Of a DNA stretch of 64,000 nucleotides, positions 1-64,000 are shown piece by piece. Within the stretch, counting starts at the first letter, position 1. Each line of letters opens with the position of its first letter. This DNA comes from Daejeonella sp. JGW-45. Lineage in GTDB: Bacteria; Bacteroidota; Bacteroidia; Sphingobacteriales; Sphingobacteriaceae. The notes under the pieces are model-generated. The model saw only the letters and a program-made list of their open reading frames with translations. It did not search any database and had not been told where the DNA came from. The stretch covers positions 248,001-312,000 of the forward strand of contig NZ_JARKNC010000008.1 in NCBI RefSeq assembly GCF_029360805.1, written 5' to 3'. A program made the position numbers and the translations under genes.

Positions 1-1
1 T

Positions 2-103
2 GCAGACATTCCATTCATTTATGCTGCTTACGGATTCGGCACAGTGGAGAATGCTGAACAGCGTGTCGATCATTTTGAAGATTTAACGTTCCTGCTGAAA
101 TAG
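2..103 (+). CDS. HAD-family hydrolase, 3' end only
   Basis: The window opens inside a reading frame that ends at the TAG at 101-103. The visible 33 residues include ADIPFIYAAYGFG, then VDHFEDLTFLLK. This is the C-terminal pattern of phosphoglycolate-phosphatase-like HAD hydrolases, in which the last Rossmann strand gives a 'YG(F/Y)G' turn and the protein ends soon afterwards. The catalytic aspartate motifs lie before the window, so the substrate cannot be judged. The family call rests on this tail alone. Confidence 0.6.
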   Translation, partial: ADIPFIYAAYGFGTVENAEQRVDHFEDLTFLLK

Positions 104-172
104 GGCTCTTGCTGTTGGTGCCTTCTCATTTCAAATATTTTCAATTTCCTTTTAACTAATTATATTTTTTCC

Positions 173-180
173 TATATTTG
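173..180 (+). promoter_or_regulatory. -7 promoter element for rpmE
   Basis: TATATTTG matches the Bacteroidota -7 consensus TAnnTTTG exactly and lies 22 nt before the rpmE ATG. The expected -33 position (150-153) reads TTTT rather than TTTG. Confidence 0.6.
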
Positions 181-202
181 CACCTCTTAAAAAGTATTGA
201 AG

Positions 203-451
203 ATGAAAGCTGAATTGCATCCCAAAAATTATAGGTTAGTTGTGTTTAAGGACATGTCTAACGAATATTCTTTCTTAACTAAATCGTGTATTGATACCAA
301 AGAAAGCATCAAATGGGAAGATGGTAATGAATACCCACTTGTAAAACTAGAGATATCTCACACTTCTCACCCGTTTTATACCGGTAAAATGAAACTTGTT
401 GATACTGCAGGTCGTATCGATAAATTTCGTTCACGTTACGAGAAGAAATAA
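203..451 (+). CDS. rpmE2: 50S ribosomal protein L31 type B
   Basis: An 82-residue basic protein beginning [19 protein letters not shown], the usual start of type-B L31. It lacks the zinc-binding cysteine set of type-A L31 (a single Cys is visible), so this is the zinc-independent form. L31 sits on the 50S central protuberance and bridges to the small subunit. An in-frame TTG at 197 would add two residues, but the ATG at 203 gives the family N-terminus. The gene stands alone between its own promoter and a strong terminator. Confidence 0.95.
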
Positions 452-474
452 TAGTATATTCAGATATTATATAG

Positions 475-507
475 AAGTCCCGCCTTGTAAGGTCGGGACT
501 TTTTTTA
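475..507 (+). terminator. Intrinsic terminator after rpmE
   Basis: AAGTCCCG...CGGGACTT forms a stem around a short loop and is followed by seven T residues. The T run merges with the next promoter element (506-513). Confidence 0.85.
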
Positions 508-513
508 TTTTTG
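506..513 (+). promoter_or_regulatory. -7 promoter element, predicted leaderless
   Basis: TATTTTTG matches TAnnTTTG and is separated from the ATG at 517 by only three bases (TCC). If transcription starts at the usual distance, the mRNA begins at or next to the start codon. The element overlaps the tail of the preceding terminator. Confidence 0.5.
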
Positions 514-516
514 TCC

Positions 517-1701
517 ATGACCGTAATACTATTCGATGATCAGTTTCGACACAACTTACTGCCTCTCACTTTCACAAGGCCAGTATCTGAGATTCGCGTT
601 GGCATTCTGACTATTGCTGAAAAATGGGGATTATATTTAAAAAGCGCCCCATATTATCTAACCGAAGATTACCTGCAGGATAAATACCCTTTTCGCACAG
701 GTGATATAAACATTCTTATCAATGCCGCTATATGCCCTGATGAGGAGTTGGTAGAGAGTTTGGACAGGCTACAAGAGGGTGAGGCATTAGTATCTGGCGA
801 TGTTCTTATAGCCGTCAAATTAAACGAGTGGGCAGCACGCGAATTTATTCCCGAGCAAACGGTACAATATCGCCGTATAGAATACACCGGCCCACTGTTG
901 AAAATACTTTATCCTGAAGATATATTCCGAAACAATGGCCAGGAAATCATTATGGACTTTAGTCTGCTTACCGAAGGACGTTCATCAGCATCTTTAAGCA
1001 ATACAAATACGATTATTGGTGACAACATTTTTGTAGAAGAAGGCGCGAGCGCCGACTGTGCCACATTTAATTCAACAAACGGCCCTATTTATCTTGGCGT
1101 CAACTCGCAGGTCTGGGAAGGTTCTCATATCCGCGGGCCCTTTGCATTGGGTCAGGAGTCTATAGTTAAAATGGGAACGAAAATATACGGCATGACAACC
1201 ATTGGCCCAAATTCAAAAGCTGGTGGTGAGATAAACAACTCTGTGATCTTCGGCAACTCGGCAAAAGGCCACGACGGTTACCTTGGCAACTCAGTTTTAG
1301 GCGAATGGTGCAATATAGGTGCTGATACCAACAGTTCAAACATGAAGAACAATTATGCGGAAGTCAGACTTTGGGATTACTCGCAAGAATCTTTCCGGCG
1401 TACTGGATTGCAGTTCTGTGGTTTAATTATGGCGGATCATGCTAAGTGCGGGATAAATACGATGTTTAATACCGGAACTGTTGTAGGTGTAAGTGCAAAT
1501 GTTTTCGGCGCAGGGTTTCCGCGAAATTTTATACCTGATTTCGCCTGGGGGGGCCATCATGGTTTTGAAACTTATGGGCTGGAGAAAATGTTCGAGACTG
1601 CTTCCAGGGTTTATGAGCGCAGGAAATTAGTTTTTGATGAAAGGGAAAGGGAGATTTTAAAAAGAGTGTTTGAAATCACGGTAAAATACAGGAATTTTTA
1701 A
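517..1701 (+). CDS. GlmU-like sugar-nucleotidyltransferase / acetyltransferase
   Basis: A 394-residue protein that starts MTVILFDDQFRHNLLPLTFTRP. The N-terminal half resembles a shortened nucleotidyltransferase fold. The C-terminal half (about residues 160-350) is a left-handed beta-helix of hexapeptide repeats, for example VWEGSHIRGPFALG and SAKGHDGYLGNSVLGEWCNIGADT. This architecture matches the Bacteroidota-specific GlmU-like family (putative glucosamine-1-phosphate N-acetyltransferase / UDP-GlcNAc diphosphorylase), which may make UDP-GlcNAc for envelope synthesis. Activity is inferred from family. The ATG at 517 is preferred over a TTG at 511, which is part of the promoter element. Confidence 0.85.
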   Translation: MTVILFDDQFRHNLLPLTFTRPVSEIRVGILTIAEKWGLYLKSAPYYLTEDYLQDKYPFRTGDINILINAAICPDEELVESLDRLQEGEALVSGDVLIAVKLNEWAAREFIPEQTVQYRRIEYTGPLLKILYPEDIFRNNGQEIIMDFSLLTEGRSSASLSNTNTIIGDNIFVEEGASADCATFNSTNGPIYLGVNSQVWEGSHIRGPFALGQESIVKMGTKIYGMTTIGPNSKAGGEINNSVIFGNSAKGHDGYLGNSVLGEWCNIGADTNSSNMKNNYAEVRLWDYSQESFRRTGLQFCGLIMADHAKCGINTMFNTGTVVGVSANVFGAGFPRNFIPDFAWGGHHGFETYGLEKMFETASRVYERRKLVFDEREREILKRVFEITVKYRNF

Positions 1702-1793
1702 TAAGGCCACGGTGGATAGTAAATAGCAAACCCTCTTACACTGCTCGAATCGATATAAAATTAACATAGTAATAGAATATTAAGTCTGATTAA

Positions 1794-2561
1794 ATGAGAA
1801 ATAAAATAGTTGCCGGTAACTGGAAAATGAATCTGGACCATGCTGCTGGTCTTCAGCTTTTTTCCGAGATGATCAATTTGATCAGCGAAGAAGTAACAGG
1901 ATCACAGAAAATTGTAGTTTGCCCGCCGTTTGTCCACATCAGCAGTTTGGCACAATTGGTTAAAGTGCAGTCGAACATTTCTATTGGCGCACAAAACTGT
2001 CATCAGGCAGAATCCGGTGCCTTTACCGGCGAAATCTCTGCTTCTATGCTTAAGTCTGTAGGCGCAACATATGTTATTATCGGCCATTCAGAACGACGGG
2101 CATATTTTGCCGAGGACGGCCCGCAGCTAGCGAGAAAACTTGATATTGTATTGCATAATGGGCTGACTCCTATTTTCTGTATCGGTGAAACACTTGAGCA
2201 ACGGAACGCGGGAACTCATTTTGATGTAATTGAAAGCCAATTGAGGGAAGCTGCATTTCATTTAAAAGAGGAGCAGTTTAAAAAACTTGTTCTGGCTTAT
2301 GAGCCGGTATGGGCGATTGGTACCGGATTAACGGCTACACCTGCACAAGCTCAGGAGATACATTCATTTATCCGGTCAAAGGTCGTGGAAAATTACGGGG
2401 TCGATATCGGCAAAGATCTTACCATCCTATACGGCGGAAGCTGCAACCCTACGAATGCAACAGAGTTGTTTTCCCAGGAGGACATCGATGGAGGTTTGAT
2501 TGGCGGAGCTTCTCTAAAAGCACGGGATTTTGTTGATATTATAAAGGTGTTTAACTCTTAG
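1794..2561 (+). CDS. tpiA: Triosephosphate isomerase
   Basis: A 255-residue TIM barrel that interconverts glyceraldehyde 3-phosphate and dihydroxyacetone phosphate in glycolysis. All key residues are present: GNWKMN at residues 8-13 with Lys11, the catalytic His98 in IIGHSERR, the catalytic Glu170 in AYEPVWAIGTG, and the phosphate-binding YGGS loop near the C-terminus. Length is standard. It is 92 bp downstream of the GlmU-like gene and 37 bp upstream of prmA, so a tpiA-prmA transcript is likely. Confidence 0.97.
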   Translation: MRNKIVAGNWKMNLDHAAGLQLFSEMINLISEEVTGSQKIVVCPPFVHISSLAQLVKVQSNISIGAQNCHQAESGAFTGEISASMLKSVGATYVIIGHSERRAYFAEDGPQLARKLDIVLHNGLTPIFCIGETLEQRNAGTHFDVIESQLREAAFHLKEEQFKKLVLAYEPVWAIGTGLTATPAQAQEIHSFIRSKVVENYGVDIGKDLTILYGGSCNPTNATELFSQEDIDGGLIGGASLKARDFVDIIKVFNS

Positions 2562-2598
2562 ATACGATGCACCGACTTTTAGTGTCTTTTGAACAATT

Positions 2599-3441
2599 AT
2601 GAACTATAGCGAGTATTCTTTCAAACTTGAAGGTCATGAGGATTTCCATCAGGATATCCTCATCGATGCGCTTTCCAGGGTAGGATTTGATACATTCGAG
2701 GATATCGAGGGTGGCTTTAGAGCTTACGCGCCAGAAAATGAAAGAACCGAGGAAAAAGTAGCAGAAATTGCGCTGGAATATTCCAGTCTGTTCACATTCA
2801 GCTATGATGTAAAGACTATAGCCCACCAGAACTGGAACGAGGTCTGGGAAAGTAATTTTGAGCCGCTCAAAATTAACGAACGATGTTACGTCCGCGCAAC
2901 CTTCCATGAGCCCCACCCAGAATACGAATTCGAAATTATCGTGGATCCCAAAATGGCCTTTGGAACCGGTCATCATCAAACCACCGAGTTAATGATGAAT
3001 CTTATGATGAAGACAAATTTCAGCGGGAAAAAAGTACTTGATATGGGTTGCGGTACAGGGATCCTTGCCATACTCGCTTCCCATCTTGGTGCAGAAAATA
3101 TTGTTGCAATAGACAATGACCAGATTTGCTTTGAAAGCACTGTTGAAAATGCTGCTCTAAATAAAATACATAATATCACACCCTTATGCGGCTCCAAAGA
3201 ATCTATACCTGATGAGAAATTTGATATCATCCTTGCAAATATTAACCGCAATATTCTCATCGATCAAATTGACAGCTATTCAGCCGTGCTTTCACCAAAG
3301 GGAAGTATTTTTCTCAGCGGCTTCTACCAGGATCCGGATCTGAAAATTATCATTGATAAATCAATTGATTTTGCACTCGAATATATTACCCATGAAAAAA
3401 AAGACAATTGGGTAGCCGCGGAGTTCCAGTCTCGACTTTGA
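2599..3441 (+). CDS. prmA: Ribosomal protein L11 methyltransferase
   Basis: A 280-residue SAM-dependent methyltransferase that trimethylates ribosomal protein L11. An N-terminal substrate-recognition domain (about 1-95) precedes the catalytic domain. The PrmA signature DPKMAFGTGHH is at 116-126, the SAM-binding VLDMGCGTG at 147-155, the acidic ribose-binding AIDND at 170-174 and the catalytic-loop ANINRNIL near residue 215. It follows tpiA on the same strand. Confidence 0.95.
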   Translation: MNYSEYSFKLEGHEDFHQDILIDALSRVGFDTFEDIEGGFRAYAPENERTEEKVAEIALEYSSLFTFSYDVKTIAHQNWNEVWESNFEPLKINERCYVRATFHEPHPEYEFEIIVDPKMAFGTGHHQTTELMMNLMMKTNFSGKKVLDMGCGTGILAILASHLGAENIVAIDNDQICFESTVENAALNKIHNITPLCGSKESIPDEKFDIILANINRNILIDQIDSYSAVLSPKGSIFLSGFYQDPDLKIIIDKSIDFALEYITHEKKDNWVAAEFQSRL

Positions 3442-3850
3442 TGTTTTTTGCATTGTATATTATAATAGACGAAATATTTATTCGTTTTAAACAAAATAAT
3501 ATACACTAAGAATTTTTGCCCACATTTGGCCAGGGATAGTCGTTTAATTTCAAATGAGATTTAAATTCACGACAAATTATATGCTTGTGATGCTGTAACA
3601 GCACTTCTGATAAATACTAAATGCTTTCCATCCTAAGCAAGCGGCACTGCCTTATCAGTCAGTAAGACCCTTAAAATATTAATCGGCCGGGGGTGTTTGT
3701 ACCTATTTCGTTAATTAATTTAAACTATAACTATAATTCGCGTCGTATTGGAAAGGTTTTTGAATTACTTTAATTATAAAGTAATGCGGTGTAACTACCC
3801 TCCTAAACACAAGCTAAATCTATTTAGGTGAGATGATTAAATAAATTACG
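3442..3850. other. 409-bp intergenic region with three inverted repeats
   Basis: No gene is supported here. Three palindromic structures are visible: an AT-rich nested repeat at 3455-3504 (GTATATTAT/ATAATATAC outer, ACGAAATA/TATTCGT inner), a 13-bp palindrome TGCTGTAACAGCA at 3591-3603, and ATTACTTT/AAAGTAAT at 3764-3785. The first probably belongs to the prmA 3' end; the last lies in front of the XRE gene. No exact TAnnTTTG element was found. Confidence 0.6.
3764..3785. promoter_or_regulatory. Palindrome upstream of the XRE regulator
   Basis: ATTACTTT, six bases, AAAGTAAT: a perfect 8-bp inverted repeat whose centres are one to two helical turns apart, ending 65 bp before the start codon at 3851. 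This is the geometry of an autoregulatory operator for a small HTH protein. Function is inferred. Confidence 0.35.
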
Positions 3851-4186
3851 ATGAAGACACTAGGCAAAAAAATCAGATTATTAAGGCATCAGAAAAGCTG
3901 GAGCCAGGAAGATGTAGCTAAGCGCCTGGAAATATCAATTCCCGCATTTTCAAAGATTGAAACGGGAATTACAGATGTTAACCTTTCGCGTCTTGAACAG
4001 ATATCCAAGCTTTTTGATATGAGCGTGGTCCAACTACTTACATTCAACGATGCAGAAAGCCAGGAGAAACATACGACTGAACTGGAAGAGCTCACAAAAA
4101 AGGTTATGGAACGTGAAAAAGAGGTCATTGATCTTCAGAAACGGATTATCGAGCTCTATGAGGAACTAAGAAAAGCTAAAAACTAG
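3851..4186 (+). CDS. XRE-family regulator with C-terminal coiled coil
   Basis: A 111-residue protein. Residues 5-60 are a Cro/C1-type helix-turn-helix (GKKIRLLRHQKSWSQEDVA, then ISIPAFSKIETG as recognition region). Residues 70-111 are rich in Glu and Lys with leucines at heptad spacing (LEELTKKVMEREKEVIDLQ), so a dimerising coiled coil is likely. This domain order is common for small Bacteroidota regulators whose targets are unknown. It is single, preceded by a 409-bp gap with a palindrome and followed by a strong terminator. Confidence 0.85.
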   Translation: MKTLGKKIRLLRHQKSWSQEDVAKRLEISIPAFSKIETGITDVNLSRLEQISKLFDMSVVQLLTFNDAESQEKHTTELEELTKKVMEREKEVIDLQKRIIELYEELRKAKN

Positions 4187-4213
4187 CTGGCGATCAACGT
4201 ATATCGCCGAACT

Positions 4214-4241
4214 AAAAAAGCCGGCTAAGCCGGCCTTTTTT
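4214..4241 (+). terminator. Bidirectional terminator
   Basis: AAAAAAGCCGGC, TAA, GCCGGCCTTTTTT: a GC-rich stem with A and T tails on both sides between the convergent XRE and GNAT-like genes, so it can serve both strands. Confidence 0.85.
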
Positions 4242-4284
4242 ATGCATACTGATAGCGAACAACATTCTCTGAAACTGGCGTTTC

Positions 4285-5406
4285 CTATTCAAATATTTTC
4301 CTCATTGTCGCATGCTTTTTTCCAAGCGTAGCACCAGTAGCCTCATGCAGGGCAAGCATTTTATCATTAAAATCGCCAACCCATGATAGTTCCAACTCCC
4401 TATACTGGTTGAGCGGCAGAACATATTCCTTAAGTTTTATGAATAATGCCGATTCCAATCCATGTTTTTGAAAAGCTTGTTTGGTTCCCATTACCACTGC
4501 TCTCATTCGATCGACGCCCACCCAGCGCCTATAAACAAACTTTATCTTTTCAACAATACCAAGCTTACCATTAAGACCTCTGATCATTTGATTAGCGTCG
4601 GGAAGTATGACGATAACCGAAGCCGGTTCGCTATTGATGTAAGCAAACCAAATCAGCTTTTCATCCATAACCGTCTTCATTTTGCTAAATGATCCAAGCA
4701 CATTCTTCAGATTCAGCGGAACAAAGTTTTTGAAATCTCTCCAGGCATCGTTATATATTTCCACAAAATCTGCCGCATATTGATCCAGTTTGGATTCCTC
4801 AAGATGCTTAAAAGTGTATCCTGGCTTATTGGCAACCCAATTAGCTATTTTTGTAAAACGTTCCGGAAAAGGTTTGGTTACCTCGAGATGATTGGTAATC
4901 TGCTCGTATAAAGTTACAAATCCATAACCCTTGAACAGCTCCTGATAATATTGATGATTATAGTTCATACCATAGGATGGAGTGGTAAATCCCTCAATCA
5001 GCAATCCCCAGAAGCTGTCGTTCTCTCCGAAATTAATCGGTCCGTCCATGGCTTTCATGCCCCGGGCCAGCAGCCAAGACTGGGCAGTATCAAACAGCAA
5101 TCCTGCAGCTTCATTATCATTTATACATTCGAAAAAACCGATTCCTCCAGTAGGTTGTTCTGCCTGAAATGCTTTTTTCTCATTAATAAAAGCTGCAATT
5201 CGTCCTATTAACTTTCCGTCACCCGATTTCAACACCCAACGGGTAATTACGCCGTGACTATGAAATACATTTTGCTTTGGATCGAAAACCGCATTTACAT
5301 CCTTATCAAGTGGACACACCCAGTTCGTATCATTTTTGTATATCTGCCTTGCTACGTCTAAAAACTCACGTGCTTCCTTCTTGCTTTGTACTTCTTTTAT
5401 AGTCAT
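4285..5406 (-). CDS. GNAT-like acyltransferase of unknown substrate
   Basis: A 373-residue protein starting MTIKEVQSKKEAREFLDVARQ. The N-terminal part has the conserved WVCPLDKDVNAVFDP and the middle has GPINFGENDSFWGLLIEGF. The C-terminal part reads like a GNAT acceptor region: ELSWVGDFNDKMLALHEATGA, then LGKKHATMRKIF. This is the widespread conserved family related to E. coli YghO, annotated as hypothetical or as N-acetyltransferase. The substrate is not known. It lies 3' of scpB and the acidic protein gene, but an intrinsic terminator sits directly in front of its start codon. Confidence 0.7.
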   Translation of the reverse strand: MTIKEVQSKKEAREFLDVARQIYKNDTNWVCPLDKDVNAVFDPKQNVFHSHGVITRWVLKSGDGKLIGRIAAFINEKKAFQAEQPTGGIGFFECINDNEAAGLLFDTAQSWLLARGMKAMDGPINFGENDSFWGLLIEGFTTPSYGMNYNHQYYQELFKGYGFVTLYEQITNHLEVTKPFPERFTKIANWVANKPGYTFKHLEESKLDQYAADFVEIYNDAWRDFKNFVPLNLKNVLGSFSKMKTVMDEKLIWFAYINSEPASVIVILPDANQMIRGLNGKLGIVEKIKFVYRRWVGVDRMRAVVMGTKQAFQKHGLESALFIKLKEYVLPLNQYRELELSWVGDFNDKMLALHEATGATLGKKHATMRKIFE

Positions 5407-5413
5407 CAGGAAT

Positions 5414-5446
5414 TAAATAAAAAAAGCATTCAGTAAACTGAATGCC
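5414..5446 (-). terminator. Intrinsic terminator / possible attenuator
   Basis: Read on the minus strand, GCATTCAG, TTTA, CTGAATGC is followed by a run of seven T. It ends the acidic-protein transcript, yet lies only 8-40 bases upstream of the next start codon (5406), so it may set how much transcription reaches the GNAT-like gene. Confidence 0.8.
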
Positions 5447-5468
5447 TTAATTCTAAATTATTGCATTT

Positions 5469-5690
5469 TTAATAATCATCTTCGTCCTCATCATCGTATT
5501 CGTCAAACCCTTTAATATCATCATCAAGGGAAAGATCAAAGTCGTCATCATCCTCATCGTCGGCGATGACCCGTTTTGATTCTTTGGGATCGTCATCATC
5601 CTCGTCTTCGTCATCCTGATTTCTCCTTCTCGGATCATGGGAACTTTTAAAAGTATCCCTAGCTATTGGTGCTTTTATTGACGTCATCAT
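5469..5690 (-). CDS. Very acidic small protein
   Basis: A 73-residue protein (MMTSIKAPIARDTFKSSHDP...). The first 30 residues are ordinary and slightly basic (DPRRRN). From about residue 28 to the end it is dominated by Asp and Glu, in runs such as DDEDEDDDDPKE and DDEDDDDFDLSLDDD, ending DDEDEDDY. It has no cysteine or membrane segment and is expected to be disordered and strongly negative. The ATG codons at 5690 and 5687 are both possible starts. The upstream neighbour is scpB. Function is unknown; chaperone-like or nucleic-acid-mimic roles are only possibilities. Confidence 0.6.
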   Translation of the reverse strand: MMTSIKAPIARDTFKSSHDPRRRNQDDEDEDDDDPKESKRVIADDEDDDDFDLSLDDDIKGFDEYDDEDEDDY

Positions 5691-5784
5691 CTCTAGCAAA
5701 TTACACTTCCTTTATTCTTGATTTAGAATATAAAATTAGCAAGAATTTACTTTTTATAAACTTCTTTTTTATTTTTTCTCGCAT

Positions 5785-6351
5785 TCACTCCGACTCCTGG
5801 CCAATTGAACTGCTTTCGGTCTGAAGGTCTTTTAATTGTGGAAGATCTTCAGTAGAATTAATCCCAAAGTAGTCCATAAAACGATTACTGGTTCCATACA
5901 GTAACGGCTTACCAACGGCGTTAGATTTACCGGTAATATTGATCAGTTCTTTCTCCAATAGTTTTTGAACGGTATAGTCACAATTCACACCTCGGATCTG
6001 TTCGATCTCCGCTTTAGTTATCGGCTGCTTATAGGCAATAATTGCAAGTGTTTCCAAAGCTGATTGGCTAAGTTTTTTCTTCGATCGCTGAATTTGAAGC
6101 TGCCCTATGACCGGATAATATTCCTTCCTTGTTAGGAACTGATACCCCCCATTTACATATACAAGCTCAAGCGCCAGATCCAATGCATCATATTTGGTCC
6201 GGATATCTTCGATTAGTCTTTGAACCCTTTCAGCATTTATATTCCTGAGTTGAACATCTTTCAAAACTTGAATTATTTCATCAACTCCGATACTCTTTTC
6301 AGAAGCGAATATTAATGCTTCGATAAAATTCGCCGTCCTTTCCAAACTCAT
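5785..6351 (-). CDS. scpB: Chromosome segregation and condensation protein ScpB
   Basis: A 188-residue ScpB with the usual pair of winged-helix domains. The N-terminal segment (MSLERTANFIEALIFASEKSIG) and the central LSQSALETLAIIAYKQPITKAEIEQIRGV are typical of the family. ScpB binds the kleisin ScpA in the SMC condensin complex. No scpA is in this window. The ATG at 6351 is chosen because a GTG at 6366 would place the start inside a promoter element. The tail is acidic (SSIGQESE). Confidence 0.93.
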   Translation of the reverse strand: MSLERTANFIEALIFASEKSIGVDEIIQVLKDVQLRNINAERVQRLIEDIRTKYDALDLALELVYVNGGYQFLTRKEYYPVIGQLQIQRSKKKLSQSALETLAIIAYKQPITKAEIEQIRGVNCDYTVQKLLEKELINITGKSNAVGKPLLYGTSNRFMDYFGINSTEDLPQLKDLQTESSSIGQESE

Positions 6352-6354
6352 AAA

Positions 6355-6362
6355 CAAAAATA
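6355..6362 (-). promoter_or_regulatory. -7 promoter element for scpB, predicted leaderless
   Basis: TATTTTTG on the minus strand, followed by TTT and then the scpB ATG. The three-base spacing is the same as at the GlmU-like gene (506-513), predicting an mRNA with almost no 5' leader. Confidence 0.5.
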
Positions 6363-6426
6363 ACACAAAGCGCTTTTATCAAAAAACAATCGGGTACAAT
6401 TATTTATTCACGCTCAATCACATTCC

Positions 6427-6457
6427 GTCCGCCTGGTCAGACAACCAGGCTTCGGAC
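6427..6457 (-). terminator. Hairpin downstream of the histidine kinase
   Basis: GCCTGGT, six-base loop, ACCAGGC (431-450) with outer GTCC/GGAC pairing. It lies just past the stop of the minus-strand kinase gene. There is no T run, so it is better viewed as a 3'-end stabiliser or a Rho-dependent or weak terminator. Confidence 0.45.
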
Positions 6458-6489
6458 CCTTAATCAGATTGCGCGCTGAACAACATCGC

Positions 6490-8328
6490 CTACACCGGGA
6501 TCCGGATCAAAATAGTCGTTCCGAAATTTCCGGTTTGACGCTTATCGATAATAATAGGTAGCTCATTCAATTTGTTTAAAAGGTCTACTCTCTCGGTAAT
6601 CAGGGCCATGCCGTGACTAGTATGTCCGGCTCTTTTATTTTTTCCGGAATTCGTGATTCCTATACCATCATCTATAATACTGACAAGCAGATCCGTTTCT
6701 ACGAGTTCAAAATTCAATTTAATAGAGCCTCCTTCTTCTTTGGGCATAATACCATGCCATATGGCATTTTCAACAAATGGTTGTATCAGCATAGATGGGA
6801 TCAATATTTCCTCTGGATCAAGGTTATCATCAACGTTAAATTCATAGTTCATCTTGCCGGCAGATCTGATCTTTTCTAAGGCCAGGTAAAGCTCCAAATA
6901 AGCCAACTCTTCCTCAACAGTGATGGTGGAGCTCATGCATATATCAAGATGCTTTCGCGCAAGTCTGGAAAATTTCGAAAGCATCTCTGTGGCAGATTTT
7001 GTATCAGCCTGGTTCACAAAATGTTGTACCGCAGTTATTACGTTAAAAACAAAGTGCGGATTCATCATTGCTTGCAGGGCCTTTTGCTGCAATGTCGCAA
7101 TTTGACTTTGGACAAGCAGGTCCTGTCTTTTCCGCCTGCTCTTCCTGAGCCAATAAATTACAGATATGGCGCCGGCGCATAGCAAGAATATTAAAATGCC
7201 CAAGGTAATGATCCATTTGAAAGTGGCCTCTTTGGACTTTTGCTTCTCAATAAGCAGCTCCCTCTCTTGAAGTTTTTGTTGCTGGACATAATGCTGGGTA
7301 GATATTCCGATGTTTTGAGATGATTTTTGATTAAGTTCTAAACTGTCTTTTTTATATAAGCGAGCCAAAGTATTAATTGCTCCCTTATAATCTCCAAGGG
7401 CGTTCTGAAGTTCGTATTGCCTATAGCTAAACTCGTCCTTTACATCCTCATCTTTGAATATATCGGCATAATATTTTCCTTCATTAAGTGTTTGACTCAC
7501 TAATTGATAATTTCGATCGTGTATGTATATCTTAGAAAGCGTCAAATAACACCCAGCAATAGTCTTATATAATTTTAGCTTTTTTGCGCGGTCAACTGCA
7601 ACCTTTAAGAATGATTTTGCCTGTTTAAAATCTCCCTGTTTAAAATAAACCACTCCGATGTTTTGAAAATACATTGTTATATAATACTCATCCTTCGTTC
7701 TTTTGAAAAACTCGTAACTTTTATCGAAAAATAGGATGGCTTTCTTATAACTACCTTGCTGTTCATAAGCACGTGCCATGTTAAAATATAATCCGGCTGT
7801 TAGCTCCTGATCATTCAGACCTTTAGATATATATAAAGATCTGGTAAAATAAAACATAGATTGCTTTGTATCCTCTATAGTGCTGTATAAATTCCCTATA
7901 TTATTATAAATCCTCGCCTGCTTTCGAATATCGCCTACAATCTCGTAATACCTTAGAGCATCCATGTAATTTTTAATGGCAGACTGAATCTTATTTTGGT
8001 AATATAAACCAAGTCCAATTATTCTATGCGAATCAGCTATCCCCTTTATGTAGTTAATATTTTTAGCTATTCGCAGGGCATTATCTCCAAGCGCAGTAGT
8101 CTTTTGCGGATCCGTCAGCCTTAGATCAAAGGCTTCCTTATTAAGTTTTATTACTCGCAAGGAATCTTCGAGACTTGTTTCTGTCTCTTCCCTTTTAAGA
8201 TGGAAACCGGAAGGAGATGACAAAGCAAAATTCTTAAGATACAATATAGCGACTCCGAATGCGAGCGCTAGCAGGCAATACACCATGTATCTGTAATATT
8301 TTCTCTTCAAGGCAGAATAATTAGGCAA
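6490..8328 (-). CDS. TPR-sensor histidine kinase (LytS/YehU class)
   Basis: A 612-residue protein. A membrane segment is at about 15-34, followed by tetratricopeptide repeats at roughly 75-330 (e.g. QARIYNNIGNLYSTIEDTKQ), a short coiled coil, a second membrane segment at 373-394 and a cytoplasmic kinase region. The phospho-acceptor is His425 in MMNPHFVFN, the mark of the His_kinase family. The ATPase domain follows with VENAIWHG and DDGIGI. Such kinases normally pair with a LytTR response regulator, but none is next to it. The first in-frame start is TTG at 8328; an ATG at 8286 is an alternative that removes the basic N-terminus. Confidence 0.88.
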   Translation of the reverse strand: MPNYSALKRKYYRYMVYCLLALAFGVAILYLKNFALSSPSGFHLKREETETSLEDSLRVIKLNKEAFDLRLTDPQKTTALGDNALRIAKNINYIKGIADSHRIIGLGLYYQNKIQSAIKNYMDALRYYEIVGDIRKQARIYNNIGNLYSTIEDTKQSMFYFTRSLYISKGLNDQELTAGLYFNMARAYEQQGSYKKAILFFDKSYEFFKRTKDEYYITMYFQNIGVVYFKQGDFKQAKSFLKVAVDRAKKLKLYKTIAGCYLTLSKIYIHDRNYQLVSQTLNEGKYYADIFKDEDVKDEFSYRQYELQNALGDYKGAINTLARLYKKDSLELNQKSSQNIGISTQHYVQQQKLQERELLIEKQKSKEATFKWIITLGILIFLLCAGAISVIYWLRKSRRKRQDLLVQSQIATLQQKALQAMMNPHFVFNVITAVQHFVNQADTKSATEMLSKFSRLARKHLDICMSSTITVEEELAYLELYLALEKIRSAGKMNYEFNVDDNLDPEEILIPSMLIQPFVENAIWHGIMPKEEGGSIKLNFELVETDLLVSIIDDGIGITNSGKNKRAGHTSHGMALITERVDLLNKLNELPIIIDKRQTGNFGTTILIRIPV

Positions 8329-8376
8329 GTATCAGACGCGGTTAGCAGAAAGTTAAGATATTCATTTTTGTAATAA

Positions 8377-8412
8377 AAAGCGGTGAAACGCCCCAATCGC
8401 TTCAACCGCTTT
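8377..8412. repeat. Inverted repeat between kinase and lysS
   Basis: AAAGCGGT and ACCGCTTT are perfectly complementary, with additional inner pairing (GAAACG/CGCTTC). It looks like a hairpin but sits between two divergent genes, so a terminator role is unlikely; a regulatory role for one promoter is possible. Confidence 0.45.
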
Positions 8413-8620
8413 ATCAACAGATAATATCGCATAACATTATGGAGAATCATGCAAATTATCTTGCTGACTACTCAAATCTGCTCAATTTTATTTTTAACAT
8501 ATTACCAAATAAATTAACGGTAGATAATAATTAGTTAACGGTAAAAAACATGTTATTCAGGGAGGCGGAAGCATCTGCACGATAGGAACTTTACTGCTTC
8601 ATAAATCCCTTTGAAATTTC

Positions 8621-8628
8621 TACTTTTG
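8621..8628 (+). promoter_or_regulatory. -7 promoter element for lysS
   Basis: TACTTTTG matches TAnnTTTG and is 18 nt before the lysS ATG. Confidence 0.55.
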
Positions 8629-8646
8629 TGCAAATTCTAACAAAAA

Positions 8647-10368
8647 ATGAGCACCGGATTATCTGAACAGGAAATTTTACGTCGTGAGGCGATGACTGAA
8701 CTTCGCAGGATGGGAATCGATCCCTACCCACCTGAAGCATTTGAAGTAAATGTCAATGCACAGGATATCAAAGAAAACTACGAGCGCGATAAGACCTCCT
8801 ATAAAAGCGTCAGTTTCGCTGGCCGCATCATGAGTCGCCGCATCATGGGCAGCGCATCCTTTGTGGAATTACAGGACTCAACCGGGCGCATCCAGGCTTA
8901 CCTGAACAGGGATGAAATTTGCCCGAACGAAGACAAATCACTTTATAATACAGTTTTTAAAAAGCTTCTTGACATAGGTGATTTTATCGGCGTTACCGGA
9001 TATGTTTTTACTACAAAAACCGGTGAGATTTCAATCCATGTAACCGGAATGAAGATCTTGTCGAAATCTTTGAAACCACTACCTATTGTAAAGAGGGATG
9101 ACGACGGGAATATTTACGATGGCTTTACTGACCCTGAGCTTCGCTATCGGCAACGTTATGTAGATCTAACAGTCAATCCTGAATACAAAAAAATATTTCA
9201 GAACCGTTCAAAGGTCATCAACACGATGCGTAGCTATTTTGATGATCAGGGTTGGATGGAAGTAGAAACTCCTATTTTACAGCCGATCCATGGCGGTGCT
9301 GCGGCACGTCCGTTCTCCACCCACCATAATGCGTTAGACATGCCGCTCTATCTGCGTATTGCCAATGAGCTGTATCTTAAACGACTAATTGTAGCAGGCT
9401 TTGAGGGCGTTTATGAGTTCGGTAAGATGTTCCGTAATGAGGGAATGGACCGTACTCATAACCCGGAATTCACCTCAATGGAGATCTATGTAGCTTATAA
9501 GGACTATATTTGGATGATGTCCATGGTTGAGGAATGCCTTGAAAAAATCGCAATCGCAATCCATGGCAAAGCCCTTGTTAAGGTCGGTGAACATGAAATC
9601 GATTTTGCCGGTCCTTACGAAAAGCTTTCCATGTATGATTCTATTAAGAAATTTACAGGAATCGATGTGTCCAAAATGGACGAAGAAACCCTGCGGGCCA
9701 CATGCAAAGAGTTGACAATTGAAATCGATTCAACCATGGGAAGAGGCAAGTTAATTGATGAGATATTCAGTGAAAAAGTAGAGGCCCACCTTATCCAGCC
9801 AACCTATATTACTGATTACCCGATCGAAATGACACCGCTGGCGAAAAAGCACCGTAGTGAAGAAGGACTCGTTGAGCGTTTTGAGCTTTTTGTTTTGGGC
9901 AAAGAAATTGGTAACGCATATACAGAATTAAACGATCCTATTGATCAGCGGGAGCGGCTTGAAGAACAACTTTTGCTGGCAGGACGCGGGGACGAAGAAG
10001 CAATGGCAATGGATGAAGACTTCCTCCGTGCCTTGGAATACGGTATGCCTCCTACCTCCGGACTTGGAATTGGAATCGACCGGCTGGTGATGCTCATGAC
10101 CGATCAAAGTACAATTCAGGAAGTATTATTCTTCCCTCAGATGAGACCTGAAAAAAAGGTGAAGGCTATTTCTTCGGATGAATTTACGGCTTTAGGTATC
10201 CCGGCTGAATGGGTTCCTGTATTAATTAAAATGGGATTCAGAACACCGGAAGAATTAAAAACTGCCAATCCAAACAAAGTGTTCAACGACCTGGGCGGGA
10301 TGCGCAAGAAAATGAAACTCGACATTACACTGCCCGGCAAGGAAAGCGTAATGCAATGGTTTAATTAG
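8647..10368 (+). CDS. lysS: Lysyl-tRNA synthetase, class II
   Basis: A 573-residue class II synthetase that charges tRNA-Lys. An N-terminal OB-fold anticodon-binding domain ([20 protein letters not shown]) is followed by the catalytic core with motif 2 [15 protein letters not shown] and motif 3 [12 protein letters not shown]. It is about 70 residues longer than E. coli LysS because of a C-terminal helical extension (from [18 protein letters not shown] to the end), which is normal in Bacteroidota. Its own promoter and a strong terminator make it monocistronic. Confidence 0.97.
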
Positions 10369-10427
10369 CCATCTTGACCCTCACCAGGCACCTTATAAAG
10401 GTTGAATTAACGTAATCATAACATATT

Positions 10428-10466
10428 AATAAAGGGCATTTTACACAGCGTAAAATGCCCTTTATT
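10428..10466 (+). terminator. Strong intrinsic terminator after lysS
   Basis: AATAAAGGGCATTTTAC and its perfect 17-base complement surround a five-base loop; the descending arm ends in a T-rich tail. Confidence 0.9.
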
Positions 10467-10473
10467 ATTTTTG
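10466..10473 (+). promoter_or_regulatory. -7 promoter element in the terminator tail
   Basis: TATTTTTG directly after the lysS terminator stem, 70 nt before the small gene at 10543. As at 506-513, a promoter element is built into the T-rich tail of the preceding terminator. Confidence 0.4.
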
Positions 10474-10542
10474 TTTGAATCGATTAGCTAAAGAAATACT
10501 GAGTCGTTAAATATAAGGGTCAAAATCTGCAATCTGCATCAT

Positions 10543-10758
10543 ATGAAAAACTCAAGCATTGAAATTACCGATCAGGAATATTTGATCAAGTTGTCAAGGG
10601 AAGATTTTAATCTTTCATTTATTCACCAGCTTCTAAAGCGCATCCAGGCGGAGCAGTTCTTCTTCAGTTATAATTCCCAGGAAGATACGGGAGACCTGCT
10701 TAGTCGAAACCTGGGTCACGACCGGGAAATGCGATATGATGATTTAAGGGATAAGTAG
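10543..10758 (+). CDS. Small conserved-looking protein of unknown function
   Basis: A 71-residue, soluble, charged protein (MKNSSIEITDQEYLIKLSRED...). There is no signal peptide, cysteine or membrane helix. The middle (SFIHQLLKRIQAEQFFF) is predicted helical and the end (LGHDREMRYDDLRDK) is highly charged. I do not recognise the family. It has its own possible promoter and is not in an obvious operon. An antitoxin-like role could be imagined from size and charge, but no toxin gene is adjacent. Confidence 0.5.
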   Translation: MKNSSIEITDQEYLIKLSREDFNLSFIHQLLKRIQAEQFFFSYNSQEDTGDLLSRNLGHDREMRYDDLRDK

Positions 10759-10825
10759 GCGCAGGTGCGTAGGACGAAAGCTATGTGAATAAACAAAGCT
10801 TTAACCGCGTATAATACGCTTCAAC

Positions 10826-11380
10826 TTAAAATCGCTTCGCATTCCCCCTCTGTTGTATCACTACCCTATCCATTTGGCCCATTTGATCCTTCATCATTTT
10901 AATCTGATCTGCCAGCAATTTATTCTTATCAGCTTTTTTTGCTTCCTGAAGATATAGTATAGCTTCACGCTTGTTACGTTTTGCCATTGCAATTCCGGCC
11001 AGACTAAGCTTTGCCAACGCAACGTTATGATCCATGGTCATGCCCATACTAAGGGCTCTCTTAAAGTATTTTTCCGCCTGAAGAGGTGCCTTTCGGGATT
11101 CGATAAGCCCTATCAGCAAATTGTAATACCCGTGCTGGCCTTTGTACAGCTGCGTTTCATAGTTGCCGATTTTTGCCAGCCATACCGCTGCTCCGTCCAT
11201 ATTATCTTTCCGCAGATAATATTGCGCTATAAGCATCTTCTCGTTAAAAAGAAATGTAACACCGATAAGTATAGCAACGAAAACCAGCGGGATTCCCCAG
11301 CCCCAGTATCCAAAAACCATTAATGTTACCGCTGCACCCAGCACGATAGCTGCGAGAATCAATCTGATGAAATTAGGCAT
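10826..11380 (-). CDS. Membrane protein with TPR-like C-terminal domain
   Basis: A 184-residue protein starting MPNFIRLILAAIVLGAAVTL. Two close membrane segments (about 4-20 and 26-44, around FGYWGWG) anchor it. The rest is helical and TPR-like (AEKYFKRALSMGMTMDHNVA, KREAILYLQEAKKADK). The C-terminus is basic (RGNAKRF). A TTG at 11437 would lengthen it by 19 residues, but the ATG at 11380 begins directly at the hydrophobic segment, and a near-consensus -7 element (GATATTTG) lies about 25 nt before it. It diverges from ung. The function is unknown; a protein-scaffold role at the membrane is plausible. Confidence 0.65.
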   Translation of the reverse strand: MPNFIRLILAAIVLGAAVTLMVFGYWGWGIPLVFVAILIGVTFLFNEKMLIAQYYLRKDNMDGAAVWLAKIGNYETQLYKGQHGYYNLLIGLIESRKAPLQAEKYFKRALSMGMTMDHNVALAKLSLAGIAMAKRNKREAILYLQEAKKADKNKLLADQIKMMKDQMGQMDRVVIQQRGNAKRF

Positions 11381-11454
11381 TGTCTTATTATCTAGTAATT
11401 TTGCTGCAAATATCCGTTTATTTAAGCGTTTAACCAATATCTATATAAGAAATT

Positions 11455-12132
11455 ATGGAGCTGCAACTTGAAGAAAGCTGGAAAGAACTCCTGCATGGCG
11501 AGTTTGAAAAAGAATATATGATACATCTCCGCAACTTCCTGCGCAAGGCAAAAGCAGAGGGTAAAACTCTATATCCTTCCGGCAAGAATATCTTCAATGC
11601 ATTTCAACACACGCCTTTTGACAAAGTCAAGGTTGTAATCCTCGGGCAGGATCCATATCATGGACCAAACCAGGCTCATGGATTGTCCTTCTCAGTACAA
11701 CGCGGGGTTCAATTCCCTCCGTCACTACAAAATATTTTTAAAGAACTAATGGCAGAATTTAACGATTTTAGATATCCTGATCATGGTGATTTAACCCAAT
11801 GGGCCGATCAGGGCGTACTCCTCCTTAATGCCACTCTCACCGTGGAAGCACATTCGGCCGGCTCACATCAAAAACAGGGGTGGGAAATTTTCACAGACAA
11901 GGTTATCCAACTCTTATCTGAGAGACGATCTGGAATTGTATTCCTTCTGTGGGGTCGATATGCACAGGCTAAGGGCGATTTAGTTGACAAGAATAAACAT
12001 TATGTACTTACTTCAGCCCACCCATCGCCTTTCTCGGCACACAGCGGATTTTTTGGCAATAACCACTTCAGAAAAACGAATGAAATTCTAAAAAATGCAG
12101 GTAAAACGCCGATTGACTGGCAAATCAAGTAA
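11455..12132 (+). CDS. ung: Uracil-DNA glycosylase
   Basis: A 225-residue family 1 UDG that removes uracil from DNA in base excision repair. The catalytic water-activating motif GQDPYHG is at 64-70 (Asp66), LLLNATLTVE at 122-131, and the DNA-intercalation loop HPSPFSAHSGF at 189-199 with catalytic His189. All expected residues are intact. It ends 16 bp before the convergent Lrp-type gene. Confidence 0.97.
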   Translation: MELQLEESWKELLHGEFEKEYMIHLRNFLRKAKAEGKTLYPSGKNIFNAFQHTPFDKVKVVILGQDPYHGPNQAHGLSFSVQRGVQFPPSLQNIFKELMAEFNDFRYPDHGDLTQWADQGVLLLNATLTVEAHSAGSHQKQGWEIFTDKVIQLLSERRSGIVFLLWGRYAQAKGDLVDKNKHYVLTSAHPSPFSAHSGFFGNNHFRKTNEILKNAGKTPIDWQIK

Positions 12133-12148
12133 AGCGGTATCTCCAAAC

Positions 12149-12619
12149 TTAATATTCAAGCGGTACGGCCGGCTCCTTCTTGTTCGTCGACATGATCATC
12201 ATCGTCTGAAAAGTCTTCACCACAGATATCTTGCTGATCTTATCCATAATTACCCGTTCGTAAGATTTAATATCTTTTACGTATACTTTTAGTAAAAAGT
12301 CGCATTGTCCGGTAACATGATGACATTCAGTAATCTCTTTAATAGCAGCTATTTCCTCAAGAAATACCTGAATCGTATTATTCTTATGAAAATCGAGTTG
12401 GATCTGGATAAAAGTTTTAATTCCCAGGCCAAGCAATTCCTCATCGACCAGCGCATGATAACTCTTTATATAATGGGCCTGTTCGAGTTTCCGTACGCGT
12501 TCAAGAGTCGGCGCAGGCGATAAACCCACTTCGTGAGATAATTGCAAGTTTGTAATGCGACCGTTTTCCTGAAGGATTTTTAGGATTTTGAAATCTATCT
12601 TATCAAGTTCTAAAGCCAT
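12149..12619 (-). CDS. Lrp/AsnC-family transcriptional regulator
   Basis: A 156-residue regulator with an N-terminal winged helix (LDKIDFKILKILQENGRITNLQ, then LSPAPTLERVRKLE) and a C-terminal RAM/AsnC effector domain (CHHVTGQCDFLLKVYVKD). Such proteins form octamers and sense amino acids. It is divergent from mntR with 133 bp between them, so shared control is possible, although nothing shows that it regulates mntR. Its promoter has both Bacteroidota boxes and nearly no leader. Confidence 0.92.
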   Translation of the reverse strand: MALELDKIDFKILKILQENGRITNLQLSHEVGLSPAPTLERVRKLEQAHYIKSYHALVDEELLGLGIKTFIQIQLDFHKNNTIQVFLEEIAAIKEITECHHVTGQCDFLLKVYVKDIKSYERVIMDKISKISVVKTFQTMMIMSTNKKEPAVPLEY

Positions 12620-12626
12620 ATTCAGT

Positions 12627-12657
12627 CAAAAATAGGGTTTTCATTAGTACAACCAAA
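12627..12657 (-). promoter_or_regulatory. Promoter of the Lrp-type gene (-33 and -7)
   Basis: On the minus strand TTTG (12654-12657), 19 bp, TATTTTTG (12627-12634): an exact match to the Bacteroidota sigma consensus. The ATG follows after seven bases. Confidence 0.7.
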
Positions 12658-12705
12658 TTTTATTTTAAAAAATGATGCTAAATATACTATATATTTTTAC
12701 CAAAA

Positions 12706-12723
12706 TTTTAGATTAACCTAAAC
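12706..12723. promoter_or_regulatory. Candidate MntR operator upstream of mntR-mntH
   Basis: TTTTAGATTAACCTAAAC is an imperfect palindrome that matches the perfect palindrome in front of the TonB receptor (18168-18185) at 16 of 18 positions. It resembles DtxR-family boxes (TTAGGTTAGSCTAACCTAA type). It ends 7 bp upstream of the mntR -7 element and covers the -33 position, where a bound repressor would block RNA polymerase. Confidence 0.7.
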
Positions 12724-12730
12724 TTATAAT

Positions 12731-12738
12731 TAGATTTG
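12731..12738 (+). promoter_or_regulatory. -7 promoter element for mntR-mntH
   Basis: TAGATTTG matches TAnnTTTG, 14 nt before the mntR ATG. Confidence 0.55.
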
Positions 12739-12752
12739 CTTAATTTAAGTGT

Positions 12753-13409
12753 ATGCATTCATTTACAGAAGAAAATTACCTCAAAGCCATATATCATCTA
12801 AGCGAAGGCAACAGTGTTGCCGTAAGTACAAACAGCATTGCTGAAGTAACAAATACGAAAGCGGCTTCTGTAACGGATATGCTGAGAAAATTGGCAGATA
12901 AGAAGCTCATCAATTATGTAAAATATCAGGGAGTTACTCTAACTGGTATTGGAATAAAGGCTGCTGTAAATATCATCCGTAAACATCGCTTATGGGAAGT
13001 ATTTCTGGTTGAGAAACTTGGCTTTAAATGGGATGAAGTGCACGATATTGCAGAAGAGCTCGAACATATCAATTCAATTTCGCTGATCGACAGGCTCGAC
13101 GATTTTCTTGGAAACCCAATTGCCGACCCACACGGCGACCCTATCCCGGACAGGACGGGAAACTTCAAGCATAAAACACTGATAAAAGTGTCTGATATGA
13201 AACAGGGACAAGGCGGTATTATTTCTGGCGTGAGTGAACATTCTTCTATATTCCTCAAGCATTTGGAAAAGCTGTCTTTAACGCTTGGGACTAAGATCAT
13301 CATTACGGATGTGATCGAATTTGACGGATCCATAATATTGACTGTTGATGAAACTAAAGAAAGAACCATTAGCAGGGAGGTGGCTAAAAATATCCTCGTA
13401 ATCCTATGA
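12753..13409 (+). CDS. mntR: DtxR/MntR-family metal-dependent repressor
   Basis: A 218-residue regulator. The winged helix is at about 5-65 (TNSIAEVTNTKAASVTDMLRKL), the metal-binding dimerisation domain at 70-130 with the family signature HRLWEVFLVEKLGF and EELEH (Glu104, His105) and DPHGDPIP, and an SH3/FeoA-like domain at 142-218. Metal-loaded members repress metal uptake genes. It overlaps mntH by four bases (ATGA), so the two are translationally coupled, which points to Mn(II) (or Fe(II)) as the sensed metal. The promoter carries a DtxR-like palindrome, consistent with autoregulation. Confidence 0.9.
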   Translation: MHSFTEENYLKAIYHLSEGNSVAVSTNSIAEVTNTKAASVTDMLRKLADKKLINYVKYQGVTLTGIGIKAAVNIIRKHRLWEVFLVEKLGFKWDEVHDIAEELEHINSISLIDRLDDFLGNPIADPHGDPIPDRTGNFKHKTLIKVSDMKQGQGGIISGVSEHSSIFLKHLEKLSLTLGTKIIITDVIEFDGSIILTVDETKERTISREVAKNILVIL

Positions 13410-15274
13410 GCAAAAATGACGAGTCGCTAAGCGAAGTTCACAGTTCAGTAAGCACTGCCGGCAAAACAGGTTGGAGAAAATTAATGGCCTTCATTGGCCC
13501 CGCTTATCTTGTAAGTGTAGGTTATATGGATCCAGGCAATTGGGCAACCGATATTGCAGGGGGCAGCCAGTTTGGGTATCAGTTGATTTGGGTGCTGTTA
13601 ATGTCCAATCTTATAGCTCTCCTATTACAATCTTTAAGTGCACGTTTAGGAATTGTCAGGGGACTTGACCTGGCACAGGCTTCACGAAATGCTTATCCTA
13701 AATATGTCAACTATCCCCTATACGTACTGGCCCAGATCGCCATCATAGCCTGCGATCTTGCAGAGATTATTGGTATGGCTATCGGACTGAACCTGCTTTT
13801 CGGATTACCACTCATCTGGGGAATTTCAATCACGATACTTGATACCTTCCTCTTGCTTTTCCTGATGAATAAAGGAATGCGAATGATGGAAGTATTTATT
13901 GTTTCCATGGTCTTCATTGTTGGTATATCGTTTCTGACAGAGATGTTTATAGTAAAACCTATGCTTGGTGAAGTCTTGTCAGGATTCAAACCCTCCGTAC
14001 TATCAGGGAATGCACTTTATATAGCTATCGGTATTATCGGAGCAACGGTAATGCCACATAACTTGTACCTCCACTCATCACTTGTTCAAACAAGGAAGAT
14101 CGACCGAACTGGCAAGGGGATCAGGGAAGCTCTAAAATTTAATCTGATTGATACAACAATAGCACTGAACCTGGCTTTCTTTGTCAACGCGGCAATTCTA
14201 ATTCTGGCGGCAACGGCATTTTATAAAAATGGCCTTCATGAGGTAGCTGAAATACAGGATGCCCACAGGCTTTTGGATAATATCTTCGGGCCCCTTGCTC
14301 CAACATTATTCGCCATAGCACTGATTGCTTCCGGGCAAAGTTCAACCATTACCGGTACGCTTGCAGGGCAGATCGTGATGGAGGGCCATTTGAACCTTCG
14401 GATCCAGCCTTGGATAAGACGGCTCTTAACCCGTTTACTAGCCATTATCCCTGCTTTTTTTACCATCCTTTATTTTGGCGAAGATGCATTAGGCGGACTT
14501 CTTGTATTGAGTCAGGTGGTATTGAGCCTGCAGCTTGGTTTTGCTATTATCCCCTTAATCCATTTTAACTCCGACAGGAGAAAAATGAAAGAATATTCAA
14601 TCAAAACCTGGGTACAGATCCTGGCCTGGTTAAGCGCTCTAATCATTGTGGGATTAAACGTCAAGCTAGTTTTTCAGGAAGTGACAGAATGGATAAGCGC
14701 CGGCAGCGATGTATGGCTTATTTATGCCACAGTTATACCGGTGATAATCATCGTAAGCCTGCTATTGCTATACGTAACATTTGCTCCTTTTTTCAGAAAA
14801 CACAGTGGAAGCTTATCGAATGTCCCACATGGCCCCGCGTTGGAGATCGATACGATCGGAAATATACAGTATAAGATGATTGGGATCACCGTCGACTTTT
14901 CGAAAAACGACCGTAATACCATCCGGCATGCACTTATTCAAGGAGGTAAAGACGCCAAGTACACGCTGATCCACATCGTTGAAACTGCTGGAGCCCGTTT
15001 TCATGGCGAGAAAGTACTGGATCACGAAACCCAAAGCGATACTGACAACCTGGAAAAATACAAGATCAATTTAAAAGATCTTGGCTATGAAGCTGAGGTA
15101 TCTATAGGTTATGGAACTGCTGCAAAGGCTATTTCACAAATCGTCAAAACAAATAGCCTGGACCTGCTTGTAATGGGTGCCCACGGCCACAAAGGTATCA
15201 GCGATCTGATCTTTGGAACCACGGTGGATACAGTAAGGCATAATGTAAATATTCCGATCCTGATTATAAAGTAG
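13406..15274 (+). CDS. mntH: Nramp Mn(II)/Fe(II) transporter fused to a UspA domain
   Basis: A 622-residue proton-coupled divalent metal importer of the inner membrane. The Nramp part (about 20-450) has the TM1 metal-site motif DPGN at 42-45 and the TM6 motif MPHN at 216-219 within MPHNLYLHS, so the metal-binding Asp, Asn and Met are present. Residues from about 475 form a universal stress protein domain, with the ATP-binding pattern G-2x-G-9x-G-T complete at Gly591, Gly594, Gly604 and Thr605. Bacterial MntH is usually near 410 residues, so the extra domain explains the length. It likely lets nucleotide state or stress tune transport; this is inference. Confidence 0.92.
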   Translation: MSKNDESLSEVHSSVSTAGKTGWRKLMAFIGPAYLVSVGYMDPGNWATDIAGGSQFGYQLIWVLLMSNLIALLLQSLSARLGIVRGLDLAQASRNAYPKYVNYPLYVLAQIAIIACDLAEIIGMAIGLNLLFGLPLIWGISITILDTFLLLFLMNKGMRMMEVFIVSMVFIVGISFLTEMFIVKPMLGEVLSGFKPSVLSGNALYIAIGIIGATVMPHNLYLHSSLVQTRKIDRTGKGIREALKFNLIDTTIALNLAFFVNAAILILAATAFYKNGLHEVAEIQDAHRLLDNIFGPLAPTLFAIALIASGQSSTITGTLAGQIVMEGHLNLRIQPWIRRLLTRLLAIIPAFFTILYFGEDALGGLLVLSQVVLSLQLGFAIIPLIHFNSDRRKMKEYSIKTWVQILAWLSALIIVGLNVKLVFQEVTEWISAGSDVWLIYATVIPVIIIVSLLLLYVTFAPFFRKHSGSLSNVPHGPALEIDTIGNIQYKMIGITVDFSKNDRNTIRHALIQGGKDAKYTLIHIVETAGARFHGEKVLDHETQSDTDNLEKYKINLKDLGYEAEVSIGYGTAAKAISQIVKTNSLDLLVMGAHGHKGISDLIFGTTVDTVRHNVNIPILIIK

Positions 15275-15357
15275 TCCTTGCCCGGCGGTCTTAATACAGT
15301 TGCTGCTTCAGAATAGCTCCCTGAATTCACGTTCTAAAAACACTGTAGATTAAGATT

Positions 15358-15813
15358 TTAGTCCCAAAGCAGTTTGGCTAACACCTGAGTGATAGCGTCA
15401 GGTGACAAGTAACCATCTTGCTGGTAAATGATTTCATTCTGTTTATTAAGAATGCATAGAGTGGGATAGGAAACCTGCCCATTAATTGTTCCCAATTCTT
15501 TTGCCAGGCCGTTTACTCCCTGCTCATACCTGAAAGTCCGGCCGGCAAAAGTAATGCTGTCTTTTTCCTCAGCATCAAGGAAAACGGTTCGGTATTTATC
15601 AGCCAAAATCGTTGAGATCTTCTTGCTCCTGAGCATACTGTTCTTCATCGCGTGACAAAACTTACACCAGCTAGTCGATATAAGCACGACCACAGGCCTC
15701 GCTTCCTGTGCCTGTAAAACATTGAGCTCATCAAATTTAAGGGCCCTATTCTGCCCACAAACATTAAAGGCTAAGAGCAGGATGACTGAAGCTATTATAT
15801 ATCCCTTAAACAT
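15358..15813 (-). CDS. Periplasmic thioredoxin-like protein
   Basis: A 151-residue protein with a signal peptide (MFKGYIIASVILLLAFNVCGQ) and a thioredoxin fold. The redox motif is Cys50-Lys-Phe-Cys53 in STSWCKFCHAMKN, and the cis-proline loop reads QVSYPTLCIL. It resembles the thioredoxin_7/DUF255-like group. It starts one base after the stop of the TonB receptor, so the two are cotranscribed. It may keep cysteines of the receptor or its cargo reduced, or release a metal. No separate promoter is visible. Confidence 0.85.
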   Translation of the reverse strand: MFKGYIIASVILLLAFNVCGQNRALKFDELNVLQAQEARPVVVLISTSWCKFCHAMKNSMLRSKKISTILADKYRTVFLDAEEKDSITFAGRTFRYEQGVNGLAKELGTINGQVSYPTLCILNKQNEIIYQQDGYLSPDAITQVLAKLLWD

Positions 15814-15814
15814 T

Positions 15815-18100
15815 TTATTTGATCGTTAGTCTCAAGCCCAGGAAACCGCGAATCCCCTGGTTAGGCGCGTAAACGTATCCCGGATCAAAAGTTAATCCAT
15901 AGGGATTTGAAGGAGTAGGAATAACGTTGCCTGACGCATCGGTTTGCACGCCTTTATCAAACGGGTCTTGACTTCTCGCAATCAGGAAAGGTTCCGATCT
16001 GCCGGGCGTCCAGTTAAGGAGATTTTTAATTCCCCCATATATTTCAAGTTGATTCATGCCGGAGTAAGTAAACTGAATGTTTTGCAGGCTCCAAACGGGA
16101 GACAATCCCTTCCTGGGATCATTATTACTTAACCGCGGCAGACGCATCGGTCCGTAGATGTTACCAGTGTAATCTATTCCTAGATTTAACTTCTCCAGCT
16201 TATAAGAAATGCCCCAGGTTCCGGTCCATTTTTCGGTAAGCATTGGCCTCATTCTTTGCCTTGCTATATTATCCTTTGAGAAAACATCCAACAAGGAACC
16301 ACCGGCAAGAATTTTCAAACCGTTGGCAAATACCATGTCAAAATTAGAGCTGATACCGCGTGAAACCGCGTACCCACTCAGATTACTGTAAATGATCTGG
16401 TTTGCATTGCTTAAGTAATCTGGGATAATTTGATTGTTAAAGTGAGTATACCATGCCGATAGGTCTACGTTTATAAAACTTCCGCTGGTAAAATAGATCT
16501 TCTTAATGAAGTTGAGGTTGGCATTATAACTTCTTTCGGGCTCCAGCTTTTCTGTCACAATCACTTCGCGTGAACCTGTGAGAGCGGCATGCTCTTCAGT
16601 AAAAAGACTAACGACCCTAAAGCCTGTTCCAGCGTTAAGACGAAGTATATTGTTATCATTCAGAACCCATTTGTACGCAATTCTCGGCGTCAGAATGTTT
16701 CCGTGGACAGAATTGTAGTCATAACGCATACCAAGCAATACTTTATGCTGCCCGCTCAAAGCTATTTCGTCCTGAACAAAAACTCCCGGCAGCCAAACTT
16801 TATCAACGTTATTGACGCCGTTGGGCAAAGCCGTGGCTGGCGTATTATCGTCATACATCGTATAACGAAGGGCCGTTCCAAAAAGCAGGTCGTGGCTTTT
16901 TATCTTCTTATCCCAGCTTAACTGGCCGAATGCGATCTTCTGCCGGGCGCCGTAGATAGTACTCCCGTAAACCGAGTTTTGGGCGTGGTCATTTAAGGAA
17001 AAAGCCAGAGTCATCGATTCCCGCACTGGAAGCTGGTAAGACCCCAGAAGTTCCCAGCGGTTTGTATAGATGCTCTCAGCATAACGGTCCGAACCTCCCC
17101 GGTAGGATGGATTCCATGTGACATCCCCGCCCCATCTGTCTTCGTAATTATACCTGGCAGCAAGGCTAAACTGGCGGTTCTCAGGACGGGCAAAATTCCA
17201 TTTTTGAAAAAGCGAAATCCGGTCCTGCTGGGTTACATCCGTGAAATTATCGCCATTCTTATCTATACGATTACCGTATTTAAAATAGTTAATTCCCGTC
17301 AGAACTTCTGTCTTTTTACCAGCCTGAAATCTAAACCCAAGGTCCGTGTTCATTTCTCCCCAGGAGGTAGTGAAAACATCTCCCGAAAATGCCGGGGCAT
17401 TCCGAGGCTTACGGGTGATGATATTAATCAGGCCGCCTACTGCCTCCGATCCATACAAAGAAGACGCGGGTCCTTTTACTATTTCCACACGTTCTATAAG
17501 CGCATTTGGTATGCCAGACAGCCCATAAACAGAAGACAACCCACTGACGATTGGCATACCATCAATTAGTATCATCGTGTAGGGACCTTCTAGGCCGTTA
17601 ATATGTATATCGCCGGTATTGCAGATATTACAGTTTAATTGCGGTCGCACACCATTAACATTCTGCAGCGCATCGAATACCGAAGGTGTCGGATTTTTCC
17701 TGAAAAATGCCGGGCTGTAAACTTCCACAGGCACCGGACTGGCAAGGCGGCTGACCTCCTTCATCGTACCTGTTACAACCACTTCGTCCAGGGACGAGGC
17801 ATCCTGCTTTACAAGAAGAAAATCTGCTCGTAAAACCTGACCGGCCTGCACTTCAACAGATTTGCTCTGTATTTTGTATCCGAGATATGATACCGAGATA
17901 ACATATTTGCCTGGTACTATCTCCTCCAGCCTGTACCTCCCGGCCGAGTCTGTTGACGTCCCATATTTTGAGTTATTGACAGAAATAGTGGCAAAAGAAA
18001 TAGGCTCCGAAGAGGAAACAGTACCATAAACACCGCCGTTCTGCCCGGCGGCCGATAATGAGTGAAACAGCGCAAATACAAGTAAGATTTGAAACCTCAT
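15815..18100 (-). CDS. TonB-dependent receptor, candidate metal importer
   Basis: A 761-residue outer-membrane receptor. It has a signal peptide (to about AAGQ, residue 20), a CarboxypepD_reg-like domain (21-100), a TonB-box-like DEVVVTGTMKE at 105-115, a plug domain and a 22-strand barrel ending in the typical aromatic-poor GFLGLRLTIK. The plug carries Cys157 and Cys160 in QLNCNICNTGDIHING, a conserved sub-family motif that could bind a metal. A perfect 18-bp palindrome, shared with the mntR promoter, lies in its promoter. Manganese or iron import is therefore the best guess; a chelate is equally possible. Confidence 0.88.
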   Translation of the reverse strand: MRFQILLVFALFHSLSAAGQNGGVYGTVSSSEPISFATISVNNSKYGTSTDSAGRYRLEEIVPGKYVISVSYLGYKIQSKSVEVQAGQVLRADFLLVKQDASSLDEVVVTGTMKEVSRLASPVPVEVYSPAFFRKNPTPSVFDALQNVNGVRPQLNCNICNTGDIHINGLEGPYTMILIDGMPIVSGLSSVYGLSGIPNALIERVEIVKGPASSLYGSEAVGGLINIITRKPRNAPAFSGDVFTTSWGEMNTDLGFRFQAGKKTEVLTGINYFKYGNRIDKNGDNFTDVTQQDRISLFQKWNFARPENRQFSLAARYNYEDRWGGDVTWNPSYRGGSDRYAESIYTNRWELLGSYQLPVRESMTLAFSLNDHAQNSVYGSTIYGARQKIAFGQLSWDKKIKSHDLLFGTALRYTMYDDNTPATALPNGVNNVDKVWLPGVFVQDEIALSGQHKVLLGMRYDYNSVHGNILTPRIAYKWVLNDNNILRLNAGTGFRVVSLFTEEHAALTGSREVIVTEKLEPERSYNANLNFIKKIYFTSGSFINVDLSAWYTHFNNQIIPDYLSNANQIIYSNLSGYAVSRGISSNFDMVFANGLKILAGGSLLDVFSKDNIARQRMRPMLTEKWTGTWGISYKLEKLNLGIDYTGNIYGPMRLPRLSNNDPRKGLSPVWSLQNIQFTYSGMNQLEIYGGIKNLLNWTPGRSEPFLIARSQDPFDKGVQTDASGNVIPTPSNPYGLTFDPGYVYAPNQGIRGFLGLRLTIK

Positions 18101-18145
18101 AAATTAGATCAATAAAAAAAACTCATCAGCTAATTTAATATCATG

Positions 18146-18163
18146 AATTAGATTAACAAAAAT
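18146..18163. promoter_or_regulatory. Possible second, weaker operator
   Basis: Contains TTAGATTAA (18148-18156), nine consecutive matches to the operator, exactly 22 bp (two helical turns) from the main site. It matches at 12 of 18 positions and overlaps the -7 element. Confidence 0.35.
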
Positions 18164-18164
18164 A
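18157..18164 (-). promoter_or_regulatory. -7 promoter element of the TonB receptor operon
   Basis: TATTTTTG on the minus strand, 57 nt before the start codon and 3 bp from the palindromic operator. Confidence 0.55.
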
Positions 18165-18167
18165 CAA

Positions 18168-18185
18168 TTTTAGATTAATCTAAAA
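18168..18185. promoter_or_regulatory. Perfect 18-bp palindromic operator
   Basis: TTTTAGATTAATCTAAAA is identical to its reverse complement. It lies between the -33 and -7 positions of the TonB receptor promoter. The same sequence with two changes is in the mntR promoter, so MntR binding is the simplest explanation. Confidence 0.7.
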
Positions 18186-18257
18186 AAATAAATATATTGA
18201 TTTAATCATGTCAATTCGACTTGTCAGAATTCTTTCTGATATTTGTGTTTAAACACA

Positions 18258-18707
18258 ATGGGAAGCGGGATAAACATAAAGAACAAAAGAGCGCATTTTG
18301 AGTATCATATACTCGAAACTTATACTGCGGGAATGAAGCTTCTGGGTACCGAAATAAAATCTATTCGCGAGGGCAAAGCGGATATCAATGACGCCTTCTG
18401 CGCATTTCTTGACGGCCATTTATATGTTCGTAACATGCAGATAGCAGAATATTCGCATGGATCTTTTTATAACCATGAAGCAAAGCGCGACCGGGCATTG
18501 TTGCTTAACAAGAAGGAAATCTCAAAGCTGCGATCGAAAATCGAAGAGAAAGGTTTTACGATAATACCGTTAAAGATATTTACGAGCGAACGTGGTTTTG
18601 CCAAACTGGAGATCGGTCTGGCGCAGGGTAAAAAGATCTATGACAAACGCGAGACGCTAAAAGACAGGGATGCTAAAGTAGAAATGGCGAGAGCCATGAA
18701 GCGTTAA
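18258..18707 (+). CDS. smpB: SsrA-binding protein
   Basis: A 149-residue SmpB, the tmRNA partner in trans-translation that rescues stalled ribosomes. The family pattern is clear: NKRAHFEYHILETYTAGMKLLGTE, then IREGKADINDAF, and a basic C-terminal tail (YDKRETLKDRDAKVEMARAMKR). The ATG at 18258 is used because a TTG at 18243 is part of a near-consensus -7 element (GATATTTG, 18238-18245). It diverges from the TonB receptor; the palindromic operator lies 73 bp upstream of its start, so a small effect on smpB cannot be excluded. Confidence 0.95.
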   Translation: MGSGINIKNKRAHFEYHILETYTAGMKLLGTEIKSIREGKADINDAFCAFLDGHLYVRNMQIAEYSHGSFYNHEAKRDRALLLNKKEISKLRSKIEEKGFTIIPLKIFTSERGFAKLEIGLAQGKKIYDKRETLKDRDAKVEMARAMKR

Positions 18708-18717
18708 CCGAAAGGTT

Positions 18718-19374
18718 TTACCATGCCTGTTCCCCCACCAACGGAACAAACCTAAAGGTGTCCAGAACGATCTTCTCGTAATCATTCTCCCCTGCTCTTA
18801 ATACAGTGATCATTTTTTGAGATTTTTCATCGCCGACAGGAATTACAAGAATACCACCTATTTTCAATTGCTTAAGCAATACTTGCGGCACCAGAGGCGC
18901 TCCGGCAGTAACAATTATCTTATCATAAGGTGCATGTTCTGCAATACCTTTGGAACCATCTCCAAAAAAGAATTCGGCCTTGTAACCTATATGGGGCAAC
19001 ACCTGGCTTGTCCGGTTATAAAGATTTTCCTGGCGTTCGATTGTATAAACTTTGGCACCCAGTTCAAGCAGGATACATGTTTGATAACCCGACCCCGTTC
19101 CTATTTCGAGGACTTTATCCCCCTTCTTTACATGAAGTAATTCCGTCTGGTAAGCTACGGTATACGGCTGCGATATGGTTTGCCCGTCGCCTATTGGAAA
19201 AGCAATATCCTTATAAGCTTGTTCCCAGAACGTTTCATCGAAAAAATAATGACGAGGGACTTTACCTATCGCTTTCAGTACTCTTTCATCATTTATTCCC
19301 CGGTCTCTCAGCTTTTCGACCAACTTCTTACGGGCTCCCCTTTCTCGGTAATTATCGACTAACTTATGTGCCAT
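18718..19374 (-). CDS. pcm: Protein-L-isoaspartate O-methyltransferase
   Basis: A 218-residue SAM-dependent enzyme that repairs isoaspartyl residues. The signature GDGQTISQPYTVAYQTELL, the SAM loop VLEIGTGSGYQT and the post-motif IVTAGAPLVPQVLLKQLKIGG are all present. It converges on smpB with a 10-bp gap. A one-mismatch -7 element (TACTTTTA, 19382-19389) lies just upstream of its start. Confidence 0.95.
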   Translation of the reverse strand: MAHKLVDNYRERGARKKLVEKLRDRGINDERVLKAIGKVPRHYFFDETFWEQAYKDIAFPIGDGQTISQPYTVAYQTELLHVKKGDKVLEIGTGSGYQTCILLELGAKVYTIERQENLYNRTSQVLPHIGYKAEFFFGDGSKGIAEHAPYDKIIVTAGAPLVPQVLLKQLKIGGILVIPVGDEKSQKMITVLRAGENDYEKIVLDTFRFVPLVGEQAW

Positions 19375-19540
19375 TCCGGTGTAAAAGTAGGTTTAAGGTT
19401 GGATATTGGGAATTAATTTTGAAAAGGATTGAGCCTGGAAATCCGGGCCGGAGAGTGAAGTCTGAGATTCACAGCCTAAGGTATAATTACATATTGCCAG
19501 TTAACGATCAATTTATTCAGCCACAGATAGGGCCACTATC

Positions 19541-22024
19541 TCAATAGGGATCCACATCTGTCTGAATATACACACCTTTATTAGCAGGATCCGCGTCAAA
19601 TGCAGAAAGTATGTCGCGCAGTGCATCCTTTATCTTCTGTATAGATATACCTTCTTTCTCGACTTTTATAAGAATGGTTTGAATATAATAATTCCTGATC
19701 CGACCTATCAGTGGTGTTTCGGGCCCAAGTACCCGGTCGGCAAACTGCGCTCGGAGTATGCCTGCGAGCGAGGCCGCAATAATTACCAACTTTGAAGAAT
19801 CTTTATGTTTAACGTCCAGTTGGATAAGACGGTATAAAGGCGGGTAATGGAAGTTTCTTCTCTCCAGTATTTCTGTGTCAAACATTTCCTCATAATCACT
19901 TTTAATAACCTGGCTTATCACCCTATGAGTGGTATCGTATGCCTGAATGATCACTTTGCCCTGCTTCACCCGTCGGCCAGCACGGCCGGAAACCTGCGAC
20001 AATAATTGAAAGCTTCTTTCGAAGGCCCGGAAATCAGGATAGTTTAACATGCTGTCTGCGCTGATAATCCCAATAGTCGTTACGTTTCCAAAGTCAAGCC
20101 CCTTAGCTACCATTTGAGTTCCCACAAGAATGTCTATCCGCCCCTCTTCAAAATCATTCAGCAGTACCTGAAAGCTATTACGGGAACGTGTAGAATCAAG
20201 ATCCATCCGGGCAATACGCGCGTTCTCGAACAGCATTTGAAGTTCATCTTCGATCTTCTCAGTGCCAAATCCTCTCTGTTCGATTTTTGCCGACCCGCAG
20301 GCAGGACATAGGTTTAAAACCTCCTGCCTGTAGCCGCAATAATGACAATGAAGTTTAGCGCTGCTTTTATGAAAGGTCAGGCTTACATCACAGTTGATGC
20401 ATTTTGGCGTATAACCACAGGTAGCGCACAACAAAACAGGTGTATAACCCCGCCGATTCTGAAACAGTATAATCTGTTCCTTTCTGAATAAAGCCTCACG
20501 GATCTCTTTTATGAGCACAGAAGTGAAATGAGACTGCATCGTTTTGCGCTTCGTCTCTTCGGCAATACTTACTACTTCAATTAGAGGTGACTGCACTCCT
20601 CCATATCTTCCCTTCAGGCTTACTATGCCATACTTTTTGATTTTTGCATTATAAAAGCTCTCCAGGCTGGGCGTTGCTGATCCAAGAATTATTTTTGCTT
20701 TGTGCAGGTGAGCAAGATACACTGCTGTGTCCCGTGCATGATATCTGGGAGCCGGGTCATACTGTTTATAAGAAGACTCGTGCTCCTCATCAACAATAAT
20801 CAAACCCAGGTTTTGAAAGGGAAGGAATATCGAGGATCTGGCGCCCAAAACTATCTTATATTCACCCTTAAGCACTTTCTGCCAGACCTCGGCCCGCTCG
20901 GCATCGCTAAATTTAGAATGATATATACCAATCTGATTGCCGAAATATTGGCGAAGTCTTTCAATAACCTGGGTGGTGAGAGCTATTTCCGGCAACAGAT
21001 AGAGCGTTTGCCGCTCATCTAATATCATTTGTTCAATTAAACGAATATAGATGAGCGTTTTCCCCGAGGAGGTTTCGCCGTGGAGCAATACCACATCTTT
21101 ATCCGACAATTCCTTTTGAACCTGCTCTAATGCAATCTGCTGCGCTTCATTAAGTTTAAACTGCAAAAACGTCTCAATTTCTTCACTGCTTAAACGGCTT
21201 ACTACCTTATTTTCCTGTACAAAGATTTCCTTATCAATCAAAGACTTTAAAATTGCCGCACTACTCCCGCTTGCCTCTATCAGATCTGTCTTAGAGATCG
21301 TTTCCTGCTGTCTTTCCAGCTTATAATACGCTAAAAGAAGTTCAAGCTGCTTAGGTGCCCGTTCCAGAATTTCGAATAAACCCCTGCGATTATCCGGCTC
21401 ATTATAAAAGGAATTCAGAGTTATAAAGGCCTTCTTCCGGGGCTTAAACTTCTCAGTGATCTCCTCCGAAATGATGATAATATTTCTTTCAAACAACGCC
21501 CGAAGAAGTGGAAAAACAGTTTTTTGACCGAGAAGCTTACTGATCTCGCTGACCCGCAGCTCTGAATGTAATTCCAACGCATCAAGTATCAGGAATTCCT
21601 TATCTGAAAGAAGTGTTTTGTCGACTTCAGCAGATTGATTTAACCTCACTCTTGTTTCACTGGCGAGCTTTAAAGCCGCGGGCAAAGCTGCCTGCATTAC
21701 TTCTCCTAAATGACATAGATAATATTCCGAAATCCATTTCCACATCACCAGTTGAAACTCATTAACAACCGGCTCCTCGTCAAGAACATCAATTATATAT
21801 TTTGCCTCGTATAGTGACGGCGGCGTTTCTGATATCAGAAAAACAATGGCTGTGTATATCTTGCTTTTTCCAAACTGAACAACCACACGTTTCCCAACAC
21901 CAACCTGCTCTGACATCTCAACTGGAACCCGGTATGTATATGTTTTAGAGATAGCAAGTGGTAAGATAACTTCCACAAAAATCGTTTTCCGCGCGTTACC
22001 TTGCGTTTCGAAAAATTCGAGCAT
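19541..22024 (-). CDS. priA: Primosomal protein N' (replication restart helicase)
   Basis: An 827-residue 3'-to-5' DNA helicase that reloads the replisome at stalled forks. An N-terminal 3'-end-binding domain (FVEVILPLAISKTYTYRVP) precedes the helicase core with Walker A GETSSGKT and Walker B DEEH. Eight cysteines in four CxxC pairs (CATC, CINC, CHYC, CPAC) form the two zinc sites. The C-terminal helicase motif has QVSGRAGR. Its start codon overlaps the stop of the DUF423 gene by one base (TAATG). Confidence 0.96.
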   Translation of the reverse strand: MLEFFETQGNARKTIFVEVILPLAISKTYTYRVPVEMSEQVGVGKRVVVQFGKSKIYTAIVFLISETPPSLYEAKYIIDVLDEEPVVNEFQLVMWKWISEYYLCHLGEVMQAALPAALKLASETRVRLNQSAEVDKTLLSDKEFLILDALELHSELRVSEISKLLGQKTVFPLLRALFERNIIIISEEITEKFKPRKKAFITLNSFYNEPDNRRGLFEILERAPKQLELLLAYYKLERQQETISKTDLIEASGSSAAILKSLIDKEIFVQENKVVSRLSSEEIETFLQFKLNEAQQIALEQVQKELSDKDVVLLHGETSSGKTLIYIRLIEQMILDERQTLYLLPEIALTTQVIERLRQYFGNQIGIYHSKFSDAERAEVWQKVLKGEYKIVLGARSSIFLPFQNLGLIIVDEEHESSYKQYDPAPRYHARDTAVYLAHLHKAKIILGSATPSLESFYNAKIKKYGIVSLKGRYGGVQSPLIEVVSIAEETKRKTMQSHFTSVLIKEIREALFRKEQIILFQNRRGYTPVLLCATCGYTPKCINCDVSLTFHKSSAKLHCHYCGYRQEVLNLCPACGSAKIEQRGFGTEKIEDELQMLFENARIARMDLDSTRSRNSFQVLLNDFEEGRIDILVGTQMVAKGLDFGNVTTIGIISADSMLNYPDFRAFERSFQLLSQVSGRAGRRVKQGKVIIQAYDTTHRVISQVIKSDYEEMFDTEILERRNFHYPPLYRLIQLDVKHKDSSKLVIIAASLAGILRAQFADRVLGPETPLIGRIRNYYIQTILIKVEKEGISIQKIKDALRDILSAFDADPANKGVYIQTDVDPY

Positions 22025-22410
22025 TATTTATTCTTAACCGTAGCTACAAGAAGACTGACCCAGCCCAGGATAAAGAACACTCCACCAATTGGGGTTACAG
22101 GACCAAGAACGGCTGTGTCAGTTATATTTAGGTAATCCTTTAGCGACAAGAGATAAAGGGATCCCGAGAACAGCAGGATACCAAACGTAAAAAACCATGA
22201 AGCTGCGTTAATTGCCCTGCTTTTAAACCGGGAAAAAGTTGCCAGGAAAAGTAAGGCTAATGTATGATAGAACTGATATTGAACAGCTGTCTCCCAGGTA
22301 TTTAATTGTGCTTCAGAAATTATGGTCTTTAATCCATGAGCGCCGAATGCTCCTAATACAACCGCCAGGATTCCGAATATAGAAGCGATAATAATTATCC
22401 GTTTGTTCAT
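22024..22410 (-). CDS. DUF423 family membrane protein
   Basis: A 128-residue inner-membrane protein with four predicted helices. The family signature is FGAHGLK at about 22-28, followed by NTWETAVQYQFYHTLALLF. DUF423 (E. coli YgdD) has no known function. It is translationally coupled to priA, although a functional link is not established. Confidence 0.88.
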   Translation of the reverse strand: MNKRIIIIASIFGILAVVLGAFGAHGLKTIISEAQLNTWETAVQYQFYHTLALLFLATFSRFKSRAINAASWFFTFGILLFSGSLYLLSLKDYLNITDTAVLGPVTPIGGVFFILGWVSLLVATVKNK

Positions 22411-22475
22411 ATTGTTGGATTAGATTGCTAATTTAACAAACCTGTTAGCAATTCTTCTGCAAAGGCTGAAAAATA

Positions 22476-22483
22476 TAATTTTG
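22476..22483 (+). promoter_or_regulatory. -7 promoter element
   Basis: TAATTTTG matches TAnnTTTG, 16 nt before the ATG at 22500. Confidence 0.5.
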
Positions 22484-22499
22484 CATAAAGGCCATATTA

Positions 22500-24125
22500 A
22501 TGAAAATTATACTTGGAGTTACAACAATCCTATTGCTCGCTGTATTTTCTGTAGCCTATCTCTATTTCTCCAATTTATCCGTTGACAGCCGCAGTAATGA
22601 TAAAGCCCTCTCCGGAATACCATCAAATGCTTCGGTAGTCTTTCACTTTGTCAACGACAAAGGGCTCTATGATATTTTCAAGGACTATCCGGTATTTAAT
22701 GATATTATCGGCGACAAAAGAAAGCTGGAGCTCTCCTGGTTGAAAGATCTTTTACTAAATAACGAAGACCTGTACATTTCTACCCAGGGTTTAAAAGTCT
22801 TTCTATCATTTCACCCTGATCAGGATGACAACTTTAACTTTCTTTGGTCTATGCCACAAAAAGCCAGCATGGAAGTTACCGAGATCAGCGATCTGATTAA
22901 AAAAGGAAATAACAATCAAACCAGAATAATATTACCGGGGTCATTGATTGAGGTTAGGAATAAACTGCTGGACAGACCATTTTATCTGGGTATCGACGGG
23001 AATATTATAAGAGGCAGTTTTGAGCAATCCTTGTTGACTGCCAGCATTGATCTGAAGTCAAAAAAACTAACACCTGAGTTTATCGAAGAGATTAATAATT
23101 CTCTAAATAAAGATAATGATGCGCTATCAAGCTTGTTTATCAACCACCAGGAGCCTGGATTTTTAGAACCCATATTCAAGCAAAAACCTATTAGCAACTT
23201 CGGCTTATTCAGCAGTTTTTCGGCGTACTCAAGCCTCAATTTAAACTACAAAAGCGATGCTTTGATGTTCAACGGAATTTCCAGGATAACTGAAAAGCAC
23301 GATGGATATTTAAATCTGTTTCTTCATCAAAAACCGGTACAAAACACTATAAAACGGATTATTCCCACTAATCTATCAAATGCAATATGCTATGGATTAT
23401 CCAGCTATGATCTTTTCAACAAAGACTTGAACCGCTTGTTCCGGAACAGAAAAGAGGATAAAGCATTGGAAGAAAAAATACAAGTGATCGTTAGCGAAAC
23501 CGGCATAAACCCAGATAGGGATATTAAAAAACTATGGGGCAACGAATTCAGTAATATCCAGCTATCCACCTACGAAAATCTGGCTGTAATGAGAATTTCC
23601 AACGGCCGCCAGTTACAATTCTACCTTGAGCCGTTGAGCTCATTCTATTCGGAATCTGTCCGAAAGATGAACTATGAAAGTCTCTTTTATTATTATTTTG
23701 GGGATCCATTGAAGAAATATGATAAACCATTTTTTGCTGTAACAGACAATCTGGTGATCATTTCCAATTCTCCGGGCACCGTACAACGGTTCCTCTCTGG
23801 TTACAATTCCAACAAGCTATTATTCGACAACGAGTCTTTTATACAATTCGATCAACTCGTAGCGGATCAAAGTAACATTTCGTTCCTGTTTCAATTCGAC
23901 AATTCCAAAAGCCTCCTGGGAAGCTTGTTGAAAAAACAATATTCTCAACTATTAACAAGCAAAGAACATGGCTTCAGAAATTTCTATGGTCTTTCATTTC
24001 AGCTTACCAGCAATACAACTCATTTCTTTACAAATTTCTATCTTGGATACAAAAACTCTTCAGCAGCTAAGTCTGATTCCCTCGTATATAGGGATAATGT
24101 TGCTGGTTTGGGTTCAACAAACTGA
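22500..24125 (+). CDS. Membrane-anchored envelope protein of unknown function
   Basis: A 541-residue protein with one N-terminal membrane segment (MKIILGVTTILLLAVFSVAYLYF) and a large extracytoplasmic part. The start of the mature part (GIPSNASVVFHFVNDKGLYDIF) and the region DNLVIISNSPGTVQRFLSGY resemble DUF3352-type proteins, but the match is weak. It contains one Cys and no clear catalytic motif. The gene is followed after 24 bp by a DUF5723 beta-barrel gene, so the pair probably forms one transcript and may work together in the envelope. Confidence 0.6.
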   Translation: MKIILGVTTILLLAVFSVAYLYFSNLSVDSRSNDKALSGIPSNASVVFHFVNDKGLYDIFKDYPVFNDIIGDKRKLELSWLKDLLLNNEDLYISTQGLKVFLSFHPDQDDNFNFLWSMPQKASMEVTEISDLIKKGNNNQTRIILPGSLIEVRNKLLDRPFYLGIDGNIIRGSFEQSLLTASIDLKSKKLTPEFIEEINNSLNKDNDALSSLFINHQEPGFLEPIFKQKPISNFGLFSSFSAYSSLNLNYKSDALMFNGISRITEKHDGYLNLFLHQKPVQNTIKRIIPTNLSNAICYGLSSYDLFNKDLNRLFRNRKEDKALEEKIQVIVSETGINPDRDIKKLWGNEFSNIQLSTYENLAVMRISNGRQLQFYLEPLSSFYSESVRKMNYESLFYYYFGDPLKKYDKPFFAVTDNLVIISNSPGTVQRFLSGYNSNKLLFDNESFIQFDQLVADQSNISFLFQFDNSKSLLGSLLKKQYSQLLTSKEHGFRNFYGLSFQLTSNTTHFFTNFYLGYKNSSAAKSDSLVYRDNVAGLGSTN

Positions 24126-24149
24126 ATTTAACACCCTGATCTTATTTTC

Positions 24150-25562
24150 TTGAAACGCACGTTTTTACTTCTTTTTTTGATCGCCTGCCAAGGGCCGGCC
24201 TGGGCGCAACAGTACAGCCTGTATAATAGCCGCACACTCTATGATGTATTCGAAAACCCATCGCAAAGTGCCTACCAGATTGATACCAGCCGGAGATTTG
24301 CTTTCAATTTCTTTATACCGAACATCGGCATAAACGCCACCTTTAGCGGAGATGGAGAGTCTTCATTTAAATCGCTCATCTATGATGGAGTGTTTAAGGG
24401 AACGGGACTGGAACTGGGGAAAGGGTCACGCAATAACAGGCTGGCATTGAATACCAACAATTACCTGGCAATGTTTAGAATGCTAAAAACGGTGAAGAAA
24501 AGCCGGGAAATCGGCTTATCGTGGCAGGTCAGAAATGATGCCAGGGTAAGAGCAACGAACGAGACATTTGCACTGTTTGACGACTTTGACCTGTTCGCTG
24601 AAGATTCATACAAAGATATTGTCAATGATTACCTGCTGAACCAATCTTATCATCAATTTAGTCTCAGCTATAGGGAGAATGTAACAAGACGATTGTCCGT
24701 TGGAGTTAAAGCCAGCTTACTAAGCGGCATAAGCTATAACGAGCTAAAAGTGAGAAACTCTGAATTAAATATCTATCCCGAAGACGATGAAATTGATATC
24801 ATGGTTGCCGGACGGTTCCGTTCAAGTTTCATGCTGGATAATTTCGAAGCCTCAAGCATTAAGCCGAATTTCAGGAATCCAGGACTTTCTATTACTGCCG
24901 GGGCGGGATATAAATTCAAATATGGCTGGTCAGTTTTTGGCAACCTGAAGGACCTGGGGATAATAAGATGGAGTAAATCTTCGTATGAATATGCCTTCAA
25001 TACGGGACAGATAATTATAAACAATGCCTCCAACTCGACTTCCGATGACCGGTTGGCCGACAGCCTTGACAAGAGGATCAGCAACAGCAGAACGAATAAA
25101 TCATTTATAAGTACTATTAATGGTAAAATTGAATTCCTGGTAAACAAAGACTTCGGTAATTATCAGCCAAATCTCATTGTTGCAAAAAGTTTATTTAATA
25201 ATGCCGGCGATATAGCGCTTATTAACAATTATCGTTTTAGAAATTATGTATTTACGTTATCAACCGCATATAATACAAACATGTTCATGCAGGTTGGCGG
25301 GCAGTTTATGATAAAGACTCCAAATAAGGAATTCTTTATTGGAAGCGACCAACTGTTTAAAACGATACAATTTGCAAAAGGATTTAACGATAGCAGCCCT
25401 CCCTATCCGGCTGGCTATACTGGTGCTTCGTTCTACCTCGGCGCAGGTTTCAAGTTCGGACGGGTTCTGGAGCATCCGGCAAACGCCAATTATATCCCCG
25501 GTATGGAAGAATCAAACGGGGGCGGATTCATAAAAAGGATATTCAGGAAGAAAAGCAATTGA
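24150..25562 (+). CDS. DUF5723-like outer-membrane beta-barrel protein
   Basis: A 470-residue protein with a signal peptide (MKRTFLLLFLIACQGPAWAQQ). The early motif LYDVFENPSQSAY and the alternating, aromatic-rich strands (VFTLSTAYNTNMFMQVGGQFM) fit the Bacteroidota DUF5723/PorP-like barrel group. The start codon is TTG: the preceding in-frame stop is at 24129 and no ATG lies between it and the signal peptide. It follows the 22500 gene by 24 bp. Function is unknown. Confidence 0.75.
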   Translation: MKRTFLLLFLIACQGPAWAQQYSLYNSRTLYDVFENPSQSAYQIDTSRRFAFNFFIPNIGINATFSGDGESSFKSLIYDGVFKGTGLELGKGSRNNRLALNTNNYLAMFRMLKTVKKSREIGLSWQVRNDARVRATNETFALFDDFDLFAEDSYKDIVNDYLLNQSYHQFSLSYRENVTRRLSVGVKASLLSGISYNELKVRNSELNIYPEDDEIDIMVAGRFRSSFMLDNFEASSIKPNFRNPGLSITAGAGYKFKYGWSVFGNLKDLGIIRWSKSSYEYAFNTGQIIINNASNSTSDDRLADSLDKRISNSRTNKSFISTINGKIEFLVNKDFGNYQPNLIVAKSLFNNAGDIALINNYRFRNYVFTLSTAYNTNMFMQVGGQFMIKTPNKEFFIGSDQLFKTIQFAKGFNDSSPPYPAGYTGASFYLGAGFKFGRVLEHPANANYIPGMEESNGGGFIKRIFRKKSN

Positions 25563-25596
25563 TTTATTCAGAATTTTAACCGATCACTTTTCAAAT

Positions 25597-26292
25597 TCAG
25601 GAAATAATCGCAGGCTTCCCAGCCACGAAATCCTTTAAATAGAATGGCTCGAAGTACGCCATGTTCTCGGTTATATTCTTAATTAATTTTTCGTGGGCGG
25701 GGACAGCGAGGTGAGATGCTGAGTTTACGAAATTTACAATCCTGATATTATCCCTCCCTGCGAAAAGGCTTCTGAACTTTTCGGATCCATCCCCAAATAA
25801 AATCAACTCCCGGTCATCAAATTGGTCAAATGAAGTCTGATCGATGATCTTAGCATTCACATCCTCAATAACACTCAGATCGATATCATAAATTCCAGTA
25901 TAAACTTCCATTCTCCTGGCATCTATCATAGGAATCAAATATGCCTCCGGATCAATATCAACCTCCTGCTTCACCAAGCCATAGACCATTGAATCCAGGG
26001 TATTTACGCTGATCAGTGGGATATCAAGAGCATAACAAAGACCTTTTGCAGTAGAAACTCCTATCCTCAAACCCGTATAGGAACCAGGACCTTTGCTTAC
26101 AGCAATAGCCCCCAGATCTTTATATTGCTTTTCAGCGCTTTCCATCACCTCTTCGATGAAAAGAGTTATGTGGGTTGCATGGATATTTCGCTCGTTGGCT
26201 TCCTTTACAGCCAGTACTGTATCGCCTTCACTCAAAGCCACAGAGCACGATGTAGTCGCGGTCTCGATAAGCAAGATAAGCTCCTTATTCAT
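25597..26292 (-). CDS. tsaB: tRNA threonylcarbamoyladenosine biosynthesis protein
   Basis: A 231-residue TsaB with the ASKHA-fold start LLIETATTSCSVAL and the strongly conserved KGPGSYTGLRIGVSTAKGL. TsaB dimerises with TsaD in making t6A at position 37 of ANN-decoding tRNAs. It is the last gene of rpmH-rnpA-yidD-tsaB, 15 bp after yidD. Confidence 0.94.
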   Translation of the reverse strand: MNKELILLIETATTSCSVALSEGDTVLAVKEANERNIHATHITLFIEEVMESAEKQYKDLGAIAVSKGPGSYTGLRIGVSTAKGLCYALDIPLISVNTLDSMVYGLVKQEVDIDPEAYLIPMIDARRMEVYTGIYDIDLSVIEDVNAKIIDQTSFDQFDDRELILFGDGSEKFRSLFAGRDNIRIVNFVNSASHLAVPAHEKLIKNITENMAYFEPFYLKDFVAGKPAIIS

Positions 26293-26307
26293 AGAATTAT
26301 TTTATAG

Positions 26308-26544
26308 TCAGGGGACAGGATCATAACCGTGCCCGCCCCAGGGGTTACATCTGCCGATTCGCTTTAATGTTAACCAACCTCCTTTAAATGGGCCATGCTT
26401 TTTTATGGCCTCAATCCCATAGTGGGAACAGGTTGGTGTGAACCGGCACTGCCTGCCCAGAATCGGCGACAACAAATATTGGTATGTCTTTATTATAAAC
26501 AGGAAGAAACCTGCCACCGCTGGTTTGATCACTTTATTCCACAT
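26308..26544 (-). CDS. yidD: Membrane protein insertion efficiency factor
   Basis: A 78-residue YidD. The signature is complete: [31 protein letters not shown], with the conserved cysteines, and [15 protein letters not shown] at the end. It assists YidC in membrane insertion. It overlaps the end of rnpA by 11 bp. YidC itself is not next door. Confidence 0.95.
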
Positions 26545-26929
26545 TGCTTTCGAGATAAACCTTTTTGAACTTCACGATAGCAGCATTGAATTTCTTTTCC
26601 ATAAATGCGTATTCGCCTATCTCGTTCCCAATATAATTGATACCCAGAAGTATAGCAGAAGAATGCTCGTTAAGAAAAGGGTAAAGGCTTTGGGATTTCT
26701 GAAGTCTGTATATTTCTCTGATCCGGCGTTTAAGCAGATTTCTGTCGACAGCCCGCTTAAACTTCTTCTTAGGAACGCTGATCAGCACCTGGACAGGTCT
26801 TTCTTCCGGCAGAGCTTCAGAAAGCCAAATGATACGAAAAGGATACAACAAAAAAGAAGAACCGTTATGAAAAAGCTTATCAATAAGCTTCTTACTACAT
26901 AACCGTTCTTCTTTAGTAAAACTAGACAT
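26534..26929 (-). CDS. rnpA: Ribonuclease P protein component
   Basis: A 131-residue basic protein that binds RNase P RNA to mature tRNA 5' ends. The RNR motif is in [17 protein letters not shown]. The start [17 protein letters not shown] matches the family. It is preceded by a nested hairpin that ends only four bases before its ATG (26934-27000), suggesting control of its translation. Confidence 0.94.
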
Positions 26930-26933
26930 TCAA

Positions 26934-27000
26934 ATTGTTATTTAGCCCGGCAGACAAGCAGATTTTGATCTGCAACATTCGCAAGGCTACGAATAACAAT
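26934..27000 (-). ncRNA. Nested hairpin between rpmH and rnpA
   Basis: The outer stem pairs 26934-26947 with 26985-27000 (ATTGTTATT/AATAACAAT plus TAGCC/GGCTA, with a two-base bulge). The inner hairpin is GCAGAT, four-base loop, ATCTGC (26958-26973). It fills the whole rpmH-rnpA spacer. It could stop or store ribosomes in front of rnpA or be an mRNA processing site. I do not recognise it as a named RNA family. Confidence 0.5.
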
Positions 27001-27005
27001 CAAAA

Positions 27006-27164
27006 TTATGCTTTGTGGCGACGCTCGTCAGATACAGATAATCTTTTTCTGCCCTTAGCTCTTCTTGATGCTAATACTCTTCTTCCGTTCGCACTGCTCA
27101 TACGCTCTCTAAATCCGTGCTTATTTCTTCTTTTTCTTTGAGAAGGCTGGAATGTTCTTTTCAT
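27006..27164 (-). CDS. rpmH: 50S ribosomal protein L34
   Basis: A 52-residue, very basic protein: [20 protein letters not shown], then [32 protein letters not shown]. This is the complete L34 pattern. The gene is first in the conserved rpmH-rnpA-yidD order. I translated it by hand from the minus strand; the stop is TAA at 27006-27008. Confidence 0.97.
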
Positions 27165-27201
27165 GACTTTTAATCTATTGTTGCTCTAAAAAACAGGAGT
27201 G

Positions 27202-27232
27202 CAAATATAAGGTTGATTTTTCACAAATCAAA
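27202..27232 (-). promoter_or_regulatory. Promoter of the rpmH operon (-33 and -7)
   Basis: On the minus strand TTTG (27229-27232), 19 bp, TATATTTG (27202-27209): an exact two-box Bacteroidota promoter, 37 nt before rpmH. Confidence 0.75.
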
Positions 27233-27277
27233 CAACAGATTTAAAATATGAGACCAAGAGACTTATTATTTAAAAAA

Positions 27278-27691
27278 TTAACTTCTCTGGCTTTTAAGAA
27301 TGTCCCTAATATCAGTCAGAAGAGCCTCTTCTTTGCTTGGAGCAGCCGGAGCAGCCGGAGCCTCGACCTCTTTACGCTTAAGCGAATTAATTACCTTAAT
27401 AAGTGCGAAAATACAAATAGCCACGATGAAGAACTGGATAAGCGTATTGATAAAGTTTCCGTATCGAATAGCCACCTCTTCTACCTTATTAACAGCATCA
27501 GCAGCTACCAATACAACTTTCTTGTCTGCAAAATCGACGCCACCGGTTAAATATCCGATTGGCGGCATTATAACGTCGTCAACAAGTGAAGTAATGATCT
27601 TGCCGAAGGATGCTCCGATTATCACACCCACTGCAAGATCGACAACATTCCCTTTTGAGATAAATTCTTTAAATTCTTTTACAACTGACAT
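27278..27691 (-). CDS. mscL: Large-conductance mechanosensitive channel
   Basis: A 137-residue homopentameric inner-membrane channel that opens on hypo-osmotic shock. TM1 contains the pore lining GNVVDLAVGVIIGASFGKIITSLVDDVIMPPIG; TM2 is IRYGNFINTLIQFFIVAICIFALI in part. The cytoplasmic end has an Ala-Pro-rich linker (APAAPAAP) before a final helix, LLTDIRDILKSQ. Length is standard. Confidence 0.96.
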   Translation of the reverse strand: MSVVKEFKEFISKGNVVDLAVGVIIGASFGKIITSLVDDVIMPPIGYLTGGVDFADKKVVLVAADAVNKVEEVAIRYGNFINTLIQFFIVAICIFALIKVINSLKRKEVEAPAAPAAPSKEEALLTDIRDILKSQRS

Positions 27692-27855
27692 AAGTTTAGG
27701 ATTAAATATTATCGGTTAAATCTAAATTAGCTTTTAAATGTTTATAAACAAAATTTATTCTAACGACATAGAACAAGGGTATTAACGCAGATATTTTTGA
27801 GTAAGTTTTATTTCATACCACCATTATTGTGTAATTTTACCCCATATTCCAAACC

Positions 27856-29328
27856 ATGCTAAGACAAAATCTTCAACAAAAGCTTCTTCAAAAACTCTCT
27901 CCCCAGCAGATACAGTTCATTAAGCTTTTACAGGTGCCTACTGTCTCCCTGGATACACGCATTAAAGAAGAGCTGGAAGACAATCCCGCACTGGAAGATC
28001 TAAGCCTGGCAAACATGAATGAGCCAACTGAAGAATATCCAGACCGCGACCCTGAAGATGATAATTTCAACTCTGAGGAGGGACAGGACACCATGGACGA
28101 GTTTAACGTGGATGATTACCTTCAGGATGATAGCTTAAACGATTATGGTTCAAAATATGATCAGAATGGAGACGACGATGATGATCGCAAAGAAATCCCA
28201 ATAGCAATACAAAGCTCATTTTTTGAAAGTCTTCAGGCTCAGCTTGACCTTGTGCCCCTGTCGGACAAGGATTTCCGAATTGGCCAGCAACTTATCGGGA
28301 GCCTTGATGACGACGGCTATTTACGTCGGCCCATAGCTTCCCTTATTGATGATCTTGCCTTTTCGCAGAACGTTTTTGCGGAAGAGGATGAAGTGCTGGA
28401 AATGCTGAAAGTGATCCAGTCCTTTGATCCTGCCGGGGTGGGTGCCCGCGATCTCCAGGAGTGCTTGCTCATCCAGCTAAGAAAAAGAGACCAGACTCCT
28501 GTAATTCAGAAAGCAACGACAGTTGTTGAGGAGTATCTCGATGAGTTTACCAAAAAGCATTACGACAAACTGGAACGTTCACTAAACATGGATTCCGAAG
28601 AGCTCAAAGATGTGGTGAACGAAATCCTTAAGCTAAATCCAAAACCGGGAGATTCAAATGCGGTAACAACCAAGCAATTGCAAATCATTCCCGATTTTCA
28701 TATCAGCAACAACGACGGTGTTTTGTTTTTGACTTTGAACTCTCAGAATGCCCCTGAACTCCGTGTAAGCCGTTCTTATCAGGAAATGTTTGAACATTAC
28801 GACAAGACATCCCAGAAAGACAAGAAACTTAAAGAAGCCGTGCAGTTCGTTAAACAGAAACTGGATTCGGCCAAATGGTTTATTGATGCAATTAAACAGC
28901 GTCAGCAAACTCTACTGAAGACCATGAATTCAATCATGAATTATCAGTATGAATATTTTCTTACCGGCGATGATAAAAATCTGCGGCCTATGATACTTAA
29001 GGATATTGCAGACAGGATAGGAATGGATATTTCTACCGTTTCACGGGTAGCCAATTCCAAATACGTGCAGACCGAGTTCGGTACATTTCTTTTAAAATCA
29101 TTCTTCTCAGAAGCTATCCAAATGGACAGTGGTGAAGAAGTTTCAAATAAAGAGGTTAAGAAGATACTTGAAGAGTGCATTGGGAAAGAGGATAAACGGC
29201 GTCCGCTGGCTGATGAAAAACTTACTGAGATCCTGAAAGAAAAAGGATATAATATTGCTAGACGAACCGTTGCCAAGTACCGCGAAGCGATGAATATTCC
29301 GGTGGCGAGGTTAAGGAAGGAGTTATAA
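27856..29328 (+). CDS. rpoN: RNA polymerase sigma-54 factor
   Basis: A 490-residue sigma-54. Region I is Gln/Leu-rich (LRQNLQQKLLQKLSPQQIQ), region II is acidic (about 50-115) and region III has core-binding and DNA-binding parts. The RpoN box is intact near the C-terminus (ARRTVAKYREAMNI). Sigma-54 needs an AAA+ activator; none is encoded in this window. It diverges from mscL. Confidence 0.96.
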   Translation: MLRQNLQQKLLQKLSPQQIQFIKLLQVPTVSLDTRIKEELEDNPALEDLSLANMNEPTEEYPDRDPEDDNFNSEEGQDTMDEFNVDDYLQDDSLNDYGSKYDQNGDDDDDRKEIPIAIQSSFFESLQAQLDLVPLSDKDFRIGQQLIGSLDDDGYLRRPIASLIDDLAFSQNVFAEEDEVLEMLKVIQSFDPAGVGARDLQECLLIQLRKRDQTPVIQKATTVVEEYLDEFTKKHYDKLERSLNMDSEELKDVVNEILKLNPKPGDSNAVTTKQLQIIPDFHISNNDGVLFLTLNSQNAPELRVSRSYQEMFEHYDKTSQKDKKLKEAVQFVKQKLDSAKWFIDAIKQRQQTLLKTMNSIMNYQYEYFLTGDDKNLRPMILKDIADRIGMDISTVSRVANSKYVQTEFGTFLLKSFFSEAIQMDSGEEVSNKEVKKILEECIGKEDKRRPLADEKLTEILKEKGYNIARRTVAKYREAMNIPVARLRKEL

Positions 29329-29398
29329 GTTTTACGTTATAAGTTTTAAGTCTGGACGGAACCACCAGCCGCCGAAAGTTACGAATTTCAGTTTTCAG

Positions 29399-29454
29399 CT
29401 TTCACCTTTCCACTTTCACCTCTCCACTTTCAACTTTTCACTTTCAACTTTCAA
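29399..29454. repeat. Tandem array of eight degenerate 7-mers
   Basis: Reading from 29399, units are TTTCACC, TTTCCAC, TTTCACC, TCTCCAC, TTTCAAC, TTTTCAC, TTTCAAC, TTTCAAC with no interruption. It ends 5 bp before the stop codon of the convergent porP-like gene. On the porP mRNA sense strand the units are purine-rich (GTTGAAA). Confidence 0.85.
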
Positions 29455-29459
29455 CTTTA

Positions 29460-30476
29460 TTACCAACTCTTCTGCGGGCAGCTAACCTTATACCGGTTAT
29501 TTAGAAACACGCCTAACACGATCTCATGTGACCCATTACTCACCGTATTTAGACCAGAAGTAGTAAAATCATAAGAATATCCGATATTCATAAAAGAACC
29601 CACATTAAACCCTGCCATCGCTGCGAATGCATCATCTTTACGATAGCTGCCCCCCATCCAGAATTTATCCCGATAGGCCATTTTTAGATTTACATCGACA
29701 GATGCGGGAACCGGAGAAACAATTTTGACCATGACTGATGGCATAACAGCAAAATCATCCCCGAGGTAAACTTTATATCCGGCCGAGATAAACATGTGCG
29801 GCACTTTCTTACCCTGGTCGTAAGTTTCATCATCACTGAAACTGATAGGAGTAGACAATAATTGCTGAGCGGCAGCTCCCACAAAATACCTGGGACCATA
29901 TAGCCAAACCCCGGCACTTATATCGGGCCTCAACTGGTTGTAGTCGCCAGTTCCTATTGCTATATCACTGGGATCTTCAAGAACAATCCTGGACCTGTCC
30001 AGATATATCTTAGAAACCCCGGCAGCTACACCAAGCGACAAATTAACATTTGAACTCAGCCCCATATGGTAGGCATAGGTGGCATTTATATCCGTCCTCG
30101 TAATTGGTCCTGCTTTATCCGACACGACATGAAAGCCCACCCCGTGATGAGGCTCAGAAGCCATGTAGGTCTGTACATAACTCCTACTATTGGGATTAGT
30201 GCCTCCAGACTGCGGTACCGAAGTCGAAGTGCCGTAAAGAAAGTTCTTTCCTAAAGGCGCATGAACCGATATATATGAGGTCTCAGGAGCACCGTCGAGA
30301 CCCTGCCATTGACTTCTGTACCCGGCTTTAACATCGATGTAATTCTCGATACCGGATATTGCCGGGTTTAAAATATAGTTATTAAAGATATATTGAGTAT
30401 ACTGAGGCCGCTGCTGTGCGCCAGCAAATTGAAGCAAGCCCATAAGTAGTAATACCGATATAAATCTCTTCATCAT
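29460..30476 (-). CDS. PorP/SprF-family outer-membrane protein
   Basis: A 338-residue beta-barrel with a signal peptide ending at about FAGAQQ and the family start QYTQYIFNNYILNPAISGIENY, then VKAGYRSQWQGLDGAP. PorP/SprF proteins partner with type IX secretion substrates that carry type-B (CHU_C) tails and help anchor or export them. Its upstream neighbour on the same strand, 167 bp away, encodes exactly such a substrate. Confidence 0.92.
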   Translation of the reverse strand: MMKRFISVLLLMGLLQFAGAQQRPQYTQYIFNNYILNPAISGIENYIDVKAGYRSQWQGLDGAPETSYISVHAPLGKNFLYGTSTSVPQSGGTNPNSRSYVQTYMASEPHHGVGFHVVSDKAGPITRTDINATYAYHMGLSSNVNLSLGVAAGVSKIYLDRSRIVLEDPSDIAIGTGDYNQLRPDISAGVWLYGPRYFVGAAAQQLLSTPISFSDDETYDQGKKVPHMFISAGYKVYLGDDFAVMPSVMVKIVSPVPASVDVNLKMAYRDKFWMGGSYRKDDAFAAMAGFNVGSFMNIGYSYDFTTSGLNTVSNGSHEIVLGVFLNNRYKVSCPQKSW

Positions 30477-30642
30477 TGCTATTTAACCGCCAGCCCTACC
30501 TTCTAATTAATAAGTTTAGTAATGTACAAACCTATGTTTAACATTATATACTGCTTTTATCGTTTATGTAAATACTAATGTACAAATTATTGCTCCAGCC
30601 CCTTCAAACAGACATACGTAATAAAATGTTCTGCAGGTTGTT

Positions 30643-33414
30643 CTATCTTAAAATAGTAACCCACCCCGTATAAGCCGGCAGGCCCATTTTAGGATCAATC
30701 ACATAATAATAAGTTCCTACAGGTAATTGGCTGCCATTTGAATTTCCATCCCAAGGTGTTGTATATCCGATTGAAGCATATACTTTGACACCGAACCTAT
30801 TAAATATATCAACCCGTACCTCAGGATAACTCTCAAGATAATCGATAAGCCACAGGTCGTTAACCCCATCCCCATTAGGCGTGAACGTGTTACGAATGAT
30901 CGGTTTTTCAACGACTTTGATAAAAATATCGTCTGTGATCACGCAGCCCTCCTCTGTTGTGATGGTAAGGGTATATGGAGTATCCTGCGTAGGAGTAGCT
31001 GTCGGATTCCTGATATCATCCCGGTCCAATCCGGCGGAAGGGCTCCATTTATACCTCAGGTTGGTTCCCGTCGCGCTGATATTAAAGGTAAAGGAACCAC
31101 CTTGCAATATTGTCAAATCCTCCCCTATGTCCAATGAAGGAGCCGGAACGGTAACGGTTTGAGTAATGCTATTTTCACAACCCGTTGCACTTGTAACTGT
31201 TAGCGACACAAGGTAATCCCCACCTTTCACATACTCATGCCTGATGCCTGAGTTACTTGTATTATCAACTTTGGGGCTTCCATCACCGAAGCTCCAACTC
31301 CATTTAACAATATTGCCGGCATCTATTGTCGACATGTCGGTAAAAGTTACCTCGTATTCCGTACACCCCGGCTTCGTAAAGGCAAATGCCGCTTTAGGTA
31401 CAGTGCCGATAGTCAGCGTTTGTTCAAAAGCCACCGCCTGGCAGCCAATGGAATTTTCAACAAGAAGTTTTACAACGTAATTACCGGGTGCAGCAAAAAC
31501 ATGAACAGGATTTTGCTCTTCGGAGGTTCCATTGTCACCAAAATCCCAACGCCATTTGGTGATGGGATCTCCCTTATCCTCGCTTTGATCGGTAAATTGT
31601 ATTTCCGTCAATGCACAGAAATTAGTTGACGTCTTAAACCGAGGTACTGGCGGGTCATACACTTCCAGACTCAGATCTATTTGCTGCTCCCCTAGTGCAC
31701 AGCCACCCATCGATGGGTACTTGGCAATGACTTTTATGATTTTAACTCCGGCTGTGGGATATGAAACAGGCCTGGGGAAATAGTAATCATAATAAGTTGT
31801 TCCATTTCGCACTACCCCCGCTACCGGCGTGGTAATTGTCTGTTCCTCAAAACTTCCACCTTCCGCGAATTGCCATGAAAGGCTCAGCGCCGGGGATGTC
31901 AGCGTCACTTTCACGTTAAAGTCCTGATTACTGCACGCAGCGATAATTTCCTCTTTGGTATCTGTTTTTACTGCAATCACGGACTGAGACGAAGCCAGGT
32001 TGGTTCCCGCTGAATAAGCATAAGATTCCGCATATCCAAAGCCGTAGGCTATTGCATTAAAACCTTCACTGGCCGATAGATTAAAACTATTTGTGTTATA
32101 TGAATTAAGATTCAGCTGCAAATAAGAATAGCCTGGAGCACCTTTTAACGGTGTAAATTTTTGTGCAGGTGTTACACCGTTCACTTTGAACGACGAAACA
32201 GCGATCGTTTTGATCAATACATTAATATACTGTTCCGTTATTGCCTCCTTGGGAGAAGAATAAAGTGTTATATTTTTAATATTATATTCAATAGGATTCA
32301 TAATAACCATGTCGGCATCGCTATTTTGGCCGACACCACCGGCACAGGTTACGCTGAGAGCGTATTGCGCGGCAGCTATCGGGTTATTAGCAGTTATATA
32401 TGCTGGTTCGGTTACCGGCCCCGGGGTAGTATACATCTGCCCTGCATTGAGCGTTGCAACCTCAGTTCCATTATACACCACTTTTGTATTATCCTCTTTA
32501 GCCACCACCCGGACATAATTACCATTAGTCCTTACATTACTTCCACCGGCGCTGATCGAACTGAAGGGAATGAACCCATAACTTTTTCCCCAGCTTTCAA
32601 CAGGATAATTTTGTTGATACAGGGGATCCGATGAGGCGAAACCATTCCCGGCGTCTACACACGACGTTGGCAACACAACACTAGAGTTGGTAGTACCAGA
32701 GAATAAAGCGAATTTGTTACATGCAGAGGTTAAAGGGTCGACGAACACTTTAGTTCCTGTAAGGTCGTTGGGAGATAAAAATTCGTAGACATCGCCGGCA
32801 TTAGGCAAAAACACTCCTCCCGGAACCAGATCCGTACCATTTCTATCCTGAAAAAAGATTCGTGTATTGGGATCCACAGCAGCGACAACAATATGATTCT
32901 GGCTTAAGGATCCGCCCGCCGCAGGGCCTATTTGGTAGTTCATAGAGAAATACTGCTGGCCCAATGCTTCCCGCGGAAGAATAAGTGAGGCCGCCGAGCG
33001 CCGGCCGGCAAATATGTGACCATAAACCACCACCTTTGGTTTCCCAGGATCTACTATAATTCTGATAGCCCTGTTGGTAAGTACCGTTTTTTGATCATTG
33101 TGATCGATATAAGCTGCGGCACGTGGCACTTTTACTTCAACCACAGAATTACCCTGGAGCAAATTAAACGGGATTATAGTCCCATTTACAGATACAACAC
33201 CCGAAGAAGGCTGTTTCCCTGTAATAAAAATTGAATATTCGGCGAAGTTATTTCTCACCAGCACATTATTGACGTAATCCGGTGCATTGACATGCGAGGG
33301 AAAAACCGCATAAAATTCTGTCCCTTCATTTGAAATACCCTGGGCCCGAACATATTGAAAGGCAGCTATAAAACTGATTAACAGTATAAATTTGTGTGTA
33401 ATCCTAATGCGCAT
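30643..33414 (-). CDS. Large secreted protein with PKD repeats and CHU_C tail
   Basis: A 923-residue protein: signal peptide (to about YVRAQ), an IgGFc-binding-like N-terminal region (about 30-470, FYAVFPSHVNAPDYVNNVLV), two PKD domains (about 590-755; WRWDFGDNGTSEEQNPVH and WSWSFGDGSPK) and a gliding-motility-type C-terminal domain (about 840-923; NTFTPNGDGVNDLW, FNRFGVKVY, PVGTYYYVI). The tail is the type-B signal for type IX secretion, so the protein is exported to the surface. The PorP/SprF gene downstream is its likely partner. An adhesin role is inferred. Confidence 0.88.
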   Translation of the reverse strand: MRIRITHKFILLISFIAAFQYVRAQGISNEGTEFYAVFPSHVNAPDYVNNVLVRNNFAEYSIFITGKQPSSGVVSVNGTIIPFNLLQGNSVVEVKVPRAAAYIDHNDQKTVLTNRAIRIIVDPGKPKVVVYGHIFAGRRSAASLILPREALGQQYFSMNYQIGPAAGGSLSQNHIVVAAVDPNTRIFFQDRNGTDLVPGGVFLPNAGDVYEFLSPNDLTGTKVFVDPLTSACNKFALFSGTTNSSVVLPTSCVDAGNGFASSDPLYQQNYPVESWGKSYGFIPFSSISAGGSNVRTNGNYVRVVAKEDNTKVVYNGTEVATLNAGQMYTTPGPVTEPAYITANNPIAAAQYALSVTCAGGVGQNSDADMVIMNPIEYNIKNITLYSSPKEAITEQYINVLIKTIAVSSFKVNGVTPAQKFTPLKGAPGYSYLQLNLNSYNTNSFNLSASEGFNAIAYGFGYAESYAYSAGTNLASSQSVIAVKTDTKEEIIAACSNQDFNVKVTLTSPALSLSWQFAEGGSFEEQTITTPVAGVVRNGTTYYDYYFPRPVSYPTAGVKIIKVIAKYPSMGGCALGEQQIDLSLEVYDPPVPRFKTSTNFCALTEIQFTDQSEDKGDPITKWRWDFGDNGTSEEQNPVHVFAAPGNYVVKLLVENSIGCQAVAFEQTLTIGTVPKAAFAFTKPGCTEYEVTFTDMSTIDAGNIVKWSWSFGDGSPKVDNTSNSGIRHEYVKGGDYLVSLTVTSATGCENSITQTVTVPAPSLDIGEDLTILQGGSFTFNISATGTNLRYKWSPSAGLDRDDIRNPTATPTQDTPYTLTITTEEGCVITDDIFIKVVEKPIIRNTFTPNGDGVNDLWLIDYLESYPEVRVDIFNRFGVKVYASIGYTTPWDGNSNGSQLPVGTYYYVIDPKMGLPAYTGWVTILR

Positions 33415-33514
33415 CTAAATTGTTTCGGTAGATCATCCTGTCGTTATATGTAAGATACGTTCTTCAACCTAAGAGCTGTTAGTATTATTTAAAAATCTCC
33501 AGGTTAATCAAAAA

Positions 33515-33546
33515 AAAATACCGGACAGTAAGCTGCCCGGTATTTT
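33515..33546 (-). terminator. Intrinsic terminator after eda
   Basis: AAAATACCGG...CCGGTATTTT with inner CAG/CTG pairing; on the minus strand it is followed by a run of T. Confidence 0.85.
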
Positions 33547-33564
33547 CCTATCTGTTAGCAAAGA

Positions 33565-34227
33565 CTATTTTCTCAGAGATGCTATAATTCCCAACGCTTC
33601 CTTGGTTGAAGCTGTCAGCTCAGTATATTTTTTATTTTCCATTACATCTTTACTGACCAATTTGCTCCCCATTCCAACGGCACAAACTCCCGCTTTAAAC
33701 CAGCCTTCAATATTAGCCTTATCGAGCTCCACGCCTCCTGTTGGCATAAACAACAGTCCGGGAAATAACTCTTTGATCGCCGACATGAATCCTGGCCCCA
33801 GAATGTTTCCCGGGAATAGTTTTACCATTTTAGCCCCTAAAGTTTCAGCCTTAATGATCTCGCTTGGAGTCATACAGCCCGGGACCCAAAGAATGTCATG
33901 TCTATTAGACACCTCGGCTACACTTTCAACCAACCCCGGGCATATAATATAATCAGCTCCGGCGTCAATAAAAGTCTGCGCCATCGCACCATCTTTGATC
34001 GTGCCCACGCCCAGGTACATTCCCGGCATTTCAGCGTCAATCACAGAACGCATCTTCTTAAAATTCGCCAGCGCGGCCTCACCCCTGTTGGTGTATTCAA
34101 CGGTACGTATCCCTGCACTGTACAATGCTCTTAGTATTTCTACGCTTGTATCTTCGTCTTTAAAAAAATATAAAGGTAAAATCCCTTGTTCAGGTATTAA
34201 TTTTAAAAGTTCTGCTTTCTTACTCAT
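33565..34227 (-). CDS. eda: KDPG / 4-hydroxy-2-oxoglutarate aldolase
   Basis: A 220-residue class I aldolase that splits 2-keto-3-deoxy-6-phosphogluconate into pyruvate and glyceraldehyde 3-phosphate. The Schiff-base lysine is Lys136 in GAKMVKLFPG and the catalytic Glu44 is in TVEYTNRG; the phosphate loop is PTGG. It diverges from kdgK, whose product it uses. A one-mismatch -7 element (TACTTTAG, 34249-34256) is upstream. Confidence 0.93.
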   Translation of the reverse strand: MSKKAELLKLIPEQGILPLYFFKDEDTSVEILRALYSAGIRTVEYTNRGEAALANFKKMRSVIDAEMPGMYLGVGTIKDGAMAQTFIDAGADYIICPGLVESVAEVSNRHDILWVPGCMTPSEIIKAETLGAKMVKLFPGNILGPGFMSAIKELFPGLLFMPTGGVELDKANIEGWFKAGVCAVGMGSKLVSKDVMENKKYTELTASTKEALGIIASLRK

Positions 34228-34379
34228 GTGACATTTATGTTTGAGCCACTAAAGTAGCGAATTTATGAAAAGATTTGTGTAAAATGTCTATCACCTGACC
34301 TGACATCTCCATTAAAGTAACAATTTTCAAGTTATTACATGAATTGATATCTGAAACTTTCAAATACCGTCCTTTAATG

Positions 34380-34387
34380 TATTTTTG
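34380..34387 (+). promoter_or_regulatory. -7 promoter element for kdgK
   Basis: TATTTTTG matches TAnnTTTG, 57 nt before the kdgK ATG. Confidence 0.5.
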
Positions 34388-34444
34388 TTAAATCCTTAGG
34401 GATATTAACAAACCTTCTTTTCAACTTAAAATATCAGAATAACA

Positions 34445-35470
34445 ATGGCCAAAAAAGTCGTAACCCTTGGAGAAATAATGCTTCGCTTATCGACTCCTGA
34501 TTTCAAAAGATTCGTACAAAGTGACAATTTTGATGTAACGTATGGTGGCGGTGAAGCAAACGTTGCTGCCGCGCTTTGTAATTATGGTTTAAACGGATCA
34601 TTTGTTTCTAAAGTGCCCGACAATGCAATAGGCCAGTCAGCGATCAACCACCTTCGTCGTTATGGTGTGGATACCCAGCATGTTGCCAGAGGTGGTAAGA
34701 GGTTAGGTATCTATTTCCTGGAAACCGGTGCTTCCATGCGTGCTTCTCAGGTCATTTATGATCGTGCTGATGCTTCAATCTCTGAAGCCGATGCTTCTGA
34801 GTTTGATTTTGACGCTATTTTCGAAGGAGCCGACTGGTTCCATACAACCGGTATCACACCGGCTTTGAGCGATAGAGCCGCTGCACTAACTGAAGCAGCA
34901 CTAAAGGCCGCAAAAGCTAAAGGAATTACCACAAGTATAGACCTTAACTACCGCAAAAAGCTTTGGAGCAAAGAAAAAGCAAGAGAGGTAATGACCCGGC
35001 TTTGCCAGTATGTTGATGTTTGTATCGGTAATGAGGAAGATGCGCACGACAGTTTAGGCTTTACCAGCAAAGGTACTGATGTTACTAAGGGAGAATTAAA
35101 CCTTGACGGTTATAAAGATGTTTGCCGGCAGCTTAAAGAAAAATTTGGCTTCAAATACGTTGCTTCAAGTTTACGGGAAAGCCACAGCGCATCCGATAAC
35201 GGATGGTCTGCTTTGGTTTATGATGGCTCTGAATTCTACAGAACCAAGAAATACGAAGTTCGTATCGTTGACCGTGTAGGTAGCGGAGATTCATTTGCCA
35301 GTGGTTTCATTTACGGATTGGTAACCGGCATGAAAATGTCTGATGCTGCTGAATTCGGCGTTGCTGCATCAGCCTTGAAACACACCATTCCTGGCGACCT
35401 TAACCATGCCACACTATCCGATGTAAAAGCGTTGGTTGGAGGCGACGGCTCCGGACGTGTTCAGAGATAA
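34445..35470 (+). CDS. kdgK: 2-keto-3-deoxygluconate kinase (PfkB family)
   Basis: A 341-residue ribokinase-fold sugar kinase. The N-terminal GEIMLRLSTPD and GGGEANVAAAL, and the C-terminal DRVGSGDSFASGF with the catalytic Asp, are typical of KDG kinase. It makes KDPG for Eda, so the eda/kdgK pair is the end of hexuronate (pectin/alginate-type) breakdown. Upstream steps (uxaC, uxuA, etc.) are not in the window. Confidence 0.88.
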   Translation: MAKKVVTLGEIMLRLSTPDFKRFVQSDNFDVTYGGGEANVAAALCNYGLNGSFVSKVPDNAIGQSAINHLRRYGVDTQHVARGGKRLGIYFLETGASMRASQVIYDRADASISEADASEFDFDAIFEGADWFHTTGITPALSDRAAALTEAALKAAKAKGITTSIDLNYRKKLWSKEKAREVMTRLCQYVDVCIGNEEDAHDSLGFTSKGTDVTKGELNLDGYKDVCRQLKEKFGFKYVASSLRESHSASDNGWSALVYDGSEFYRTKKYEVRIVDRVGSGDSFASGFIYGLVTGMKMSDAAEFGVAASALKHTIPGDLNHATLSDVKALVGGDGSGRVQR

Positions 35471-35480
35471 TTTATAAAAG

Positions 35481-35510
35481 AGCCCACCTACCTAAAATAG
35501 GTGGGTTTTT
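35481..35510 (+). terminator. Intrinsic terminator after kdgK
   Basis: CCCACCTA, seven-base loop, TAGGTGGG, TTTTT. The following YhcH-family gene starts only 30 bp later, so read-through or its own promoter is needed. Confidence 0.85.
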
Positions 35511-35539
35511 ACTTAAGCATGTAGTTAAACACAAATAAA

Positions 35540-35989
35540 ATGATCATAGATACCCTTGATAACGCTGCCAGGTACTATAGCGTTCACCCTCTTTTTCAGA
35601 AGGCATTCGAATACATCAAAACCCAGGACCTCAAATCAATCGAAGTAAGCAAATTCGATATCAGCGAAGGATTGAAAGGCGTAATTGCGGAAAAAGAAGG
35701 TATGACTGCTGAAGAATCAGCATCGAAATTTGAATGCCACAATAACAACATTGATATTCAGCTCTGTATAACAGGCCCTGAAATCATCGGATGGCGCCCC
35801 CGGAGCACGTGTTCAAACCCAAAAGAGGAATATAATATAGAAAAAGACGTGTTATTTTTCAATGACGCGCCTGATATGCACTTCACGCTAAACGATAATC
35901 AATTTGCGATCTTCTTTCCTGAAGATGTTCATGCTCCTATGATTGCTGACGGAGTGGTTAAAAAGATGATCATTAAGGTTAAAGCCTAG
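35540..35989 (+). CDS. YhcH/YjgK/YiaL-family protein (sugar anomerase-like)
   Basis: A 149-residue cupin-like protein of the DUF386 family. Conserved blocks are FECHNNNIDIQLCITGPEIIGW and FAIFFPEDVHAP, with the metal-binding His residues. Family members (EbgC, NanQ) speed up sugar anomerisation or assist sugar-acid catabolism. Its position after kdgK supports a role in uronate-derived sugar use. Confidence 0.88.
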   Translation: MIIDTLDNAARYYSVHPLFQKAFEYIKTQDLKSIEVSKFDISEGLKGVIAEKEGMTAEESASKFECHNNNIDIQLCITGPEIIGWRPRSTCSNPKEEYNIEKDVLFFNDAPDMHFTLNDNQFAIFFPEDVHAPMIADGVVKKMIIKVKA

Positions 35990-36003
35990 TCGGATAAAGG
36001 AAT

Positions 36004-36075
36004 AAAGAGCAAGGAATAGGGAACAAAGACAAATCCCCGGTTAACCGGAAGTTCGGTCCTTATTCCTTGTTCTTT
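36004..36075. terminator. Long inverted repeat between convergent genes
   Basis: AAAGAGCAAGGAATA (36004-36018) pairs with TATTCCTTGTTCTTT (36061-36075) with one G-T wobble. The loop holds the palindrome CCGGTTAACCGG (36037-36048). The arms lie right behind the YhcH and aminotransferase stops. The left arm is part of a 7-base repeat (see findings). Confidence 0.6.
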
Positions 36076-36891
36076 TCATCCATACACATATTGGTCGAAC
36101 TCGGCCATCAGTGCCCTGGTAACTGGGCCGGGTGTACCGTCACCGAGAACCCTACCGTCAACTTTAGTAACAGGCAAAATATTTTTTGTTGTGCTGCTGA
36201 TGAATGCTTCCTTCGCATGACGGAGGTCGTCCATTGTTAATTCGCGCTCTTCTATTTTAAAATTTCCTGTTTTAAGCTGGAGAATATGCTTACGGGTAAC
36301 GCCTTTCAAAATATTGGTTTTCGAAGTTAGGATCTCGTCTTTTTCATTAATAAGAAAAAAGTTAGCCCGCGGACATTCCCGCAGCATACCATTATCATGA
36401 TAAAGAATATCATCAGCACCGGCCTCCTTTAACACAGGTTGCAGCCATATTGCTTTTAAATAGTCAAGCGTCTTTGCCAAAGCAAACTGCCTTTGGTAGT
36501 CATATGTCATCAGATGGATTGACTTCTCAAAGTCCCGGTTGACCTCAAATTCCTGCTGTGTAATGATAATATTTGACGAAGACGCTATATTAAAACCGTC
36601 GGGCGAGTACCCACCGGTTAATGTGATCCTTACCCCGGAGTCTGACAACTTGTTTTTATCCAGAAGTGCGGTAATCTGAGCAGTCAGATCATTCCTACTG
36701 AGCTTAACCGGCAAGCGCATCTGTTCAGCCGAACTATAAAACCGGTCCAGGTGATCCTCAAGAAAAACTGGCTTTCCGGCAACTGTTTTTAAGAAATCGA
36801 AAATCCCGTAGCCTCTCTGAATGGATAGGTCGGTGATCTTTAAGGTAGCTTCCTCCTGTGAAATTATTGAATCATTTACCAGAACGTACAT
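36076..36891 (-). CDS. Class IV PLP aminotransferase (D-amino-acid / BCAT type)
   Basis: A 271-residue fold-type IV enzyme. The start (MYVLVNDSIISQEEATLKITD, then RGYGIFDFLKT), the likely PLP-lysine Lys140 in AKTLDYLKA and the conserved ANFFLINEKDEI block support the family. Length (270-290) fits D-alanine aminotransferase or aminodeoxychorismate lyase-like members; the substrate cannot be chosen. It starts eight bases after the P1 peptidase stop, so they are cotranscribed. Confidence 0.85.
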   Translation of the reverse strand: MYVLVNDSIISQEEATLKITDLSIQRGYGIFDFLKTVAGKPVFLEDHLDRFYSSAEQMRLPVKLSRNDLTAQITALLDKNKLSDSGVRITLTGGYSPDGFNIASSSNIIITQQEFEVNRDFEKSIHLMTYDYQRQFALAKTLDYLKAIWLQPVLKEAGADDILYHDNGMLRECPRANFFLINEKDEILTSKTNILKGVTRKHILQLKTGNFKIEERELTMDDLRHAKEAFISSTTKNILPVTKVDGRVLGDGTPGPVTRALMAEFDQYVYG

Positions 36892-36899
36892 GGTCAGAT

Positions 36900-38033
36900 T
36901 TATAAACGTTTATATTTTTTTAATATAGGAACAACTTTATCCAGCGGCAATGCCTCAACAAAATTACCCGACCGGCCGGACATAGACGTAGCAGCGAACA
37001 ATGAGTTAATAATAGCCTCTTCCGTTGCTTCTATGGCAGCCATGAATAACTGGGAAGTAAAATCATTATGTAAATACTCCGCTTTTAACAAGGGCGACTG
37101 AGGCTGATGCGGAATACGGATGGGAGCTGCGGTTGAAAATGCGATTACATAATCTCCACTCCCGTTGGATGCGATACCGCCGGTTTTTGCCATGCCCATA
37201 AAAGCTCTTTTGGCCAATCGCTCGAGGTTACGTGCGTCAAGTGGCGCATCAGTAGCAACTACCATCATGCAAGAGCCGTCAGCATTATTCAGAAGTTTAT
37301 CACTGAATGAAAATTTTCCTAACTCCTCTCCTACAGGAACACCATCGATCTGCAAGACGCCTCCAAAATTGGTCTGGGTCAGAACACCGACAGTGTACCC
37401 GCCCAAACCCTGAGGCAGCTTTCTTGAGGATGTACCAATACCACCTTTAAAACCGAAACAAACGGTACCTGTACCGGCTCCAACATTCCCCTGTGATACC
37501 GGGCCTTCGCTGGCTTTCTGAATCGCCCTGAGTACGTCCGACTTTGTCACATGTCTTCCGCGAATATCGTTCAGATAGCTGTCGTTGGTCTCGCCAACAA
37601 GGGCATTTACCGACCGTACATTTTCATTGCCCGGCTGAAATAATGTATAGTCTACTATAGCTTCCATCGCCGCAGCAACACTCAGGGTATTCGTCAGAAT
37701 AATCGGAGTCTCGAGGTTACCTAATTCGTCCACTTGCGTACTACCGGCAAGCTTACCAAATCCGTTGCCGCTGAATATTGCAGCAGGCAGTTTCATTTGA
37801 AAAATATTTCCCGGTTGAGGTATTATAGCTGTTACACCGGTTCGTATGGAATCGCCTTTGATAATCGTTTCCTGCCCCACCTTCACACCCGGAACATCAG
37901 TTATGGCGTTCAGTTTACCCGCACTTAAAACTCCCATTCTTAGACCGAGAGTACGTGGAAGTACTCTTTCCTGCGAAAAACCGCAAAGAGACGCAAGTAA
38001 AAGCAGTGCACAAAAGAAACATCTTTGCATCAC
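36900..38033 (-). CDS. P1 family peptidase (DmpA-type aminopeptidase)
   Basis: A 377-residue, secreted (signal peptide MMQRCFFCALLLLASLCGFSQ) N-terminal nucleophile hydrolase. The family start ITDVPGVKVGQETII is clear. Self-cleavage is expected at Gly253-Ser254 in ADGSCMMVVATDAPL, freeing the catalytic Ser254. DmpA-type enzymes release N-terminal amino acids, including D-residues, from peptides. Pairing with a D-amino-acid-type aminotransferase suggests use of peptides from cell walls; this is inference. Confidence 0.9.
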   Translation of the reverse strand: MMQRCFFCALLLLASLCGFSQERVLPRTLGLRMGVLSAGKLNAITDVPGVKVGQETIIKGDSIRTGVTAIIPQPGNIFQMKLPAAIFSGNGFGKLAGSTQVDELGNLETPIILTNTLSVAAAMEAIVDYTLFQPGNENVRSVNALVGETNDSYLNDIRGRHVTKSDVLRAIQKASEGPVSQGNVGAGTGTVCFGFKGGIGTSSRKLPQGLGGYTVGVLTQTNFGGVLQIDGVPVGEELGKFSFSDKLLNNADGSCMMVVATDAPLDARNLERLAKRAFMGMAKTGGIASNGSGDYVIAFSTAAPIRIPHQPQSPLLKAEYLHNDFTSQLFMAAIEATEEAIINSLFAATSMSGRSGNFVEALPLDKVVPILKKYKRL

Positions 38034-38152
38034 ACAATATTAATGAATAATCCGGACTCTGAAAGGAAATCTAAAACCTCTTTGTTACCCGTCGGACAGG
38101 GTATTTTATTTTAGCAGATAGAAAAGTATATTGCATCTTAAAACAACCGAAA

Positions 38153-39448
38153 TTGAAACCCGGAACCCTAAACAAACTTCTAATCCTGACTTTCTGCGCT
38201 ACTGCGTTCAGCCAGGTAAATGCTCAAAGTAAAAGGAAGATCGAAAAGATATTCAAAGCTTCTGAGATCGTCAACAACCATTATACAGGCTTTGCTTTGT
38301 ATGATCCTGCAAAAGACAAGATGATATATGAACTGGACGCGAATAAACCCGCGATACCAGCGTCCAACACTAAAATTATAACGTTATATACGGCCTTAAA
38401 CATGCTCGGTGACTCCATTCCGGGATTACGCTACATCACAAACGGAGATTCCCTGATATTCTGGGGTACGGGCGACCCTTCGATGCTTCACCCCGACCTT
38501 AAATCCACCAGGGTATATGATTTTTTAAAGAACTCTGATAAGAAGCTCTTCTATTCACACAGCAATGCAAGTACAGATTTTGCCGGTTCGGCGATCTATA
38601 CGATAGCAATGGTGTCACTGCCTGTTGGTGAAAACACTGCCCAGGCTTATGCTGGCCCTGATGGAAAAGTTCGGCTGAAACCTGAATTCTTAAACGAATT
38701 TCTGAGGCTCGATACGTCCTATCATCCGCGTGCATTCTCCGTGCGACGGGATGAGAGAACAAATACATTCAGCTATCCGGCCATGCCAGTGCCTGCGAAT
38801 TTCAAGCAGACTGTTTATTTGGTACCAGGCGCAAAATTAACCCAGCAAACTTTAACTGAGGTTCTTGGCAAACCCGTCAATATAACTGGTATGGCCCTTC
38901 CTGCTGAGGCTAAGACGATCTACAGCATTCGCGCTGACTCACTTTACAAAAGGATGATGTTGCCCAGCGACAACTATCTTGCAGAACAAATACTTTATTT
39001 ATGCTCCTCCACCCTTCCCGGTAAATTAAGCGTGGAAGCGGCTATACAGCACAGTTCAAAAAACTATCTGACCGATCTGCCCGACCTGTTTCAGTGGCGC
39101 GATGGCTCGGGACTGTCAAGGAGCAACTATTTCAGTCCGAGATCCATTGTAAAAATGCTGATCAAGACCCGTGACAAAGTTAACGATGAGCAAAGATTAC
39201 TTAACATGTTCCCTGTGGGCGGTGTAAGCGGCACTTTACGCACGGCGTTCAAAACAGACAATGGCGTTCCTTTCGTTTGGGCCAAAACCGGTACCCTCTC
39301 TAACGTGCGGATACAAGGTGGATACCTGGTAACCCGCAAAGGAAAGAAATTCATTTATTCCTTTATGAATAATAATTTCCTGATTCCCTCTGCCGATGTG
39401 AGTAATGAAATGGTCCGCATCATGACCCTGATCCGTGAAAAGTATTAA
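38153..39448 (+). CDS. dacB: D-alanyl-D-alanine carboxypeptidase / endopeptidase (PBP4 type)
   Basis: A 431-residue penicillin-binding protein with a signal peptide (to about QVNAQ). The S-x-x-K motif is Ser71-Asn-Thr-Lys74 in IPASNTKIITLY, the SxN motif is in LPSDNYLAEQ and the KTG motif in WAKTGTLSN. It trims peptidoglycan stem peptides. The start codon is TTG; no upstream in-frame ATG is found and the signal peptide begins right there. It is followed 10 bp later by an amidase gene. Confidence 0.92.
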   Translation: MKPGTLNKLLILTFCATAFSQVNAQSKRKIEKIFKASEIVNNHYTGFALYDPAKDKMIYELDANKPAIPASNTKIITLYTALNMLGDSIPGLRYITNGDSLIFWGTGDPSMLHPDLKSTRVYDFLKNSDKKLFYSHSNASTDFAGSAIYTIAMVSLPVGENTAQAYAGPDGKVRLKPEFLNEFLRLDTSYHPRAFSVRRDERTNTFSYPAMPVPANFKQTVYLVPGAKLTQQTLTEVLGKPVNITGMALPAEAKTIYSIRADSLYKRMMLPSDNYLAEQILYLCSSTLPGKLSVEAAIQHSSKNYLTDLPDLFQWRDGSGLSRSNYFSPRSIVKMLIKTRDKVNDEQRLLNMFPVGGVSGTLRTAFKTDNGVPFVWAKTGTLSNVRIQGGYLVTRKGKKFIYSFMNNNFLIPSADVSNEMVRIMTLIREKY

Positions 39449-39458
39449 AATCCTGTAA

Positions 39459-40496
39459 ATGAACCATCATCTAATTAAAATGCTTTCATCTGATAATTTA
39501 CAGCGAATGATAAGGACGACAGCACTGTCATTCGCATTCCTTCAACTTTTCATTTTAAGCTCATACGCCCAGAAAACGCTGCCATTGGCAGGTAAGGTAA
39601 TAGTAATTGATCCCGGCCACGGCGGTTCTGCCGCAACCGACAGTTACCGGCAAGGCCCTACCGGCGAACGGGAGGAATGGATCGATTTGCGGGTAGGAAT
39701 CCTCCTAAAAAGCTTGCTGGAAGAAAAAGGCGCTAAGGTGCTTCTCACCCGAAGTGAAGACGTGACCTTCCCGCTCGCCGCCCGTTCAAAAATGGCGGTC
39801 GATAACAAGGCTGATCTTTTTGTATCTATTCACCATAATGCAACGGCTGACCCAGCTGTAAACTTCCCTATCATCTATTACCACGGGCTTGCTTCCGAGA
39901 ATGCAGCCAGCGTAGAGTTCAGCAGGCATCTGGCGAAAAACCTGGCTAAATACATGTACAAGAAGAAAACTCCGGTAAGCATTGTTTCTGATTTTACCAT
40001 ATTCTCGGCACAGGGCGCTTCTGTACTCAGAGGCTCGTATGGCATACCCGGTGTATTGGCAGAGGCCTCGTTCTTTACGAACCCCGCTGAGGAAAGCCGC
40101 CTGAAAGAAAAAGAGCATAACCTCAACGAGGCCATTGCCTATGCCCAAGCCATGGAAGCATTCCTTACGAAACCCGTTCCGCAGATCCTGCCTAAATCCC
40201 AGTCGAAATTTCCACCGCAATTTCAAACGCTCCAGGAAGCAGAACGCATGAGCCCCGTTGCACGTCGTTGGATGCAGGATTACCAGGAGGCTAAAGTCCT
40301 AATGAAAAACAAGGACGAAGCATCACTTCAAAGAGCTTACGACCTCTTCTCCCAATCCGCAAAATCGTTTCCGGATTCGCCAGTTGCACGAGACTGCCAT
40401 AAAAACCGGGCTGCCTTGCTTCGTAAGCTTGGGAAAACAGAGCAGGCGATCCAGGAGGAAACGCGGGTACGGGAATTTTATCCTGTAAAACCTTAA
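39459..40496 (+). CDS. N-acetylmuramoyl-L-alanine amidase (Amidase_3)
   Basis: A 345-residue secreted zinc amidase. The catalytic core has VIVIDPGHGG (zinc His), REEWIDLRVG (zinc Glu) and FVSIHHNA (zinc His). After the core (from about residue 265) a helical, TPR-like tail follows (EASLQRAYDLFSQSAKSFPDSP). A cleaner signal peptide starts at the internal ATG 39507 (MIRTTALSFAFLQLF), which may be the real start. It lies between dacB and a GH18 gene, all on one strand with short gaps. Confidence 0.9.
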   Translation: MNHHLIKMLSSDNLQRMIRTTALSFAFLQLFILSSYAQKTLPLAGKVIVIDPGHGGSAATDSYRQGPTGEREEWIDLRVGILLKSLLEEKGAKVLLTRSEDVTFPLAARSKMAVDNKADLFVSIHHNATADPAVNFPIIYYHGLASENAASVEFSRHLAKNLAKYMYKKKTPVSIVSDFTIFSAQGASVLRGSYGIPGVLAEASFFTNPAEESRLKEKEHNLNEAIAYAQAMEAFLTKPVPQILPKSQSKFPPQFQTLQEAERMSPVARRWMQDYQEAKVLMKNKDEASLQRAYDLFSQSAKSFPDSPVARDCHKNRAALLRKLGKTEQAIQEETRVREFYPVKP

Positions 40497-40509
40497 ATTA
40501 TTTCCCTTA

Positions 40510-41493
40510 ATGACAAGATCACTTCTGGCACTGGTGCTGATACTTCTATCAATCTGGACCACAAATGCCCAGTCAAATAAGAAAAGCGCCAAAGAGAAAC
40601 AATTCAGGGTAGTTGGGTATTATTCCCTGAGATCTGCAATGAATGCTGATCTAAAGACCGTTCCGTTTGATAAATTAACGCATGTTAACCTATCATTCCT
40701 TAATCCCGACACCTCGGGCAATTTCACTCAGGACCTCTCCCCCCTGGTACCTTTTGTTAAAGCAGCCCATGCCCGGGGAGTGAAAGTCCTTCCTTCCATT
40801 GCCGGCGGTGGCCGACATGAGTATTACCATAAGCTCCTTCGGGATGATAGGCGCTCAAAATTCGTCAGTGATCTCGTAGATATAGCGGTCAGATATGATT
40901 TCGATGGGATCGATGTAGACATTGAGGGCAAAGACATCGACGAAAACTACGAAGCTTTTGTCATAGAACTAAAAAAGGCGCTCAAAGCGAAGAAAAAACT
41001 TACAACGTCAGCCATAGCCGTATTTTATAAAGATCAGCCCAGCGACCGCGCCTTGAAGCAGTACGACTTCGTCAACCTTATGAGTTACGATCATACCGGG
41101 CCCTGGACACCTTCTAAGCCGGGACCGCACTCCACTTACGATCATGCAGTCGCAGATCTAAATTACTTCAGGGTGGATAGGAAGATCCCTAAAAAGAAAA
41201 TTGTACTGGGTGTAGGATTTTATGGCTACGGCTTTGGACCCGATTTAACATCCAAGCCCTCCAGCATGAATTATGGCCAAATTGTAAAGAACTTTCCGGG
41301 ATCCGAAAATTCAGATCAGGTGACCATGCCTGGCGGACAGACTATGTACTATAATGGTATTGAAACCATGAAAAAGAAGGTTCAATTGGCAAAAGAGAAA
41401 GCTTCAGGAATAATGATCTGGCAAATACTGGGAGATGCGCCGGGTGATCAATCATTATTGAAATTGATCAATGAGGTCGGTTACGCCAGGTAG
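40510..41493 (+). CDS. Secreted GH18 chitinase-like glycosidase
   Basis: A 327-residue secreted protein (signal peptide to about TTNAQ). The GH18 catalytic motif DxxDxDxE is complete: Asp132, Asp135, Asp137, Glu139 in FDGIDVDIEG. Conserved barrel parts NLMSYDHTGPW and GVGFYGYGFG follow. It could act on chitin or on peptidoglycan glycans; the company of amidase and PBP4 favours the latter or chitin scavenging. It starts 14 bp after the amidase stop. Confidence 0.9.
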   Translation: MTRSLLALVLILLSIWTTNAQSNKKSAKEKQFRVVGYYSLRSAMNADLKTVPFDKLTHVNLSFLNPDTSGNFTQDLSPLVPFVKAAHARGVKVLPSIAGGGRHEYYHKLLRDDRRSKFVSDLVDIAVRYDFDGIDVDIEGKDIDENYEAFVIELKKALKAKKKLTTSAIAVFYKDQPSDRALKQYDFVNLMSYDHTGPWTPSKPGPHSTYDHAVADLNYFRVDRKIPKKKIVLGVGFYGYGFGPDLTSKPSSMNYGQIVKNFPGSENSDQVTMPGGQTMYYNGIETMKKKVQLAKEKASGIMIWQILGDAPGDQSLLKLINEVGYAR

Positions 41494-41552
41494 ATTCGAG
41501 AAACGAGATGCGGGGTTTCCCGTTTCTCCCATCTCGCTTCTCGTATCTAATA
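41493..41552. terminator. Inverted repeat made of 7-base units between convergent genes
   Basis: GAT-CGAGAAACGAGATG (41493-41510) pairs with CATCTCGCTTCTCG-ATC (41530-41547) with two mismatches. The whole stretch reads in steps of seven: CGAGAAA, CGAGATG, CGGGGTT, TCCCGTT, TCTCCCA, TCTCGCT, TCTCGTA, TCTAATA. It reaches into the stop region of the M14 gene. Confidence 0.6.
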
Positions 41553-43031
41553 CCCCATCGTATTCACCAAAACCTTCGCCGGCCGGCTCAAATCAACTTT
41601 ATACCCGTTCACAACTGCGTAGACCGGCTTTTCGTCCCGCGTGAGAAGAAACTGGGCGCTTTGTCCGACGCCTGCCGTCTGCACAGGGCTCTGGTTGCTG
41701 CTCGTCAGATTCAACAGCCTGCCCTTTATCGCTCCGGCAGGAGATTTACCGTCCGACCATTTAACAAAAAGATAACCCGCCTTCATAAGATCTAATTCCT
41801 GCTGCGGGTTTAGTCTATCCCATTCAGCTCTGGTCATGCTCTTAATTTTGCCGGGTGTGAACTTTAATCCTTCGGCGTCGATCTCATCGTATCCAAATAT
41901 CAGTTCCTGGTCGCCCAGTTCGGCAATACGGCCGCTGTATGACATGCTTGCATTCTCCGGTCCCCGGATCTGAGAACGGTTGACACCTAAATGAGTTTTA
42001 AACTCTCTGCCTTCTTTAGTTATCAGTACGTTTTTTACAAAAACATCATAGAGGGCGTTTTCATTTTCAGGAATAGCCTCGTAATCCTTGATGTTTTCCT
42101 GTTCATAAGACTGCTTAGCGATCGATTCGAATGCGGTAAGTAAAGCCAGGAAATTGAGTTTGCGTATATACTGCTTCTCCGGGTCATGATAGTATCCTCC
42201 TGATTCGATCAGGATAGTAGAGATTCCCATACCCTGAAAGGTATCGCCAAAGCACCGCGGGTCAAAATCATCGTTATATTTTGCCACGTTACCCGGAGAT
42301 TTGATTTGCAAAGCCTTATTCATGGAAAGAATGATCTGTGTAGCTCTTCTCCGAACATCATTCATATCCTTGGCGTAATTATATGCAGGTGCAAGGAATG
42401 AAATAGTAGCAGATTTACCGGAGCGGCCGGCAGAATAGAGATAATTCTGATCATGCAGGTTAAAACCGATCTGGGGCTTAAGCTTTTTAGCAAGCGACAT
42501 TAGGGCATTACCCTCCGGTGTAACCAACATACGGGCATCCCGGTTGATGTCTATTTCAAGTTCATTCCGCCTTCTCCATGCCTGTGCGCCATCCGGGTTC
42601 AGCATCGGCACAAAATGGAGCTCAAGATTATCGAGTATAAGATTTCTCAGTTCGCTATTATCGTCATCAGAACTCAGGAAGTTAAATATATCGAATAAGG
42701 CCATGGTTGCCGTCGACTCATCACCATGCATCTGTGACCATAACATCACGGTTGTTTTACCACGTCCTGCCATTAAATGATTAATGCTCCTTCCCCGAAC
42801 CGATTTGCCGATTTCTTCCTTAGTTAAAAACTTCGAAGCTACATGCTTCTCTATAAGCGGAAGCATTTCACTGTGCTTCATAAAACGGTTGACTATTGCC
42901 GGTTCCCTGTATTTATCATACTGTTCCCATGCTTTTTCCACCGCCACACTGTTTTTTGCAGCGCTCTGGCACATGGCGAAGTGTGTGGTAACAAATAACA
43001 AGTTGAATAATAACAGCAGTCTGATTTTCAT
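41547..43031 (-). CDS. M14-family zinc carboxypeptidase
   Basis: A 494-residue secreted peptidase (signal peptide to about FAMCQ). The zinc ligands His102 and Glu105 are in SQMHGDEST; the conserved INRDAR block (substrate Arg) follows; the C-terminal part is a smaller, less conserved domain. Family members include carboxypeptidases and peptidoglycan stem-peptide hydrolases. It diverges from the beta-lactamase-like gene with 71 bp between. Confidence 0.88.
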   Translation of the reverse strand: MKIRLLLLFNLLFVTTHFAMCQSAAKNSVAVEKAWEQYDKYREPAIVNRFMKHSEMLPLIEKHVASKFLTKEEIGKSVRGRSINHLMAGRGKTTVMLWSQMHGDESTATMALFDIFNFLSSDDDNSELRNLILDNLELHFVPMLNPDGAQAWRRRNELEIDINRDARMLVTPEGNALMSLAKKLKPQIGFNLHDQNYLYSAGRSGKSATISFLAPAYNYAKDMNDVRRRATQIILSMNKALQIKSPGNVAKYNDDFDPRCFGDTFQGMGISTILIESGGYYHDPEKQYIRKLNFLALLTAFESIAKQSYEQENIKDYEAIPENENALYDVFVKNVLITKEGREFKTHLGVNRSQIRGPENASMSYSGRIAELGDQELIFGYDEIDAEGLKFTPGKIKSMTRAEWDRLNPQQELDLMKAGYLFVKWSDGKSPAGAIKGRLLNLTSSNQSPVQTAGVGQSAQFLLTRDEKPVYAVVNGYKVDLSRPAKVLVNTMGY

Positions 43032-43065
43032 GACGGGTCTAAGTGTTAAAGCAATTTTATCAGAT

Positions 43066-43087
43066 AAAAATACAATTGTATCTTTAA
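43066..43087. promoter_or_regulatory. Palindrome at the centre of a divergent promoter
   Basis: ATACAATTGTAT (43071-43082) is a perfect 12-bp palindrome. One-mismatch -7 elements flank it symmetrically: TATTTTTA on the minus strand (43066-43073) and TATCTTTA on the plus strand (43080-43087). One regulator site could control both genes. Confidence 0.35.
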
Positions 43088-43102
43088 TTATATCAAATAA
43101 TT

Positions 43103-44005
43103 ATGAGCATCCTCTTATCTGCAATCCTATTCACCCTTTCGGCAATGATGTCAATAACAAGAAACCCTGGGCCTGACCCGGAACACCTTAAAGAACAAAT
43201 ACGAGCCGAATTCGCCAGACAAAAGGGGACCTTTGCGCTCGCATACAAGAATCTGCAAACCGGGGAAGAAATCCTTATTAACGAAAAGGTTAGCTTTCAT
43301 GCCGCAAGTACCATGAAAACCCCGGTTTTGATCGAGGCATACAAACAGACTGCAATGGGAAAGTTTAAAATAAACGAGCCCATACTTGTAAAAAATGAAT
43401 TCAAAAGCATCGTGGATGGAAGCCTCTATTCTTTGAATGAGAACGATGATAGCGACTCAGTGCTCTATTCCAAAATAGGGATGAAACTTCCTGTCTATGA
43501 TCTGCTTTACCTGATGATCATTAAAAGCAGCAATCTCGCGACGAACATCATTATTGATTTGGTCGGTGCTCAAAATGTAAATAAGACGATGCGTGAAATG
43601 GGAGCAAACGACATCCAGGTGCTCAGGGGCGTTGAAGATAGCAAAGCTTTCCGTAAAGGAATGAATAACACCACCACGGCTTACGACCAGATGCTGATAT
43701 TTAATGCGATGGCTCAAGGGAAAATCGTAGACAAAGAATCATCCCGGGCGATGGTCAACGTTCTGTTTGACCAGGCCTTCAACGACAAGATCCCCGCTCT
43801 TTTACCAAAAAATGTAAAAGTGGCTCATAAAACCGGTTGGATCACAGGGATAAACCATGATGCGGGGATCGTCTATCTTCCTGATGGCAGAAAGTACACA
43901 CTGGTACTGCTATCGAAAGAAATAACCGATGACAAAGCGGCCATCGCGGCGATGGCAAATGTGAGCAAGATGATCTATGACTACTTCGTTGGGGATCAGA
44001 AGTAA
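43103..44005 (+). CDS. Class A beta-lactamase-like serine hydrolase
   Basis: A 300-residue protein with an N-terminal hydrophobic signal. Catalytic Ser69-Thr-Met-Lys72 is in HAASTMKTPVLIEAY, the second motif is SSN (IKSSNLATNI) in place of the usual SDN, an omega-loop Glu is in RGVEDSKAF, and the KTG motif is in AHKTGWITGINHDAG. It may hydrolyse beta-lactams or be a related D,D-peptidase-like enzyme. Neighbours act on cell-wall peptides, so antibiotic resistance should not be assumed. Confidence 0.85.
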   Translation: MSILLSAILFTLSAMMSITRNPGPDPEHLKEQIRAEFARQKGTFALAYKNLQTGEEILINEKVSFHAASTMKTPVLIEAYKQTAMGKFKINEPILVKNEFKSIVDGSLYSLNENDDSDSVLYSKIGMKLPVYDLLYLMIIKSSNLATNIIIDLVGAQNVNKTMREMGANDIQVLRGVEDSKAFRKGMNNTTTAYDQMLIFNAMAQGKIVDKESSRAMVNVLFDQAFNDKIPALLPKNVKVAHKTGWITGINHDAGIVYLPDGRKYTLVLLSKEITDDKAAIAAMANVSKMIYDYFVGDQK

Positions 44006-44010
44006 CGATC

Positions 44011-45147
44011 CTACTGCAGTACCCGGTCGATCTTCGTTAGCAAATATTCCTTTGGGTCACTGAAATACTCCCAGAAAAATATACCTCCCAGCTTGTTCCT
44101 TTTAATATACCTGGCTTTCTTCTGAATGGATTTTTCATCATCATAAGTTAAGAATATCTTTGTCTCCGGATTAAAAAGGTATGGTGCCTGCGCGGCCTTA
44201 TCCCAATACCGCTTATAGCCTTTCTGATTCACAAATTCATCTTTCATTTTAGTGTACCCCCCGCCTTGACCAGCAACAGCTTTAGACCCGCTTACTGAAG
44301 CCTGAAGTAGTCCATTGTTCTCTGCAGTTACCGCCTCGCGGCTGCGACTATAAAATGCGGCCCCCAGTCCTATCTTGTGAGCCGGAACACCGGCTGCCAT
44401 AAAATCCACAACAGACTGATGAGCGGAACTCCCTCCCACCTGGCCTTTTGCTGGATAAAGATTAGTATGGTGAGATACCGATCTGCCTCCGTAGTCATAA
44501 GTCATAATTAGTATGTAGTCTAGTATTTTACCGACTTTATCCATCTCTGTATTGTTCACAAACGACTTCGACCCGCCCACTGCAGCTGTCAACAGATACT
44601 TTTTGCCTGTTTCTGCTGATAATTTATCAAGCTCAGCGCGGATCTCCTCGAACATCAGGGTAAAGTTCTGTTTGTCCTCCGGCCGGTAAATATTCCCTTC
44701 CTCTCCACGCATGGCTGGGTATTCCCAATCTATGTCTACGCCATCCAGGTTGTATTGCCGTACTATATCTATACTACTTTTAGCAAACTTTTTTCTTGAC
44801 GAAGGTGTCAGAACAGCATCTGAAAAATTTTCGCTCCATGCCCAGCCACCAATAGACGGAACGATCTTTAAATCGGGATTTATCTTCTTCAGTTCATTGA
44901 GTTTGCGAAAGTTGGTAGAATCTGTCTTAAGATTTGTTAGAAATGCCATACTGTCTTTCACATTCACAAATGCGTAGTTGATATGAGTAAGTTTCCCGGC
45001 ATCAATCTCTTCGGTGTTAACGAGGCCCCGGTATCCCCCCACATAGCCGTTGACTATATATTTCTTTTTCTTTACCTGAGAAAAGCCGCCGCCTGACAAA
45101 AGAAGCAGCAATACGATAAGAAATGATTGAAGTAACTTTTTTACCAT
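44011..45147 (-). CDS. Secreted GH18 chitinase
   Basis: A 378-residue secreted glycosidase (signal peptide to about GGFSQ). The catalytic motif is Asp135, Asp138, Asp140, Glu142 in NLDGVDIDWEYP, the classic chitinase form. The (Y/F)D motif ILIMTYDYGG and the final GGIFFWEYFSDP are also typical. It has an alpha+beta insertion-size typical of chitinase A-like proteins. It converges on the beta-lactamase-like gene with 5 bp between. Confidence 0.93.
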   Translation of the reverse strand: MVKKLLQSFLIVLLLLLSGGGFSQVKKKKYIVNGYVGGYRGLVNTEEIDAGKLTHINYAFVNVKDSMAFLTNLKTDSTNFRKLNELKKINPDLKIVPSIGGWAWSENFSDAVLTPSSRKKFAKSSIDIVRQYNLDGVDIDWEYPAMRGEEGNIYRPEDKQNFTLMFEEIRAELDKLSAETGKKYLLTAAVGGSKSFVNNTEMDKVGKILDYILIMTYDYGGRSVSHHTNLYPAKGQVGGSSAHQSVVDFMAAGVPAHKIGLGAAFYSRSREAVTAENNGLLQASVSGSKAVAGQGGGYTKMKDEFVNQKGYKRYWDKAAQAPYLFNPETKIFLTYDDEKSIQKKARYIKRNKLGGIFFWEYFSDPKEYLLTKIDRVLQ

Positions 45148-45330
45148 AATAAGATCCTTAAATGCTATAATTTAATGGCCTGTACCTAAGAACAGTATAA
45201 ACTAATATACAAATTGTCCCATTTAATTCATGTCACAATATATTGACGTTGCTATCGGACACAGTTCAAAGGCATGAATAGCTTGCCTTTTAGATTATAA
45301 TTCCTATTTTCATTCCTGATACATCCAATT

Positions 45331-46734
45331 ATGAGCAAACATTTAAAATTTACCCCCGGAAACAGAATTACATTTACGATAGTTCTTTCCGCGGTCATGA
45401 TCGCAGTCAGCAGTTTTATAACAATTCCGACCGGCACAAAAAGCATTCAGGCTACATTAAAGCTTATAATACTTGATCCGGGCCATGGCCATGCAACGTT
45501 TATGCAAGGCTCAATGAACCCGGCTATCGATCCCGAAGTGCATATTTATGCGCCTGCCGGACCGGATGTTCAACAATATATGAGCGCCATCGAACGAGCG
45601 AATAAACGGCCAAACAACCCTACTAACTGGAAGCTCGTTTTATATACCGGTGCCGATTACCTGGAGAAAATGCTGGCCGACAAAAAGGGAAACGCAGTAC
45701 TCATATCAGGTAATAACAGCAAAAAATCGAATTATATTATGCGCTCCGTCGAAGCTGGTTTTCACGTTATCGCCGACAAGCCCATGGCTATCACGGATTT
45801 CAAGTCGCTAAAAAAGTCTTTCGAAATAACCGAACGTAACAAGGTAGTACTTTTTGACCCGATGGACCTCCGTTACGCGGTCAGTAATATTCTACAAAAA
45901 GAACTCTCCCAAATACCCGAATTGTTCGGCACACTGCAAAAAGGAACACAAGAAAACCCGGCCCTGATCCAGGCCAACCTGCATCATTACCTTAAGGGCC
46001 CGGCGGGGCAGACATCTGTACGGCCGGCATGGTTCTTCGATGTCGAGCAGCAGGGACATGGTATCGTTGACGTAAGCACTCACCTCGTAGACCTGAACCA
46101 ATGGCTTGCATTCCCGGAAAAACCACTGAACTACCAAACTGATGTCAAGGTTCTCTCTTCCAGGGAATGGCCGTCGACGCTAAGTCCCTCAGAATTCCGA
46201 CTGGTCACCAAAACAGAAAACTATCCGGATTATCTCAAAAAGTATGTGAAAGACAGTATCCTTTCGGTATATTCTAACGGCGAAATGAATTACACGCTAA
46301 AGGGCATCCACGCAAAGGTTACGGTGCTTTGGAACTACAAAGAGCCCCCGGGCAGCAGCGACACTCATTATTCCTTGATGCGAGGTACAAAAGCTAATTT
46401 GGAGATCCGGCAGGGCCGCGAGGAAAAGTATAAATCTACGTTATATATCCGCCCACACGCAGATAGTGATATTGCTTTATTTGAAAAGTCGCTGCTGGCC
46501 GCACAACATATTCTCCAGCAAAAGTACCCGGGAACAGAGTTCATACAAAGAAGTAAGGAGTGGGAAGTAAAGCCGGGTCAAATTCAAAGGACAAACTCGG
46601 CCGCAGTTGCCTTGTCGTATATCCAGGCCAAAAAAATGCCCGTGTGGGAAGCCCCGAATATGCTGGCGAAATATTATACCACTATAGAGGCCTTAAAGAA
46701 GGCTAAAAAAGAGCCCGGAATCAGGAATCAGTAG
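45331..46734 (+). CDS. Secreted Gfo/Idh/MocA-family protein
   Basis: A 467-residue protein with an N-terminal hydrophobic segment (FTIVLSAVMIAVSSFITI). The Rossmann part starts LKLIILDPGHGHATF, where GHGHA takes the place of the usual GxGxxG. The 'EKP' motif is ADKPMA near residue 150, and the rest matches the putative oxidoreductase C-terminal domain found with this family in Bacteroidota (GHGIVDVSTHLVDLNQW). It probably acts on sugars in the periplasm with tightly bound NAD(P). The substrate is unknown. The last codons run through two copies of GGAATCA. Confidence 0.8.
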   Translation: MSKHLKFTPGNRITFTIVLSAVMIAVSSFITIPTGTKSIQATLKLIILDPGHGHATFMQGSMNPAIDPEVHIYAPAGPDVQQYMSAIERANKRPNNPTNWKLVLYTGADYLEKMLADKKGNAVLISGNNSKKSNYIMRSVEAGFHVIADKPMAITDFKSLKKSFEITERNKVVLFDPMDLRYAVSNILQKELSQIPELFGTLQKGTQENPALIQANLHHYLKGPAGQTSVRPAWFFDVEQQGHGIVDVSTHLVDLNQWLAFPEKPLNYQTDVKVLSSREWPSTLSPSEFRLVTKTENYPDYLKKYVKDSILSVYSNGEMNYTLKGIHAKVTVLWNYKEPPGSSDTHYSLMRGTKANLEIRQGREEKYKSTLYIRPHADSDIALFEKSLLAAQHILQQKYPGTEFIQRSKEWEVKPGQIQRTNSAAVALSYIQAKKMPVWEAPNMLAKYYTTIEALKKAKKEPGIRNQ

Positions 46735-46790
46735 TAACAAGCAACCTGGCAGACCCTCAGCAGGGCCAGTCCAAAAATGTTGCCGCGGCC

Positions 46791-46861
46791 GGCTGACCCT
46801 GCCTGAACACCTTCCCGTGATCATCTTGATCAGGAACCGGTTGGTTTTCAGGCAGGGAGCC
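46791..46861. repeat. Long imperfect hairpin, REP-like
   Basis: GGCT, GA bulge, CCCTGCCTGAA (46791-46807) pairs with TTCAGGCAGGG, AGCC (46847-46861). An inner stem TTCC...GATCA, TCT, TGATC...GGAA completes it (46812-46836). It is GC-rich compared with its surroundings and separates two convergent genes, so it may stop both transcripts. Confidence 0.6.
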
Positions 46862-46922
46862 GCAGCGAATAACTAACTATATCATTGCTGTCGAGCCAGA
46901 TATCAGACAATACAGAGGCAAA

Positions 46923-47780
46923 TCAATTTTTAACGTAGGCCTTAACACTCTGCCTTGACACTCCCAGCCCGTCAATACCGAGTTCCATCACATCACCGTC
47001 TTTAAGGAAGACTGGAGGGTTTAAGCCCAGTCCAACGCCGGCAGGCGTACCTGTTGAAACAACATCTCCCGGTAGAAGAGTCATAAATTGGCTTAAATAA
47101 GAAATAAGGAATGGTATATTAAAAATAAGATCGTCGGTATTGCTATCCTGCAATATTTTACCGTTAAGCTTAAGCCACAACCTCAAATTGTGGGGATCTT
47201 TAATTTCATCGGCAGTTGCCATAAAAGGCCCCATAGGAGCAAACGTATCACACCCCTTGCCTTTATCCCAGGTACCCCCTCTTTCCAACTGGAACTCTCT
47301 CTCCGATACATCATTGTGTAAACAATAACCTGCAATATAATCCATCGCTTCTTCCTCAGAAACATGACTGGCCCTTTTACCGATCACAAAAGCGAGTTCA
47401 ACTTCCCAATCGCTTTTTACTGAGTTCTTAGGAATGACTACATCATCGAAAGGCCCGATCAGGGACGTGGTAGACTTCATAAATAAGATCGGCTCGATTG
47501 GTGTAGCCGCCCCGGTTTCAGCAGCGTGTTTAGCATAATTAAGGCCGATACAAAGTATCTTGGACGGACGTGCAAATGGTGCGCCAAGCCGCTCACTGTC
47601 ACTAATAGGTTGTAACTTGCCCTGGTTACCAGCCAGGTAAGCCTCCAGTCTTTTCAAGCCATCGCTTTCAAAGAACTGCTCATTGTAGTCCTCACCGAAA
47701 GATGAAGTATCGTACTTAACATCATCAATAATAACTCCTGTTTTTTCTTTGCCGGGATTACCCCATCGTATTAATTTCAT
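46923..47780 (-). CDS. Fumarylacetoacetate hydrolase family protein
   Basis: A 285-residue FAH-fold enzyme. Conserved blocks are ILCIGLNYAKHAAETG, SDWEVELAFVIGKRA (metal-binding Glu), and GDVVSTGTPAGVGLG. This length and pattern are close to 2,4-diketo-3-deoxy-L-fuconate hydrolases. An SDR gene of the matching type is upstream on the same strand. The ATG at 47780 gives MKLIRWG; a TTG at 47786 would add two residues. Confidence 0.85.
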   Translation of the reverse strand: MKLIRWGNPGKEKTGVIIDDVKYDTSSFGEDYNEQFFESDGLKRLEAYLAGNQGKLQPISDSERLGAPFARPSKILCIGLNYAKHAAETGAATPIEPILFMKSTTSLIGPFDDVVIPKNSVKSDWEVELAFVIGKRASHVSEEEAMDYIAGYCLHNDVSEREFQLERGGTWDKGKGCDTFAPMGPFMATADEIKDPHNLRLWLKLNGKILQDSNTDDLIFNIPFLISYLSQFMTLLPGDVVSTGTPAGVGLGLNPPVFLKDGDVMELGIDGLGVSRQSVKAYVKN

Positions 47781-47914
47781 AAACAATTAAATTTTTAGCG
47801 GTATGACCCGCCATTTTTGACCTGTTGTGCAGATCTGACTATAAATAAAAAGGCTTTCTGCCTGTTGTTTAAATTCTTGCTGTGCCCAGCCCTCTGGTCT
47901 CCCGTTACCTAAGA

Positions 47915-48679
47915 TCAGGTATTCAGTTTGATAAACCCGCCATCAACCGGATAATCGCAGCCGGTTAAGAAACCCGCTTCATCCGAGCACAGGTATAAAG
48001 CCATTGAAGCCACTTCAGCAGGTTTTGCCATGCGGCCAATTGGCTGGCTTTTAGAAAGCTTCTCAAACATTTCATCCTCCCTGCCCGGATAATTTTTTGC
48101 AATAAACCCATCCACAAAAGGAGTGTGGACCCGGGCCGGTGAAATACTGTTACACCGGATATTATCAGCAAGGTAATCTTTAGCAACTGACAAGGTCATT
48201 GCATAAATCGCTCCTTTACTCATCGAATACGCAAACCTGTCTGACAGGCCAACAACTGCAGCAATTGATGCCAGGTTCAGTATTACCCCACCGCCATTTT
48301 GCTTCATCAGGGGAATGGCTGCAAACAGACAGTTATACGCGCCTTTGACATTCACATTATATACACGGTCAAAATCCTCCGCCGCGGTATTGTCTGCCTT
48401 TCCTACATGAGCTATCCCTGCGTTATTGACGAGGATGTCTATTTTACCGATCTCTTTAAATAGCGATACCACCTTAGCCTGATCGGCAACATCGCAAGCA
48501 TGAACAGAAGCTTTGCCATTCGCCGATGATATCTCATTGGCCACCGACGCTCCCGATTCTGAGCTGAGTTCTAAAATGTGAACATGCGCACCCTGCGCCG
48601 CGAATAAGATCGACATGGCTTTTCCTATTCCGCTCCCCCCGCCTGTAATAATTGCTGATTTTCCTTTTAAGCTAAACAT
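47915..48679 (-). CDS. Short-chain dehydrogenase, 2-keto-3-deoxy-L-fuconate dehydrogenase-like
   Basis: A 254-residue classical SDR. The cofactor loop is TGGGSGIGK (12-20), the NNAG motif is at 85-88 and the catalytic Ser138, Tyr151, Lys155 triad is complete (YSMSK). The tail (GRMAKPAEVASMALYLCSDEA, then TGCDYPVDGG) is normal. Asp/Glu-type residues after strand 2 (LELSS) suggest NAD preference. With the FAH gene downstream it suggests the non-phosphorylated L-fuconate route; assignment is by context and similarity. Confidence 0.82.
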   Translation of the reverse strand: MFSLKGKSAIITGGGSGIGKAMSILFAAQGAHVHILELSSESGASVANEISSANGKASVHACDVADQAKVVSLFKEIGKIDILVNNAGIAHVGKADNTAAEDFDRVYNVNVKGAYNCLFAAIPLMKQNGGGVILNLASIAAVVGLSDRFAYSMSKGAIYAMTLSVAKDYLADNIRCNSISPARVHTPFVDGFIAKNYPGREDEMFEKLSKSQPIGRMAKPAEVASMALYLCSDEAGFLTGCDYPVDGGFIKLNT

Positions 48680-48718
48680 GTATTTGTATTTTGGTTCTTT
48701 AAATTTTGTATTCCTGTC

Positions 48719-49300
48719 CTATGGCCTCCGGAACCTTCCGCCATAAGCTGCTCTCCCTAGTACATGACCTTCCATTGCCTGCATCACAGCCTTTCGGGTT
48801 GCAAAAGCATCTCCAGCTGGTTTAACGTCCAGCTTGGTGTCGAGCGCGAACAGTTCAAACATGTAATGATGAAGCGGGCCATTAGCGGCAGCGCCCGGCC
48901 CCCGGTAAACCTGGCCGGTAACACTGATCTGGTAACTCCCGTCAGGCAGGGTTTCTCCCCTCGGAAGACCTTCGGGCAAGCCCTTTGAATCTCCGGGAAT
49001 ATTCCATACCAGCCAATGCACCTGATCGTCTGTTGTTTTATTGCGTACAAAATCCAGGTCGTGCATATGCAGTACAAAGCTTTGCGTGCCTGCCGGAACA
49101 TCCGACCATTTCAGGGCCGGTGAAGTACCCTCCCCGGGCGCAGCTCCCGGGGCCGCCTGGCTGAATTTCACCGGAATGATAGCGCCATCCGCAAAAGCTG
49201 TGGTCGACAGCGACATTAAAGATGCAGGAGCGGGCGCTTGTGCCCTCGCTAACGATAAAGTCCCAAAAGAGAGGAGCACGATCAATATATTTTTCATCAA
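48719..49300 (-). CDS. YbhB/YbcL-family (PEBP-like) secreted protein
   Basis: A 193-residue protein with a signal peptide ending in RAQA. The PEBP core is visible: SPALKWSDVPAGTQSFVLHMHDLD and HWLVWNIPGDSKGLPEG, then GPGAAANGPLHHYMFELFALD. Bacterial members are small ligand-binding or protease-inhibitor-like proteins with no agreed function. Its stop is 39 bp upstream of the SDR start, so the three genes may form one transcript. Confidence 0.9.
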   Translation of the reverse strand: MMKNILIVLLSFGTLSLARAQAPAPASLMSLSTTAFADGAIIPVKFSQAAPGAAPGEGTSPALKWSDVPAGTQSFVLHMHDLDFVRNKTTDDQVHWLVWNIPGDSKGLPEGLPRGETLPDGSYQISVTGQVYRGPGAAANGPLHHYMFELFALDTKLDVKPAGDAFATRKAVMQAMEGHVLGRAAYGGRFRRP

Positions 49301-49515
49301 TGTATAATAGTTTTCAAGGGTTGTGAAGCTTGCATAAGCTTATATTCATGATTACTTGCTAATACTTTCAATAATGGTAGCAAAATAGGTATAAGACAGG
49401 CGTTTTCCAATGTTTTCTATAAAAATTCCCTACATATCACACATAATAAAAATGAATGTCGCAATTCACCCTTCATAATGTCTTATTTACCCCCCGGTAT
49501 CGGCTGCATTTCAGT

Positions 49516-49523
49516 TAAATTTG
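49516..49523 (+). promoter_or_regulatory. -7 promoter element for the DinB-family gene
   Basis: TAAATTTG matches TAnnTTTG, 21 nt before the ATG at 49545. Its TTG (49521) is also an in-frame start candidate, which is therefore not used. Confidence 0.55.
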
Positions 49524-49544
49524 TATATAACAATTTTGGAAAAC

Positions 49545-50045
49545 ATGGAAGCAAAGACTAAAAGCAGCAGAATGGCTACTATCCCGGCCTTATACGATAT
49601 GCAGACCACCTTTTTCATTAGCGCACTCGACGGGATCTCAGACAAGGACGCACATTCACGTCTCGGTACAAAAGCTAATCACATTGCCTGGCTGGCGGGG
49701 AGCCTGGTTCAGCAGAGATATGAACTTGCTAATGATCTGGCTGGAGAAAAAAAGTATAATCAGCAGGCAGGTGATTTGTTCAAAGATAATCAGGGGATTA
49801 AAGATGGTGTTGCTTATCCGTCGCTGGATCAGTTTCGAAAAGACTGGAATGAGATTAGCCCCATCCTCCGTGAATTACTGATCAATGCCGATGATGATCG
49901 GCTCGATAAAAACATCGACATGCCCGGAATGGAGTTCCCGCTTTTTGACATGATAACCTTTGTTTCGTACAGAGAAGCAAACTGCATTGGTCAGATCGCC
50001 TTATGGCGGAGGCTTCTTGGCTATGAAGCCATGAAATATATGTAA
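49545..50045 (+). CDS. DinB-family protein
   Basis: A 166-residue four-helix-bundle protein (MEAKTKSSRMATIPALYDMQ...). Predicted metal ligands are the His in KANHIAWLAGSL and residues of the C-terminal helix. DinB/YfiT-like proteins often act as metal-dependent thiol transferases or stress proteins; no substrate can be named. It is followed by a small HMA-like gene after 17 bp. Confidence 0.8.
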   Translation: MEAKTKSSRMATIPALYDMQTTFFISALDGISDKDAHSRLGTKANHIAWLAGSLVQQRYELANDLAGEKKYNQQAGDLFKDNQGIKDGVAYPSLDQFRKDWNEISPILRELLINADDDRLDKNIDMPGMEFPLFDMITFVSYREANCIGQIALWRRLLGYEAMKYM

Positions 50046-50062
50046 CAATATCCGACCGTTTC

Positions 50063-50290
50063 ATGATAGAAGTTTTTAAAACTAATGTAAAAGGACAGGA
50101 CGAAGCGGCGTGGTTGGTAAACCTGATAAATAGTGTATTTGAAAGCTACATGGTCAATTTCGATCTTGAAGACTGCGACCGCATTATGAGGATTAAATGC
50201 GATGAAGCAGCGATAGATTCGGATAGCGTCATCGCCTTATTATCATACTCGGGCTTCACTGCAGAGATCCTGGAGGATAATCTTGCATAA
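50063..50290 (+). CDS. Small HMA-fold-like protein without the CxxC site
   Basis: A 75-residue protein (MIEVFKTNVKGQDEAAWLVNLINSVF...). Strand-helix-strand-strand-helix-strand order and the ending LLSYSGFTAEIL resemble a heavy-metal-associated domain. The loop that normally carries CxxC reads VKGQDEAA, so copper binding in the usual way is lost. Such degenerate HMA-like proteins are common in Bacteroidota and have no known role. Confidence 0.55.
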   Translation: MIEVFKTNVKGQDEAAWLVNLINSVFESYMVNFDLEDCDRIMRIKCDEAAIDSDSVIALLSYSGFTAEILEDNLA

Positions 50291-50410
50291 GTATGAAGCC
50301 CTGAAATTCCACTTCAAGCGGGGTGTATTTCACGAACATTGGATACAAAGCATCGACTACCTGATGGTATGATGCTTGCGGCTAAATTTTCTCACTAAAA
50401 CAAAACGCAT

Positions 50411-50914
50411 ATGGCAATTACACAAAAGATCACCAGCAATTTATGGTTTAACAGCAATGCTGAGGCTGCTGTAAACTTTTATATGAGCGTTTTTAAAAAC
50501 GCTAAAATTGGTCGCAGGACATATTACACCGAAGAAGGCCAGGAATACCATAAAAAAGAGCCCGGCACCGTCATGACCATCGAGTTCTGGATTGAAGGCC
50601 AGGAATTTGTGGCGCTTAATGGCGGAACAGAATTCAAATTCAATGAAGCAATTTCATTTATTGTTAATTGTGATAACCAGGAGGAAGTTGATTACTATTG
50701 GGACAAATTATCTGCTGGCGGTGACCCTGGAGCCCAGGTATGCGGTTGGCTCAAGGATAAGTTCGGGGTATCATGGCAGGTAGTGCCAACTATCCTCACT
50801 GATCTCATTATGGATAAAGATGAGGAAAGAGCCCGAAGAGCTACCCGGGCGATGTTCCAGATGAAAAAGATTGACATTCAAGCTTTAAAGGATGCGGCTA
50901 ACCGTAAAGAATGA
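50411..50914 (+). CDS. VOC-superfamily protein (3-dmu-9_3-mt type)
   Basis: A 167-residue PhnB-like protein: QKITSNLWFNSNAEAAVNFYM, FWIEGQEFVALNGG and CGWLKDKFGVSWQVVP are the family blocks. Despite the Pfam name, most members are not ubiquinone methyltransferases; the fold binds small ligands or metals. Function is unknown. Confidence 0.85.
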   Translation: MAITQKITSNLWFNSNAEAAVNFYMSVFKNAKIGRRTYYTEEGQEYHKKEPGTVMTIEFWIEGQEFVALNGGTEFKFNEAISFIVNCDNQEEVDYYWDKLSAGGDPGAQVCGWLKDKFGVSWQVVPTILTDLIMDKDEERARRATRAMFQMKKIDIQALKDAANRKE

Positions 50915-50989
50915 GTCTTTACTTCAAATACTGGAATATTTTTCGGTATTAACTCTTAAATTCGCTTAAAATCACCAAAACCTAAAAGC

Positions 50990-51877
50990 ATGAAAATTAA
51001 AAATCTATTGTTCCTGGCCGCATCCGGAATCTTGTTTTCGGCGTGTAACAACTCGTCTCAAAAAACAACGGGCGCATCTGATTCCACAACTGTATCGGAT
51101 AGTTCAAAATATGAGCTTGTTCTGAAATGGGAAACCGACAGCCTGATGAAGGTACCGGAAGCCGTTTTAGTTGATAAAGCAAATAACGTTCTTTATGTAA
51201 GCAATATCGATGGACAGGATCCATGGGGCGCCGATGGCAAGGGCTCGATAGGAAAAGTGGGAATGGACGGAAAGATCATTGCTACTGATTGGGTAAGCGG
51301 ACTGGATGCGCCCAAGGGCCTTGGCATGTATAATGGGAAATTATATGCTGCGGATCTGACAAACCTCGTTATCATAGACATTGCGTCGGGTAAGATCGAA
51401 AAGAAAGTTCCTTTCGCAGGCGCCACTGGCTTAAATGATATAGCAGTAGATAGCAAAGGTGTTGTGTATGTATCTGACTCGCCGGGGAAAAAGGTATTTC
51501 GTTTTGAGAACGGAAAATCTGAGGTTTTCCTCGACAAACTTAACGGTCCTAATGGCTTATACATTAACGGGGATGATATATTTGTGCTTGATAACCAGGC
51601 AATGCATAAAGTAAATGCCGATAAATCGCTAACCCAGATCGTGGATGGTCTTGACGGGAACGCCGACGGGCTTGAAAATGTATCAGGCGATGATTACCTT
51701 ATTTCATGCTGGGAAGGATTGATTTGGTACATCAATGCAGACGGCAGCAAAGAGAAACTCCTCGATACTAAAGCCCAGAAAAAGAATACCGCAGATATTG
51801 GATTCGACAAAGATTCTAAAACTGTTTACGTACCGACATTCTTTAAGAATACTATAGTAGCTTACGAAGTCAAATAA
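50990..51877 (+). CDS. SMP-30/gluconolactonase-like beta-propeller lipoprotein
   Basis: A 295-residue lipoprotein with lipobox LFSAC (Cys19). The mature part is a six-bladed propeller with repeating blades, e.g. VPEAVLVDKANNVLYVSNIDG, LNDIAVDSKGVVYVSDSPG, LNGPNGLYINGDDIFVLDN. Metal-site residues of the SMP-30 family are partly visible. It may be a lactonase or a ligand-binding protein on the outer membrane. It is single and has its own terminator. Confidence 0.8.
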   Translation: MKIKNLLFLAASGILFSACNNSSQKTTGASDSTTVSDSSKYELVLKWETDSLMKVPEAVLVDKANNVLYVSNIDGQDPWGADGKGSIGKVGMDGKIIATDWVSGLDAPKGLGMYNGKLYAADLTNLVIIDIASGKIEKKVPFAGATGLNDIAVDSKGVVYVSDSPGKKVFRFENGKSEVFLDKLNGPNGLYINGDDIFVLDNQAMHKVNADKSLTQIVDGLDGNADGLENVSGDDYLISCWEGLIWYINADGSKEKLLDTKAQKKNTADIGFDKDSKTVYVPTFFKNTIVAYEVK

Positions 51878-51902
51878 AGCTTATTTCAAGCAGCAATAAT
51901 TC

Positions 51903-51930
51903 AGATTCCGGCTTTCGCCGGAATCTTTTT
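51903..51930 (+). terminator. Intrinsic terminator
   Basis: AGATTCCGGC, TTTC, GCCGGAATCT, followed by a run of T. Confidence 0.9.
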
Positions 51931-52264
51931 TTTTCAAAATGGTCTTGTCATCCGGCCAAGTCAGGAACATAAATAACTATCTTTACTTACCCGCCTCTGC
52001 CGGAAAACCAATATTTTATTATTTTGTTAAAGTTTTGTTAATTAAACTTTCCTAAATCCGGCAAAACCGGGAAATACACCCGCCAATATTAACTCAATAT
52101 TAAAATTAAAAGTTTTTTTCCTTTTCTAATATTTTGTTTATAGTTTCGTTTTATTATTTATTAGGCACAATCGAAACATTTAATAATAAAATAGTTAGTG
52201 TTTTACTGACACCTGAAATAAAACGAAATAAATATCTTATTTAATTACCCTAAATGATCCTATT
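51931..52264 (+). promoter_or_regulatory. Long AT-rich leader/promoter region of susC
   Basis: No gene is supported. It holds two direct CAATATTAA repeats 11 bp apart (52084-52092, 52095-52103), a weak -7-like TAGTTTCG (52141-52148) and two crossing inverted repeats: GTTTCG/CGAAAC (52143-52148, 52172-52177) and TTTTATTATT/AATAATAAAA (52149-52158, 52182-52191). The crossing order would make a pseudoknot if transcribed. Confidence 0.45.
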
Positions 52265-55200
52265 ATGAACAAAAGATTTACTGAACGTTTCGGTAAGCTA
52301 AGGCGAAGCTCAGATTTGTCAAACATTTTGAAGAATCTACTGGCCGACCTGGTATTGAAGATCCCGGGAAAGTTTGCAATCCGGGTGGCTATGCTGCTGT
52401 TCGCCCTTTCTGTTTTCACCGGAGACGCTCTGATGGCCCAGCAAAACATCAGCGTGAAGGGTACAATTGCCGATAATACCGATGCTGAAACCCTGATCGG
52501 GGTAAGCATTACAGATGCACAGCGGAGGAGCCTCGGCACAACAGACCTGAATGGTAATTTCAGTATAACCATCCCATCCGGCACCACGGTGAGCTTCAGT
52601 ATGATAGGGTATACAACACTTACCCGGGTATTTAGTACAAGCGAAAATAACATCTCGATCCGTCTTACCCGTTCAGACAATGCACTGAGCGAGGTGGTGG
52701 TTACGGCCCTGGGTATAAAAAGGGAGCAGAAAGCGCTTGGATTTGCAACTCAAACGCTGAAAGAAAACGCCCTTAACGATGCCCGTTCAAACAACTGGGT
52801 TGGAGCCCTGTCAGGAAAAGTTGCCGGCCTTAACGTGGTTTCGCCTGGATCCGGGCCATTAAACTCAACCAAGATCATACTACGCGGAGAAACATCCATG
52901 AACTCTGATAACAATGGCGCTCTGATCGTTCTTGATGGCGTGCCTGTTGGCGGAGGATTAACTTCTTCCGGCGTGAGCAGTGCTTACGGTGCAGGATCAG
53001 GAAATGATGTACCTGTGGATTTCGGAAACGGAATTTCGGACATTAACCCTGACGATATCGAAAGCGTTACGGTTCTGAAAGGTGCCAGCGCAGCCGCTCT
53101 TTACGGAAGCCGTGCAGCTAACGGCGCACTTATCATCACCACGAAATCGGGCACCAAACGAAATAAGGGCATTGGCATTTCACTTAATACAAACTATAGC
53201 CTGAACGATGTTTTAAGATGGCCTGATTACCAGCACGAATACGGGCAGGGAACCGGTACCACCATCAGACCGGCCAGTAGTTTGTATTATTCATATGGCG
53301 CTTCCGCTGATGGTGCAAGCACCTCCGGCACGAGTAGCGCATTCGGCCCCAAGTTCAATGGCCAGTCTTTTTTTCAATATGACCCTGTACTGGGTGGACA
53401 ATCAGCAACCCGTCTTCCCTGGGTGCCGCATACAGATAACGTAACCGGTTTTTGGCGCACCGGGTCGACAATAACCAACAGCCTTTCTTTTGATGGCGGA
53501 AATGACGTGGCAACAGCACGTGCTTCAATTACCCATTCTAAAAATGAGTGGATCATGCCAAACACGGGCTATGAGCGACTCACAGCTGCCTTAAGCCTTA
53601 ACTACAAACTTTCGTCTAAACTGAGGCTTGCCACGAAGGTCAATTTCACCAACAAGAAAAGTGATAACCTTCCTGCCACGGGTTATAACAACCAGTCGAT
53701 CTCCTATTTCATGATATTCCAGAATCCAAACGTTGATCTGGATTGGTACCGGCCGATATGGAAACCTGGCCAGTTCCAGGTTGACCAGATCCACCCTTTC
53801 AGTAGCTTCATTGACAATCCTTTCCTTATTGCCCATGAAATGACGAACGCAGTCAATAATTATAAAACCATTGGTAACATCCAGGCCACTTATGATGTCA
53901 CCGACAAGTTCAGCATCATGCTCCGCTCTGGTATGGATATGACCAATGAAGACCGCGATCAACGCCGTCCGTTTAGCACGGCCAATTTTGGCCGCGGCTA
54001 CCTCAGACAGCAGAACATCTTCAATTTTGAGGTAAATACTGATGCCTTAATGACTTATAAAACCGGGCTTTCCAGGGATTTCGATTTCAGCGTTTCTGCA
54101 GGCGCCAACGCCCTGAACCGCCGCTATACCGGCGTTAACGGCTCGGTAGACGGCCTTATTATTCCGGGTGTATACAAACTAAGCAACGGAATAAGCAGTC
54201 CGATGATGAGCACAAATTACCTGAATAAAAAGGTTCACAGTGTCTATGGTTTTGCTTCCCTTGCCTGGAAAGACAGGATCTTCCTCGATATAACAGGACG
54301 TAACGACTGGTCGAGCACACTGCCCGTACAGAACAACTCGTTCTTCTACCCTTCGGTAAGTTCCAGCTTTATTCTGAACGAGATGTTTACGCTTCCGGCA
54401 GCATTTACTTATGCAAAGCTTCGTTTATCTGCTGCACAAGTTGGAAATGATACAGATCCATATAAAACAAGTAAGTATTATGGCATCAGTGAATTCCCGG
54501 GCTCGGCATCGGTACCTACAACATTACATAATGCAACCTTCAAACCTGAGATAACCACCAGCTATGAGGCAGGCCTGGAATACAACCTGTTTAATTCAAG
54601 ATTTACAATGGATGTTACCCTTTACAGTAACGTAACAGAGAACCAGATCCTGGACGTACCGCTCGATCCCACTACCGGCTATTCGAGAGCGGTATTAAAT
54701 GCTGGTAAGGTTAGAAATAAAGGTATTGAGGTTTTACTGGGCGGTAAGCCGGTCAGCAACCAGAACTTCCAGTGGACTACCACTGTTAACTGGTCTACTA
54801 ATAATAACGAGGTACTTGAATTAGCAGAAGGCCTGTCGGATAAACAGGATATCGGCTATGGCGGAAACGCAACTATCCAGGCCCGCGTCGGAGGAACAAC
54901 CGGCGATATATACGGTTTTGGCTTCGTGCGATCACCGGAAGGAAAGATCGTTTATACAGCGGCAGGCCTGCCTGCACGTCCGGCTGAGATTCAGTATATT
55001 GGGAAAGCCTACGCAGACTGGAGAGGTGGTTTAACCAACGAATTCCAGTATAAGAACTACCGGTTCAGCTTCCAGTTCGACGGACAGTACGGCGGCAGGA
55101 TCTATTCTCAAACTCATCACAAAATGATGGAGCAGGGTAAACTTAAGAAAAGCCTTCCGGGTCGTGAAGACGGATTTATTATAGGCGACGGCGTGGTAGC

Positions 55201-55549
55201 CGGAGCTGGTGGTACGTTTACACCAAACACCACAAAAGTAGCTCCAGCTACTTACTATGGTGATTACTACAGGCGCGCAAATGTCGAGTCTAACTCGTTC
55301 GATGCATCGTTCATCAAGTTGCGTGAAGTACGCTTAGAGTATGCCCTGCCAATAAAATTTACCCGGAAGTTAAAACTCAACAATGCATCAATTGCGTTTT
55401 ACGGACGTGACCTGGCGTTGATCTCCGATTTCCCGGTATTCGATCCTGAGGTTGCAGCCTTAAACGGCTCTACAATTTTGCCGGGAGTGGAAATCGGTCA
55501 GTTGCCATCCATGCGTACGTTCGGCATGAACCTAACCGTTAAGTTTTAA
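52265..55549 (+). CDS. SusC/RagA-family TonB-linked outer-membrane protein
   Basis: A 1094-residue nutrient importer. After a long N-terminal region and hydrophobic signal (AMLLFALSVFTGDALMAQQ, residues about 42-60) it has a CarboxypepD_reg-like domain (about 63-135), a TonB box-like SEVVVTALGIKRE, the plug (VLDGVPVGGG, IESVTVLKGASAAALYGSRAANG) and the barrel. It works as a lid-and-barrel pair with the SusD protein encoded 44 bp downstream. The glycan or peptide substrate cannot be told; no glycoside hydrolase or ECF/HTCS regulator gene is next to it. Confidence 0.94.
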   Translation: MNKRFTERFGKLRRSSDLSNILKNLLADLVLKIPGKFAIRVAMLLFALSVFTGDALMAQQNISVKGTIADNTDAETLIGVSITDAQRRSLGTTDLNGNFSITIPSGTTVSFSMIGYTTLTRVFSTSENNISIRLTRSDNALSEVVVTALGIKREQKALGFATQTLKENALNDARSNNWVGALSGKVAGLNVVSPGSGPLNSTKIILRGETSMNSDNNGALIVLDGVPVGGGLTSSGVSSAYGAGSGNDVPVDFGNGISDINPDDIESVTVLKGASAAALYGSRAANGALIITTKSGTKRNKGIGISLNTNYSLNDVLRWPDYQHEYGQGTGTTIRPASSLYYSYGASADGASTSGTSSAFGPKFNGQSFFQYDPVLGGQSATRLPWVPHTDNVTGFWRTGSTITNSLSFDGGNDVATARASITHSKNEWIMPNTGYERLTAALSLNYKLSSKLRLATKVNFTNKKSDNLPATGYNNQSISYFMIFQNPNVDLDWYRPIWKPGQFQVDQIHPFSSFIDNPFLIAHEMTNAVNNYKTIGNIQATYDVTDKFSIMLRSGMDMTNEDRDQRRPFSTANFGRGYLRQQNIFNFEVNTDALMTYKTGLSRDFDFSVSAGANALNRRYTGVNGSVDGLIIPGVYKLSNGISSPMMSTNYLNKKVHSVYGFASLAWKDRIFLDITGRNDWSSTLPVQNNSFFYPSVSSSFILNEMFTLPAAFTYAKLRLSAAQVGNDTDPYKTSKYYGISEFPGSASVPTTLHNATFKPEITTSYEAGLEYNLFNSRFTMDVTLYSNVTENQILDVPLDPTTGYSRAVLNAGKVRNKGIEVLLGGKPVSNQNFQWTTTVNWSTNNNEVLELAEGLSDKQDIGYGGNATIQARVGGTTGDIYGFGFVRSPEGKIVYTAAGLPARPAEIQYIGKAYADWRGGLTNEFQYKNYRFSFQFDGQYGGRIYSQTHHKMMEQGKLKKSLPGREDGFIIGDGVVAGAGGTFTPNTTKVAPATYYGDYYRRANVESNSFDASFIKLREVRLEYALPIKFTRKLKLNNASIAFYGRDLALISDFPVFDPEVAALNGSTILPGVEIGQLPSMRTFGMNLTVKF

Positions 55550-55593
55550 TTACAGAAAGATTAACCGCAGCTGATACTGCTAATTCCAATAAA

Positions 55594-57030
55594 ATGAAAC
55601 GTTTCAAAAATATATTTACAGTCCTGGTAATTTCTTCCCTGATCATGGGCTGTACCAAGGATTTTGAAGAGATCAATACAGATCCTAACAAAATTGAGAA
55701 AATAAGCCCCGGTACCCTTTTAAATCCGATCATTTACGAAGTAACTGCCTTTAATACGGAACGGGCTGACGCCTTCACGTTCGATATTATGCAGGTTCAG
55801 ATTCCTTTCCCGAGCGTGGCAGGCGGGATCCACCGGTACGACGTATCTGAATCGGCCGGAAATTCTACCTGGAACACCTACTACCGCTGGCTAAACAATG
55901 TGAAAGAAATGCGTGCCGCAGCCGTTACCGCACAGGACCCAAACTACGAAGCGATCGCTCTTACCCTAAACGCGTGGATCTACTCGAACCTGACCGACTC
56001 GTTTGGCGACGTGCCAATGTCGGAAGCGGTAAAAGGTGACGAAGGACTTTACACACCTGTGTTTGACACCCAGCAGCAGATCTACACTACACTCCTCGCT
56101 GATCTTGAAAGGGCTAATACCCTTTATGTCACAAACCGGGCGATGATCTATGGAACCGACATTCTCTATGGCAATAATGTAAGCCTGTGGAAAAAATTTA
56201 CTAACTCACTAAGGATGCGCCTGCTGTTACGCGTTTCCAAAAGAACGGAGCTTGATTCCTATACGAAACTTGCAGCTATTATTAATAACCCAACGGTTAA
56301 CCCGGTTTTTACAAGTAACGCCGATGCAGCCATCCTTAAAATTACGGGGCTTGCACCAAACGTTTCACCATGGGGACGCGCTATCGACTTTACAACATTC
56401 AGAGCATCGGCAGCCTTCCATATTGATAACCTGAACGATTTCAATGATCCAAGGCTTGCGAAATGGAACACTATGGCACGTAACGCCGGGGGGACAGCTA
56501 CTATTGGATACAAAGGTATCCCTAGTGCATACTCAGGCCCGGAGTCGCAGTTTACATACCTTCCTTCCAACGCTAATGTCGCCCTGGCAACTGCGCCGAT
56601 GGTCGGTGTGATCATGAGCTATGCAGAGGTTGAATTGATCAAGGCTGAACTTGCTCAGAAAGGAAGGATCGCAGGCAGTGCACAAACATTCTATCAAAAT
56701 GGAGTAAAAGCCGCCATCGAACAATGGGGAGCAGTTATGCCTGCTAATTATTTCACTAACCCTAAGGCTGCTTATGATGGCACTTTAGAGCGGATCATGC
56801 TGCAGAAGTATTACGCCCTTTATTTTAATGATTACCAGCAGTGGTTTGAGTACCGTCGTACAGGCCTTCCGGTATTACCAAAAGGTGCCGGCCTCATGAA
56901 CAACGGAATGATGCCTGTCAGGTTCAAATACCCGACAACAGTTGTAACTAACAACAATGCCAATTATAAAAAGGCAGTTGCAAGCATGGGCGGCGATGAT
57001 ATAAACACTAAAGTATGGTGGGAGAAATAA
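55594..57030 (+). CDS. SusD/RagB-like surface lipoprotein
   Basis: A 478-residue lipoprotein (lipobox LIMGC, Cys20) of the SusD-like_2 group: DFEEINTDPNKIEKISPGTLL at the start, then NAWIYSNLTDSFGDVPMSEA and YALYFNDYQQWFEYRRTGLP. It caps the SusC barrel and captures the ligand. Cotranscribed with susC. The following terminator ends the operon. Confidence 0.93.
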   Translation: MKRFKNIFTVLVISSLIMGCTKDFEEINTDPNKIEKISPGTLLNPIIYEVTAFNTERADAFTFDIMQVQIPFPSVAGGIHRYDVSESAGNSTWNTYYRWLNNVKEMRAAAVTAQDPNYEAIALTLNAWIYSNLTDSFGDVPMSEAVKGDEGLYTPVFDTQQQIYTTLLADLERANTLYVTNRAMIYGTDILYGNNVSLWKKFTNSLRMRLLLRVSKRTELDSYTKLAAIINNPTVNPVFTSNADAAILKITGLAPNVSPWGRAIDFTTFRASAAFHIDNLNDFNDPRLAKWNTMARNAGGTATIGYKGIPSAYSGPESQFTYLPSNANVALATAPMVGVIMSYAEVELIKAELAQKGRIAGSAQTFYQNGVKAAIEQWGAVMPANYFTNPKAAYDGTLERIMLQKYYALYFNDYQQWFEYRRTGLPVLPKGAGLMNNGMMPVRFKYPTTVVTNNNANYKKAVASMGGDDINTKVWWEK

Positions 57031-57052
57031 GGCTATTATAACAATTTACATT

Positions 57053-57085
57053 AACAAAGGATACTCCTCGGGGGTATCCTTTGTT
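57053..57085 (+). terminator. Intrinsic terminator of susC-susD
   Basis: AACAAAGGATAC, nine-base loop, GTATCCTTTGTT: a perfect 12-bp stem 22 bp behind the susD stop. Confidence 0.85.
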
Positions 57086-57447
57086 ATGTTCAGCATATTT
57101 CAACGCAAGAAGAACGATGTTGCATTTGACTGTTGCAGGACATCAGAGCTGGGAGAATGTTAAGGGGAGAGAAATATCTGCAGGAATAAACAACTTCGGT
57201 ATTTTTTCCTTTAATGACGACCCATTGTTCACAGGTTGCAAAAAGGAAACCCCTTATTTATAAGAAAAGATAAGACAGAACCCGAAGGTGCCCGCTCGGA
57301 TGAACACCGTTCGGACGGGGTCATATGTTTGTAGAAAACCCGTTTGAACCAATTTCCCTACAAACCATATTCATTTGCTATAAACATACGACCCTTTCGG
57401 GTCGGGTAGCAAATACTTTCCCCGGAACCTAAACTAACTCTGGAATT
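57086..57447. other. 362-bp intergenic region, second half repeat-rich
   Basis: From 57086 to about 57285 I see nothing that supports a gene or site. From 57286 onwards it is a dense set of inverted repeats (see 57286-57414), ending 34 bp before the stop codon of the minus-strand glpF gene. Confidence 0.6.
57286..57414. repeat. Cluster of palindromic repeats with a TATGTTTRTAG core
   Basis: Three copies of a unit with core TATG-(G)TTTRTAG are present: GGGGTCATATGTTTGTAG on plus (57317-57334), GAATATGGTTTGTAGG on minus (57372-57357) and GGGTCGTATGTTTATAG on minus (57394-57378). Copies one and two pair as a stem (57323-57334/57358-57370). CGACCC, TTTC, GGGTCG (57389-57404) is nested inside ATTTGCTA/TAGCAAAT (57373-57380/57407-57414). 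A further GAAC/GTTC hairpin lies at 57303-57313. Confidence 0.7.
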
Positions 57448-58176
57448 CTAATTCAAGACATTATAAAGCAACGCTGCCAAACTCCCCCCTATTATCGGCC
57501 CAACTACAGGGATCCACGCATATGACCATTCACTCGACCCTTTTTCAGAAACAGGAAGAATAGCATGCATGATCCGGGGGCCAAGATCACGTACTGGGTT
57601 AATAGCATATCCGGTGGTACCGCCTAAAGACAATCCGATAGCCCACACCAGGAACATAACCGGTATTGCTCCTATTGATCCTAAACCAACAGGAGTTTTT
57701 GTATCGCTGATCTCGGCACTTGTAATGTAAAAGATAACGAAAAGCAGTACAAAGGAACCTATAATTTCGCTGAAGAGATTTGCTGTAGTGTTTTTAATAG
57801 CCGGCCCGGTGCTGAACGCAGCGAGTTTCAGGCCTTTATCTTCTGTGGCTCTAAAATGATCGATGTACTTTAGCCACACTACTGATGCGCCGACCATTGC
57901 TCCCAGCAATTGAGCTAATACATATTCAGGCACAAGGCCCCACTCAAATTTGCCTGCAATAGCCAGTGCAATGGTCACGGCAGGATTCAGGTGCGCCCCG
58001 CTATATGGGCCGGCAATTACCACACCGACGAAAACAGCGAGCGCCCAGGCTGTTGTTATCACTATCCAGCCCCCGCCATTGCCCTTAGTTTTATTTAAAA
58101 CCACGTTGGCTACTACTCCGTTGCCAAGTAAGATCAGTATTGCTGTACTTAAGAATTCTGCTAAAAATGGTGTCAT
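57448..58176 (-). CDS. glpF: Glycerol facilitator (MIP family)
   Basis: A 242-residue six-helix channel. The first half-helix motif is Asn64-Pro-Ala66 (GAHLNPAVT). The second is Asn193-Pro-Val195-Arg-Asp197, with Val where Ala is usual; the Arg-Asp following it is typical of glycerol-conducting members. It lets glycerol cross the inner membrane for GlpK. It is third in the glpD-glpK-glpF order, 49 bp after glpK. Confidence 0.93.
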   Translation of the reverse strand: MTPFLAEFLSTAILILLGNGVVANVVLNKTKGNGGGWIVITTAWALAVFVGVVIAGPYSGAHLNPAVTIALAIAGKFEWGLVPEYVLAQLLGAMVGASVVWLKYIDHFRATEDKGLKLAAFSTGPAIKNTTANLFSEIIGSFVLLFVIFYITSAEISDTKTPVGLGSIGAIPVMFLVWAIGLSLGGTTGYAINPVRDLGPRIMHAILPVSEKGSSEWSYAWIPVVGPIIGGSLAALLYNVLN

Positions 58177-58196
58177 AATGTTTTAGATGTGTGATT

Positions 58197-58217
58197 TGAG
58201 ATATGAGACATGAGAGA
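58197..58217. repeat. Three tandem 7-mers between glpK and glpF
   Basis: TGAGATA, TGAGACA, TGAGAGA in a row, in the glpK-glpF spacer. A smaller case of the 7-base periodic repeat seen elsewhere in the window. Confidence 0.6.
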
Positions 58218-58225
58218 AATTAAAT

Positions 58226-59713
58226 TCACAAACTAACATTCGCTTTTGCAGCTTTGATCGCACGGTTCCAGCCATTGATCAGTTCATCGTAATTTTCAAG
58301 GTTTACTGGCTCAAAATTCTTTTCTACCTGCCATTGTTGTGCAATCTCATCAACGTTTGCCCAGAACCCGGTAGCTAAACCCGCAAGATATGCGGAGCCC
58401 AGCGCCGTTACTTCCGTAATCTTCGGCCTGATAACCCGGCTTTTCAGGATATCGGCCTGGAACTGCATTAAAAGATTATTTGCAGTAGCACCGCCGTCTA
58501 CACGCAACTCACTTATCGGCGTGCCCGCATCTGCTTCCATTGACTTCAGAACATCCATCGTCTGGTAGGCGATACTCTCCAATGCGGCCCGCGCAAAATG
58601 GCCGGAGTTTGTCCCCCTTGTTATTCCAGTGATCGTACCCCTTGCATGCTGATCCCAATGCGGTGCCCCAAGCCCGGCAAAGGCAGGAACCATATAAACC
58701 CCGCCGGTATCTTTAACCTTTGCGGCAAGATCTTCCACTTCTCCTGACGTCTTGATCAGGCCAAGCTCGTCCCTAAGCCATTGCACCACCGCTCCGCCGA
58801 TAAAAATGCTCCCCTCAAGCGCATAGTTAACTTTTCCATTAATCTGCCAGGCGATGGTCGTAAGAAGATTATTAGTTGAGATCGTTGGCTTCGAACCGAT
58901 ATTCATCAGCATAAAACAACCCGTGCCGTAGGTGTTCTTCACCATTCCAACCTCAGTGCACATCTGTCCGAATAAAGCTGCCTGCTGATCTCCGGCGATT
59001 CCCGCAATGGGAATCTTTGCGGCAAGGATGTTTCCTGCAGTTTCGCAGTACACTTCGCTTGATGATTTAACTTCCGGAAGCATTGAATAGGGAATGCCGA
59101 AAAGATCAAGGAGGTTCTGGTCCCATTTCAGCGCATTGATATCGTAGATCATGGTGCGCGAAGCATTCGTCACGTCAGTAACATGGGTTGTACCGCCTGA
59201 GAGTTTCCAGATAAGCCAGCTGTCGATAGTTCCCATAAGCAGCTTCCCTTCATTTGCTTTCTGCCTGGCGCCATCCACATTCTCGAGTATCCATCTCACC
59301 TTGGTAGCTGAAAAATACGAATCAATGATCAAACCGGTTTTACTCCGGATCATATCACCATGCTCAGACCGCACAGAATCACAATAACCTGATGTACGTC
59401 TGTCCTGCCAAACTATAGCATTGTACACAGGCTGACCGGTTTCCTTATCCCACACAACTGTGGTTTCCCGCTGATTGGTGATACCTATAGCATGAATATC
59501 ACGGGCGCCGATACCCGCTTTTACAATGGCTTCTGCGGCTACGGCAAGCTGGCTCGACCATATCTCCATAGGATCATGTTCAACCCATCCGGGCTGCGGG
59601 TATATCTGCTCAAACTCCTTCTGCGCGATTGCCGCAATATTTCCCTTTTTGTCAAAAATTATCGCCCGGGAGCTGGTAGTACCCTGATCGAGCGCCAAAA
59701 TATAATCTGCCAT
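58226..59713 (-). CDS. glpK: Glycerol kinase
   Basis: A 495-residue FGGY-family kinase that makes glycerol 3-phosphate with ATP. The N-terminal phosphate-binding motif [12 protein letters not shown], the substrate motif [12 protein letters not shown] and the C-terminal [20 protein letters not shown] are intact. Length is standard. It begins five bases after the glpD stop, indicating one operon. Confidence 0.97.
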
Positions 59714-59718
59714 AAATA

Positions 59719-61320
59719 CTATTTAGTCGTTAAAATTTCTTCAGCCTCTGCAGACGGCTCTAATATATATTGTTCTGCAAGCAGTTTAAACTCCTGTACC
59801 TGCTCCATGATCCACCCTATGGTCCTCCCTGTTTCAGCAGCCATTAATTCAGCTACTTCCCTGCTCATTTCAATCGCAGCCCGGGCGTCTACAAACAATA
59901 CTCTTAGCCGTCTAGCCAATACATCCTCCACTGTATAAGCCATTTCATTTCGCACCGCCCAGATCACCTCTGCTTTAATATGCGGGAATCCGGAATGTAA
60001 TTTAGCATTCAATTCCGGATTTTCTTTCACCAATTCCGCAATATACTTCCTGTCTGTTCCATAAACAGCCAGGGGGCCTGGCGTGCTGACCGGGTCAGAT
60101 GAATGTATCTTTAGATCCTTTGTCTGACATTTCCTGTATTCAAGGTTTGCAGTGCGAATAACCTGGTCTACAGTTTCTTCAGACATCTTCCTGTAAGTGG
60201 TCCACTTGCCTCCGGTAATGGTAACAAGTCCTGATTCAGACACAATAAGCTTATGATCGCGCGATATTTCCTTCGTACTATTTGTATCATTTTTGTCGGG
60301 CGCAGCAAGCGGGCGAAGCCCTGCAAATACGCTCAGGACGTCTTTCCGGTTTACTTCACGCCGGAAATACTGCGTAGCGGTATTCAGTATAAAATCGATC
60401 TCCTCATTCAAAGCCTGAGGCTCCAGGCTATTCGATTCAATAGGAGTGTCGGTGGTACCTACCAATAACCTTGAATGCCATGGCACGGCGAACAGCACGC
60501 GCTTATCAGAAGTTTCGGGGATCATTAATGCAGATTCGCTTTGAAGGAAGGACCTATCCAGCACGACATGAACGCCCTGGCTGGGACGAACCAGCTTTTC
60601 AGCTTCCGGCAAATTCATCTGCAGGATCTCGTCTACAAATACACCGGTGGCATTCACTACTGCTTTTGAATGAATTTTAAAGGATTTACCGGCTAGTTCG
60701 TCAAACGCCTCAACACCTGACACCCTGCCGGCCGCATCTTTCAGAAGACCATTCACTTTAACGTAGTTAAGTACGTGCCCGCCCTGTTCCATACAGGTCT
60801 GAGCAATATTTATAGCCAGCCTGGCATCATCAAATTTACCGTCAAAATAGCTGATCCCTCCTACCAGACCCGTGTCGTCAAGTCCTGGCATCCTGGAACA
60901 AACCTCTTTCCGGGTTAAAAAACGTGACCTTCCAAAACTGTATTTCCCAGAAAGCCAATCATACATTTTAAGGCCCGCCAGGTACTTCACGACCGAGAAC
61001 CAGCTGAAGCATGGTATAATAAACTCTTCTCTGGATACAAGATGCGGAGCATTTACCTGAAGACGCCCGCGCTCCCTTAAGGCCTGGTAAACCAGGGAAA
61101 CATCGCCCTGCGCGAGGTACCTGACGCCCCCATGTACAAGTTTCGTACTCCGGCTGGATGTCCCTTTTGCAAAATCGGCCTGCTCTAATAAAAGGGTTTT
61201 AAACCCTCGCGATGCTGAATCAAGGGCCGTTCCCAGTCCAGTCGCTCCTCCCCCAACTACGATTAGGTCCCATTCGTCCCCGGATTCAAGAATATTACGC
61301 TCCTGCTTAAAATATTGCAT
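59719..61320 (-). CDS. glpD: Glycerol-3-phosphate dehydrogenase (FAD)
   Basis: A 533-residue membrane-associated flavoenzyme that oxidises glycerol 3-phosphate to dihydroxyacetone phosphate and passes electrons to quinone. The FAD-binding [20 protein letters not shown] is at about 20-40; the family blocks [15 protein letters not shown] and [12 protein letters not shown] are present. First gene of the operon and divergent from glpR. The product can enter glycolysis through TpiA, whose gene is also in the window. Confidence 0.96.
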
Positions 61321-61332
61321 AAAAATAATAAA

Positions 61333-61368
61333 TCGAAATAATACGCAATTATAATAAACATTTCGAAA
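61333..61368. promoter_or_regulatory. Candidate GlpR operator
   Basis: TCGAAAT (61333-61339) and ATTTCGA (61360-61366) form an inverted pair whose centres are 27 bp apart; the second lies within the 8-bp palindrome TTTCGAAA (61361-61368). DeoR-type regulators often bind TTCG/CGAA boxes. It lies just upstream of glpD in the glpD-glpR spacer. Confidence 0.4.
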
Positions 61369-61434
61369 GCTTTATGCCATTATTTTAAAAAAAAAGAGCT
61401 GTTCCGAATATGGGCCGCGCCGGCAATTTTCAAT

Positions 61435-61442
61435 TAAATTTG
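61435..61442 (+). promoter_or_regulatory. -7 promoter element for glpR
   Basis: TAAATTTG matches TAnnTTTG, 33 nt before the glpR ATG. Confidence 0.5.
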
Positions 61443-61475
61443 TTTATTTTGCATTAACCTAAATACCCGCAACGA

Positions 61476-62240
61476 ATGAGCAGTTTAGCAGAAAGGCATC
61501 AGTACATCCTGAAAAAACTACAGAAGGAGCAGTATATTAATGTTGTCGATCTTTGTAATGAACTAAAAGTTTCATCAGTAACCATTCGAAAGGATTTAAA
61601 ACTTTTAGAAGACAAAAATCTGCTTTTCAAGATCCATGGAGGCGCTACGTTAAGCAATCCGTATACTGTAGACCGGCCGGTAAATGAGAAAGAAAAGCTT
61701 CAATCGAATGAGAAAACAAGTATTGGCCAGGCTGCGGCCGACCTTGTAAAGGAGAACGATTCAATAATCATAGCATCAGGAACGTCTGTCCTGGCATTTG
61801 CACGCTGCCTGCCGGCTAACATCAGCCTGACTGTTATTACTTCAGCGCTCAATGTTTCTATGGAACTGTCGCGCCATCCAAACATCGAGGTCATACAGCT
61901 CGGGGGTATGATGAGGAAGAGCTCCACTTCGGTCATGGGAGCATATTCTGAAAATATCCTGAAAGACTTTTTTTGCAACAAGCTGTTCCTGGGTGTCGAC
62001 GGTATCGACCTTGAGTTCGGGCTCACAACTACCAATATGATGGAAGCCAGTCTCAATCGCCAGATGATCGGCGTGTCGCAAAAGACCATTGTACTGACAG
62101 ATTCTACTAAATTTGGTAAGCGGGGTTTTGGCAAGATCTGCAATATTGACGAAATAGATCATATTATAACTGACAGGGGCATCTCAGATCATACCGTTAG
62201 GCAGCTTGAGACCCTTGGTGTACAGGTTACTATCGTCTGA
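61476..62240 (+). CDS. glpR: DeoR-family regulator, GlpR-like
   Basis: A 254-residue regulator. The DeoR winged helix is at about 5-60 (INVVDLCNELKVSSVTIRKDLKLLE, KIHGGA) and the sugar-phosphate-sensing DeoRC domain follows (IIIASGTSVLAFARCL, LGGMMRKSSTSVMG, VLTDSTKFGKRGF). Its divergence from glpD-glpK-glpF makes glycerol 3-phosphate the likely inducer. It is followed 36 bp later by tyrA. Confidence 0.9.
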   Translation: MSSLAERHQYILKKLQKEQYINVVDLCNELKVSSVTIRKDLKLLEDKNLLFKIHGGATLSNPYTVDRPVNEKEKLQSNEKTSIGQAAADLVKENDSIIIASGTSVLAFARCLPANISLTVITSALNVSMELSRHPNIEVIQLGGMMRKSSTSVMGAYSENILKDFFCNKLFLGVDGIDLEFGLTTTNMMEASLNRQMIGVSQKTIVLTDSTKFGKRGFGKICNIDEIDHIITDRGISDHTVRQLETLGVQVTIV

Positions 62241-62276
62241 GTCCTAATTATTTTACATTTATATCCAGAATTTAAA

Positions 62277-63536
62277 ATGAATATCGGAATTATCGGCCTC
62301 GGAGATATGGGCTGCATATATGCTAAATCCTTTGCAAAGGTAGGTTACCGCGTATACGGCTGCGACTTGCCCCATAGAAGGGAGTTGCTTGAAGTAGAAC
62401 TGGGCTCATTCGGGATCGAGGTCTTGGACGACGGCAGGGAAGTATCGCGTATTTCGGATATCATCTTCTATTCTGTTGAAGCTGAACGGATAGCCGAAGT
62501 GGTTCAACTATATGGCTCATATACCAAATACGGAGCTATTGTTGCCGGACAAACCTCTGTCAAACACCCTGAAATTGAAGCTTTCGAGAAGTACCTCCCA
62601 AAGGATACGCATATAATCACGTGTCATTCATTGCACGGCCCCGGCTTTGATCCCAGGGGGCAAAAGATGATAGTCATACCACACCGCACCAGCCGGGAAG
62701 CTTATCAAAGAATGACGGACCTCCTCACCGGACTGGGCTCTGTGATCGCCGAGATCCCCGATTATCATGAACATGATAAAATAGTTGCCGACACCCAGGC
62801 TGTTACCCATATGGGATTTGAAAGCATGGGCACAGCATGGAAGGAAGCCGGATTTTTCCCCTGGGAGAATGCCGCCTACCTTGGTGGGATCGATAATGTA
62901 AAGATCCTGATCACTCTTAGAATCTTCAGTTACAAAGCGCACATCTATGGCGGTCTTGCTATCCTCAACCCCTACGCCCGCCATCAGATAAAGCGATATG
63001 CTGAATCGGAGTCTGAGTTGTTCAAACTGATGATAAAGGAAGAGGAAGCAGCATTCCGGAAGCGTTTGTACCAGGCAAGGGATTTCATCTTCGGAAAAGA
63101 TCATAAGCCGGTGATGCTGGATGAAAAGGTCATGCAGGAGTTTTCTCTCTCTGCAGGATCAGAAAACAGGAAGCCAAATTCACATTTAAGCCTTCTCAGC
63201 ATGGTCGATGCATGGCATCATCTGAAGGTAAATCCGTATGATAACCTTATCTGCCAGACACCGCCTTTTCGCCTGCGTCTGGGAATTGCCGAATACCTGT
63301 TCAAGAATGAAGAGCTGCTGGAAGAATCAATAAGCACAGCTTTATTTGACAAGAGCATTCGTGGTGATGACCTGGAGTTTCACTCTGCTGTACGAGAGTG
63401 GTCATCTATTATCGTCTATGGCGATATGGAAGGCTATAAGCAACATTTCGAACAGGTCAAATCTTTCTTCTCTGAGCGGCTCGACCAGGGAAGGAAACAA
63501 AGCGCTGAGCTGATCAGGAAGTTACAGATGGAGTAA
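62277..63536 (+). CDS. tyrA: Prephenate dehydrogenase, fungal TYR1-like
   Basis: A 419-residue protein with an N-terminal dinucleotide-binding fold (IGIIGLGDMG, residues 3-12) and the TyrA-type middle part (ITCHSLHGPGFDPRGQKMIVI). The long helical C-terminal half (from about 180; THMGFESMGTAWKEAGFFPW) resembles the NADP-dependent TYR1 of fungi more than short bacterial TyrA. It converts prephenate to 4-hydroxyphenylpyruvate for tyrosine. No other aromatic gene is near. Its 3' end overlaps the convergent DinB-family gene by 23 bp. Confidence 0.78.
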   Translation: MNIGIIGLGDMGCIYAKSFAKVGYRVYGCDLPHRRELLEVELGSFGIEVLDDGREVSRISDIIFYSVEAERIAEVVQLYGSYTKYGAIVAGQTSVKHPEIEAFEKYLPKDTHIITCHSLHGPGFDPRGQKMIVIPHRTSREAYQRMTDLLTGLGSVIAEIPDYHEHDKIVADTQAVTHMGFESMGTAWKEAGFFPWENAAYLGGIDNVKILITLRIFSYKAHIYGGLAILNPYARHQIKRYAESESELFKLMIKEEEAAFRKRLYQARDFIFGKDHKPVMLDEKVMQEFSLSAGSENRKPNSHLSLLSMVDAWHHLKVNPYDNLICQTPPFRLRLGIAEYLFKNEELLEESISTALFDKSIRGDDLEFHSAVREWSSIIVYGDMEGYKQHFEQVKSFFSERLDQGRKQSAELIRKLQME

Positions 63537-64000
63537 GATCCTGAGAATTGAAATTTCTTTCCGCCTGCAGAACATGCCGGCGGTTATGCGCGATTAGAAA
63601 ACGAAAGGTATCTCCAAGCTTCATAGTGATCCATTTTGAAATAGAAACCGGAATTCTTGCAGAACCTATGTCTAACGCCCTTGCCTTTTGGAGATAAAGT
63701 AATAAAAGCTCCTCCTGGCGAAGGAATTCACTCAAAACCCCCGCGGCATCCAGGCTGGCGCCAGGTACATGCCCTTTAAATGCTTTATGCTTCTTAGTTC
63801 CGGTTTCCGGCGACATGATCTTTGTGAAATAGTCGCCAAGCCAGCCACTTCGGTAAAATTCATCAGAACGGATATGTGCCTTTTCTAATGCTTCATTTAT
63901 TTTCGGAAGATAATAATCTCCATAACTGTTGAGGTGGTCCAGGCACTGAAGTACACTCCACCCCCCGTCCAGTGCCGGCTTATTTAATCTATTTCCCGGC
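63514..64000 (-). CDS. DinB-family protein, 5' end outside the window
   Basis: The frame stays open from the TGA at 63514 through the window edge (162 codons). I translated the part upstream of the internal ATG at 63816: it reads PALDGGWSVLQCLDHLNSYG, then YYLPKINEALEKA, a clear DinB_2 start with the metal-ligand His in LDHLNSYG. The C-terminal part has TFRFLIAHNRRHVLQAERN with the second His pair. So the real gene is longer than the piece beginning at 63816. Its substrate is unknown. Confidence 0.82.
   Translation of the reverse strand, partial: PGNRLNKPALDGGWSVLQCLDHLNSYGDYYLPKINEALEKAHIRSDEFYRSGWLGDYFTKIMSPETGTKKHKAFKGHVPGASLDAAGVLSEFLRQEELLLLYLQKARALDIGSARIPVSISKWITMKLGDTFRFLIAHNRRHVLQAERNFNSQDLTPSVTS

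Follow-up and report, generated by a model that had tools for sequence, protein, structure and literature searches.

One operator appears to link mntR–mntH with a TonB receptor/thioredoxin operon in Daejeonella and many other Bacteroidota

Does one repressor, through one short operator, control both an inner-membrane Nramp importer and an outer-membrane TonB-dependent receptor in Daejeonella sp. JGW-45? The question arises from two neighbouring operons in the window, the 64,000-nucleotide stretch of DNA analysed here. One repressor and the same short operator appear to serve both importers, also in many Bacteroidota relatives. The rightward operon comprises mntR (12753–13409, plus strand), which encodes a regulator of the DtxR family that carries a FeoA domain (Pfam PF01325, PF02742 and PF04023 above cut-off), and mntH (13406–15274, plus strand), whose start overlaps the mntR stop and which encodes an Nramp importer with a fused Usp domain (PF01566 and PF00582). 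The leftward operon comprises the TonB-dependent receptor gene (15815–18100, minus strand; Pfam PF00593 for the barrel and PF07715 for the plug), whose stop overlaps the start of a thioredoxin-fold gene (15358–15813, minus strand; PF13098) with a WCKFC motif (Cys codons 15666–15664 and 15657–15655). The two operons face each other end to end, as the first-pass annotation had stated, with mntH ending at 15274 and the thioredoxin gene at 15358. Both in the window and in relatives, mntR has an Lrp-family gene as its divergent neighbour. MntH scored 578.8 bits against the cut-off of 430 of NCBIfam NF001923 (Mn(2+) NRAMP) and passes it. MntR scored 138.6, 55.4 and 38.7 bits against the cut-offs of 350, 138 and 153 of the three NCBIfam MntR equivalogs NF047407, NF003025 and NF008273, respectively. 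Since none of these was reached, the name MntR rests on context.

TTTTAGATTAATCTAAAA was found at 18168–18185 (operator 2) and is a perfect palindrome, and TTTTAGATTAACCTAAAC at 12706–12723 (operator 1) is identical to it at 16 of 18 positions, both as first annotated. The operator is described here as the 16-bp dyad TTTAGA-N4-TCTAAA, which in operator 1 is TTTAGATTAACCTAAA at 12707–12722. The claimed gaps were also recovered, being 3 bp between operator 2 and the receptor-operon -7 element TATTTTTG (18164–18157, minus strand) and 7 bp between operator 1 and the mntR -7 element TAGATTTG (12731–12738, plus strand). Flavobacterial sigma-A promoters have TAnnTTTG as their -7 consensus (PMC9723704). 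Placement of the operators in a -33/-10 spacer was borne out for the -7 elements and the gaps, but a clear -33 element was not identified. The weaker copy proposed at 18146–18163 stood as a half-site, TCTAAT (18152–18147, minus strand), lying at the predicted transcript start and at a conserved +22 bp. At the mntR promoter a left half-site TTAGA (12730–12734, plus strand) lies at the same offset and overlaps the -7 element. A degenerate form of the pattern with up to three mismatches gave five matches in the window; 100 shuffles averaged 0.64 matches and never exceeded 4.

When the whole genome (4.1 Mb) was scanned, as had been proposed, the only places matching TTTTAGATTAAYCTAAAM with no mismatch were the two operators of the window. 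With up to three mismatches there were 21 forward and 19 reverse matches, while the reversed control gave 13 and 16. The relaxed dyad TTTAGRN4YCTAAA occurred exactly at four places, namely both operators, the front of an mntR paralogue, and a position within a long susC-like ORF (C2:758747). With one mismatch, the relaxed dyad was not enriched genome-wide (49 per strand versus 79 for the reversed control). Two sites with two mismatches are not claimed as operators: C1:605652 is inside a 166-aa ORF, and C2:422151 is between fatty-acid-synthesis-like genes, with its orientation to the neighbour's start partly wrong.

Twenty genomes of the group called Daejeonella here were searched, and MntR was present in 19 and the receptor in 15 of them. 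The island UDG–Lrp–MntR–MntH/Trx–receptor–SmpB was on a single contig in 12 genomes, the window included, one of which (G013) was without a thioredoxin match; it was divided between contigs in two others (G008 and G016). Comparison of the orthologous promoters, which the first-pass annotation had suggested, recovered the dyad, with at most one mismatch, in all 19 mntR promoters and in 11 of the 15 at the receptor. The half-site at +22 bp was exact in all 19 mntR promoters and all 11 dyad-bearing receptor promoters, the former carrying the left half and the latter the opposite, right half, while the next-best offset was found in 2/19 and 1/11, respectively. Counted from the first base of the dyad, TAnnTTTG was at +24 in 17/19 of the mntR promoters and at +20 in 8/11 of the dyad-bearing receptor promoters, and the dyad ended 4–8 bp ahead of the -7 element. 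Three receptor promoters (G004, G018 and G019; 3, 4 and 5 mismatches, respectively) were without the dyad in genomes that kept it at mntR, which counts against a shared operator; the receptor dyad seems to have decayed there. The one group genome without mntR (G007) has its receptor at a different locus, with no dyad there (best 4 mismatches). In two genomes (G003, with an assembly 82% complete, and G017) no receptor was found at E 1e-60, yet a partial dyad persists at its former place.

The arrangement recurs beyond this group. A scan of named genomes gave 440 receptor relatives, and the best 80 of these loci, all Bacteroidota by title, include seven from the Daejeonella group. MntR was found in 65 and MntH in 25 of the best 80 of 440, MntR being divergent from and adjacent to the receptor in 45, counts that are not independent because group members and many close relatives are included. 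A thioredoxin homologue was downstream of the receptor in only 33 of the best 80 of 440, which counts against the two-operon model. After removal of the seven group loci from the best 80 of 440, 48 of the remaining 73 had the exact dyad TTAGRN4YCTAA no further than about 200 bp upstream of the receptor, and 11 scrambled and 8 re-spaced control dyads each gave 0 at the same loci. With one mismatch allowed, the dyad was present in 68 of these 73 loci from the best 80 of 440, versus a scrambled mean of 3.3 and a maximum of 11. Among loci from the best 80 of 440, the +22 half-site rule was not general outside the Daejeonella group.

By the left outer base, the operators of the best 80 of 440 loci were TTTAGA (T-type) in 49 and GTTAGR (G-type) in 23, with seven unassigned and one other. 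At 31 T-type loci from the best 80 of 440 the dyad centre reads TTTG, which is 31/31 by class definition while N varies, so that the -7 element TAGNTTTG lies inside the operator. At G-type loci from the best 80 of 440, TAnnTTTG was at +21 in 12/20 and at +20 in 4/20. DtxR and IdeR operators are built of inverted TTAGG/TTAGA half-sites, to which the GTTAGR class is closest; these regulators differ in having an iron-type metal site and in placing two dimers on a 19-bp box.

The operator type follows residue 39 of MntR, which sits in the recognition helix. This comparison used the highest-scoring rather than the nearest MntR per locus and covered 59 loci, 21 of the best 80 of 440 having been dropped for want of a site or an MntR, or because the MntR was a fragment. 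Residue 39 was Ser in 39/40 T-type and Thr in 13/13 G-type loci from the best 80 of 440, an agreement that is partly phylogenetic because both traits are inherited, and at six mixed sites from the same set it was Thr in four and Ser in two. With mixed sites grouped with the G-type, operator type changed four times on the MntR tree and seven times on the receptor tree, and 1000 shuffles of either never gave fewer than 10. That operator type tracks residue 39 and the MntR tree therefore speaks for MntR being the protein that reads the site. The Ser39/Thr39 operator switch would offer a simple way to test specificity in the DtxR family.

A family sample of 121 genomes was split by the presence of a close MntR, taken as at least 57% identity. 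Among the matches listed, exact TTTAGAYWWRTCTAAA was found in 52 of the 67 genomes that had one and in 6 of the 54 that did not (Fisher p 9e-14), in a comparison that took in 47 of the MntR rows. The reversed control gave 11/67 versus 3/54 among the matches listed (p 0.09). The first-pass claim that one operator links mntR–mntH with the receptor/thioredoxin operon is thus upheld by conservation in the group, recurrence in Bacteroidota, covariation with residue 39 and absence of the dyad in G007, and its counter-indications that could be checked from sequence were decided in favour of a shared operator. MntR is well supported as the common repressor because of the directly observed conservation of the dyad, its controls, the linkage of the loci, the tracking of residue 39 and the G007 absence. 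In our judgement, which is not a computed value, MntR very likely controls both operons.

Ownership of the dyad by another regulator, with MntR a mere neighbour, would have to explain why MntR residue 39 and the MntR tree predict operator type and why the presence of MntR predicts that of the dyad among the matches listed in the family sample. The divergent Lrp-family gene would suit such a reading, and so would a Fur-like ORF beside some receptors of a second family. We rejected Lrp and Fur as owners, since operator type follows MntR and the dyad is also found at receptor promoters far from lrp; an owner other than MntR is very improbable. Chance, or simple common descent of two AT-rich promoters, would fit the lack of genome-wide enrichment of the one-mismatch relaxed dyad. 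It is contradicted by the scramble and spacer controls and by the 22-bp half-site rule at two unrelated promoters, and was rejected as having next to no probability.

With MntR as the common repressor, the metal that it senses can be considered from its aligned ligand positions. The Mn(II)-type primary site of B. subtilis MntR consists of Asp8, Glu99, Glu102 and His103, as given in PMC4805248. The aligned residues here are N8, E101, E104 and H105, which agree at three of the four positions, with Asp replaced by Asn; from the alignment they are likely to form the primary metal site, and H78, E82 and H97 are also conserved. Judging from the aligned residues, a site that has Glu where DtxR has Cys102, and no sulphur ligands, would fit Mn better than Fe. 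However, Asn at residue 8, versus Asp8 in B. subtilis MntR and Met10 in DtxR, is unusual and counts against a Mn reading.

The receptor bears a plug motif C157-N-I-C160 (codons 17621–17632, minus strand), both Cys of which are kept in homologues: C157 and C160 were invariant in 80/80 and H166 was present in 79/80 of the best 80 of 440. WCxxC was kept by all 34 thioredoxin homologues compared. The named models closest to the receptor were those of siderophore, B12 and haem receptors, none of which reached cut-off, and Foldseek placed FepA, Cir and BtuB at the top, which reflects the general receptor fold only. The AlphaFold2 model of the receptor had a mean pLDDT of 72.3, with residues 149–174, which include the CxxC, below 50, and no metal-site geometry is claimed because of this low value. 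The thioredoxin-fold protein had no PDB sequence match at E 0.001.

Iron could be the signal and the cargo if the same repressor, with the same operators, were an IdeR-like regulator paired with an iron-chelate receptor. Nramp proteins can also carry Fe(II), the receptor resembles siderophore and B12 receptors, and MntR has Asn rather than Asp at residue 8 and reaches no MntR equivalog cut-off. On the other side stand the Glu in place of Cys at the DtxR Cys102 position (ligand positions as in PMC4805248), the MntH score above the Mn NRAMP cut-off, and a gene for a ZnuA-family metal-binding protein that follows one receptor (L097, among the best 80 of 440). The Stenotrophomonas maltophilia counterpart, as described in PMC13217887, answers to Mn via MntR, though low Fe is also needed there, and we regard the iron reading as unlikely. 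The receptor might instead carry another metal or chelate (Zn, Cu or Co), or a ligand of use when Mn is short, while MntR controls both operons. A softer metal would suit the plug CxxC, and the cargo is not readable from the sequence, the model having pLDDT below 50 at 149–174; the repeated linkage to mntR, and to mntH in 25 of the best 80 of 440 loci, speaks against such a cargo, which we consider a minor possibility, slightly ahead of iron. Manganese is preferred over both: by judgement rather than computation, Mn(II) is likely to be the signal of MntR, and Mn is somewhat more probably than otherwise the cargo of the receptor.

We infer that metal-loaded MntR would bind TTTAGA-N4-TCTAAA at the mntR–mntH promoter and at the receptor/thioredoxin promoter. 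Bound repressor should block RNA polymerase, because the dyad adjoins the -7 element and the +22 half-site, about two helical turns along, touches the -7 element or the start. MntR would leave both sites once the level of its metal, most likely Mn(II), drops, and the receptor of the outer membrane and the Nramp importer of the inner membrane would then be made together. The thioredoxin-fold protein probably keeps the plug cysteines of the receptor reduced. As a whole, this model of an MntR repressor, one dyad and two operons, with Mn(II) as the likeliest signal, is probable.

A comparable module was described in 2026 in S. maltophilia Sm18, where an MntR-controlled TonB receptor has the plug motif CQNC and a thioredoxin-fold partner has CAPC, an MntR-box lies between the promoter elements of the receptor locus, and deletion of mntR derepresses that locus and mntH (PMC13217887). 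Its authors suggested a Mn-binding role for the Cys motif, with the partner serving to reduce it (PMC13217887). Shared with the window are MntR, MntH, a CxxC-plug TonB receptor, a CxxC thioredoxin-fold partner, an operator among promoter elements and closeness of the genes, whereas the Bacteroidota form belongs to another phylum, has the plug motif C[NQGSA][IV]C, and uses a TTTAGA or GTTAGR dyad with a 22-bp half-site in place of the 25-bp box (PMC13217887). The synteny figure of that paper names Lysobacterales, Sphingomonadales and Opitutales, and the main text has no instance of 'bacteroid'. By analogy of features, we read the island as a Bacteroidota variant with its own operator design, which suggests that the MntR/CxxC-receptor link of Stenotrophomonas recurs in another phylum. 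PgMntR of Porphyromonas gingivalis is likewise a DtxR-family regulator from Bacteroidota, and its gene shares an operon with a Mn transporter gene, but it has two FeoA domains, an Asp19/Cys108 site and feoB2 as a target, and 'TonB' and 'palindrom' occur zero times in the main text of PMC4805248. MnoT–TseM of Burkholderia thailandensis also represents TonB-dependent outer-membrane Mn transport, but works with a Mn-binding protein secreted by the type VI system, as described in PMC13217887. The open-licence PMC literature yielded no report of an MntR-controlled TonB receptor in Bacteroidota and no description of Mn(II) passage across their outer membrane. The island offers a testable candidate for this passage, comprising a receptor and its partner protein along with a regulator and an operator code.

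The regulon may be wider. Among the matches listed in the family sample, 75 T-type dyad places were found: 37 within 120 bp upstream of the MntR start, 12 at 4.9–5.9 kb from MntR, which is the place of the receptor, one at 2.9 kb and 25 remote. Twenty of these 25 remote dyads among the matches listed were examined, and seven were 17–62 bp ahead of a second receptor family without CxxC, while one each preceded a CxxC receptor, mntH and a di-haem oxidoreductase (DHOR) gene. The remaining ones of the 20 (among the matches listed), six within ORFs and four intergenic without a recognised partner, count against the model. In the JGW-45 genome itself, a DHOR/Rieske/DUF3347/haem-binding operon and the gene of a second MntR (52% identical) point away from each other, and the interval that separates them holds an exact relaxed dyad. 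Of 11 DHOR orthologues in the family, six had a T-type dyad 31–61 bp upstream and seven had an MntR homologue in the examined locus. The DHOR operon and the second receptor family are therefore candidate further members of the regulon. A doubtful extension is a reductive Mn route in many Bacteroidota, in which a DHOR/Rieske/barrel-like operon, a redox-gated CxxC receptor with its thioredoxin, and MntH would all be controlled by MntR. If so, the DHOR/Rieske/barrel-like operon would reduce Mn(III/IV) at the cell surface, and one operator type, its outer base read by MntR residue 39, would switch all of them. In one genome (G040), DHOR lies directly 3' of mntH.

A single dyad of the predicted MntR operator type (relaxed form TTTAGRN4YCTAAA) was common to a second MntR gene of Daejeonella sp. 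JGW-45 and a divergently oriented operon encoding a di-haem oxidoreductase, a Rieske protein, a DUF3347 protein and a haem-binding protein (L042 263-6298, corresponding to 555.3-561.3 kb of contig C2 of the same genome). This arrangement of the di-haem oxidoreductase operon and MntR was seen repeatedly across the family, and the operon is a candidate for the redox arm of Mn acquisition. A third MntR-like gene (L043 5770-6312; 46%) had an apparently short N-terminus and was adjoined by P-type ATPase and RND-like genes.

An exact dyad was also found 17-62 bp upstream of a second family of TonB receptors (L183-L188 and L198), which were about 820 aa long, lacked the plug CxxC motif and carried the plug sequence GQQWGDEHGIE. 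A Fur-like ORF was divergent from the receptor in L183 and L187.

Three related genomes kept the mntR dyad, while their receptor promoters (L047, L060 and L061) contained neither the dyad nor the half-site 22 bp downstream of it. Partial dyads persisted at the same junction in genomes G017 (L059 6169-6184) and G003 (L046 7117-7132), where the receptor was missing. The mntR of G017 was split into two reading-frame pieces (L059 8362-9016), reflecting either a broken gene or a sequencing error.

In two genomes of the same genus, the dyad GTTTAGATTTATCTAAA (L192 4071 and L193 4000) fell either within a 320-aa ORF or where that ORF begins.
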